From the NCBI GenBank assembly GCA_035532835.1, contig DATKQG010000079.1:1-34737 (forward strand): DNA of 34,737 nt, read 5' to 3'. The DNA comes from Candidatus Dormiibacterota bacterium (GTDB lineage: Bacteria > Vulcanimicrobiota > Vulcanimicrobiia > Vulcanimicrobiales > Vulcanimicrobiaceae). Positions 1-34,737 of the stretch are shown piece after piece. Every line of letters starts with the position of its first letter. Within the stretch, counting starts at the first letter, position 1. The notes under the pieces are model-generated. The model saw nothing but the letters and a program-made list of their open reading frames with translations. It had not been told where the DNA came from and did no database searches. The position numbers and the translations under genes are program-made.

Positions 1-527
1 GCGTCCATACTCGTTAGAAGAATCTCTCCGGCTCCGGCTCGCTCGGTCGCGCGGAGCGCCCAGTCCACGGCATCCAAGCCCGTCGGCGTACGCCCGCCGT
101 CGACGACCACTTCCCAGCCGCGCTCTCGGCGCCGCGCATCGATCGCCAAGACGATGCACTGGCTCCCAAACTCGGCAGCCGCCGAGGCGAGCACACGGGG
201 GTCGCGCACCGCCGCCGAGTTAAAAGAAACCTTATCGCAGCCCGCACGTAAGAGCGCTCGAACGTCCTCGACCGTGGAGACTCCGCCGCCGACGGTAAAC
301 GGAATCGTGAGCATTCTCGCCACCGCGCTCACGATCGAGCGCGTCGCGACGCGCCCTTCGAGCGTCGCCGTGATATCGAGAAAGACCAACTCGTCGGCAC
401 CCGAGGCTTCGTACGCGCGCGCCAGCTCGACCGGATCGCCGGCGTCGCGCACGTTCACGAAGTTCACGCCCTTTACCACCCGGCCATCGCGAATGTCCAG
501 GCACGGGACGATCCGCCGCGTTACCAC
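1..527 (-). CDS. hisF: Imidazole glycerol phosphate synthase subunit HisF (5' part, runs off the window)
   Basis: Cyclase subunit of IGP synthase in histidine biosynthesis; with HisH it closes the imidazole ring and releases AICAR in the cytoplasm. About 175 codons are present and the frame is open to base 1, so the C-terminal third of a roughly 250-residue TIM barrel is missing. Seen directly: N-terminal [17 protein letters not shown] with the catalytic Asp at residue 11, the phosphate-loop region [23 protein letters not shown], and the second catalytic Asp region VLAIDARR. The start is a GTG at 525-527; it overlaps the stop of the upstream panE by 7 bases, so the two genes are probably translationally coupled. 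The other his genes are not in the window. The family call is firm from these motifs. Confidence 0.95.
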
Positions 528-1465
528 GAGCGCTCGATCGCTCGAAGGCGATCGTACGCATCGCGCAGTCGCGGAGCGTCGATGCGGGTCCGCTCCGCCA
601 ATTCGACGAGCGAGCCGAGGATCGGGTCGAGTTCGAGCGGCCGATGCGCCTCCAGGTCTTGCAACATCGACGTCTTCACGTCGCTGAGCCGGGCCGCATA
701 ATCGAGCCGCGCCTCGACGTCGACGGCACCCACCACGCCAAGAGCTTGGCCGATCTCGAGCGCTTCCTCCATGATGCCGCGCACTTCGGCCCGGGCGCGC
801 GCGTCGTCCAACATGGCGCGTAACGTCATGCGATGCAGAGCGCTGACCGAGTTGAGTCCGGCGTTGTTCACGAGTTTGAGCCAGGTCGTGGCACGAATAT
901 CGGCGTCGATCTCAGGGGCGAGACCCGCGCTGCGCATCGCCGCCGCCAAGCGTTCGACGCGCGGCGCCGCGGCTTGCGTCAGCACGCCCAAGGGATACCG
1001 CATTCCGCCGCTCTGGCGAATGACGCCCGGCCGTACGACGTGTCCGGAGACGTGTACGACACCGCCGACGATCTGTTCGTCGGGAAAGAGCGCGGCGATT
1101 CGGCCGTCGGGATCGACGCTGCGAAGCGGCGGCTGGCGGACGAACCAGAAGGGAAGGCCGTTCTGCAGGGTCGCGATGGTCACGTCGGAACCCGCGAACG
1201 GTGTGAGTTGCGGGATGAACGCGGGCCATTGATGCGCCTTGAACGTCAGCAACAGCGCATCGAGTGGGCCGGCGTCCCGCAGATCGTCGGAAGCGTCGAC
1301 GCGCACCTGGAGCGTGCCTAGATCGCTTTCGACGCGTAAGCCGTCGCGCTGAACCGCCGCGAGATGGGCGCCGCGCGCGATGACGGAGACCTGAACTCCA
1401 GCCTGCGCGAGCGCGGCGGCGATAAAGCCACCGATTGCTCCCGCTCCAACGATGCCTATGCGCAT
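521..1465 (-). CDS. panE: 2-dehydropantoate 2-reductase (ketopantoate reductase)
   Basis: Predicted to reduce ketopantoate to pantoate with NADPH in pantothenate/CoA biosynthesis. The 314-aa length matches the family. The N-terminus has the Rossmann motif GAGAIGGF (residues 7-14), and the middle shows the family K-x3-N signature in [11 protein letters not shown] (Lys197, Asn201), the Lys being the catalytic base in known PanE enzymes; an all-alpha C-terminal domain follows. The gene starts 16 bases after tRNA-Cys and its stop overlaps the hisF start, giving an order tRNA-Gly, tRNA-Cys, panE, hisF on the minus strand. PanE-like paralogues of other specificity exist, so the substrate is inferred from family membership and not from context. 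Confidence 0.85.
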
Positions 1466-1481
1466 TTCGATAATACTTTCG

Positions 1482-1553
1482 AGGCGACGGGCAGATTTGA
1501 ACTGCCGAATGGGGCTTTTGCAGAGCCCTGCCTTACCACTTGGCTACGTCGCC
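1482..1553 (-). tRNA. tRNA-Cys (anticodon GCA)
   Basis: Read on the minus strand, a cloverleaf with acceptor GGCGACG/CGTCGCC, anticodon stem GGGCT/AGCCC and loop CTGCAAA, giving anticodon GCA. The T arm carries GTTCAAATC. The discriminator base is U, as expected for tRNA-Cys. The 3' CCA is not encoded. It follows tRNA-Gly by 6 bases. Confidence 0.95.
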
Positions 1554-1559
1554 ATCACT

Positions 1560-1633
1560 TGGAGCGGGTAGTGGGAATCGAACCCACGCATCAACCTTGG
1601 GAAGGTCGCAGGCTACCATTACATCATACCCGC
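1560..1633 (-). tRNA. tRNA-Gly (anticodon CCC)
   Basis: On the minus strand, acceptor GCGGGTA/TACCCGC, T arm GTTCGATTC, anticodon stem CGACC/GGTTG and loop TTCCCAA, giving anticodon CCC. The discriminator is U, typical of bacterial tRNA-Gly, and a 3' CCA is encoded at 1560-1562. It is upstream of tRNA-Cys and panE and probably co-transcribed with them. Confidence 0.93.
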
Positions 1634-1656
1634 GTAGTTTGCGACCGCTTCGGTTC

Positions 1657-1662
1657 GTTATA
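1657..1662 (-). promoter_or_regulatory. Possible -10 element for the tRNA-Gly/tRNA-Cys/panE unit
   Basis: On the minus strand TATAAC lies 23-24 bases before the tRNA-Gly 5' end. The -35 position 17 bases upstream (GTGTTG) is a weak match, so this is a tentative call supported mainly by the -10 hexamer and its location. Confidence 0.35.
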
Positions 1663-1749
1663 CCCCACCCAGCGTCCTACAACACCACGTATGGCCGCCG
1701 CGTTGCGGCGCAGCCAGGAGGCGCCCCCTCCCACGCGAACGGAGCGCTC

Positions 1750-2538
1750 GTGACTTGGATATACGCGATTCCGAGCTGGCTCTTCGCCCTGCTTGTCATT
1801 GGATCCATGTGCGCCGCGAGCGCGGGTGGCCTCATCTTGGTGCACCGTCGCAAACGCGATCAGCAGTTAACGCACAACGACGTTGCGGGACCGATCATCA
1901 CCACCGTGGGTACGGTACTTGCGGTGATGCTTTCGTTCATGGTCGTAACCGTGTGGCAAGAGTTCGACGTGTCCGCTGCTAACGTCCAGCATGAGGCCAG
2001 CGCGGTTTCCGATCTCTACCACCTCGCGCCGGCCCTCCCGGCGCCCGTTAGCACACGATTGCAAACGGCGGTCCGGTCGTACACGCAGATCGTGGTCGAT
2101 CGCGAGTGGAAACTCATGCAATCCGGGAAGCGAAGCATGCGGGCGCGTGACGTTTCGCTATCGATTTTGGGGATCGTTGCCGGCTACGAGCCCAAGACGC
2201 CGACCCAAGTCGCGCTGCAACAAGAGGCTTTTGCACTCATCAAGACCTTTAGCGATGATCGCCGCAGTCGTATTTTTGATAATCAAGAATCGATTCCGGG
2301 AATTCTCTGGCTAACGATGATCTTTATCGGCGCGATAACGGTCGGGTCGTCCTATTTTTTCGACGTTCGAAACTTTCAAGCGCATCTCTTGATGACGATC
2401 GCCCTCGCGGCCGTCATCGGATCGATTTTCGTTTTGATCGTGGAATTCGATCTTCCGTTCCGTGGGGACATCAGCGTGCCCCCCACCGCGTTCGTACACG
2501 CTCTTGGCGACATGGCCCCACCTGGGACTACCCGATAA
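1750..2538 (+). CDS. DUF4239-family (bestrophin-like) membrane protein
   Basis: About 262 aa from a GTG at 1750 preceded by GGAG at 1741-1744; the frame is open further upstream but that stretch lies across the tRNA genes, so the GTG is preferred. One hydrophobic segment is at the N-terminus (IPSWLFALLVIGSM), a second follows (ITTVGTVLAVMLSFMVVTVW), then a soluble middle of about 110 residues, then two C-terminal membrane segments (LWLTMIFIGAITVG and MTIALAAVIGSIFVLIVEF) separated by a short loop. This 2+2 arrangement, the ExDxxxxxxFDLPFRG-like C-terminus and the size fit DUF4239 proteins, which are distantly related to bestrophin channels. No function is established. It converges on the next gene with an 11-base tail overlap. 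Confidence 0.7.
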   Translation: MTWIYAIPSWLFALLVIGSMCAASAGGLILVHRRKRDQQLTHNDVAGPIITTVGTVLAVMLSFMVVTVWQEFDVSAANVQHEASAVSDLYHLAPALPAPVSTRLQTAVRSYTQIVVDREWKLMQSGKRSMRARDVSLSILGIVAGYEPKTPTQVALQQEAFALIKTFSDDRRSRIFDNQESIPGILWLTMIFIGAITVGSSYFFDVRNFQAHLLMTIALAAVIGSIFVLIVEFDLPFRGDISVPPTAFVHALGDMAPPGTTR

Positions 2539-3226
2539 TATTGATCGACCGAGAGACGATGACCGCGATCGTTACAAACGAAATCAGCGCTTCGAGCAGC
2601 ATCAGCATCTTCGCCCAGCGGCTCAACGGCATCACATCCGTAGGACTGAACGCGAGTGCATTCGTAAACCCCAGATAGAGATAATCTAGGAACAACGGCT
2701 TCCACCCCTCGTCGACGCAGGCCAAACGCTTCGCGTCCATCGACATTTGCGGAAACAGGAAGTCGGCACCCAGGACGGCTCCCGCCGAGGCCGCCAGACC
2801 GCGCGGTTCGGGGCCGCCGCCGTCCAGTTCCCAAAACCATAGCGAGAAGACGAGGATGTTGGTGAACCACACCTCTGCGCCGGATATCAGCAACTCCGCG
2901 CCCGGGATGGCCTTGTGCGCCTGGCCGAATACGAGGCCATGCACCAAAAGAAAGACCGACGCGATATTGAAAAAATTGAGTATTGCGATCAACACGACCG
3001 AAGCGATCCGCGTCCAGCGTTTTTCCTGATGCCGGAGCGGAGCTAAGATCGAGAGCGGGATCAGGAGCGCGCCGACGAGCAGCGGGGCGGCCCAAATCGG
3101 GCCGAACGTCAAACGCGGCGGCAGAATCAAGTAGAGCGCCGTTGCCGCAACGACCGCCAACGATGCATGCCAGCGCGGCTCTCGGTCCGGCGGGCGTGGG
3201 GCAGCTTGCGAATTGCCTGTTTTCAC
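2528..3226 (-). CDS. DUF1345-like integral membrane protein with a channel-like C-terminus
   Basis: 232 aa starting with GTG at 3226. Hydrophobic stretches: two near the N-terminus (SLAVVAATALYLILP, WAAPLLVGALLIPLSIL), one centred on ASVVLIAILNFFNIASVFLLV, one at WFTNILVFSLWFWEL, and a C-terminal pair around FLDYLYLGFTNALAFSPTD and MLMLLEALISFVTIAVIVS. The last pair with the intervening segment resembles the pore module of two-helix ion channels and the C-terminus of DUF1345 proteins, but the canonical TVGYGD selectivity filter is absent. The assignment to DUF1345 is from overall pattern and is moderate. The stop overlaps the convergent DUF4239 gene. Confidence 0.6.
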   Translation of the reverse strand: MKTGNSQAAPRPPDREPRWHASLAVVAATALYLILPPRLTFGPIWAAPLLVGALLIPLSILAPLRHQEKRWTRIASVVLIAILNFFNIASVFLLVHGLVFGQAHKAIPGAELLISGAEVWFTNILVFSLWFWELDGGGPEPRGLAASAGAVLGADFLFPQMSMDAKRLACVDEGWKPLFLDYLYLGFTNALAFSPTDVMPLSRWAKMLMLLEALISFVTIAVIVSRSINIIG

Positions 3227-3276
3227 GCCGCGCTACGTTCGGAACCTAATCCCGCTTCCTTGCTGTTCCTAGGACT

Positions 3277-3639
3277 ATGCCTACGGATTTTCGGGACGGA
3301 AAGACTTTCCCGCGTCGAGGACGCGAACTCATCGGAGAGGCGCTATGGCTGGCGAGGCTCATCGACAAGGCCAGAGCGTCGCTTGCCGGGACGATCTACG
3401 ACTACATCTACCCGTGCCCGATGGACCGGGGCGTCATGCAGCGCTGGGGCATCACCCCGGAACAGTTCGAAGCGACGGTACGCCGGCATACGGACGATGC
3501 GGAAATCCTCGAGTGGCTTTCGCAGCATGCATCCCCGGAGCGTATTCACGCCGCAAACGAATGGCTTATTGCCGGAAAAGTTGAAAACCTCAATCGCCAA
3601 GATGCCGAAGAGGGCATTCTTCCAACGGAGAACGTGTAG
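3277..3639 (+). CDS. DUF5069 domain-containing protein
   Basis: 120 aa, starting at ATG 3277 with AGGA just upstream. The family pattern is clear: an N-terminal RRGRELIGEALWLARLIDKA region, then LAGTIYDYIYPCPMDRGVM, then WGITPEQFEATVRR and a C-terminal WL-rich helix. DUF5069 proteins are small cytoplasmic proteins of unknown function, common in Acidobacteria, Verrucomicrobia and similar groups. The stop TAG overlaps the GTG start of the following dienelactone hydrolase by one base, so the pair looks like an operon, but this does not reveal a function. Confidence 0.8.
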   Translation: MPTDFRDGKTFPRRGRELIGEALWLARLIDKARASLAGTIYDYIYPCPMDRGVMQRWGITPEQFEATVRRHTDDAEILEWLSQHASPERIHAANEWLIAGKVENLNRQDAEEGILPTENV

Positions 3640-4316
3640 TGGGATCGATGATTGAATTTTCCCGCCCGGACGGGAAAACCGCGCCGGGTTATCTGGCCGA
3701 GCCGACCGCAGCTAAGGAGCACGCCCCAGGCGTGGTCATGCTTGAGGAATGGTGGGGCGTCAACGACCAGATCAAGGAGACAGCGGATCGTCTCGCCGCC
3801 GCGGGCTTTCGCGTTCTGGTTCCCGACCTCTACCGCGGACGCGTCGCAGCGACGGGCGACGAAGCGAATCACCTGATGCAGGGACTCGACTTCGGCGACG
3901 CCGCAATGCAGGACGCGCGCGGCGCGGCGATGTTCCTCAAATCGACCGGGTCGGCGAAAGCCGGCGTTACCGGCTTTTGCATGGGCGGCGCGCTCGCGCT
4001 CCTGAGTGCGATGCACGTCTCCGATTACGACGCCGCCGTTATTTGGTATGGATTCCCGCCGACGGAGGCCGGCGACCCGGCGAACATCCGTATCCCGATC
4101 ATGCTGCATTGGGCGATCGACGATGAGTTCTTTCCGCTCGAAGGCGCCGAACGTATCGAAGAACGCCTTGTGGCCGGTAAGGTGCATCATCAGACGCATC
4201 GCTACCTCGCGAAGCACGCGTTCTACAACCCGGGCGGGTTGGGAAACCACGATCCGGACGCCGCCGAAACGGCGTGGGAACGTACGGTCGAGTTCTTTAA
4301 CGAAAACCTACGGTAG
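3639..4316 (+). CDS. Dienelactone hydrolase family protein (Cys nucleophile)
   Basis: About 225 aa alpha/beta hydrolase. Visible in order: Glu36/37 in MLEEWWG, the nucleophile motif GFCMGG with Cys114, an Asp at about 161-162 in HWAIDDEFF, and a catalytic His193 in LAKHAFYNPGG. The Cys-Asp-His triad plus the Glu of LEEWWG are diagnostic for dienelactone hydrolases, which open cyclic ester dienelactones in chloroaromatic breakdown; many family members act on other esters, so the substrate is unknown. Start: GTG at 3639 overlaps the stop of the DUF5069 gene; an in-frame ATG at 3648 is the alternative, but the GGAG at about 3627 is better spaced for the GTG. It converges on the binding-protein gene downstream. 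Confidence 0.88.
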   Translation: MGSMIEFSRPDGKTAPGYLAEPTAAKEHAPGVVMLEEWWGVNDQIKETADRLAAAGFRVLVPDLYRGRVAATGDEANHLMQGLDFGDAAMQDARGAAMFLKSTGSAKAGVTGFCMGGALALLSAMHVSDYDAAVIWYGFPPTEAGDPANIRIPIMLHWAIDDEFFPLEGAERIEERLVAGKVHHQTHRYLAKHAFYNPGGLGNHDPDAAETAWERTVEFFNENLR

Positions 4317-4326
4317 CGTTATCGCG

Positions 4327-5160
4327 TTATCGTTCGAAGAGCGTGCCTGCGTTGAGCGGAGCGGAACGCAAGGCTCCCTGGCTGAGCCCCCATTTTTTGA
4401 GCAGAGCGTCGTAGGTGCCGTCGTTGATGAGAGCGAGAAGCGCGCTCGTCACCGACGCACGCTCGGCCGGGTTCTTCTTCGCCACGGCAATCGCGTAGGG
4501 CACAACGTCGAACTGCTTGCCGGCGACCTGGTATTTCGTCCCTCCGCCTTGCGTGCGCGCAAGATATGCGACGACCGGATAATCCGTGACGTGAACGTCG
4601 GACTTCCCCGCTGCAAAATATGCGAACGCTTGATCGTCGGTCGCAAAGGCCCGGATGTCCAGCGGATGGAGATGGACGGACGCGCAGGCGCGCGACTGGC
4701 TTTCTAACGCGATCTCTTGCGAGGTCCCCTTCTGCACGTCAACCCGAAGCCCGCAGAGCGCGCCGAGGTTGAAAACGTGCCGGGGATTCCCGCGCGGCAC
4801 GAGCATCCCGCTCCCGGCGAGCAAGTAATCGACGAAATCGACGAGTTTTTCACGCTTTCGCGTATCGGACAATGCCGAAATCGCCACATCGAATCGCCCG
4901 TCCGTAACGGACGGCAATAAATCGTCGAATCGATGGTTCGCGATCGTCACGGGAACGCCGAGTTTGGAACCGATCGCGCGAACGAGATCGATATCGAACC
5001 CCGTCATCGCATGCGATCCCGCCGTGTAAAACTCCAGCGGAGCGTACGAAATATCCGAGCCTGCTCGCAACGGCGTCGCACCCCGTGCGATCGCAAAGCT
5101 CGAGCAAATCATGGCTGCCAGGACGAGCATATTCGCGACGCGATGAAGTGTAGCGCGCAA
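4327..5160 (-). CDS. Amino-acid-type ABC transporter substrate-binding protein (family 3)
   Basis: Periplasmic or extracellular ligand-binding protein of SBP family 3. A TTG at 5160, preceded by GAGAGG with good spacing, gives 277 aa; an ATG at 5130 would give 267 aa. The TTG form begins with a short Arg/His-containing n-region followed by the hydrophobic stretch MLVLAAMICSSFAIA, a plausible Sec signal. The mature part shows the family pattern: GSDISYAPLEFY, MTGFDIDLVRAIGSKLG, DGRFDVAISALSDTRKRE and a C-terminal lobe with GTYDALLKKWG. No permease or ATPase gene is adjacent, so it may serve a transporter encoded elsewhere. The polar amino acid ligand is inferred from the family. Confidence 0.85.
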   Translation of the reverse strand: MRATLHRVANMLVLAAMICSSFAIARGATPLRAGSDISYAPLEFYTAGSHAMTGFDIDLVRAIGSKLGVPVTIANHRFDDLLPSVTDGRFDVAISALSDTRKREKLVDFVDYLLAGSGMLVPRGNPRHVFNLGALCGLRVDVQKGTSQEIALESQSRACASVHLHPLDIRAFATDDQAFAYFAAGKSDVHVTDYPVVAYLARTQGGGTKYQVAGKQFDVVPYAIAVAKKNPAERASVTSALLALINDGTYDALLKKWGLSQGALRSAPLNAGTLFER

Positions 5161-5287
5161 TTTCGAGTTCCTCTCACGACGTACGCAGACGACACCCGCG
5201 CCCCACCTCTGTATCGGCTCCACGAGCCGACTCTTGAAGCAAGGCTTGGGCCCCGCTCTAAGAGCGAGGCCCACATCGCCGGCCACA

Positions 5288-5363
5288 TGGTGCCAAGGGC
5301 CGGAATCGAACCGGCGACACCGCACTTTTCAGGCGCGTGCTCTACCGACTGAGCTACCTTGGC
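5288..5363 (-). tRNA. tRNA-Phe (anticodon GAA)
   Basis: On the minus strand, acceptor GCCAAGG/CCTTGGC with discriminator A and encoded CCA at 5288-5290, D arm AGCTCAGTCGGTAGAGC, anticodon stem CGCGC/GTGCG with loop CTGAAAA (anticodon GAA), and T arm GGTTCGATTCC. Confidence 0.95.
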
Positions 5364-5427
5364 ATAGGCGACCGACGTTCATTCTCAGGCGCAGGCCCGG
5401 TTACCTTTCCCAGAAAAACTCACCACC

Positions 5428-5736
5428 ATGAACGACATTCGCGTCGGTACGATCTTAGTCGCCGAAGCCTTTCCGGAGGCGCGCCGCCCCGCCTATAAGC
5501 TCACGATCGATTTCGGAACCGAGCTCGGCACCAAACGATCGAGCGCGCAGATTACCGAACGTTATACGACCGACCAATTACGCGGCATGCAAGTGCTGGC
5601 AGTCATCGATCTCGGCCCAAAGACGATCGCGCGCTTTACGAGCGAAGTCTTGGTGCTCGGCCTCCCCGACGAACGCGGGCACGTCGTCCTCCTGCGCCCG
5701 GATTCTCCGGTGAGTAACGGCGCCAAGGGGTATTGA
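5428..5736 (+). CDS. csaA: CsaA-type tRNA-binding protein / export chaperone
   Basis: 102 aa, close to the usual ~110 aa of CsaA. The whole protein is one OB-fold tRNA-binding domain, related to the C-terminal domain of methionyl-tRNA synthetase and to Trbp111. Seen: IRVGTILVAEAFPEARRPAYKL at the start, where R-V-G-x-I/V is the family signature; KLTIDFGTELGTKRSSAQIT in the middle; and LGLPDERGHVVLLRPDSPV followed by NGAKGY at the end, the NG...I/G tail also typical. CsaA in Bacillus has been described as a secretion-related chaperone that binds SecA; a role in this organism is inferred. It stands alone between tRNA-Phe and the convergent TonB-like gene. Confidence 0.88.
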   Translation: MNDIRVGTILVAEAFPEARRPAYKLTIDFGTELGTKRSSAQITERYTTDQLRGMQVLAVIDLGPKTIARFTSEVLVLGLPDERGHVVLLRPDSPVSNGAKGY

Positions 5737-5743
5737 CGCCCGC

Positions 5744-6433
5744 TCAGGGTTGAAAATCCACAGTAAAAAGGTAGGTTCCGGCAACCGGAAGACAACCGCG
5801 AATCTGCGGAGCATACTGCGAGGCCCGCGCCGCCGAAAGAGCGGCCCGATCGAGCGGAAAGAGTCCCGCAGAATGGTATACGGTTGCGCCGAGTACCCGG
5901 CCGGAAGCATCTAAACGAACGGCTATTTCAGCCGTACTTTCGATGTCGGTAGCCAGATCGCCGGGAATGCTGGGCGAGACGACGTTGATGGCGCGCGCGG
6001 CAACGTTCGGTGTGGCGCAGGACGGCGTTGGGGGCGCCGATGGAGCCTCCGTCGCGAGCTGGACCGGCGGCCCGTCTCCGCCCGTTCCGGCCGGCCTCGG
6101 CCCCGCGCCGGTCCCGGGCGGACCTGCCGCCGGCGTCCGATGCAAGCCGGCAACGGCGACGACTTTTGGTTTCGCGCGGTGCGCCGGACGCGGCGGAACG
6201 TGGCTGAGCACCGTTCGTGCGCGGACGGCAGCCGCCACGGGTTTGGGTGGTTGCGCCGGGCGCGGCGTCGGCGTCGCCGGCGGCCGTAACACGAGGGTGA
6301 GTCTTCCGGGTCGCGGCGGCTCTTGCGCGTGCACCTCTGGGACGTCGTGTGCGAGCCACGCAAAGAGAGCGTGCAACGCGAGCGATATGCCCAGAGCCCA
6401 TAGGAGAATGCGATGTTTTGTGAATTTCACCAT
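5744..6433 (-). CDS. TonB-like energy transducer / TonB C-terminal domain protein
   Basis: 229 aa from ATG 6433. The frame stays open upstream, but that part crosses tRNA-Asp and tRNA-Val and is not coding. Architecture: a short Lys/Arg n-region, one membrane segment (residues about 9-28, RILLWALGISLALHALFAWL), a Pro/Ala-rich periplasmic linker of about 110 residues, and a C-terminal TonB domain with AEIAVRLDASGRVLGATVY and a final YLFTVDFQP strand. It has one Cys on each side of the C-terminal domain (PSCATP and IRGCLP), which could form a disulfide. No exbB, exbD or TonB-dependent receptor lies nearby, so its partner and cargo are unknown; it may instead be a stand-alone TonB-domain protein. 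Confidence 0.78.
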   Translation of the reverse strand: MVKFTKHRILLWALGISLALHALFAWLAHDVPEVHAQEPPRPGRLTLVLRPPATPTPRPAQPPKPVAAAVRARTVLSHVPPRPAHRAKPKVVAVAGLHRTPAAGPPGTGAGPRPAGTGGDGPPVQLATEAPSAPPTPSCATPNVAARAINVVSPSIPGDLATDIESTAEIAVRLDASGRVLGATVYHSAGLFPLDRAALSAARASQYAPQIRGCLPVAGTYLFTVDFQP

Positions 6434-6527
6434 GCCGATGCAATGCATTGCATCGCGCCACCGTGACGGCTCGCAGCGCGTCACAAAACACGAACGCATC
6501 GCGTTGTCCGCGATGCGTTCGTTACGA

Positions 6528-6604
6528 TGGCGACGCTGGTGGGGCTCGAACCCATGACCTCCGCCGTGACAGGGCGGCGCTCTAACCAACTGAGCTACAG
6601 CGCC
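6528..6604 (-). tRNA. tRNA-Asp (anticodon GTC)
   Basis: On the minus strand, acceptor GGCGCTG/CAGCGTC (one G-U pair), discriminator G and encoded CCA, D arm AGCTCAGTTGGTTAGAGC, anticodon loop CTGTCAC giving GTC, and T arm GGGTTCGAGCCCC. The G discriminator fits tRNA-Asp. Confidence 0.95.
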
Positions 6605-6641
6605 ATCAGACCGAAGCCGACTATTAGCAGTCTCTGCGGCC

Positions 6642-6658
6642 GGCACCTCCAAGGTGCC
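6642..6658 (-). other. Inverted repeat between tRNA-Val and tRNA-Asp
   Basis: GGCACC / GGTGCC with a 5-base loop, sitting in the 56-base spacer between two tRNA genes on the same strand. There is no T-run after it on the minus strand, so it is more likely a processing or spacer hairpin than a terminator. No other feature explains it. Confidence 0.4.
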
Positions 6659-6660
6659 AG

Positions 6661-6735
6661 TGGTGGGCACGGTTGGGATTGAACCAACGACCCCCCGCGT
6701 GTGAAGCGGATGCTCTCCCACTGAGCTACGCGCCC
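6661..6735 (-). tRNA. tRNA-Val (anticodon CAC)
   Basis: On the minus strand, acceptor GGGCGCG/CGTGCCC with one G-U pair, discriminator A and encoded CCA, D arm AGCTCAGTGGGAGAGC, anticodon loop TTCACAC giving CAC, and T arm TGGTTCAATCCCA. A second valine tRNA with GAC is at 8526. Confidence 0.94.
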
Positions 6736-6850
6736 GGGACTTGCGCTCGTGCGCGATGGCATCTCGCACGGACAAGACCGTATATTACCTTACCTCTACC
6801 CTCTTGTCCAGAGACCGGACTCGCAGAGGCCGCCCTCGAAGCAGCAGCCC

Positions 6851-7282
6851 ATGCTCGAAGGGTTTCCTCTCATAACGTCTTTTACGGTTCCGTTCGCAGA
6901 CGTGGACATGATGCAGCACGTCAACAACGTCGCATACATTCGCTGGGCGGAAATGATGCGCTCGGAGTACTTCGCTCGTGTCATGAAGACCCCGGTAAAC
7001 GGCGATCGCGGCATGATCCAAGCCTCGATCAACTTCACTTACGAGCGCCAATTACTGTATCGCGAGCGGATTGCCGTAGGCGTGCGCGTCTCTCGCATCG
7101 GCGGCAAATCCTTCGATTTCGAGTACGTGGTGTGGAGCGTGGACGCGCATCATCAGGCCGCGCATGGATTTACGACCGTGGTCGCATTCGATTTCGTAGC
7201 GGGGCAGAGCATCGCCGTTCCCGAGAGCTGGCGTGAGAATATTGCCGCCTATCAGGCCGGCCCGCAGGAACAATTCAACTGA
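6851..7282 (+). CDS. Acyl-CoA thioesterase, 4-hydroxybenzoyl-CoA thioesterase-like hotdog fold
   Basis: 143 aa from ATG 6851; a longer in-frame start at 6749 would add 34 residues not seen in the family. The family motif is visible near the N-terminus: VPFADVDMMQHVNNVAYIRW, where the Asp of the F-x-D-x-D-x-x-x-H-V-N pattern is the usual catalytic residue. The remainder alternates strands expected of a single hotdog domain (ASINFTYERQLLYRERIAV, FDFEYVVWSVD, AHGFTTVVAFDF). Predicted to hydrolyse an acyl-CoA or acyl-ACP thioester; specificity cannot be read from sequence. It is a single gene between tRNA-Val and the convergent propeller-like gene. Confidence 0.85.
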   Translation: MLEGFPLITSFTVPFADVDMMQHVNNVAYIRWAEMMRSEYFARVMKTPVNGDRGMIQASINFTYERQLLYRERIAVGVRVSRIGGKSFDFEYVVWSVDAHHQAAHGFTTVVAFDFVAGQSIAVPESWRENIAAYQAGPQEQFN

Positions 7283-7285
7283 GAC

Positions 7286-7933
7286 TTACGCAATAGAAAA
7301 GGCCACGATAGCCGTCGCTTTGGCGTCGTTCGTCCAAAAACGGGTGCCGTCGTGGGTGAGAGAAACGGCCGCAAACGGCAGTTGCACGTGCTGCTCCAGG
7401 TGATCCTGGCCGCCGGCGACGCGAGCGATTTTGCAACCGCCTTGCTTGCCGTACCAGAGCGAGACGTACAGCATCGCGTCTACCCAGGCGATACCCAAGA
7501 TCTGGGTATCGGTCTCGATGCACCGCATCGGCTTGCCGGCCGAATCCAGCTCCAAGATGCGCTGATTAAAACGCTGGCTCAGCCACAGACGCGCGCCGTC
7601 GAAAGCCAGGAACGATCCCGTGTCGTCGGGACACGCAATCCCTTCGTGCGCCTTGAATCCGTGGCCGGGAATGTATCGGCGAATAAAGCGATGATCGTCT
7701 GCTCCTTCGCTACACACGATGCGCAGCTCGTCGCCCACACTCACGGCGCCGACGGGTTTACCCGGCGCATTCGTCTCCTCGAATACGGTGAAGTGCTGGC
7801 GGTCGATTCCGTAGAGACGCTGCGTCTCCCACGACCCCATCCACAGATGCGCGCCGTCGCAGGCAAGCGCCTGTGGTGCCGGGGCCGGCGACGGTAAGCG
7901 AATCAATTCTTGAAACGTCGAAGTCTGCTGCAT
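7286..7933 (-). CDS. Propeller-like hypothetical protein, paralogue A
   Basis: 215 aa, cytoplasmic by the lack of a signal peptide. It consists of short repeated units with the pattern x-x-DG-x-x-L/F-W-x-S/T (ACDGAHLWMGS, AFDGARLWLSQ, THDGTRFWTND), which is typical of small beta-propeller proteins such as SMP-30/strictosidine-synthase-like or glutamine-cyclotransferase-like folds, although about 200 residues is short for a full propeller. It is clearly homologous to the 215-aa product at 27085-27732 across its whole length, with shared LPSPAP, APGKP, GDELR, PGHGFK and IACP blocks. No catalytic residues can be named. It lies downstream of the 65-aa gene on the same strand with a 42-base gap and may be co-transcribed. 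Confidence 0.7.
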   Translation of the reverse strand: MQQTSTFQELIRLPSPAPAPQALACDGAHLWMGSWETQRLYGIDRQHFTVFEETNAPGKPVGAVSVGDELRIVCSEGADDHRFIRRYIPGHGFKAHEGIACPDDTGSFLAFDGARLWLSQRFNQRILELDSAGKPMRCIETDTQILGIAWVDAMLYVSLWYGKQGGCKIARVAGGQDHLEQHVQLPFAAVSLTHDGTRFWTNDAKATAIVAFSIA

Positions 7934-7975
7934 CGAAAAGTATTTCGCCGTATCGCTCGATACGCCCGCTCGGCG

Positions 7976-8173
7976 TTACGCTCGCTCGCCCTCGCGTAAC
8001 GCGGACGCGGCCCGCGCTAAGCCGCCGCTCAATCGCAGCATTGCGTCGGCGATACGAACGCGCAATCCACGTTGTCGCCCCATACGGGCAAGCCGTGCCC
8101 TGCGATAGCATTCGGCTTGCAGATGGAGCCGATCGCGGTGCGCTCGTATCTCGACCTCTAACCAATAGTCCAT
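7976..8173 (-). CDS. Small basic hypothetical protein (65 aa)
   Basis: 65 aa from ATG 8173. It is very Arg-rich and predicted to be almost entirely helical (VEIRAHRDRLHLQAECYRRA, ARMGRQRGLRVRI, LRLSGGLARAASALR). The composition, a Tyr/Trp start and amphipathic helices resemble many unnamed 60-70-aa proteins of GC-rich bacteria. It lies 31 bases after the T-run of the terminator on the same strand, and the next gene starts 42 bases downstream of its stop. The ribosome binding site is weak. I do not recognise a function. A longer ORF in another frame over the same bases has poorer composition and is not preferred. Confidence 0.5.
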   Translation of the reverse strand: MDYWLEVEIRAHRDRLHLQAECYRRARLARMGRQRGLRVRIADAMLRLSGGLARAASALREGERA

Positions 8174-8203
8174 GATACAAATCCCAAGTTGTTAAAAAAA
8201 TGC

Positions 8204-8238
8204 AAAAAATAAAGGCCCCCGCGAAGATCGCGAGGGCC
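8204..8238 (-). terminator. Rho-independent terminator (or attenuator) after the 38-codon ORF
   Basis: Minus strand: 10-bp stem GGCCCTCGCG / CGCGGGGGCC with a 5-base loop, followed at once by TTTATTTTTT. This is a textbook intrinsic terminator. It sits between the small ORF at 8266-8382 and the 65-aa gene, both on the minus strand, so it either ends a short transcript or attenuates expression of the downstream genes. Confidence 0.88.
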
Positions 8239-8257
8239 GAAATGGAAACGCGAGTGA

Positions 8258-8273
8258 CTACGTTGCTACGTAG
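8258..8273 (-). other. Small hairpin spanning the stop codon of the 38-codon ORF
   Basis: CTACGT / ACGTAG perfect 6-bp stem with a 4-base loop, 20 bases before the terminator. It includes the TAG stop codon at 8266-8268. Its position just before a terminator makes it a candidate element of an attenuation mechanism, but it does not share bases with the terminator stem. Confidence 0.4.
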
Positions 8274-8382
8274 GACCGGTTACCGCTAGGCGCCTAACGA
8301 CCGAATGGGCTCGCGACGAACGCATCGCCGCGCAATCGCCCCAAACAGGAGCGATGCGATGGGACGAAATGAGATTCTTCAT
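8266..8382 (-). CDS. 38-aa small ORF, possible leader peptide or small protein
   Basis: 38 codons from ATG 8382, preceded by a strong AAAGGAG with 6-base spacing and, further upstream, by a clear minus-strand promoter. The predicted transcript would start near 8416, leaving a 5' leader of about 35 bases. The product begins MKNLISSHRIAPVWGD and continues with an Arg/Ser-rich stretch; it has no membrane segment. The ORF ends inside a small hairpin and is followed 28 bases later by an intrinsic terminator. I do not recognise the peptide. It could be a genuine small protein with its own mRNA, or a leader peptide controlling read-through into the 65-aa and propeller genes. Confidence 0.55.
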   Translation of the reverse strand: MKNLISSHRIAPVWGDCAAMRSSRAHSVVRRLAVTGPT

Positions 8383-8422
8383 CGTGGCTCCTTTCGTAGA
8401 AGCGCAAAAAGTGTTTGACAAA

Positions 8423-8450
8423 AGTATCATGCGACGCTTGGCTGTGTCAA
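8423..8450 (-). promoter_or_regulatory. Sigma70-type promoter for the 38-codon ORF
   Basis: Minus strand: -35 TTGACA (8445-8450), 16-base spacer, -10 GATACT (8423-8428). The ATG lies about 40 bases downstream of the -10. Perfect -35 hexamer and correct direction relative to a strong ribosome binding site support the call. Confidence 0.7.
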
Positions 8451-8482
8451 ACGCGAGCTCGCCTTCCCGGAAATGAAAGCGT

Positions 8483-8512
8483 TTGACGGCCGAGGCGCGC
8501 CTTTGCTATACT
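8483..8512 (+). promoter_or_regulatory. Promoter of tRNA-Val(GAC)
   Basis: -35 TTGACG at 8483-8488, 18-base spacer, -10 TATACT at 8507-8512, then a GC-rich CCGGGGG discriminator-like stretch before the tRNA 5' end 13 bases after the -10. The G-rich discriminator fits stringently controlled stable RNA promoters. It is divergent from the promoter at 8423-8450. Confidence 0.8.
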
Positions 8513-8525
8513 CCGGGGGTTCCTA

Positions 8526-8600
8526 GGGCGGTTAGCTCAGTGGGAGAGCACTACATTGACACTGTAGGGGTCAGAAGTTCAATCCTTCTACCGCCCACCA
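8526..8600 (+). tRNA. tRNA-Val (anticodon GAC)
   Basis: Acceptor GGGCGGT/ACCGCCC, discriminator A, encoded CCA (8598-8600), D arm AGCTCAGTGGGAGAGC, anticodon stem CTACA/TGTAG with loop TTGACAC giving GAC, and T arm GAAGTTCAATCCTTC. It has its own promoter and is followed by a terminator. Confidence 0.96.
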
Positions 8601-8607
8601 TTTTTTA

Positions 8608-8647
8608 ACCGGCGGCGGTGCCATGCGCACCGCCGCCGGTCTCTTTT
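8608..8647 (+). terminator. Strong bidirectional terminator between tRNA-Val and the M61 peptidase gene
   Basis: A perfect GC-rich stem (ACCGGCGGCGGTGC pairing with GCACCGCCGCCGGT) with a short loop. On the plus strand it is followed by TCTCTTTTT, serving tRNA-Val. On the minus strand it is followed by TTAAAAAAT-complementary A/T sequence (plus-strand TTTTTTAA at 8601-8608), and the M61 peptidase gene ends right beside it, so it can serve both convergent units. Confidence 0.85.
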
Positions 8648-10560
8648 TACTGGCCGCCGGGCGCCGCGATTTTCGCAAGCATGTCGGGCGTTCCCGGAAT
8701 GCGCACCAGATGCGGATAGCGCTCGCCGCCATGGTAATTGACGCTATAGGTTCCGAACCAGCCCGTGTTGCTGGCCAGGAACGCGATCGGCGCCGATCCG
8801 TGCTGAGCCTGCCCGATCGCGTAAGCAAGCACGGAAGGCGAGAACGCCTGGCCGTCGATCGCGGCGATCTTGACGCCCGGCGCAAACCCGGCTTTCCAGG
8901 CCGGCGACCCCTCGCGCACGTCGAAGACGGTTCCGGCCGCGCTCATGCGGAGCCCGAGCGAATACCACGTGTCGATCGACTTTCGCAGCGTCGACTCCGC
9001 GGCCGAAAACGCGTTCGGCTTGGAGGTGTAGACCAGCTTCCAGCCCGCCCGCGCGAGTTCGTGCGCCGGTGCGTGAGGAGCGATATCGTACACGTGCGTT
9101 TGGAAGAACGCGTGCCAGTCGTACGGCACGACGTCGTTGAGGAGCGATTCCACCTGCGCGCGCGTATACGTGACGGTGATCGGACCGGTGCTCGGCGGAC
9201 CGGCATACAGGTGCAGAAAATCGTCCAGCGATTTTTTGCCGCCGGTCTTCTGCCGAATGATCGTATCCGCATCCAGCCAAATCAACTCGCCCTCGGTATA
9301 AAAGTCCCCGGCCGTGCGTCGAATCGACGCATAGGCGCCGCGGGCCTGATAGAGATAGGGCGCGGCCGTGGTCGTATCGATGAGCGGCTCGGTCGCGCGA
9401 CCCGGCTCGTTATCCATCGCTGCGTAGATGCTCGCAAAATACTCCGGGTATTGCTTGGGATCGCGGATGCCGGCACGAAATGAAAGCAGATCTCCCAAAT
9501 ATTGATTCATGCCCTCGTAGACCCACAGCAGATCGGTCTGCATCGGGACTTGGAAGTTCGGCGTCGTCAGGTCGTCCGGACGGCGATACTTGCCGTTCCA
9601 CGAATGAGAAAACTCGTGCGTCAACAGGTCGCCGGCCGCAAGCTGTTCCTGCGGGTTCGTCATAAAATCGTCGGGAGCGCGATCGTCGCTGCTCTGATGG
9701 TGCTCGATGCCTTGGAAACCGACGGCATCGCTCAAGGCGAGCAGCGAATGGTAATCGTTCCAATGGACCGCCCCGTACATGGCCAGGGCCTGCGGGGTCA
9801 TCTGTTTGTATTCGGCCAGTTCTTTCGCGGAAAAATCCAGGTCCTGTGGCCGATCGGCAAACGCATCGAGATACTGCGTGTGTACGCCGTTGGTCCACAG
9901 CACGATGTGCTTCGCGTATTGCCCCATGTCGAGCGGAGAATCGATCAGCATCGCCAGCGGCACCGTGGCGAAATCTACCCGGTTACCGGCTTGCTTCGGG
10001 CCGGGCAATGCCGTCCCATAACTCCAACCCGCCGGCAAGATCAGGCTCGTGCGAATGAAGACCTCGTGCGAATTCGTATTGGATTGGTAGAGAACGTCGC
10101 GGTTCCAATTCACGATGGCCAGCTTTTTGGTGGCCATCGTATCGCCCGGGGCATTCAGCAAGACGTCGTAACTGACGTCGAGCGTCGAAACGCCCGGCGG
10201 CACGACTACGTGGAACGCGTACATGTCGACCTTATCGCGACGCCACGTTACCGCATGGCCACCGGCGCTCACGCGCAAAGCGGCCAAATCGTTGAGGGGG
10301 CCGGTCGGGCCGTGTTCGCCCGGAATCCACTTGGGGTAGACCAGGGTGAACGGCCCGGGTTTCACCGGAATCGTGAGGTGGCTGTACATCAAACCGCGCG
10401 ACGCTTCGCGAGCGTCCAGGGTGAGGGTCATCGGATTCGATTGCGTAGCCAGGGACGCGGCGTCCGGGGTGGCATAATCGCCAACCTGTGCCGCAATCGC
10501 GGCACTCGAACCAAGGACGACGCAGAGTGCGGCGGCGCAACCTATAAAAAGACGCTTCAT
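8647..10560 (-). CDS. Exported M61-family metallopeptidase with PDZ domain
   Basis: 637 aa. N-terminal Sec signal peptide (MKRLFIGCAAALCVVLGSSA, cleavage near AIAA-Q). An N-terminal beta-rich domain (about 40-230) is followed by a gluzincin catalytic domain with the zinc site HEFSHSWN (His315, Glu316, His319) and the third ligand in WVYEGMNQYLGDLL (Glu349). A PDZ domain is near the C-terminus (about 540-610; VREGSPAWKAGFAPGVKI). This order is that of the glycyl-aminopeptidase family M61, which removes N-terminal Gly or Ala from peptides. The usual HExFH is HEFSH here. The protein is probably periplasmic or secreted and active, since all zinc-site residues are present. The gene ends in the shared terminator; no partner gene is adjacent. 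Confidence 0.92.
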   Translation of the reverse strand: MKRLFIGCAAALCVVLGSSAAIAAQVGDYATPDAASLATQSNPMTLTLDAREASRGLMYSHLTIPVKPGPFTLVYPKWIPGEHGPTGPLNDLAALRVSAGGHAVTWRRDKVDMYAFHVVVPPGVSTLDVSYDVLLNAPGDTMATKKLAIVNWNRDVLYQSNTNSHEVFIRTSLILPAGWSYGTALPGPKQAGNRVDFATVPLAMLIDSPLDMGQYAKHIVLWTNGVHTQYLDAFADRPQDLDFSAKELAEYKQMTPQALAMYGAVHWNDYHSLLALSDAVGFQGIEHHQSSDDRAPDDFMTNPQEQLAAGDLLTHEFSHSWNGKYRRPDDLTTPNFQVPMQTDLLWVYEGMNQYLGDLLSFRAGIRDPKQYPEYFASIYAAMDNEPGRATEPLIDTTTAAPYLYQARGAYASIRRTAGDFYTEGELIWLDADTIIRQKTGGKKSLDDFLHLYAGPPSTGPITVTYTRAQVESLLNDVVPYDWHAFFQTHVYDIAPHAPAHELARAGWKLVYTSKPNAFSAAESTLRKSIDTWYSLGLRMSAAGTVFDVREGSPAWKAGFAPGVKIAAIDGQAFSPSVLAYAIGQAQHGSAPIAFLASNTGWFGTYSVNYHGGERYPHLVRIPGTPDMLAKIAAPGGQ

Positions 10561-10662
10561 ATTGCGATATTCTCGCTTGCGATGGTGCTTCTACTGCCGC
10601 CCGAATCGCCGGAATGAAGAATTTCTCTTCCGCGAAGCGGTTACCCGGGCTGGATCGCCGGA

Positions 10663-11016
10663 TTACCGCGGTTTACTTTGATGCAACCAAATCGAATTTC
10701 CGTCCGGATCCTTCACCACGCTGATGCGGCAAAACGCGAGTTCGTGCGGTTCGGTCACCTCGCTGCCCAGCGAGACCAGGTGCGCGCGATATGCGTCCAA
10801 ATCGTCCACTTCGAGGGCTAACGACTGCGCGCTGCCGGGCTTACCGACTTGCTCGAAATTGCCGACCCCGAAGGTGGCGCCGTTTACGTCGAATTCCGTC
10901 CAGTACTCCGTCTCCAGGCCCGAGAGCGCCAGCCCCAAAACATCTCGATAGAATGCCACCGCTCGTTGTTGATCCGTAACCGGATACATGGTGAACGCCA
11001 AAGCCGTGACCGCCAT
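10663..11016 (-). CDS. VOC (glyoxalase/bleomycin-resistance) family protein
   Basis: 117 aa, one vicinal-oxygen-chelate domain made of two beta-alpha-beta-beta-beta units: MYPVTDQQRAVAFYRDVLGL with EYWTEFDVNGATFGVG in the first half, and LEVDDLDAYRAHLVSLGSEV with ISVVKDPDGNSIWLHQ in the second. The C-terminal F/V-x-DPDGN-x-I-x-L-x-Q pattern is characteristic. Metal ligands cannot be fixed with certainty: the Glu of the first unit (TEFDV) is present, while the last position is His in WLHQ. Members include glyoxalases, dioxygenases and resistance proteins, so the substrate is open. It stands as a single gene between the SDR and M61 genes. Confidence 0.85.
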   Translation of the reverse strand: MAVTALAFTMYPVTDQQRAVAFYRDVLGLALSGLETEYWTEFDVNGATFGVGNFEQVGKPGSAQSLALEVDDLDAYRAHLVSLGSEVTEPHELAFCRISVVKDPDGNSIWLHQSKPR

Positions 11017-11095
11017 GTTCGAAACCTCCCGTCGTCCAGCGTCGTTAGCAGCGTTTGCAGCACGTCCCGGCGCAAACCCTGCCCCTAAGCGAGCC

Positions 11096-11893
11096 TTAAG
11101 ACGTCCTTAAAACCACGCGCTTCATCAGCGCGTGATAGAGCCCGTAGGGAAGCATCGCGCGCAGCGCGAGCAACCCGGCATTGACGGGGTAGCGCAAACG
11201 CCCGCCGCGATCGGTTGCCGCCCGAAAGATCGTCGCTGCGACGGCTTGCGGCGACGCGCCCGCCGCGCCGGCTCGATTGAGCTCCGGCATCGCGCGTGCC
11301 ATCAGCGACTCGTATGGTTCGCTCGTTACCACGTCCATCGAGCGATCGTAAAAATCGGTTTTTATCGCACCGGGCTCAACGATGCGGACGCGGACTCCGA
11401 ACGGTTCCAATTCGTAGCGGAGCGATTCCGAGAATCCCTCGACCGCAAACTTCGTAGCGTGGTAAACGCTGTACAACGGGAACGTCAGCCGTCCGCCGAT
11501 CGAACTGATGTTGACGATGGTTCCGCCGCGTTGTTCGCGGAACAGCGGCAATACGGCGCGCGTAACGCGCATGAGTCCCAAAACGTTCGTGTCGAATTCT
11601 CTGCGCACTTGCGCGTCGCTTGCCGCTTCGAACGGTCCTACCACCGCATATCCGGCGTTGTTGACGAGCGCGTCGATTCGCCCGAAACGTTCCAAAGTCT
11701 GCGCGACGGCGACATCGATGGATGCCGCATCCGTCACGTCGAGCGCGATGCAAGCCACCCGCTCGCCCGCCAACGCCGAGCGCTCGGGGGAACGCATCGT
11801 CGCGGCAACGTTCCATCCGCGCTCCGCGAAGTATCGCGCGCTGGCCTCGCCGATACCGCTCGACGCACCGGTAATCAAAACGGTCTTTTTCAT
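11096..11893 (-). CDS. SDR-family NAD(P)-dependent oxidoreductase
   Basis: 265-aa classical short-chain dehydrogenase. Seen: cofactor motif TGASSGIG (residues 8-15), NNAG at 78-81, catalytic Ser130/131 in VNISS and the active-site pair Tyr144/Lys148 in YHATK. The substrate loop EPGAIKTDF follows. An acidic or basic residue deciding NAD or NADP is not clear. The C-terminal LLALRAMLPYGLYHALMKRV is typical of SDRs annotated as short-chain oxidoreductases acting on retinol-like or other lipid alcohols, but the substrate is not known. The start ATG at 11893 lies inside the first copy of a tandem 10-base repeat. It is divergent from the phosphoesterase. Confidence 0.9.
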   Translation of the reverse strand: MKKTVLITGASSGIGEASARYFAERGWNVAATMRSPERSALAGERVACIALDVTDAASIDVAVAQTLERFGRIDALVNNAGYAVVGPFEAASDAQVRREFDTNVLGLMRVTRAVLPLFREQRGGTIVNISSIGGRLTFPLYSVYHATKFAVEGFSESLRYELEPFGVRVRIVEPGAIKTDFYDRSMDVVTSEPYESLMARAMPELNRAGAAGASPQAVAATIFRAATDRGGRLRYPVNAGLLALRAMLPYGLYHALMKRVVLRTS

Positions 11894-11907
11894 AATGTTT
11901 CATAATG
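11888..11907. repeat. Perfect tandem 10-base repeat over the SDR start codon
   Basis: TTTCATAATG occurs twice back to back (11888-11897 and 11898-11907). On the minus strand this duplicates CATTATGAAA, so two ATGs exist 10 bases apart in different frames; only the one at 11893 opens the SDR gene. It is followed by the palindrome GTTCGCGAAC. Confidence 0.9.
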
Positions 11908-12005
11908 TTCGCGAACGATTCCAAAGCACCCGGCATGGACCCGAAGCGCGAACGCGAATGCACGCTTCGGTTTCGAATATCGCGTCCACTCGCCGGGGAG
12001 GATCC

Positions 12006-13697
12006 ATGCTTCGTAAGCTCATCGCATTGGCCGTACTCTTTGCATGCACTAGTATTCAGGCTCCCGCGGATACGGGCGCCGCGGCGCAGCCGAACGATGC
12101 GGCGACCGTAGCGCTCTTGCGCCAACGCGTCAAACACGTGTTCGTCATCTATCAGGAGAACCGATCGTTCGATTCGTATTTCGGCACGTTTCCGGGAGCC
12201 GAGAATCTTGCCTCGCCGCTCGCGCAATTGCACGGATTCAAACAGTACGATCCGCTTGGCAATCAGTGGGTCACGCCGTTTCGCATCACCGCTAGCGATA
12301 CCGCCGACGCCGATCATGCCCGCCCCGCCCTCATCACCAAAGCCGACGGCGGCAATATGGATCTGTTCGTCTCAACCGAGGAATTCGGTTTACTCGCGCG
12401 CGGATATTCGCGCGAAGATGCGCAGCGCGTCGGTTTGCTCACCATGAGCCACGAGGATTGCGACACGATCCCGTATCTGTGGATGTACGCGCATAACTTC
12501 GCGCTCTACGATCACTTCTTCCAAGGGATGTTCGGCCCCTCAACGCCCGGGAACATCGATTTGATCGCCGCTCAAACGGGGCAGACGCAGTGGGCGCGCG
12601 ACGCCACCGAAGAGGTCGCGCCGAATTCGCAGGGGCCCGGAGAACCCGTCGTCAACGATTCCGAGCCGCCCTTCGGCCCATATCCCAACGGAGCGCCGAA
12701 CCCGCGCAAGCGGCAATACGATCAAACGTACGCCACCCTCTTTCTCACGCTCGCCGGCGCGGACGCCAAGGACGCCAAAAGCGACGACGGCGATATCAAA
12801 CAGGATGTCGTCGCGATCGGCAAACTCGGGCACCCCGCGATACCGTGGGGCTGGTATCAAGAAGGCTTCGGCGCAAAAGAGGGAACGACCGACGATCCTT
12901 ACGTCGCGCACCACAACGCGCTGCAATACTTCGGATACTTGCGTAAAAATCCGTATTTTTGGCGCGGCGTCCACGACCTCACCGCGCTGTATCCGGCTCT
13001 TGCCCATGGGACGCTCGGCAATCGCAGCGTCGTATTCGTCAAGGGCGGATACGACAATCCGTTCGGATTGAAGCCGGCCGATAAGAGCCCCTACGTACAA
13101 GAGCATTTTCGCGGCGACGACGATCACCCCGGATACTCCGACTCGCAAATATCCGAAGCTATGGTGGCGAAAACCGTGAACGCCATCGCGCGCAGCAAAT
13201 ACTGGCACGACTCGGTGATCTTTATCTTCTGGGACGATTCGGAGGGCTTTTACGATCACGTGCCGCCGCCGCAGTTCGAACGCTGCCCCGACGGACACCC
13301 GTGCGGCGACGGCCCGCGCGTGCCCGCGATTATCATCTCGCCGTATGCGAAAGATGGATCGGTCGTCAGCGAAGTCTCCGACCACGCATCGTTCGCGAAG
13401 TTCCTCGGGCGCCTCTTTAACCTCCCCGCGCTCGCGTCGCTCCCCGACGAGGCACCCTACATGCCGCTCGGACCACGCGACACCAACCCGCTCTTGAGCG
13501 ATCTCGTGGGCGGGTTCGATCCCGAACGTTTGAGCGGAACCAGGGCGCCGATCCCCGCCTCCGCGGCCATCATCCCGGATGCGATCGTCGACTCGATTCC
13601 ACCCAAGATGTCGTGTGCGAGTTTGGGCATCACGCCGGTAAGCATTCCCGGCGGAGCGATACCGGCAGGTTTCGCGCCCCTCACGCTCGAGCACTAG
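12006..13697 (+). CDS. Secreted phosphoesterase, phospholipase C / acid phosphatase family
   Basis: 563 aa from ATG 12006, preceded by GGGGAGGATCC. An N-terminal signal peptide (MLRKLIALAVLFACTS) directs export. The start of the mature protein carries the family signature HVFVIYQENRSFDSYFGTFPGA; further blocks are MSHEDCDTIPYLWMYAHNF, the FFQGMFGPSTPGN segment, FWDDSEGFYDHVPPP, and near the end PRVPAIIISPYAKDG followed by SDHASFAKFLGRLF. This is the PF04185 phosphoesterase family, which contains phospholipase C and acid phosphatases (AcpA). The reaction is hydrolysis of phosphate mono- or diesters; phospholipid, nucleotide or sugar-phosphate substrates cannot be told apart here. The frame is open far upstream, but the signal peptide and ribosome site fix the start. 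It may supply phosphate outside the cell. Confidence 0.9.
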   Translation: MLRKLIALAVLFACTSIQAPADTGAAAQPNDAATVALLRQRVKHVFVIYQENRSFDSYFGTFPGAENLASPLAQLHGFKQYDPLGNQWVTPFRITASDTADADHARPALITKADGGNMDLFVSTEEFGLLARGYSREDAQRVGLLTMSHEDCDTIPYLWMYAHNFALYDHFFQGMFGPSTPGNIDLIAAQTGQTQWARDATEEVAPNSQGPGEPVVNDSEPPFGPYPNGAPNPRKRQYDQTYATLFLTLAGADAKDAKSDDGDIKQDVVAIGKLGHPAIPWGWYQEGFGAKEGTTDDPYVAHHNALQYFGYLRKNPYFWRGVHDLTALYPALAHGTLGNRSVVFVKGGYDNPFGLKPADKSPYVQEHFRGDDDHPGYSDSQISEAMVAKTVNAIARSKYWHDSVIFIFWDDSEGFYDHVPPPQFERCPDGHPCGDGPRVPAIIISPYAKDGSVVSEVSDHASFAKFLGRLFNLPALASLPDEAPYMPLGPRDTNPLLSDLVGGFDPERLSGTRAPIPASAAIIPDAIVDSIPPKMSCASLGITPVSIPGGAIPAGFAPLTLEH

Positions 13698-13733
13698 GCG
13701 CGGCTGGCCGCCCCGACGAACAGGACGGCCGAT

Positions 13734-15473
13734 ATGTCGATCGCAGACCATTCCCACGCAACGTCGCTGCCGGAGCTGAGGCACACGGCAGCGCACGTGC
13801 TGGCTTACGCCGTCCAGGATATCTTTCCCGATGCAAAGCCGACCATCGGCCCATCCATCGAGAACGGCTTCTACTACGACTTCGATCGGAGTACGCCGTT
13901 TACGCCTGAAGATCTCGCGCGCATCGAACAGCGCATGCTCGAAATTATCGCAGCAAATTACGAGATGACCGGCCAACGCGTAACGCGCGCGGAAGCAATC
14001 GACCGCTTTGCCGACAACCCTTATAAGGTCGAACTCGCGAGCGATATCCCGGAAGGCGAACCGATTACGCTGTACACGATCGGCGCGTTCACCGACCTCT
14101 GTCGCGGCGGCCACGCCCACACGACCGGCGAAATCGCCGCCGTCAAACTCATGAGCGTTGCCGGCGCCTACTGGCGCGGCGACGAGCACAACCCGATGCT
14201 CCAGCGCATCTACGGCACGGCGTGGAACAGCCGGGCCGAACTCGACGCCTATCTCCAGCAGATCGAAGAAGCGCACAAACGCGACCACCGCAAGCTCGGC
14301 GTCGAGCTCGATCTCTTTTCCATCGAAGAAGACGCCGGTGGCGGACTGGTCTTTTGGCATCCCAAGGGAGCGATCGTCCGCGGCATCATCGAGCAATTCA
14401 TTCGCGAGGGTCTGCGCGAGCGCGGCTACCAACCCGTCGTAACGCCGCACATCGTCAGCGAAAAGCTCTACGAGATCTCGGGACATCTCGAAAACTACGA
14501 ACAGAATATGTTCGGCGTGCTTGAAGTCGAAGAGCAACGCTTCCGTCTCAAGCCGATGAACTGTCCGGGCCACATCCTGATTTACCGCAGCCATCCGCGC
14601 AGCTATCGCGATCTTCCGGTACGCTTCAGCGAGTTCGGTACCGTGTATCGTTACGAGCGCTCCGGCGTGCTGCACGGGCTTACCCGCGTGCGCGGTTTTA
14701 CCCAAGACGATGCGCATCTCTTTTGCACGCCCGATCAGTTACAGGGCGAATTCGAACAGACGCTCGACGAAGCGTTGCGTCTCATGCATGCCTTCGGATT
14801 TACGGATTTCGAGTATTTTCTTTCGACGCGCGAAGAGCGCTTGCGCGCGGACACCGATGCGATCGCCGAAGGCGCCATTCGGCGGGCTCTCGAGAGCCGG
14901 CAACTCGCATACGGCATCGACGAAGGCGGCGGCGCATTCTACGGCCCGAAACTCGATATCAACGTACGCGACGCGATCGGCCGCAAATGGCAACTCGGTA
15001 CCGTGCAAGTCGATTTCGTGCTCCCGCAGCGCTTCGATTTAAAGTATCGCACCAGCGAAGGCACCGATCGGCCGCCGGTGATGATTCATCGCGCGCTCGC
15101 AGGTTCGATGGAGCGTTTTTTCGGCATCGTCGTCGAACATTTCGGGGGCGCGTTTCCGGCTTGGCTGGCGCCGGTGCAAGCGGTCCTCGCACCGATTAGC
15201 GAACATCAGACGTCGTACGCGCATGACGTCGCCAAACAACTTCGCAGCCACGGCTTCCGCATCGAGGTCGACGAAAGCAACGAAAAGCTCGGTTACAAAA
15301 TCCGGCATTGGAAAACCCAAAAAGTGCCGTACATCCTCGTCGTCGGCAAGCAAGAAGCCGCCGACGGCAGCGTGAACGTCAACGAACGCGGTGCCGGCCC
15401 CGCCGACAAACGCACCATTTCCGTGGCGGCTTTCGCAGACGAACTGCGCGCCAAGATCGAGGCAAAAGCGTGA
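13734..15473 (+). CDS. thrS: Threonyl-tRNA synthetase lacking the N-terminal TGS domain
   Basis: 579 aa, compared with about 640 for the common bacterial enzyme. The missing part is the N-terminal TGS (N1) domain; the protein starts directly at the editing (N2) domain, with its HxxxH (His17, His21 in RHTAAHVLA) and CxxxH (Cys123, His127 in DLCRGGHAH) motifs. The class II catalytic core follows: LKPMNCPGH with the zinc Cys, FRYERSG-like VYRYERSG, motif 2 region RGFTQDDAHLF, motif 3 HRALAGSMERF. The anticodon-binding domain is at the C-terminus. It should charge tRNA-Thr and still edit Ser-tRNA-Thr. Start: ATG 13734 after AGGACGG; only 36 bases separate it from the phosphoesterase. Confidence 0.95.
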   Translation: MSIADHSHATSLPELRHTAAHVLAYAVQDIFPDAKPTIGPSIENGFYYDFDRSTPFTPEDLARIEQRMLEIIAANYEMTGQRVTRAEAIDRFADNPYKVELASDIPEGEPITLYTIGAFTDLCRGGHAHTTGEIAAVKLMSVAGAYWRGDEHNPMLQRIYGTAWNSRAELDAYLQQIEEAHKRDHRKLGVELDLFSIEEDAGGGLVFWHPKGAIVRGIIEQFIREGLRERGYQPVVTPHIVSEKLYEISGHLENYEQNMFGVLEVEEQRFRLKPMNCPGHILIYRSHPRSYRDLPVRFSEFGTVYRYERSGVLHGLTRVRGFTQDDAHLFCTPDQLQGEFEQTLDEALRLMHAFGFTDFEYFLSTREERLRADTDAIAEGAIRRALESRQLAYGIDEGGGAFYGPKLDINVRDAIGRKWQLGTVQVDFVLPQRFDLKYRTSEGTDRPPVMIHRALAGSMERFFGIVVEHFGGAFPAWLAPVQAVLAPISEHQTSYAHDVAKQLRSHGFRIEVDESNEKLGYKIRHWKTQKVPYILVVGKQEAADGSVNVNERGAGPADKRTISVAAFADELRAKIEAKA

Positions 15474-16420
15474 TCGCTCGACGTTCGCTCATCGCCGCGG
15501 GCATCGCGCTCGCGCTCACCGCATGCCAAGGCGGCTTCGGCGGCACCAGTTCGCCGGGAGTCAATCCGCCGGTCAACCCTCCGCCCGCCGGCGCACTCGG
15601 TCCGGCTACCGTTGCGCCGCTGCCGTCTCCCAGCGGCTCGCCCGGAATTCCACCGGGCTCCACCGCAAGCTATGCTTTCACGAGCGCCGCGCAGGGCTTT
15701 CAATGCCCGCAGGTCGACGGCTTCACGTGCTTCATCCGCCTGAACATGCCGCAACCCTCGCCGTCGCCATCACCGAGCTCCGGCGCCTCAGCCGCGCGCT
15801 CCAGCGCCACGCCGAGCCCCACGCCTTCGCCGACACCGACGCCGACGCCGACGCCGAGCCCGTCCCCGGCACCAAGCGGCTCCGGACTCCCGTCCGCCGC
15901 TCCGTCTGCGGTACCGGACGCCGGTCCGCAGATAACCCTGGCGCTGGAGGCTCTGCCGAAAAACGCCCCGGCGATGGTCAACCCCGATCCCAAAGCCGTC
16001 GCAACCGACGCGTTGCTCGCGGTGCGTCTGCACGCGAATGCCGACGTCGCGCTCCACGGACGAGCTTCCGCCGACTTCACCCTCCCGAAGGAGCAAATCG
16101 GCGGGCGGGGCTTCGCCATCCAGCTTTTTCATGAGTCGACCAATCGCCACAAGAAAGTGACGGAGACGTATTTAGGCTCGTATGCGAAGTCGACGCTGAA
16201 GGGGACGACGCTGCACTTCGATCTCGCTCTCCCGCAGATCACCGTTAAGAAGAACGAAGTCTGGCTGTTCGTGCTATACGGTGACGAGCGTCCCTCCGCT
16301 ACGGGCGCAGCAAGCCCGTCGCCCGGCGCTTCATCCGCCGGAAGCCCCGCGCCATCGGGGAGCCCACAGCCTACGCCGTCAACCGCGCCGGACGCATCGC
16401 CGGCTCCGTCCTCTACATAA
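15470..16420 (+). CDS. Pro/Ser/Thr-rich lipoprotein of unknown function
   Basis: 316 aa from GTG 15470, which overlaps the thrS stop (GTGA). The N-terminus is a lipoprotein signal: basic MIARRS, hydrophobic LIAAGIALAL, lipobox LTAC with Cys20 or close by, so it is probably anchored to a membrane by lipid. Low-complexity Pro/Ser/Thr/Gly tracts flank a folded part: SPSPSPSS and a long SPTPT run at about residues 95-145, then a globular region of about 115 residues (ITLALEALPKNAP to EVWLFVLYGDER) with predicted beta strands, then another Ser/Pro/Ala tail. I do not recognise the globular domain. It is probably co-transcribed with thrS, though no link in function is evident. Confidence 0.75.
   Translation: MIARRSLIAAGIALALTACQGGFGGTSSPGVNPPVNPPPAGALGPATVAPLPSPSGSPGIPPGSTASYAFTSAAQGFQCPQVDGFTCFIRLNMPQPSPSPSPSSGASAARSSATPSPTPSPTPTPTPTPSPSPAPSGSGLPSAAPSAVPDAGPQITLALEALPKNAPAMVNPDPKAVATDALLAVRLHANADVALHGRASADFTLPKEQIGGRGFAIQLFHESTNRHKKVTETYLGSYAKSTLKGTTLHFDLALPQITVKKNEVWLFVLYGDERPSATGAASPSPGASSAGSPAPSGSPQPTPSTAPDASPAPSST
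15800..15875. repeat. Low-complexity (CCGACG)n / SP-TP coding repeat
   Basis: A run of near-identical 6-base units (ccgacg, ccgagc and similar) encodes the Ser-Pro/Thr-Pro tract inside the lipoprotein. Such tracts are prone to length change by slippage and act as a flexible spacer. Confidence 0.7.
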
Positions 16421-16436
16421 ACGAAAGAGCGACGTC

Positions 16437-17930
16437 ATAGGACTCTTTGCGAAGCGCGAGACATCCGCGGCGCTGATCACCATTACGGTCATGCTCGGAA
16501 TGATCATGGCGATCATCGACGCTACGATCGTGAACGTTGCGCTAGATAACATCTCGGGCACGCTCGGCGCTTCGGTTGACGATGCCGCGTGGATCGTCAC
16601 CGGCTACATCCTCGCCAGCGTTATCACCATGCCGCTCAACGGTTGGCTCACCGCGTATTTCGGCCGCAAGACATTCTATGCGGCCTCGATTGCGGTATTC
16701 ACCATATCCTCGTTCCTGTGCGGAACCGCGACCAGCATTTGGCAACTCGTCTTCTACCGCGTGCTGCAAGGTTTCGGCGGCGGCACGCTGCAGCCGACCG
16801 CGCAGGCGATCCTCTTCGAAACGTTTCCACCCGCGAAGCGCGGAAACGCGATGGCGATCTTCGGTTTGGGCGCGATGGTCGGGCCGGCCCTGGGCCCATT
16901 GCTCGGCGGTTGGATCGTCGATAACGCTACGTGGCCGTTGATCTTCTTCATCAACATTCCGATCGGCATCACCGCGTTTCTGATGACGATGGCCTTTATC
17001 CCGAGCCCGCATTACATCGCGCGCCCCAAGGGCGGCATCGACTGGTTCGGCTTGGGCCTGATGACCGCGGGCTTGGCATCCTTGCAGTACGTGCTCGAAC
17101 GCGGCCAGCACGACGATTGGTGGAGCTCTTCGACGATCACCCTGCTGGCGGTCGTTTCCGCGGTGACCTTGAGCGCGTTTATATTCAAGACGCTACGCGA
17201 CGAGCATCCGCTGGTCGACCTGCGTGCATTTCGCTTCAAAAACTTTACGCTGGGCAACGTGCTGACGGTGATTCTCGGATTCGGGCTCTTCGGAACGAGC
17301 CTCATCATGCCGCTATTCTTTCAAGCCTCGTTGGGCATGACCGCATACGATACCGGCGTCGTGCTGCTGCCCGGAGCGATCGCAACCGCGATCTCGATGC
17401 TGGTCGTCGGACGGCTCTACAACCGGGTGGACTCACGCATCCTCATCACCTTCGGGACGCTGATGTTCGCGCTATCGTGCTGGATGCTCGGTGGGCTCAA
17501 CCAGTACTCCGGCTACTGGGACGTGTACTGGCCGCGCGTCATCCAAGGTTTTGGGCTCGGGTTCATTTTCGTTCCGCTGACGACCCTGATGCTCGCGTCG
17601 ATCCCCAAACCCGAACTCTCGAGCGCGACCGGCGTTTCGTTGTTGCTGCGACAGGTGGGCGGAAGCTTCGGGATCGCCATCCTCACCACGCTGCTGGCCC
17701 GCCAAACGGCGGTTGCGTGGAGCGCGCTGGCCGGCGGCGTTACGCAGACGCATGGGCAAAGCGTCGGGACGCTCACGGAGCTCGTCGCCCAATCGTCGGT
17801 CGTGATCGCCTACGATTATCTCTTCCGCCTCTGCGCGATCATCTTCGTCATCAGCATCCCACTGATTTTCTTCATGTCGCCGCCACGCTCGAGCTCGAGC
17901 GAAGGCATGCCGGCGGTGGCGCTCGACTGA
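16437..17930 (+). CDS. DHA2-family (EmrB/QacA-type) MFS multidrug exporter
   Basis: About 497 aa, 14 predicted membrane helices, proton-coupled drug export of the EmrB/QacA type. Family motifs: D(x)xxVNVAL in MAIIDATIVNVALDNI (TM1), motif A-like GWLTAYFGRKTFY between TM2 and TM3, motif C GAMVGPALGPLLGGWI in TM5, and a C-terminal FFMSPPRSSSS. The start is unclear: there is no ATG, GTG or TTG between the lipoprotein stop (16420) and the ATG at 16491, which would cut into TM1. ATA at 16437, behind GAAAGAG, gives a normal N-terminus (IGLFAKRE). A longer ATG at 16281 would overlap the lipoprotein by 140 bases. No EmrA-like adaptor is adjacent. Confidence 0.88.
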   Translation: MGLFAKRETSAALITITVMLGMIMAIIDATIVNVALDNISGTLGASVDDAAWIVTGYILASVITMPLNGWLTAYFGRKTFYAASIAVFTISSFLCGTATSIWQLVFYRVLQGFGGGTLQPTAQAILFETFPPAKRGNAMAIFGLGAMVGPALGPLLGGWIVDNATWPLIFFINIPIGITAFLMTMAFIPSPHYIARPKGGIDWFGLGLMTAGLASLQYVLERGQHDDWWSSSTITLLAVVSAVTLSAFIFKTLRDEHPLVDLRAFRFKNFTLGNVLTVILGFGLFGTSLIMPLFFQASLGMTAYDTGVVLLPGAIATAISMLVVGRLYNRVDSRILITFGTLMFALSCWMLGGLNQYSGYWDVYWPRVIQGFGLGFIFVPLTTLMLASIPKPELSSATGVSLLLRQVGGSFGIAILTTLLARQTAVAWSALAGGVTQTHGQSVGTLTELVAQSSVVIAYDYLFRLCAIIFVISIPLIFFMSPPRSSSSEGMPAVALD

Positions 17931-17997
17931 GTCCGCCGCCGGCCCGCCAAGGCAACGGCGAGCGGAACACGGCGCGCTTGCCTCGTAATCATCCCCC

Positions 17998-19047
17998 ATG
18001 CTCCTGCTCGGTATCGAGACCTCGTGCGACGACACCGCGACCGCGCTCGTTCGCGATGGTCGCGACGTGCTAGCGAGCGTCTCGACCAACCAGGATGCCT
18101 TCCATGCCAAGTACGGCGGTATCGTCCCCGAAATCGCCAGCCGACAACACGTTGCGTTGCTCTCCGCTGCGGTCGAAGACGCCCTCGACCGCGCGCAGAT
18201 GCCGATGCATGCGCTCGACGGCATCGCCGTTACCTACGGCCCCGGCCTTATCGGCAGCCTCGTTGTCGGTGTCGCGTCGGCGAAAGCGCTCGCCTTCGCG
18301 CTCGAGAAACCGCTCTTCGCCGTCAATCATCTCCACGGACACATCTTCGCGGCCTTTCTCGATCGCCCGGAGACACCACCGTATCCGTTTCTCGCCCTCC
18401 TGGTCTCCGGCGGACACTCGCAATTGGTCGAGGTGCACTCTGCCACGAACATGCACGTCATCGGCCGCACTCGCGACGACGCTGCAGGCGAAGCCTACGA
18501 CAAGACGGCGCGGTTACTTGGGCTCGGCTACCCCGGGGGCCCCGCCATCGATCGGCTCGCGCAACGCGGCAACCCGAGCGCTTTCGCCTTCCCGCGTCAC
18601 CGTCCCGATAAAGGCACGCTCGATCTCTCGTTCTCAGGCCTGAAAACATCGGTCCGTTACTTTTTGGAATCGCAAGCGGGGCGCGACGCGCAAGCCGCCA
18701 ACCCACAGGCATTCGCGAGCGACGTCGCCGCATCGTTCCAAGCCGCGGTCGTCGACGTGTTGCTCGCGCGCGTCAACGCCGCATTCGAACGCAGGGACTA
18801 CCGCGCGATCGTCCTCTCCGGCGGCGTCGCCTCCAATTCCGCGCTACAAGCCGCAATTCGCACGTGGAGCGAACGTCGAGGCGTGCAAGCGTTCATTCCG
18901 CCCGCGCGCTACTGCACCGATAATGCCGCCATGATCGCCGCCGCCGCATTCTATCAGCGCGCTATCGCCCTTGCCGACCCGCTGACCCTGGGTGCCGATC
19001 CCAACCTCCCGTTCGAACTCGCGCAGCCGGCCGAATCGATACCGTGA
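17998..19047 (+). CDS. tsaD: tRNA N6-adenosine threonylcarbamoyltransferase TsaD
   Basis: 349 aa, the usual length. It transfers the threonylcarbamoyl group from TC-AMP to A37 of tRNAs decoding ANN codons, together with TsaB and TsaE (TsaC makes the substrate); none of these is in the window. Motifs: MLLLGIETSCDDTATALV at the start, KYGGIVPEIASRQH, metal ligands His111 and His115 in NHLHGHIFA, ALLVSGGHSQLV, DDAAGEAYDKTARLLGLGYPGG, LSFSGLKT, and SGGVASNSALQ. All residues known to be important in ASKHA-fold TsaD are present. The stop overlaps the GTG start of the next methyltransferase gene by 4 bases. Confidence 0.97.
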   Translation: MLLLGIETSCDDTATALVRDGRDVLASVSTNQDAFHAKYGGIVPEIASRQHVALLSAAVEDALDRAQMPMHALDGIAVTYGPGLIGSLVVGVASAKALAFALEKPLFAVNHLHGHIFAAFLDRPETPPYPFLALLVSGGHSQLVEVHSATNMHVIGRTRDDAAGEAYDKTARLLGLGYPGGPAIDRLAQRGNPSAFAFPRHRPDKGTLDLSFSGLKTSVRYFLESQAGRDAQAANPQAFASDVAASFQAAVVDVLLARVNAAFERRDYRAIVLSGGVASNSALQAAIRTWSERRGVQAFIPPARYCTDNAAMIAAAAFYQRAIALADPLTLGADPNLPFELAQPAESIP

Positions 19048-19784
19048 ATCCAACCGAACGCTTTACCGAACGCGCGGGCGACTATGCCGCGGCTCGTCCA
19101 TCCTATCCGGACGCGGCGATCGACGCGCTGTTTGAGGGCATCGCCGAGCCGTCCCAATGCACCGTCGTCGATCTCGGCGCCGGCACCGGTATTTCGTCTC
19201 GCTTGCTTGCGGCGCGCGGAGCGCAGGTGATCGCGATAGAACCCAACGCCGCCATGGCGACGCAAGGCGCATGTGCCGCAAATCTTCGCCTGCACGCCGC
19301 CACCGCCGAACGCACCGGCCTCGCGGGCGCCAGCGCAGACCTAGTCACCGCATTCCAAGCCTTTCATTGGTTCGATCGCAGCGCCTCGATCGCCGAGATG
19401 CTCCGCCTGCTGCGCCCCGGCGGCCGCGCCGCAATCGTATACAACGAACGCGACGAACGCGATCCGTTCACCGCTGCCTACGGCGCAATCGTGCGCCGGT
19501 ATGCAACCGAAGAGACCGAACGGCTCCGCGCGAACGCCCGCGGCGCATTCGAGCGAGACCGCGCATGGGGTTCGATCCGCATCACCGACGCGGAACACGC
19601 GCACCGCCTCGACCGCGCGGGTTTGCACGCCCGTGCGCGCAGCACGTCGTATCTCCCCCACGAAAATGCTAGCGCGCGGGCGTTACACGCCGACCTCGAT
19701 ACGCTGTTCGATCGCTATGCGAACGGCGCCGTAGTATTCATGCGCATGCTTGCGACCGTCAGCATCGCTACGCCGCCTTCCTAA
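19044..19784 (+). CDS. Class I SAM-dependent methyltransferase
   Basis: 246 aa from GTG 19044. Rossmann methyltransferase: the N-terminal FTERAGDYAAARPSYPDAAI is typical of the UbiE/COQ5-like subgroup; motif I is VVDLGAGTGISSRLLAARGA with EPN after strand 2; motif post-I/III region SADLVTAFQAFHWFDR and LLRPGGRAAIVYNERDERD follow. The C-terminal part, with LHARARSTSYLPH, may bind the substrate. It is coupled to tsaD by a 4-base overlap, as an unspecific methyltransferase often is; a tRNA substrate would be speculation. The substrate is not identifiable. Confidence 0.85.
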   Translation: MNPTERFTERAGDYAAARPSYPDAAIDALFEGIAEPSQCTVVDLGAGTGISSRLLAARGAQVIAIEPNAAMATQGACAANLRLHAATAERTGLAGASADLVTAFQAFHWFDRSASIAEMLRLLRPGGRAAIVYNERDERDPFTAAYGAIVRRYATEETERLRANARGAFERDRAWGSIRITDAEHAHRLDRAGLHARARSTSYLPHENASARALHADLDTLFDRYANGAVVFMRMLATVSIATPPS

Positions 19785-19815
19785 GACCTTCTCGGCTCGG
19801 CCGTATTCTGCAGCC

Positions 19816-20487
19816 ATGTTAGTTCCATACGGCGATCGATCCGCGGCCGGAAAGGCGCTCGCTAGCGCGCTTGTCGCTTATCGCGACAGACCCGATGTCG
19901 TCGTATTGGGGCTGCCGCGCGGCGGCGTTCCGGTGGCTTACGAAGTTGCGATTGCATTGCACGTCCCGTTAGACGTTTTCGCCGTTCGGAAAATCGGCGT
20001 CCCCGGGCACGAAGAGCTAGCGATGGGGGCCGTATCGGCCGACGGCACCTCGGTATCGTTTCCGACGATCGTCGCTGCGTACGCTATCGAACCCAAGCAG
20101 TTCGAGGCGATTTTACATCGCGAGCACCTCGAAGCACAGCGGCGCGAGTTGGCTTACCGCGACAGTCGCGTTCGGCCGCCCCTCCAAGACAAAACGGTTA
20201 TTCTCGTCGACGACGGCCTCGCGACCGGTTCCACCATGTATGCGGCGGTCGCAGCGTTGCGCGAACATCACCCGCGCCAGATCGTGGTCGCCGTGCCCGT
20301 CGGCGCTACGGAAACCTGCGATATGCTGCGCGTACACGTCGACCAGATCGTCTGCCTGGCATCGCCGGAGCCATTTCACGCGGTCGGCCTCTACTACCAA
20401 AACTTCGGGCAAACCTCGGATGACGAAGTCCGCGCGTTGCTTGCCGACGCATATGCACGGGAGCCACATCAATGGACATCACCCTAG
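19816..20487 (+). CDS. Phosphoribosyltransferase-domain protein (esterase-associated)
   Basis: 223 aa from ATG 19816. Type I PRTase fold: N-terminal FPDRSAAG-like YGDRSAAGKALASAL, LGLPRGGVPVAYEVA, LDVFAVRKIGVPGHEELAMG, and the PRPP-binding loop VILVDDGLATGSTMYAAV (residues about 128-145, with the two Asp). The extension with HEELAMGA is typical of the subgroup found fused or adjacent to dienelactone hydrolase or erythromycin esterase domains, rather than purine-salvage PRTases. The catalytic substrate of this subgroup is not established. It overlaps the next gene by 16 bases, so the three genes 19816-22438 form one translationally coupled operon. Confidence 0.85.
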   Translation: MLVPYGDRSAAGKALASALVAYRDRPDVVVLGLPRGGVPVAYEVAIALHVPLDVFAVRKIGVPGHEELAMGAVSADGTSVSFPTIVAAYAIEPKQFEAILHREHLEAQRRELAYRDSRVRPPLQDKTVILVDDGLATGSTMYAAVAALREHHPRQIVVAVPVGATETCDMLRVHVDQIVCLASPEPFHAVGLYYQNFGQTSDDEVRALLADAYAREPHQWTSP

Positions 20488-21782
20488 GAACCCCGCTCAG
20501 CAACGACGCGCACGATTACGACGATCTGATCGCGCTCGCGCGCGACGCGGAAGTCGTGTTGATCGGCGAAGCGACCCACGGCACGCACGAATTCTATCGC
20601 ATGCGCGCGGAGATGACGCAGCGTCTCATTTCGGAGCTCGATTTTAACGCCGTCTGCATCGAGGGCGACTGGCCGGATGCGTACCGCGTCAATCGATTCG
20701 TTCGCGGCGCCAACGACGATGCGGAGGCGGTCGAATCTCTCGGCGGCTTCGGGCGCTTTCCAACCTGGATGTGGCGCAACGCCGAGGTCCTCGATTTCGT
20801 CAGTTGGCTGCGCGAATACAATGACGCACGGGTGGGGCCGGCCAAAGCCGGATTCTACGGCCTCGATCTCTACAGCATGTATGCGTCGATCGATGCGATT
20901 ATTACGTATCTCGATAAGATCGATCCGGTTGCGGCCGCGCGCGCGCGCCAGCGCTACGCCTGTTTAACTCCTTATGAAGAAGACGCTCAGACGTACGCGG
21001 TTGCAGTATTTCGCGGCCTAGGCCGCTCCTGCACCGACGACGTCCTTGCGCAGCTACGCGAGATCCAGCGAGCCGCCTCCCAATACGCCAAACGCGACGG
21101 CAGAATTGCCGAAGACGAGTACTTTTACGCCGAACAAAACGCCTGGGTCGTCGCCAATGCGGAGCATTATTACGGCGCGATGTTAAGCGATGACGTTTCC
21201 CTCTGGAACCTGCGGGATCGTCACATGATCGAAACGCTGGAACGTCTTAAGGCCCATATGCAACGAACCGGCAAGCCTTTTAAAGCGGTGGTGTGGGCAC
21301 ACAATTCGCACGTCGGGGACGCCCGCGCGACCTCGATGCGAGAACGCGGGGAGACGAATATCGGAGCTCTGGCACGCGAGCGATTTGGGAAACACGCGCT
21401 CCTGGTCGGGCAGACCACCTACGTCGGTACCGTGACCGCAGCGGACGATTGGCACGGGCAGGCGCATCGCAAAACGGTGCTTCCGGCGCGTGAGGACAGC
21501 TACGAGGGCTGGTTTCACGAACATCAGCCGCCGTCATTCTACTTGGCGCTTCGGCGGTTACAAGGCGCGACGACGATGCTGCCTACCGGTTTACGCGAGC
21601 GTGCCATCGGCGTGATCTATCGGCCGCAAACCGAACTTGCAAGCCACTATTTTCGAGCCGATCTTGCCAAACAATTCGACGCCCTATTCCACGTCGAACG
21701 TACCCGCGCCGTGGAGCCGCTCGAACGCTCCGCAGTATGGATCGGCGGCGAACTGCCCGAGACGTACCCGAGCCGGCTCTGA
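20472..21782 (+). CDS. Erythromycin esterase family protein (EreA/SuccA-like)
   Basis: 436 aa. The family motif is at residues 30-41: LIGEATHGTHEF, where Glu33 and His36 are in the active site of known erythromycin esterases. Later blocks are EGDWPDAYRVNRFVRG, FPTWMWRNAEVLDFVSWLREYN, and VVWAHNSHVGDARATSMRERGE, where His/His-Asp residues complete the site, then NIGALARERFG. Real Ere enzymes open the macrolactone ring; most family members act on unknown substrates, so resistance should not be assumed. It sits between a PRTase and a hydrolase with which it overlaps (ATG at 20472 inside the PRTase end; stop at 21780-21782 overlapping the next ATG). Confidence 0.88.
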   Translation: MDITLGTPLSNDAHDYDDLIALARDAEVVLIGEATHGTHEFYRMRAEMTQRLISELDFNAVCIEGDWPDAYRVNRFVRGANDDAEAVESLGGFGRFPTWMWRNAEVLDFVSWLREYNDARVGPAKAGFYGLDLYSMYASIDAIITYLDKIDPVAAARARQRYACLTPYEEDAQTYAVAVFRGLGRSCTDDVLAQLREIQRAASQYAKRDGRIAEDEYFYAEQNAWVVANAEHYYGAMLSDDVSLWNLRDRHMIETLERLKAHMQRTGKPFKAVVWAHNSHVGDARATSMRERGETNIGALARERFGKHALLVGQTTYVGTVTAADDWHGQAHRKTVLPAREDSYEGWFHEHQPPSFYLALRRLQGATTMLPTGLRERAIGVIYRPQTELASHYFRADLAKQFDALFHVERTRAVEPLERSAVWIGGELPETYPSRL

Positions 21783-22438
21783 TGACGTTACCGCAGCCCA
21801 GCCTCGAGCAGGACGTCACGATCGGCGAGAACGGCGAACGCATCTCGGCCACGCTCGTTGTTCCGACACGTCCGAAAGGGATCGTGATTTTCGCTCACGG
21901 GAGCGGCAGCGGCCGCTTTAGCCAACGCAATCGCTCCGTTGCAACGACGCTCAATGCGGCATCGTATTCCACGCTCTTGCTCGATCTTCTCACGCCCGCC
22001 GAAGAGGTGATCGACGAGCGCACGCGCGAGTTTCGCTTCGATATTCCATTGCTCGCTCGACGGCTCGTGCATGCCACCGATTGGGTGGCCGAACGTTTCA
22101 CGCAGCCAATCGGCTATTTCGGTGCCAGCACCGGTGCGGCGGCCGCGCTGATCGCCGCTGCAGCACGCCCCGATAAGGTTGCGGCGGTGGTATCGCGCGG
22201 CGGCCGCCCCGATCTCGCAGGGAGCGCGCTAGCGTCCGTGCGCGCGCCCACCCTGCTCATCGTCGGTTCGCTCGACCTAGAGGTGATCGCGCTCAACGAA
22301 TCCGCAGCCGCCAGACTCACGTGCGTTCAACGAATACAGATCGTTCCGGGCGCGTCCCATCTCTTCGAGGAGCCGGGAAAGCTCGCTATGGTATCGCGCC
22401 TCGCTACCGATTGGTTCGACCTCCACCTGCACGCATAG
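21782..22438 (+). CDS. Dienelactone hydrolase-like alpha/beta hydrolase (Ser nucleophile)
   Basis: 218 aa from ATG 21782, which overlaps the stop of the erythromycin esterase gene by one base. Oxyanion region FAHGSGSGR, nucleophile motif GYFGASTGAAAAL with Ser116, acid Asp165 in IVGSLDLEVI and catalytic His193 in GASHLFEEPG give a Ser-Asp-His triad. The usual G-x-S-x-G is seen as G-A-S-T-G. This subgroup is often fused to the same PRTase domain that lies two genes upstream. Its substrate is unknown. It is probably the last gene of the operon, with the convergent dodecin gene starting a few bases later. Confidence 0.85.
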   Translation: MTLPQPSLEQDVTIGENGERISATLVVPTRPKGIVIFAHGSGSGRFSQRNRSVATTLNAASYSTLLLDLLTPAEEVIDERTREFRFDIPLLARRLVHATDWVAERFTQPIGYFGASTGAAAALIAAAARPDKVAAVVSRGGRPDLAGSALASVRAPTLLIVGSLDLEVIALNESAAARLTCVQRIQIVPGASHLFEEPGKLAMVSRLATDWFDLHLHA

Positions 22439-22441
22439 GGC

Positions 22442-22750
22442 CTATTCGACGTGAAATAGTACCCGTGAACGAACGCGGTAGCCGACGATTTTACCGCCTT
22501 CTACGCGAGCGGAGAGTCGATCGACCTCAATACCTGTGATACCTTGGATACTCTCCGAGGCCTTGCGAAGCGTTTCGGTAGCCGCCGCGTCCCAACTCTC
22601 CGTAGACTCCGCCTCGATGTGGACGGTGCCGTTGCCCGGCTCGTGTTCGTGCTCGTGGCCCTCGTGCGAAGACCCTTCGTGTTGGCCGCAGTTGCGGCCA
22701 CCCTTGTCCGCGCTATCCTCGCGCTTGCAGCAACAACGATGTTTGGACAT
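22442..22750 (-). CDS. Dodecin with a Cys/His-rich N-terminal extension
   Basis: 102 aa from ATG 22750, which has GAGGAG at a 7-base distance; a longer start adds 13 residues without support. The C-terminal 60 residues are a clear dodecin domain: VHIEAESTESWDAAATETLR with flavin-stacking Trp53, ASESIQGITGIEVDRLSARVEGGKIVGYRVRSRVLF. Dodecins assemble into hollow 12-mers that bind flavins or flavin-like compounds in pairs. The first ~40 residues are unlike normal dodecins (which begin near the first strand): CCC at 6-8, Cys21, and His24, 29, 32, 34, 36 in an alternating His/Glu run. This looks like a metal-binding tail. The dodecin core is firm; metal binding is inferred. Confidence 0.9.
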   Translation of the reverse strand: MSKHRCCCKREDSADKGGRNCGQHEGSSHEGHEHEHEPGNGTVHIEAESTESWDAAATETLRKASESIQGITGIEVDRLSARVEGGKIVGYRVRSRVLFHVE

Positions 22751-22887
22751 GTGCAATCTCCTCGATCGGTCCTGGTAATGACTATTCATGACGCTACGCT
22801 AACGATGAGAACGGACGGCGAACTCACCGCGCACTTGCCTTCATCGACATTCTCACCGTTTTCCCAACCCATTGCTACGTTCGTGGC
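22751..22887. promoter_or_regulatory. Divergent intergenic region between dodecin and the molybdo-hydroxylase operon
   Basis: 137 bases with no ORF that must contain both promoters. GAGGAG for the dodecin is at its left end. I could not identify convincing -35/-10 pairs or operators for either direction. Confidence 0.4.
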
Positions 22888-23346
22888 ATGAGCCGGCTTG
22901 TTGTGAATGGGAAACCACATAGCGTCGACGTGGATCCCGAGATGCCGCTGGTATTGGTGCTTCGCGAACGCCTCGGCCTGACCGGCACGAAAGTGGGCTG
23001 CGCGCATGGTGCGTGTGGGGCTTGCACGGTCCTGATCGCCGGGGAAGCACGGCACGCTTGCATGCTTACGCTCGCCGACGTTGGCGAACGCGAAGTAACG
23101 ACGATCGAGGGCTTGGGCACAACGCAGCACCCGCATCCGCTGCAGCGAGCCTTCATCGAAGAACAAGCCACGCAGTGCGGCTACTGCGTGGGCGGCCTCG
23201 TTCTCGCTGCCAAGGCGCTGCTCGACGTAAACCCCCATCCCAGCGCGGCGGAGATTCGAACCGCGCTCGAACACAACTTGTGCCGCTGCGGATCGCACGT
23301 CCGCGTGGTACGCGCGGTGCAGCGCACCGCCCAGCGCGGCGCATGA
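22888..23346 (+). CDS. (2Fe-2S)-binding small subunit of a molybdenum hydroxylase (IorA/CoxS-like)
   Basis: 152 aa. The N-terminal plant-type ferredoxin domain holds the first cluster through Cys38, Cys43, Cys46 and Cys58 (GCAHGACGACTVLI...HAC), and the C-terminal helical domain holds the second with Cys97, Cys100, Cys132 and Cys134 (QCGYC, CRCG). All eight Cys are present. It passes electrons from the molybdenum site of the next gene's product; there is no FAD-subunit gene, which resembles isoquinoline 1-oxidoreductase or nicotinate dehydrogenase types that pass electrons to a cytochrome. Its stop overlaps the start of the large subunit (ATGA). The gene is divergent from the dodecin. Confidence 0.92.
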   Translation: MSRLVVNGKPHSVDVDPEMPLVLVLRERLGLTGTKVGCAHGACGACTVLIAGEARHACMLTLADVGEREVTTIEGLGTTQHPHPLQRAFIEEQATQCGYCVGGLVLAAKALLDVNPHPSAAEIRTALEHNLCRCGSHVRVVRAVQRTAQRGA

Positions 23347-25391
23347 CCGCGCAATTTTTCGGGACGCTTCCCAAGCGGCTCTCCGATTGGCTTTCGATCG
23401 AACCGGACGGGACGATTACCGCATTCGTCGGGAAGGTCGAGCTTGGAACCGGCGTGCAAACCGCGCTCGCCCAAATCGTCGCCGACGAACTCGACGTTTC
23501 ATTCGCATCCGTGCGCATCGTCCAAGGCCGCACCGGCATCACGCCGGATCAAGGCTTCACGGCCGGTAGTCAAACTCTCCAAACCGGCGCGCCGCCGCTG
23601 CGGAGCGCCGCCGCGCAGGCTCGCGAAGCGCTCCTGGACGCAGCCGCCGAGAAGCTGGGCGTCCCGCGCGCCGCTGTACGCACGGACGACGGAGCCATCG
23701 TCGATACTGCGGGCAGATCGCTCTCGTACGCGCTGCTTGCCGCCGGTAATCGGCTTCTCGATCGCCCTTTTGACGCGCACGTCCCCCGCTTGGAAACGCG
23801 GCGCGCCGTAGGCCGGTCCGTCGCTCGCGTCGACCTTCCGTCAAAAGTTTTCGGCACGTTCACCTTCCTACAAGATTTCCGCGTCGAAGGTATGTGGCAC
23901 GCGCGCGTAATTCGCCCACCGGCAGTGGGCGCGCACCTCCTCTCCGTTGACACGTCATCGATCGCTGCGATTCCCGGCGCTCGCGTCGTACGAGAAACCG
24001 ATTTCCTCGCGGTCGCCGCGTCGGAGGCTTGGGACGCAATGCGTGCCGCACGCGCGCTAAAAGCCCAATGGGAAGACGTAGGCCTTCTCCCGCCCTTCGA
24101 CGCGCTCTATCGCTCGCTTCGCGATGGTCCGTCCACCGAGCAAGTGCTCGCCGGCGGCGATCCATTCGATACCGCATCGCACGCTCGCGTCGCGCGCGCG
24201 GTATACGAATGGCCGTTCCAATCGCACGCGTCGCTGGGTCCCTCAGCCGCAGTCGCCGACGTGCGAGCGGATGGAACGAAGATCTGGGCCGCAACGCAAA
24301 GCGTTTACGCACTGCGAGGATCGATCGCAGCACTGCTCGCCGTTCCGGAGGATTCCGTCTACGTTGAATACGTGGAGGGAGCCGGTTGCTACGGGCACAA
24401 CGGCACCGACGACGCTGCCGCAGATGCCGCCCTCATCTCGCGCGCGATCGGCCACCCCGTCCGCGTGCAGTGGAGTGTGGAAGACGAGTTGGGATGGGAT
24501 CCCAAAGGCCCCGCGATGCTCGTGGAGCTCGCGGGCACCGTCGATGGGGACGGCCACATCGATTCCTGGTCGAGTGAGGTTTGGACGCCGGGGCACACTT
24601 CGCGCGGAGGGCCCGGCCAGCCGAATTTTATTGCGGTACAACTGCTGGGGCACGAACTCCCGAAGAGTCACTCCGGTGGCGGCGATCGCAACGCGCTCCA
24701 CCTCTATGACATCGCATCGCAGCGTGTGGTCATGCACTGGAAACCGGACGCAGCACTCCGCCAATCGGCTCTACGCTCGCTCGGATCCGCTCAGAACACG
24801 TTCGCCAACGAATCGTTCGTCGACGAGCTCGCGCACCTCGTGCGAGCCGACCCGCTCGCATTCCGCCTGCAACATTTGAAAGACCCGCGCGCGCGCGCCG
24901 TCCTGGAAGCCGTCGCTCGCATCGCCGGCTGGCAGGGTGCGCTCGATCTGCGCGGCGTCGCGTTTCATCGCTACGGCAACAGCGGCGCCTACGTCGCCGC
25001 GATCGCCGAATGTTCGGTCGACTCACAAATGGGGATTCATTTCGATCGTTGCTTTATCGCGCACGACTGCGGCGAAATCGTCAATCCGAACGGCCTGCGC
25101 AATCAGATCGAAGGCAACGTCATCCACGCTGCATCGCGCGCCCTGCTCGAAGAGGTCGCATTTGACGAGCGCGGCGTTACGAGCAACGTCTGGGATCGCT
25201 ATCCGATTCTTCGTTTCCCAGACATCCCGGAGATCGCGATCGAACTGATCGACCGCCCGAACGAGCCTTCCCTCGGCGCAGGCGAACCAGCCACCCCCGT
25301 TATCGCGCCCGCGATAGCGAACGCAATATACGCCCTGACCGGCCAACGCATTCGGAGAGTTCCGCTTCGCGCGATCGCTACGGACCGATGA
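23343..25391 (+). CDS. Molybdopterin-binding large subunit of xanthine-oxidase-family hydroxylase (IorB-like)
   Basis: 682 aa from ATG 23343 overlapping the small-subunit stop. The longer open frame to 23013 overlaps that gene and is not used. Two Ald_Xan_dh_C-type domains: first part with EPDGTITAFVGKVELGTGV and FGTFTFLQDFRVEGMWHARV, then the cofactor region GCYGHNGTDDAAADAALISR with VQWSVEDELGWDPKGP, then YGNSGAYVAAIAE and GEIVNPNGLRNQIEGNV. The conserved GEP with the expected catalytic Glu648 is in LGAGEPATPV. It is shorter than typical IorB (~740 aa). Predicted reaction: hydroxylation of an aldehyde or N-heterocycle with water as oxygen source. No signal peptide is visible. The substrate is unknown. 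Confidence 0.88.
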   Translation: MTAQFFGTLPKRLSDWLSIEPDGTITAFVGKVELGTGVQTALAQIVADELDVSFASVRIVQGRTGITPDQGFTAGSQTLQTGAPPLRSAAAQAREALLDAAAEKLGVPRAAVRTDDGAIVDTAGRSLSYALLAAGNRLLDRPFDAHVPRLETRRAVGRSVARVDLPSKVFGTFTFLQDFRVEGMWHARVIRPPAVGAHLLSVDTSSIAAIPGARVVRETDFLAVAASEAWDAMRAARALKAQWEDVGLLPPFDALYRSLRDGPSTEQVLAGGDPFDTASHARVARAVYEWPFQSHASLGPSAAVADVRADGTKIWAATQSVYALRGSIAALLAVPEDSVYVEYVEGAGCYGHNGTDDAAADAALISRAIGHPVRVQWSVEDELGWDPKGPAMLVELAGTVDGDGHIDSWSSEVWTPGHTSRGGPGQPNFIAVQLLGHELPKSHSGGGDRNALHLYDIASQRVVMHWKPDAALRQSALRSLGSAQNTFANESFVDELAHLVRADPLAFRLQHLKDPRARAVLEAVARIAGWQGALDLRGVAFHRYGNSGAYVAAIAECSVDSQMGIHFDRCFIAHDCGEIVNPNGLRNQIEGNVIHAASRALLEEVAFDERGVTSNVWDRYPILRFPDIPEIAIELIDRPNEPSLGAGEPATPVIAPAIANAIYALTGQRIRRVPLRAIATDR

Positions 25392-25471
25392 GACGCTGGC
25401 TCTGGCCCGGTGCCGTGGCCGCAGGGGGGCTGGAAGCTCCGCTGCCCGCTTTCGGCAAACCGGTCGATTGA
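25388..25471 (+). CDS. 27-aa ORF overlapping the hydroxylase stop, possible gene remnant
   Basis: ATG 25388 overlaps the stop of the large subunit (ATGA) and the ORF ends at 25471 just before a hairpin. The product starts MRRWLWPGAVAAGG, a basic and hydrophobic start that looks like a signal or membrane anchor, and then stops after 27 residues. IorAB-like operons often continue with a cytochrome c or accessory gene, so this may be the 5' end of such a gene that has been cut short. It might equally be a chance overlap, so the confidence is low. Confidence 0.3.
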   Translation: MRRWLWPGAVAAGGLEAPLPAFGKPVD

Positions 25472-25493
25472 AGGCTCCCGATACGGGAGCCTT
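25471..25493. terminator. Hairpin at the convergent end of the hydroxylase and cysteine-synthase units
   Basis: Perfect 10-bp inverted repeat AAGGCTCCCG / CGGGAGCCTT with a 3-base loop. It lies between convergent genes and could terminate both, but neither strand has a clear T-run after it. Confidence 0.5.
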
Positions 25494-25560
25494 CAGCAGT
25501 CGTGCCGGCCGTAAATCAACGCGGAACCCCTCCGCAACGACCGCGTCGAATCCAGGTTCA

Positions 25561-26556
25561 TCAGTCTGCCAGAAAATCGAGGTCGCTTCCCGCCGGAAGC
25601 AGATCGTGCTCACGGAGCCATCCGGTGTCGAACAGGCGCGATGAGTAGCGCTGCCCGCCATCGCATAGAACGGTTACCACCGTCGAGCCCTCCGGGAGGC
25701 TCATGGCTACCCGCGCCGCGCCGACCACGTTCAATCCGGTCGAGCCGCCGACAAACAGCCCTTCGCGCGCGAGCAGCCAGTGCGCCATGGCAATCGCATC
25801 GCGGTCCTCCACCCGAATCGCGCGATCGATCGGGGCCTCCGCAAAATTCGCCGTTATGCGTTTGATGCCGATGCCCTCGAGTTCCGACTCACCCTGCGCG
25901 CGCAACTCGCCGTCGTTCACGTAGGCAAACAATGCGGATCCCATCGGGTCGCACAACACCGCGAGCACCTCGGGTTTGCGTTCTTTGAGCGCAATCGCCG
26001 TCCCGGCAAGGGTTCCACCGGTACCCGCCGCCGCTACGAACGCATCGATGTCGCCTGCGGTCTGCCGCCAAATCTCCGGCCCGGTGCTCTCGATGTGTGC
26101 CTGCCGATTCGCGGTATTCTCGAACTGATCGGCCCACATCGCCCCCGGCGTCTGCTCCGCAAACGCGCGCGCAAGATGGTAGTAGTTCTGCGCGTTCGTA
26201 AACGGCAGTGCCGGAACCACCCGCACGTCTGCGCCGAACGTACGCAACAACGCGATTTTCTCCGGTGATTGATCGTCCGGCACAAAAATGACGCTGCGAT
26301 ATCCACGTTCGTTCGCAAGTAGCGCGAGCGAGATACCGGTGCTTCCGGCCGTCCCCTCGACGATCGTGCCGCCCGCCGCAAGCGCACCCGAAGCCTCCGC
26401 GGCATCCACGATCCACTTCGCCGCGCGGTCCTTCACCGAACCTCCCGGGTTGAGAAACTCGGCCTTGCCGAGAACGCGACGTCCGATGCGCGCCGAGAGC
26501 GCGCGCAGTTCGATCAACGGCGTTCGTCCAATTGCCTGCGATAGTCCCACGTTCAC
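25561..26556 (-). CDS. PLP-dependent cysteine synthase family protein
   Basis: 331 aa, fold type II PLP enzyme. Seen: PLP lysine Lys42 in NPGGSVKDRAA, substrate loop EGTAGSTG, phosphate-binding AAGTGGTLAG and late GGSTGLNV. The canonical CysK substrate loop is TSGNTG; here it is TAGSTG, as in the group often called cysteine synthase 2 or annotated only as PLP-dependent cysteine synthase family, so O-acetylserine sulfhydrylase activity is likely but not certain. It has no C-terminal regulatory (CBS) domain. The ATG at 26556 overlaps the end of the broken MFS gene by 4 bases, placing it in one operon with that remnant and the propeller gene. Confidence 0.85.
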   Translation of the reverse strand: MNVGLSQAIGRTPLIELRALSARIGRRVLGKAEFLNPGGSVKDRAAKWIVDAAEASGALAAGGTIVEGTAGSTGISLALLANERGYRSVIFVPDDQSPEKIALLRTFGADVRVVPALPFTNAQNYYHLARAFAEQTPGAMWADQFENTANRQAHIESTGPEIWRQTAGDIDAFVAAAGTGGTLAGTAIALKERKPEVLAVLCDPMGSALFAYVNDGELRAQGESELEGIGIKRITANFAEAPIDRAIRVEDRDAIAMAHWLLAREGLFVGGSTGLNVVGAARVAMSLPEGSTVVTVLCDGGQRYSSRLFDTGWLREHDLLPAGSDLDFLAD

Positions 26557-27085
26557 GACACCTTTCCGCTACCAGCGCGTACTGCAACGAATGCAACTAG
26601 GGCGAGCACAACCGCAGTACCACCCGCAACCCGGTATACCTGCGCGAGCGTGAAGCCCGCCGAACCGTGGAGGACGCCTACCGCAAAGGTTCCCATTCCC
26701 TCCCCGGCCATCAGCGCCCCGACGAGAACGCCGGCAACGCGGTTCTCATCCGCAGGCATCGCATCGAACGCAAGCGACATCGCATACGGAAAACACGATG
26801 CTGCATGCGACACCGCCCAGAGCGAAGCCCGCAATCAACTCCGGCGCCGAACTCCACAGCGGCAAGGCGACGAACGCCGCCGCGATCGCCAACGGAAACA
26901 GCACGATCGCGGCAACGATCGCTCCCAGCGTAAGCGGTACGAAGAGTCCGCCAAACGAGACCGCCGAGATGCGATAGGGTGCCTGCGCGAAGACCGTTGC
27001 CAGCGCAGGGAACCAACGTAAATGCGAACCCCTGAAGAATCGCGGCGCCGTACACCACGGCCGGCGCACGGGCGACTCCGGCCAT
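26553..27085 (-). pseudogene. Frameshifted and internally deleted MFS transporter
   Basis: Starts at ATG 27085 (overlapping the propeller stop as TGATG) with MAGVARAPAVVYGAAILQG, a normal first MFS helix. Near 27010-27018 the frame breaks; reading resumes in another frame as PALATVFAQAP and a second helix. Near 26790-26793 a run of four A (TTTT on this strand) breaks it again, and the third frame carries PYAMSLAFDAMPADENRV, LMAGEGMGTFAVG and a last helix. Joined, it is only about 177 aa with five or six helices, resembling TM1-2 plus TM9-12 of a ~400-aa carrier. So the middle is missing as well. Sequencing error could explain the two single-base shifts but not the lost centre. Confidence 0.75.
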
Positions 27086-27732
27086 CAACCGGCGTGCGTG
27101 AAGGCTACGATCTCGTTGGCGTCGCGTTCGCCGCTCCAAAAACGCGTGCCGTCGAAGGCCAGCCCTCGTGCCGCAAATGGAATGACCGCAAGGTCTTCAA
27201 CCCGTGCGTGCGCGTCATGCGGATCCGTTCGCGAGAGCAAACGCCGATCGTTCGCGTCGTCGACGCTTACCATATAGAGCCGCCCGTCACAAAACGTGAT
27301 CCCGGCGGGAGGGTTCTTGAGCGCGATCGTGCGCACCACCGCGCCCGCATCGTCGAGCGCCACGATGCAACTCGTCGTAAACTGGCTCACGTAGAGCAAT
27401 TCGCCGTCATAGGCAAGATGCGAGCCGATAAACTCCGGACACGCAATCTTTGCCGTATCCTTAAATCCGTGGCCCGGTACGAACCGCACCGCGTACCGGT
27501 CGTCCGCCTCACCTTCGCCAAGCACGACGCGGAGTTCGTCCCCGATCGAGACGATGCCGAAGGGTTTTCCCGGCGCGGCTGCCTCGTCGCTTAACGTCCA
27601 CTGCGCCGGGTCCATGGCGTAGATGCGCTCGGTTTCAAGCGAGCTGAGCCATAACTGCGTCCCATCGAACGCAACGCCGAGCGGTCTAGGCGCCGGCGAA
27701 GGAAGGCGCAAGAGTTCATTCACATTCTGCAT
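27085..27732 (-). CDS. Propeller-like hypothetical protein, paralogue B
   Basis: 215 aa, the same length as the gene at 7286-7933 and homologous along its whole length: shared LRLPSPAP start, DGxxLW repeats (AFDGTQLWLSS, AYDGELLYVSQ, AFDGTRFWSGE), APGKPFG, GDELRVV and VPGHGFK. It has several short propeller-like units, no signal peptide and no visible catalytic residues. Its stop overlaps the start of the MFS remnant, and the cysteine-synthase-family gene follows, so it heads that operon. The 165 bases upstream (27733-27897) hold no gene and no clear promoter. The function is unknown. Confidence 0.7.
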   Translation of the reverse strand: MQNVNELLRLPSPAPRPLGVAFDGTQLWLSSLETERIYAMDPAQWTLSDEAAAPGKPFGIVSIGDELRVVLGEGEADDRYAVRFVPGHGFKDTAKIACPEFIGSHLAYDGELLYVSQFTTSCIVALDDAGAVVRTIALKNPPAGITFCDGRLYMVSVDDANDRRLLSRTDPHDAHARVEDLAVIPFAARGLAFDGTRFWSGERDANEIVAFTHAG

Positions 27733-27897
27733 ACCCGGGGCTTCGCGCCCTCGCCGAAGGTCCCATTGTCGATCCCTCGTTGGGCAGACAACTGGCCATC
27801 GCCGGCGGCACCGCTCTTCGTAGCCGGCCCGCGGGGTTGGATCATCGCCGCACTGCTCGCTGCGGCGATGTAGCCGCGGGCCGAATGCGTCGAGCCG
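27733..27897. other. Intergenic stretch with no gene seen
   Basis: Lies between the propeller paralogue B start and the end of the FabZ-like gene, both on the minus strand. I see no convincing ORF, promoter or terminator; the hydrogenase operon must end here and the propeller operon begin. Confidence 0.5.
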
Positions 27898-28341
27898 TTA
27901 CGATGCAAAGCTCAATACGGCCGAACACACCACTCTCCCGTCCACGCTGGCCCGACCCTCGACTTTGGTAATGGAACGGCGCTGCGCCGCGATCCAAGCA
28001 ACGAGTTCGAGGCGATCGCCGGGTAGCACGAGGCCACGAAAACGGGCCTTGTCGATACTCGCGAAATACGGCGGTTGCCGCGGAACTTCGTGCGGCTCGA
28101 GTACGATGCAACCGGAGAGCTGCGCCAATGCCTCGATAATGTACGCCGGCGGTATCGACAGCAAACCGGGGAATTGAAGCCACGGCTCGTTGCACGAAAT
28201 GAGCTTGTACCCTCGCGCGGACACGCCCGGGTTCAACTCCACGATCCGGTCAACCAGCAAGAACGGAAACCGGTGCGGCAGCACCGACAGAATGTATCGA
28301 ATGCCGCGCGTTTCGTTCGCCGTCTCGCAGTCGCTACACAT
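27898..28341 (-). CDS. FabZ-like hotdog hydroxyacyl-ACP dehydratase
   Basis: 147 aa from ATG 28341, which lies inside the last codons of the hydrogenase small subunit gene (8-base overlap), so it is coupled to it. FabZ signature: YILSVLPHRFPFLLVDRI with the catalytic His23, and PPAYIIEALAQLSG with the catalytic Glu70; the usual GHFPG-x-P-x-x-PG loop is changed to QFPGLLSIPPAY, lacking the His. The N-terminus has a CSDC motif. Typical FabZ removes water from 3-hydroxyacyl-ACP in fatty-acid synthesis; here it stands in a hydrogenase operon without other fatty-acid genes. It may act on a special acyl chain or have changed its role. Confidence 0.82.
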   Translation of the reverse strand: MCSDCETANETRGIRYILSVLPHRFPFLLVDRIVELNPGVSARGYKLISCNEPWLQFPGLLSIPPAYIIEALAQLSGCIVLEPHEVPRQPPYFASIDKARFRGLVLPGDRLELVAWIAAQRRSITKVEGRASVDGRVVCSAVLSFAS

Positions 28342-28747
28342 CGTCGAGCAATCGCGCCGCTTCGCGCAAGCCTCGCACGATCTCGTCCGGGCTCGGGGGG
28401 CACCCGCGTACCGAAACGCGCGCCCCAAGTTCGGGCCCGGCACCATCGCCCGCCGAGCCCACGCCGCACCAAGGGCCCACGCCGATCGCACAATCGCCGA
28501 CGGAGACTACGACCCGCGGATTCGGCGTCGCCGCAAGCGTCGCAGCCGCCGCGTCCCGCATAGCTTCGGTCATCGGCCCAGTCACCGTTACAACGTCGGC
28601 GTGACGCGGCGAAGCGACCAGATCCCATCCATGCTGCGTGATATCGTAAGCGGGCCCGGCCAACGCGTTCATCTCGTGCTCGCATCCGTTGCAACTGCCG
28701 CACACGAGGTGGCGAATGGCCAAGGAACGTTCGTAGATTCTCGACAT
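28334..28747 (-). CDS. hyfI: Group 4 [NiFe] hydrogenase small subunit (HyfI/NuoB-like)
   Basis: 137 aa from ATG 28747 (TAATG overlap with the large subunit). Contains one predicted [4Fe-4S] site near the NiFe centre: CGSCNGCEHE with Cys19 and Cys22 (Cys16 is extra), GDCAIG with Cys86, and RGCPPSPDEI with Cys116. This is the reduced, single-cluster small subunit of group 4/complex I-like enzymes, not the three-cluster type of uptake hydrogenases. Extra Cys94 is in GPWCGVG. A ferredoxin-like subunit to take electrons further (HyfA/HyfH type) is not present in the window. The long upstream extension of the frame overlaps the large subunit and is not used. Confidence 0.9.
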   Translation of the reverse strand: MSRIYERSLAIRHLVCGSCNGCEHEMNALAGPAYDITQHGWDLVASPRHADVVTVTGPMTEAMRDAAAATLAATPNPRVVVSVGDCAIGVGPWCGVGSAGDGAGPELGARVSVRGCPPSPDEIVRGLREAARLLDDV

Positions 28748-30144
28748 TATCGGTCCATGCACGAATAACAGAGATTGAAACTTTTGTTGACGAGCGGAAA
28801 ATCCGGAATGATATTGCCTTCCATCGCGCGCGCGGCCGCCGGCCAATTTCGATACGAGGCGGATATGACGTGAAGACGCTCGATCGTGCCGTCGCCGCTT
28901 ACGTCGATCGAGAGCGTTTCGACGCCGCGCGAGCCCTCGAGCGCCGTGGTCGTGCGCCCCGTTCCGCATTCGACGGTTTGCGGATCTTGGATTGACGAAT
29001 CCCCAAGCACCGCGAGCGATGCATCGATCAGGCGGAACGACTCGGCGATCTCGCGCCGTTTTACGCTGCAGCGCGCCAGAACGTCTCCACCCTTTTCGTT
29101 CGCGATTCGGACGTCCAGGCCCGCGTATGCTCCGTACGCGCAGAACGTCCGCACGTCGAGCTCCACTCCGGAGGCGCGGCCCGCCGGTCCGCACGCCCCG
29201 AACAGCCGGGCCGTTCGGCCATCAAGCAACCCCGCGCCGGCGAATCGGCGAACCACCGAGCGGTTCTCAAACAGCTCCTTCGCAAAGCGTTCGACATCCC
29301 TGCGGACCGCGTGCAGATCCGCGCGCAACGCCTGTGGATCGCTTAAGACTCCCGTTCGCACGCCTCCGGGAACGATCGCGTCAAACATCAGCCGATGCTG
29401 CGTCGCGGCCGCGCAGAGCTGCAGGATGCGCTCTTTTAGTCCGAGCCCCATTGTCAGCCCGCGGCCGTAACCCGCTCCGGAAGCCGCGTTCGCAAGGTCG
29501 AAGACGTGGTTGTACAAGCGTTCGAGTTCTGCCAGCACCACGCGTGCGTACTCGGTCGCCTCGTCGCACTCGATCCCGCCCAGCGACTCCAGCGCGAGCG
29601 CGTAGCTCCACGAACGCGCGATGCTGCACCCGCCGCAGATGCGCGCAATCGACGGCGCGATTTCAAGCGCATTACGGCCGCTAAGGGCGCGCTCGATATC
29701 CCGGTGGCCGTATGAAAACTGCGTATCGAGGTGAATCGTCGTTTCGCCGCCGGTGCTAAAGGTGAATCGCCCCGGCTCGATGATACCGGCATGGACCGGC
29801 CCCACCACCACGACGTTAACGCCCTCGCCCTGCGCGGTCATCGCTTCGGGAACGGGCCCATCGCCGATATAGAGCCGACGCGTATCCGGATGCCCGTCAA
29901 AGGCGATCCCCTGCTTCTCCCGCATCTCGCGCTCGTGCCAATCGTAGAGCGGCATCTCGTTCGCCATCGATGGCAACGCCCCGACGCCGGCATCCACCGT
30001 GGCGCACAGCACACCCTGCGGACGAAGAAAGAGATAGCGTACCTGCTTCTCGCCGGCATAGGCTCCGAGCGCCTGCGCCGTTGCTGCCAACTCTGCTACG
30101 CTCTCCCGCACGCGCTCCGGTGCGATCGCAATCTCTGCGTACAT
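28747..30144 (-). CDS. hyfG: Group 4 [NiFe] hydrogenase large subunit (HyfG/NuoCD-like) with altered metal motifs
   Basis: 465 aa from ATG 30144. An N-terminal NuoC-like part (~1-110) is joined to a NuoD-like catalytic part. Metal site: L1 motif ARICGGCSIARS with Cys170 and Cys173, L2 motif FNLCYSCMDR with Cys459 and Cys462, so all four Cys ligands of NiFe hydrogenases are present, unlike in complex I. Oddities: the His three or four residues after the L1 CxxC is Arg177; L2 has Asn-Leu before the Cys in place of Asp-Pro; and the chain ends at Arg465, just where maturation peptidases cut other large subunits, so no C-terminal extension exists. The stop overlaps the small-subunit ATG (TAATG). 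Confidence 0.9.
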   Translation of the reverse strand: MYAEIAIAPERVRESVAELAATAQALGAYAGEKQVRYLFLRPQGVLCATVDAGVGALPSMANEMPLYDWHEREMREKQGIAFDGHPDTRRLYIGDGPVPEAMTAQGEGVNVVVVGPVHAGIIEPGRFTFSTGGETTIHLDTQFSYGHRDIERALSGRNALEIAPSIARICGGCSIARSWSYALALESLGGIECDEATEYARVVLAELERLYNHVFDLANAASGAGYGRGLTMGLGLKERILQLCAAATQHRLMFDAIVPGGVRTGVLSDPQALRADLHAVRRDVERFAKELFENRSVVRRFAGAGLLDGRTARLFGACGPAGRASGVELDVRTFCAYGAYAGLDVRIANEKGGDVLARCSVKRREIAESFRLIDASLAVLGDSSIQDPQTVECGTGRTTTALEGSRGVETLSIDVSGDGTIERLHVISASYRNWPAAARAMEGNIIPDFPLVNKSFNLCYSCMDR

Positions 30145-31556
30145 TACGGCCTGTTCACCATCGCCGCGAGCAGCCCGTACACTGCATGGCTCCACGGGAC
30201 GAACGGCACGGCGACCAACGCCGACGAAGCCGCCACGACGCAGGTTACGGCGACCGTTGCAAGGCGCAGCTTCGGCGCCGGCAATCCGTGTGGGTGGGTA
30301 CCGGACTCGGTGGTAATCGCCAGCCGCAACAACGCGGCAAACGCGATCAGCAATCCCACCAACGCGATGGCAAGCGCGCTCCACGCGCGTACCTGTACCG
30401 CGGCAACGACGATCAGGAGTTCCGAGAAAAACAGCCCGAACGGCGGCAGCCCGGCCAGCGCAATCATTGCCGCGAGCAGGGTACGCCCGCCGCGCACGCT
30501 CCAGAGCCCGCGCAAGTCCCGGATGCTCGTAGATCCGTATTGTTCCTGCACCATACCAACCGAGAGAAACGCCATCGACTTTGCGAAGGCGTGATTGAGA
30601 ATATGATAGAGGGCGGCAAACGCTGCAAGCGGCGTAGCGAGGCCCAGCGCAAATGCCACGATGCCCGCATGCTCGACGGTCGAGTAGGAAAACAAACGCT
30701 TGACGTCACGTTGCGCTAACATCAGCAGCGACGCGATCAGGATCGATACGGCACCGCCGTAGAGCAAGATGCCGTCGAAGAGCCCGGCGGAGGGTGTTTG
30801 TGCGGCGACGGACTGGACGCGCAGGATGGCGTACAGCGCGCAGGATACCAGCAAACCCGAAAGCAGCGCGCTCACCGGGGCCGGGGCCTTGGAGTGCGCG
30901 TCCGGCAGCCACGCGTGCATCGGCACCAAGCCGGCCTTGGTGGCAAACCCCACCAGCATTAACGTCAGCGCGACGCGCGTTAAGGGGATATCCATCAGCG
31001 CCGCATGCGGTATCAGCGCGCTCCACGAGAGCGCCTGGCCCGGAGCGACGCCCGCCATCATCGCCGCTCGTCCGAGAAGCAACATCCCGATCAACGCGAT
31101 CGCAATGCCGAAGCTGCAGAGCATCAGATACTTCCAGGCCGCTTCGAGCGCGGCTTTGCCGCCCGAGTATGCGACCAAAAACGTGGTTGCGAGCGTCGTT
31201 GCCGATATACCGATCCAGATGCCGATGAACCCCGCGCTCGTAACGGTGAGCAGCATGCTGCTCCAAAATGCGCCGAGCAAGATGAAATAGGCGGGCTTGC
31301 GCGACCACGGCTCCATCGGATTGTTCCCGCCTTTTGGCAGAATGCCGGTCGAGAACAGCACGACGATCGCGCAGAGGAGCGAAACGCTCACCGCAAAGAT
31401 CCCCGAGAGCCAATCCATCGTCGACGCGGCGAGGATCGTTCCGATGAGGCCCGCGCCGGCAAGGAACACGCGGGCAACCGATCGCAGCGACCGGTTGGCG
31501 AAAAGCGCGGCCAGCGTCAGCGAAACGAACGGAAACAGGACAACGATCGTCGTCAT
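30144..31556 (-). CDS. hyfF: Hydrogenase-4 membrane subunit HyfF (NuoN/MrpD-like proton channel)
   Basis: 470 aa, about 13-14 membrane helices. Contains the family block FATKAGLVPMHAWLPDAHSKAPAPVSALLSG, with the Lys and His residues of the proton path, and VKRLFSYSTVEHAGIVAFALG with a further Lys and Glu. Such antiporter-like subunits in complex I and group 4 hydrogenases move H+ or Na+ across the membrane when electrons flow. It overlaps hyfE by 4 bases upstream and hyfG by one base downstream (TAATG), which argues for a single stoichiometric operon. The closest name is HyfF, but HyfF and HyfD are similar, so the letter is a best match. Confidence 0.9.
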   Translation of the reverse strand: MTTIVVLFPFVSLTLAALFANRSLRSVARVFLAGAGLIGTILAASTMDWLSGIFAVSVSLLCAIVVLFSTGILPKGGNNPMEPWSRKPAYFILLGAFWSSMLLTVTSAGFIGIWIGISATTLATTFLVAYSGGKAALEAAWKYLMLCSFGIAIALIGMLLLGRAAMMAGVAPGQALSWSALIPHAALMDIPLTRVALTLMLVGFATKAGLVPMHAWLPDAHSKAPAPVSALLSGLLVSCALYAILRVQSVAAQTPSAGLFDGILLYGGAVSILIASLLMLAQRDVKRLFSYSTVEHAGIVAFALGLATPLAAFAALYHILNHAFAKSMAFLSVGMVQEQYGSTSIRDLRGLWSVRGGRTLLAAMIALAGLPPFGLFFSELLIVVAAVQVRAWSALAIALVGLLIAFAALLRLAITTESGTHPHGLPAPKLRLATVAVTCVVAASSALVAVPFVPWSHAVYGLLAAMVNRP

Positions 31557-32161
31557 CCGCGCAAGTTCCGTAGCGATCGCATATCCAAGTGCGGGTCGTG
31601 TTGTATCACCGCCCGCGCCACCGCGATCGCAATGAAGGTTGCGAAAACCGCGTCGAAGGTGTCGGCCAGCTCGATCGCGCCCGGCAACGATGGCGCAAAC
31701 ACCGCCGCAGCCAGCGTTACCGCGCTCCCGAGCGCCAACAATCCCACCACGTGCGCCAGCAGATTGCGGTGCAGAATCACCACGCAGATGCTCGCGAAGA
31801 ACGCATAGAACACGGTCGTGGCGCCGGGTGCATCGGAGAACGCCTGGGCGTGGCTGAAATACCGAGCAAGGTACAGCGCTACGGCAACCACGCCGATCCG
31901 TACGCCAAGGTTGAAAGACGGCACTAAGTCATCCGGCACGCGATATCGCATGCGCAGCCACAGCACGGCCGCCGGACCAACCACTACCTTGACGAATGCC
32001 AACATCGCAAACAGCGTAATGCCCGTGGCGTTTGCCTGTGGCCCCTGCGGGTGGGCGATCCATAGGACGCTCAGGGTAAAGACCACGTAGGCGACCAGCG
32101 CCGAACGTAACCGCGAATCGATCACGAGCACCGCCCCGGCGAGAATAATCACTACGCTCAT
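31553..32161 (-). CDS. hyfE: Hydrogenase-4 membrane subunit HyfE
   Basis: 202 aa, six predicted membrane helices, usual length for HyfE. It starts VVIILAGAVLVIDSRLRSAL, has FVKVVVGPAAVLWLRMRYRV in the middle, and ends with FDAVFATFIAIAVARAVIQ, the C-terminal pattern of the family, whose second half is related to NuoK. It is thought to help anchor the complex in the membrane and to form part of the ion path. Overlaps of 4 bases to hyfC and hyfF on each side. HyfE is typical of group 4 hydrogenases and absent from complex I, supporting the hydrogenase identity of the operon. Confidence 0.88.
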   Translation of the reverse strand: MSVVIILAGAVLVIDSRLRSALVAYVVFTLSVLWIAHPQGPQANATGITLFAMLAFVKVVVGPAAVLWLRMRYRVPDDLVPSFNLGVRIGVVAVALYLARYFSHAQAFSDAPGATTVFYAFFASICVVILHRNLLAHVVGLLALGSAVTLAAAVFAPSLPGAIELADTFDAVFATFIAIAVARAVIQHDPHLDMRSLRNLRG

Positions 32162-33018
32162 CGCAGCACGTCCGCGATTCGCAAGCCGATGCTCGCCAGC
32201 GAAAGGATCAGTGCGGACGCAAAGAGTTGCGGCACTTCAAAGAGGCGCAGCTTGGCGTAAACCGTTTCGATGAGCACGATACAAGCGCCCACGGCGGCAA
32301 TCCACCCCACCGTCGCGACCCCGCTTCCGGGCATCAGTAACGCGGCTAACACGAAGAATCCAGCCTGCCGCAGATATGCGGCGTAGTGCAGCATCGCGAG
32401 TTGCCAGCCCGAATACTCCAGGACGAGCCCCTCGTGGATCATCGTGAGCTCGTAGTGCGTCTGTTGATTATCGACCGGGATTCGCGCCGTCTCGGAGAGC
32501 ATCACGAGCAGTAACGCCCCGGCCGCTAACGCGTCGGTCCATATCCCGTTCGGAGCGTGGGCGAGGCTACCGTCCGAAAGGAACGCACTCCCCAAGAGCG
32601 CGAGGATCAACGGCGCCTCGGTCAGCGATGCAAACGCGATCTCTCGCCCGGCGGCCATGCCTTCGAAGGCCGAACGTGTATCGAGCGCCGCGAGCACCGT
32701 CACGAATCGCCCGAGCGCGAGCAGCAACGCCAGCGCAATGGCATCGATACGCCAGGCCGATGCATCCGTCGCCGTGATGCTCGGAACGACCGCGACGAAC
32801 GTTACCGCTACGCCGAGGGCTATGCCCGGGGCGACGAGCACGAGCATCGAACGCTGTGGAATCACCGCGTCTTTGCCCCAGAGTTTACGCAGGTCGCGAT
32901 ACGGCTGCCACACCGATGCGCCGGGCCTGCCTTGCATCCGCGCGCGCAGCCGGGCTAACGTCCCTTGTAACAGCGGGGCGAATAGCGCGAGGAGGGCGAT
33001 CTGCACACCCTGGTTCAT
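32158..33018 (-). CDS. hyfC: Hydrogenase-4 membrane subunit HyfC (NuoH/HycD-like)
   Basis: 286 aa from ATG 33018, eight predicted membrane helices. The family region is clear: LARLRARMQGRPGASVWQPY near the N-terminus, FEGMAAGREIAFASLTEAPL in the middle, and ETARIPVDNQQTHYELTMIHE, the HycD/HyfC version of the NuoH quinone-channel loop. It links the hydrophilic hydrogenase part to the proton-moving subunits. A 4-base overlap joins it to hyfB upstream and to hyfE downstream. The longer open frame up to 33333 overlaps hyfB and has no support. Confidence 0.92.
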   Translation of the reverse strand: MNQGVQIALLALFAPLLQGTLARLRARMQGRPGASVWQPYRDLRKLWGKDAVIPQRSMLVLVAPGIALGVAVTFVAVVPSITATDASAWRIDAIALALLLALGRFVTVLAALDTRSAFEGMAAGREIAFASLTEAPLILALLGSAFLSDGSLAHAPNGIWTDALAAGALLLVMLSETARIPVDNQQTHYELTMIHEGLVLEYSGWQLAMLHYAAYLRQAGFFVLAALLMPGSGVATVGWIAAVGACIVLIETVYAKLRLFEVPQLFASALILSLASIGLRIADVLR

Positions 33019-34737
33019 CGCGCCACCGCCAATGCGGCAAGAAACGCGGCCAGCGCGTACCCAAGATACACGCGCAGAAACCCGCCCTGAAACCTTCGTG
33101 CTCCGCGCGAGACCCGCTGCACGAATGCGGCGATATTGCGGGCAAGCTCGTCGAACACATAGCGCGTTGAGAGCACGTAGGTAATCCGCGTCGGTATCCA
33201 TCGCGAAGTTCCGTACTCCATGCGTCGCTCGCGCTCGGGAAATAACGCGAAGCCGAAGATGAGCCGCAGCGGCTTCGAAAGCACCGTTGCAGTATACTGC
33301 GAGCGCAACGTTACCGCCGATCCGCACGTCCAAGTGCCCGCTTCGCGCACGCCGCGCCGCCTCGCCATCACGACGGCAAACACGGCTCCGGCGATCGGCA
33401 GCAACGCGAGAAACGGCAATACCGAGAGATTCGGGACCGGTAAGGGTGTCTCACCCATCATGCCGCCCGCCAGTTGCGAGAGCGGGCGAATCACTACGCT
33501 TGGTATCACGCCGATCGCAACGCTCGCCGCGCCGAGAAACGCCAGCGCCGCGACGGACGCATCGAACGGCTCCGGCTCGACCGGCGCGGGGTGTCGCGGA
33601 TCGCCCAGAAATCCGACGCCGTAGAGTTTCGTAAAGGCTGCCGCAGCAAGGCCGCCGGTCATCGCCAGCGCTGCAATACCGAAGAGAGCGAACGCTTTGA
33701 ACCAGGGCGAGCCGACGGCGAGCGCACGAATAAATCCGTTAAATACGAGCCACTCGGATGCGAAACCGTTGAGCGGCGGGAGCGCCGACGCCGCCATGCA
33801 CGCCAGTAACACCCAGGGAGCCGAGCGTCGCAGCGGTCCCTTCGCAAGGCCGCCTAGTTGATCGAGATTGGTCACGTGCAAGCGCTCGACCAACGTTCCG
33901 GCGCCAAGGAACAAGAGGCCCTTGAACATCGCATGATTGATGCTATGGAATATCAGCGCGATGACCGCCAACGCCGCGAGCGCCGGCTGGTGCATCGCTG
34001 CCGCGAGTACCGCCAGGCCCAACGTCGCGACGATGATGCCGACGTTTTCGATGGAGCTAAAGGCCAGGAGCCGTTTGATATCGCTCTCGATCGTCGCGTA
34101 AAGCCCTCCCAGCAACGCGCTGAGCGCGCCCGCAACGAGCAGCGCAACGCCGATGGCCCACGGCGCCGGCGCCGCCAGCACGAAGCACGCAAGCAGCAAG
34201 CCGTAGACCGCGATCTTGAGCATGATACCGGAGAGCATTGCGGACGCATTCGCGGGAGCCGCCGGATGCGCGCGAGGAAGCCAGAATTGCAGGGGCACGA
34301 GGCCGGCCTTGGAGCCGAATCCGATCGCCGCCAGCGACAACGCAACGGTTCGCACGCCGATTGAAAGCGTTCCCGACGCGAGCGCGATGCCTGCGAACGT
34401 CCCCGTGCCGGCATGCACGGCGAGGATTGCCAGAAACGCGGTAATGCAGAGCGCGCCCAGTTGACTGACGAGCGCGTACGAGAATACGGCTCGACGCACG
34501 TAGCGTTTGCCATGGTTCGTCGCAACGAGAAACGCCGAGACGAGCGACATCCCTTCCCAAAACAAGAGAAACGCGGCGATACTCTGCGCCAGCAACACAC
34601 CGGTCATTGCCGCGCTGAACAGTGCTAAGCGCATGCCGTCCGACGGCGATCCCCGCTTCAAGCCCCATATCGCGACCGCAATCGAAACGACGGCGTTGAT
34701 GATGAGGAACGGCGCCGCCGGCAGCGACGACCCGACG
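33015..34737 (-). CDS. hyfB: Hydrogenase-4 membrane subunit HyfB (NuoL-like), 5' end outside the window
   Basis: About 574 codons in the window, open to the right edge, so the N-terminal 80-100 residues are missing. It is an antiporter-like proton-conducting subunit: FGSKAGLVPLQFWLPRAHPAAPANASAMLSG (proton-path Lys and His), IKRLLAFSSIENVGIIVATLG, and a C-terminal FGYAL-like long amphipathic part (LRLIFGFALFPERERRMEYG and RYVFDELARNIAAFVQRVSRG), typical of HyfB and HycC. It is the first gene of the operon seen here; the promoter lies to the right of the window. The stop overlaps hyfC. Confidence 0.92.
   Translation of the reverse strand, partial: VGSSLPAAPFLIINAVVSIAVAIWGLKRGSPSDGMRLALFSAAMTGVLLAQSIAAFLLFWEGMSLVSAFLVATNHGKRYVRRAVFSYALVSQLGALCITAFLAILAVHAGTGTFAGIALASGTLSIGVRTVALSLAAIGFGSKAGLVPLQFWLPRAHPAAPANASAMLSGIMLKIAVYGLLLACFVLAAPAPWAIGVALLVAGALSALLGGLYATIESDIKRLLAFSSIENVGIIVATLGLAVLAAAMHQPALAALAVIALIFHSINHAMFKGLLFLGAGTLVERLHVTNLDQLGGLAKGPLRRSAPWVLLACMAASALPPLNGFASEWLVFNGFIRALAVGSPWFKAFALFGIAALAMTGGLAAAAFTKLYGVGFLGDPRHPAPVEPEPFDASVAALAFLGAASVAIGVIPSVVIRPLSQLAGGMMGETPLPVPNLSVLPFLALLPIAGAVFAVVMARRRGVREAGTWTCGSAVTLRSQYTATVLSKPLRLIFGFALFPERERRMEYGTSRWIPTRITYVLSTRYVFDELARNIAAFVQRVSRGARRFQGGFLRVYLGYALAAFLAALAVAR

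Follow-up and report, generated by a model that had tools for sequence, protein, structure and literature searches.

Does a large subunit that retains all four cysteines of a [NiFe] hydrogenase site, in an altered motif context and with no C-terminal extension, still serve H2 chemistry? The question is raised by a six-gene operon in the window analysed here, a stretch of 34,737 nucleotides that is contig C79 of a Ca. Eremiobacterota metagenome-assembled genome (2.89 Mb, 120 contigs, 96.3% complete). An earlier note on this DNA had proposed either an active hydrogenase that does without peptidase maturation or a non-hydrogenase with a changed site and possibly a new function. This reading is partly supported: the second alternative stands as far as sequence can take it, but the first does not.

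The operon and its large subunit

The operon lies on the minus strand in the order HyfB-HycD-HyfE-HyfF-large-small. The HyfB-like antiporter subunit (33015-34736) matches NF005086 (3e-130) from profile position 118 onward, its N-terminus being lost at the contig end. It is followed by a HycD/NuoH-like membrane subunit (32158-33018), whose start at 33018 was placed from homologue lengths and the overlap with HyfB, a HyfE-like membrane subunit of 202 aa (31553-32161; NF008556, 7e-9), and a HyfF-like antiporter subunit of 470 aa (30144-31556; NCBIfam hydrogenase 4 subunit F, 4e-89), the latter two matches being below the curated cut-offs. The large subunit (28747-30144, 465 aa) and a NuoB/HycG-like small subunit (28334-28747, 137 aa) complete the set, and no electron-input subunit is encoded among the six genes. 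In many Eremiobacterota loci and in Melainabacteria, a 103-aa ArsR-type gene stands upstream of hyfB, a position that is off the contig in the window; beyond this gene, no conserved partner was found generally beside the operon across the loci. In several Melainabacteria loci (e.g., L089:10958-11548), the small subunit is directly followed by a gene for a Gpr1/Fun34/YaaH-type membrane protein. Elsewhere in the window, the plus strand carries a molybdenum hydroxylase-type pair (22888-25391), in which a 152-aa protein whose Cys motifs look iron-sulfur-like precedes a MoCoBD-domain large subunit.

The large subunit reads from an ATG at 30144 to a TAA at 28749-28747 and consists of a NuoC-like N-terminus (residues ~1-96) and a NuoD/HycE-like domain (~105-465). 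Pfam assigns Complex1_49kDa and Complex1_30kDa to it, and all NCBIfam matches are below their cut-offs. Among proteins of solved structure, HycE from the E. coli formate hydrogenlyase is closest in sequence (4e-49), and HycE (7z0s_E) is also the best PDB match of the AlphaFold2 model (mean pLDDT 91.7; TMq 0.91, rmsd 2.8). Direct reading and alignment to HycE bear out the motifs described in the earlier note. The L1 motif RICGGCSIARS (residues 168-178; 29611-29643) has C170, C173 and R177 at the positions of HycE C241, C244 and H248, and the L2 motif with the C-terminus, KSFNLCYSCMDR (residues 454-465; 28750-28785), has C459 and C462 at C531 and C534, and N457-L458 at D529-P530. Compared with the group 4 [NiFe] motifs RxCGxCxxxH and DPCxxCxxH/R, the four Cys are present, the His is replaced by Arg, and DP is replaced by NL. 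The last Cys, C462, is followed by M-D-R465 and the stop, as had been noted, and R465 is equivalent to HycE R537, beyond which HycE runs for another 32 residues.

A sequencing error hiding an extension is excluded, as the last base of the stop codon is the first base of the small-subunit ATG and every full-length relative surveyed ends at the same column. The missing extension is nevertheless less telling than the earlier note had it: the large subunits of NuoD and Ehr type end at this column too, and hydrogenases of groups 2b, 2d, 4c, 4e and 4g also have none (PMC7294309). Extension loss is ordinary in the complex I superfamily.

In the pocket, the HycE residues E193, H284, R395, E437 and R478 are kept, and D192 is replaced by Ile. 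The canopy Asp, HycE D529, has been described as strictly conserved across hydrogenases and complex I (PMC9474812), whereas it is replaced by Asn in 46/46 sequences with the four Cys and in 18 of 19 relatives without them. The change of H248 to Arg is found only in the Eremiobacterota sequences that we call class A (31/31), to which the window protein belongs. With complex I NuoD, the protein shares the fold, the end column and the conserved His/Arg/Glu network, but the Tyr and Asp of NuoD are G171 and N457 here, which argues against a canonical quinone site, and the four Cys are found in the window protein only.

Four cysteines among relatives

Named relatives at 47-86% identity are mostly Ca. 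Eremiobacterota genomes assembled from metagenomes. The 11 relatives of the same family found by whole-protein search (49-86% identity) all have the L1 CxxC with Arg, the L2 sequence KSFNLCYxC and the same end. The 31 distinct sequences from Eremiobacterota share the abrupt end and show no exception at the four Cys or at R177, whereas Cys makes up 61% at most of any other column in which it occurs. The contig-motif scan used KSFNLCY or VVGPVHAGI as seeds, so that conservation of the first L2 Cys in it is partly due to selection; this bias spares the other three Cys and the set of 11. Across three groups, the four Cys are kept in 46/46 sequences, with 47 of 361 alignment columns invariant. Judged from these alignments, the pattern of four Cys with Arg is more than chance. 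The L2 sequence FNLCYxC is not unique, as it is common to Melainabacteria and Eisenbacteria, whose large subunits have the same L2 end and the usual L1 His.

Other relatives have lost the site. Most of the four Cys are gone in Paraburkholderia, Ferrovaceae and others, all four in a further group of operons from Eremiobacterota (EremioB), and the site is lost too in plasmid- or megaplasmid-borne relatives (Rhodococcus, Methylocalor, Cupriavidus, Rhizobium and Allomeiothermus). In these Cys-less relatives the complex persists, with ends of the GHDL or ETDR type, and in most cases both L1 Cys are lost, which indicates that their replacement is tolerated elsewhere. Two side observations were made: the Eremiobacterota contig PLTN01000170.1 (L058, L072) has two class A operons in opposite orientations, and in genome G020 a second, partial large-subunit frame (L040:9764-10396; 50% identity over 144 aa) occurs shortly after the operon.

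The placement among large subunits that the earlier note had called for was obtained by a quick tree method, after removal of the L1 and L2 motifs from the alignment, and with long branches flagged. The window protein and its relatives form one Ehr-type group apart from HycE/HyfG/MbhL and NuoD (99% SH-aLRT, with four hydrogenase reference rows only: HycE, HyfG, Azospirillum HyfG and MbhL, the last read from a printed alignment). Class A is one clade (100%) with a stem of ~1.5 changes per column, along which the four Cys survive. The branching order within the Ehr-type group is weak, and a single clade of the four-Cys rows is not rejected (AU p = 0.078).

The operon resembles those of Ehr complexes in its parts (HyfB, HycD/NuoH, HyfE, HyfF, large and small), including antiporter- and NuoH-type membrane subunits, as well as in the lack of an extension, the tree grouping and, in many loci, the upstream ArsR-type gene. 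Ehr complexes are defined by having lost the NiFe ligands, however, whereas in this branch the four Cys are all present and Arg stands for the L1 His; we thus describe the complex as an Ehr-like variant and not as a plain Ehr member. The mycobacterial Rv0082-Rv0087 locus and the Rhodococcus pRZP3 operon have the same six subunits in a different gene order, and the pRZP3 large subunit, unlike that of the window, is Cys-less (NLSYAGNDL). With HycE/HyfG of group 4a, the protein shares the NuoC-NuoD fusion, the four Cys and most second-sphere residues, but it differs in D529 to Asn, H248 to Arg and the absent 32-aa extension; the operon is also without a HycF/HyfH ferredoxin subunit or FDH.

The small subunit has four proximal-cluster Cys (C19, C22, C86 and C116) with a hydrogenase-type SCNGCE motif. 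These four ligands are present in 31/31 class A sequences, 5/5 of the Eisenbacteria group and 14/14 proteobacterial-type relatives without the four large-subunit Cys, and are absent as a set from 12/12 Melainabacteria, 7/7 EremioB and Allomeiothermus. All four combinations of the Cys site and the cluster ligands kept or lost occur among the relatives, including neither. In the Melainabacteria small subunits, the last three ligands are lost in all 12 and the first is kept in 9. In the membrane arm, all groups compared have HyfF K207, K286, K326 and E379 as well as HyfB K118 and K247 without exception, whereas HyfB K196 gives way to Arg or Glu in EremioB, and two Melainabacteria rows have Lys in place of HyfB E303.

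Genes for cofactor assembly

The NiFe(CN)2CO cofactor is the product of the Hyp proteins. Six of them are required for it (PMC12134894). We surveyed 48 genomes with a four-Cys complex, namely the source genome and 47 others, by profile cut-offs on metagenome-assembled genomes. HypA, HypD, HypF and HycI are above cut-off in the same eight genomes, and HypB is in seven of these (in the eighth, G079, its 77 bits fall short of the cut-off, 121). The other 40, which include the source genome and seven relatives that are 93-98% complete, have none of the five above cut-off. The maturation peptidase is missing from the source genome, in that a profile search found no HycI; HypA, HypD and HypF had no match there either, and HypB reached 24 bits against a cut-off of 121.2. 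Sub-threshold HypB matches, which occur in many four-Cys genomes and in most control genomes, were not counted as HypB, and G006 has one sub-threshold HypA match. A nickel-only site loaded by HypA/HypB is not supported by these scores.

All eight Hyp-positive genomes also carry a separate match to a NiFe large subunit, which in G008, G019, G020, G060 and G070 lies within ~6 kb of hypD. These results suggest that the Hyp genes there have another client. In the Melainabacteria and their kin (L089-L091, L093, L094, L098, L099, L102, L104, L107, L108 and L111), the large subunits keep the four Cys, with the L1 His where readable, whereas at least three of the four cluster ligands are gone from the small subunits (C to E, G and D/N); HypD was found in none of their genomes tested. 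The site in these complexes need not exchange electrons with that cluster, given that it is kept when the cluster ligands are lost.

Possible roles of the cysteine site

We consider it probable, with moderate confidence drawn from the comparisons above, that the window protein serves as the large subunit in an Ehr-like complex of six subunits that carries no NiFe(CN)2CO and activates no H2, and that its four Cys hold a centre formed independently of Hyp proteins. Given that the assembly genes for a nickel-iron centre are absent, the Cys site has probably been put to another use within a membrane ion pump, with a different metal or in a different role. In the proposed mechanism, the antiporter- and NuoH-type membrane arm, with its proton-path residues intact, would work with a small subunit expected to ligate one proximal [4Fe-4S] cluster. 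The former [NiFe] pocket, which has kept the four Cys and most second-sphere residues while losing the canopy Asp and the L1 His, would contain no NiFe(CN)2CO and would not split H2. The four Cys would hold most likely one tetrathiolate metal ion (Zn or Fe); metal binding is suggested by their invariance and by the CxxC...CxxC layout. This putative ion may stabilise or tune the pocket beside the cluster, and cluster or pocket chemistry would drive ion movement through the membrane arm. The electron partner would be soluble and encoded outside the operon; because no electron-input subunit is in the operon, we infer a redox role in class A from the cluster ligands.

A metal-free alternative, which we regard as unlikely, is that the four Cys act beside the cluster as a thiol/disulfide redox site comparable to that of ferredoxin-thioredoxin reductase, by which the complex would reduce or sense disulfides or persulfides. 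Two CxxC pairs next to an intact proximal-cluster motif in Eremiobacterota would suit such chemistry, and the related complex MBS, a non-hydrogenase within the complex I superfamily, uses its proximal cluster to reduce polysulfide (PMC7684303). However, MbsL has two of the four Cys and a three-Cys proximal cluster, whereas the window complex has four Cys and a four-ligand, hydrogenase-type motif, and MBS catalysis does not depend on the two Cys that MbsL has close to its cluster (PMC7684303). The site is also retained in Melainabacteria after the loss of the cluster ligands, and no partner or operon gene indicates sulfur chemistry.

It is more doubtful still that the four Cys are relics of a hydrogenase ancestor, kept by chance or packing with no role of their own. 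They are ancestral, being present in the hydrogenase outgroups, and have been lost from relatives whose complex persists, but their retention in every one of the 31 Eremiobacterota and 46 overall sequences, in an alignment with so few invariant columns, argues against chance, as does the frequent loss of both L1 Cys in relatives without the site.

A functional [NiFe] hydrogenase that matures without a peptidase like the H2-sensing and Ech enzymes, and in which Arg has replaced the L1 His, is rejected as highly improbable on the absence of Hyp proteins: all four Cys and the five HycE pocket residues are kept, HycE is the best structural match, and extension-free hydrogenases exist that still receive NiFe(CN)2CO from the Hyp machinery (PMC7294309), yet besides HycI, HypA, HypD, HypF and an above-cut-off HypB are absent from the source genome and 39 of the 47 others, and the L1 His is replaced and the canopy Asp lost clade-wide. 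An H2-activating [NiFe] enzyme is thus very unlikely in view of the missing Hyp and HycI proteins, the second NiFe subunit in Hyp-positive genomes and the change of the canopy Asp to Asn.

The wider group poses a question of its own. EremioB (L047, L049-L054) and Allomeiothermus (L140) have neither NiFe-site Cys nor a full set of cluster ligands, and their HyfF proton-path residues are invariant, with most of the HyfB ones kept; to judge from these residues, their complexes are possibly pumps without any redox centre. Ehr complexes have been described as lacking NiFe ligands, with functions unknown or untested (PMC6349859, PMC4378227), and a path from hydrogenase to complex I via Cys loss has been proposed (PMC7684303). 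The four-Cys branch without Hyp genes is a step in that proposed path, and it offers a natural experiment on the capabilities of the pocket when NiFe(CN)2CO is missing. Automatic annotation could label the window protein a hydrogenase and infer H2 metabolism, an inference that is unsafe here. For the relatives without any redox ligands, one has to ask what powers their pumps. We put forward, tentatively and as somewhat less than an even chance, that an old [NiFe] pocket has been refitted with a new, Hyp-independent metal centre, and that the wider group, where the Cys site and the cluster go missing independently of each other and in some complexes together, may include membrane pumps driven by a source other than electron flow.
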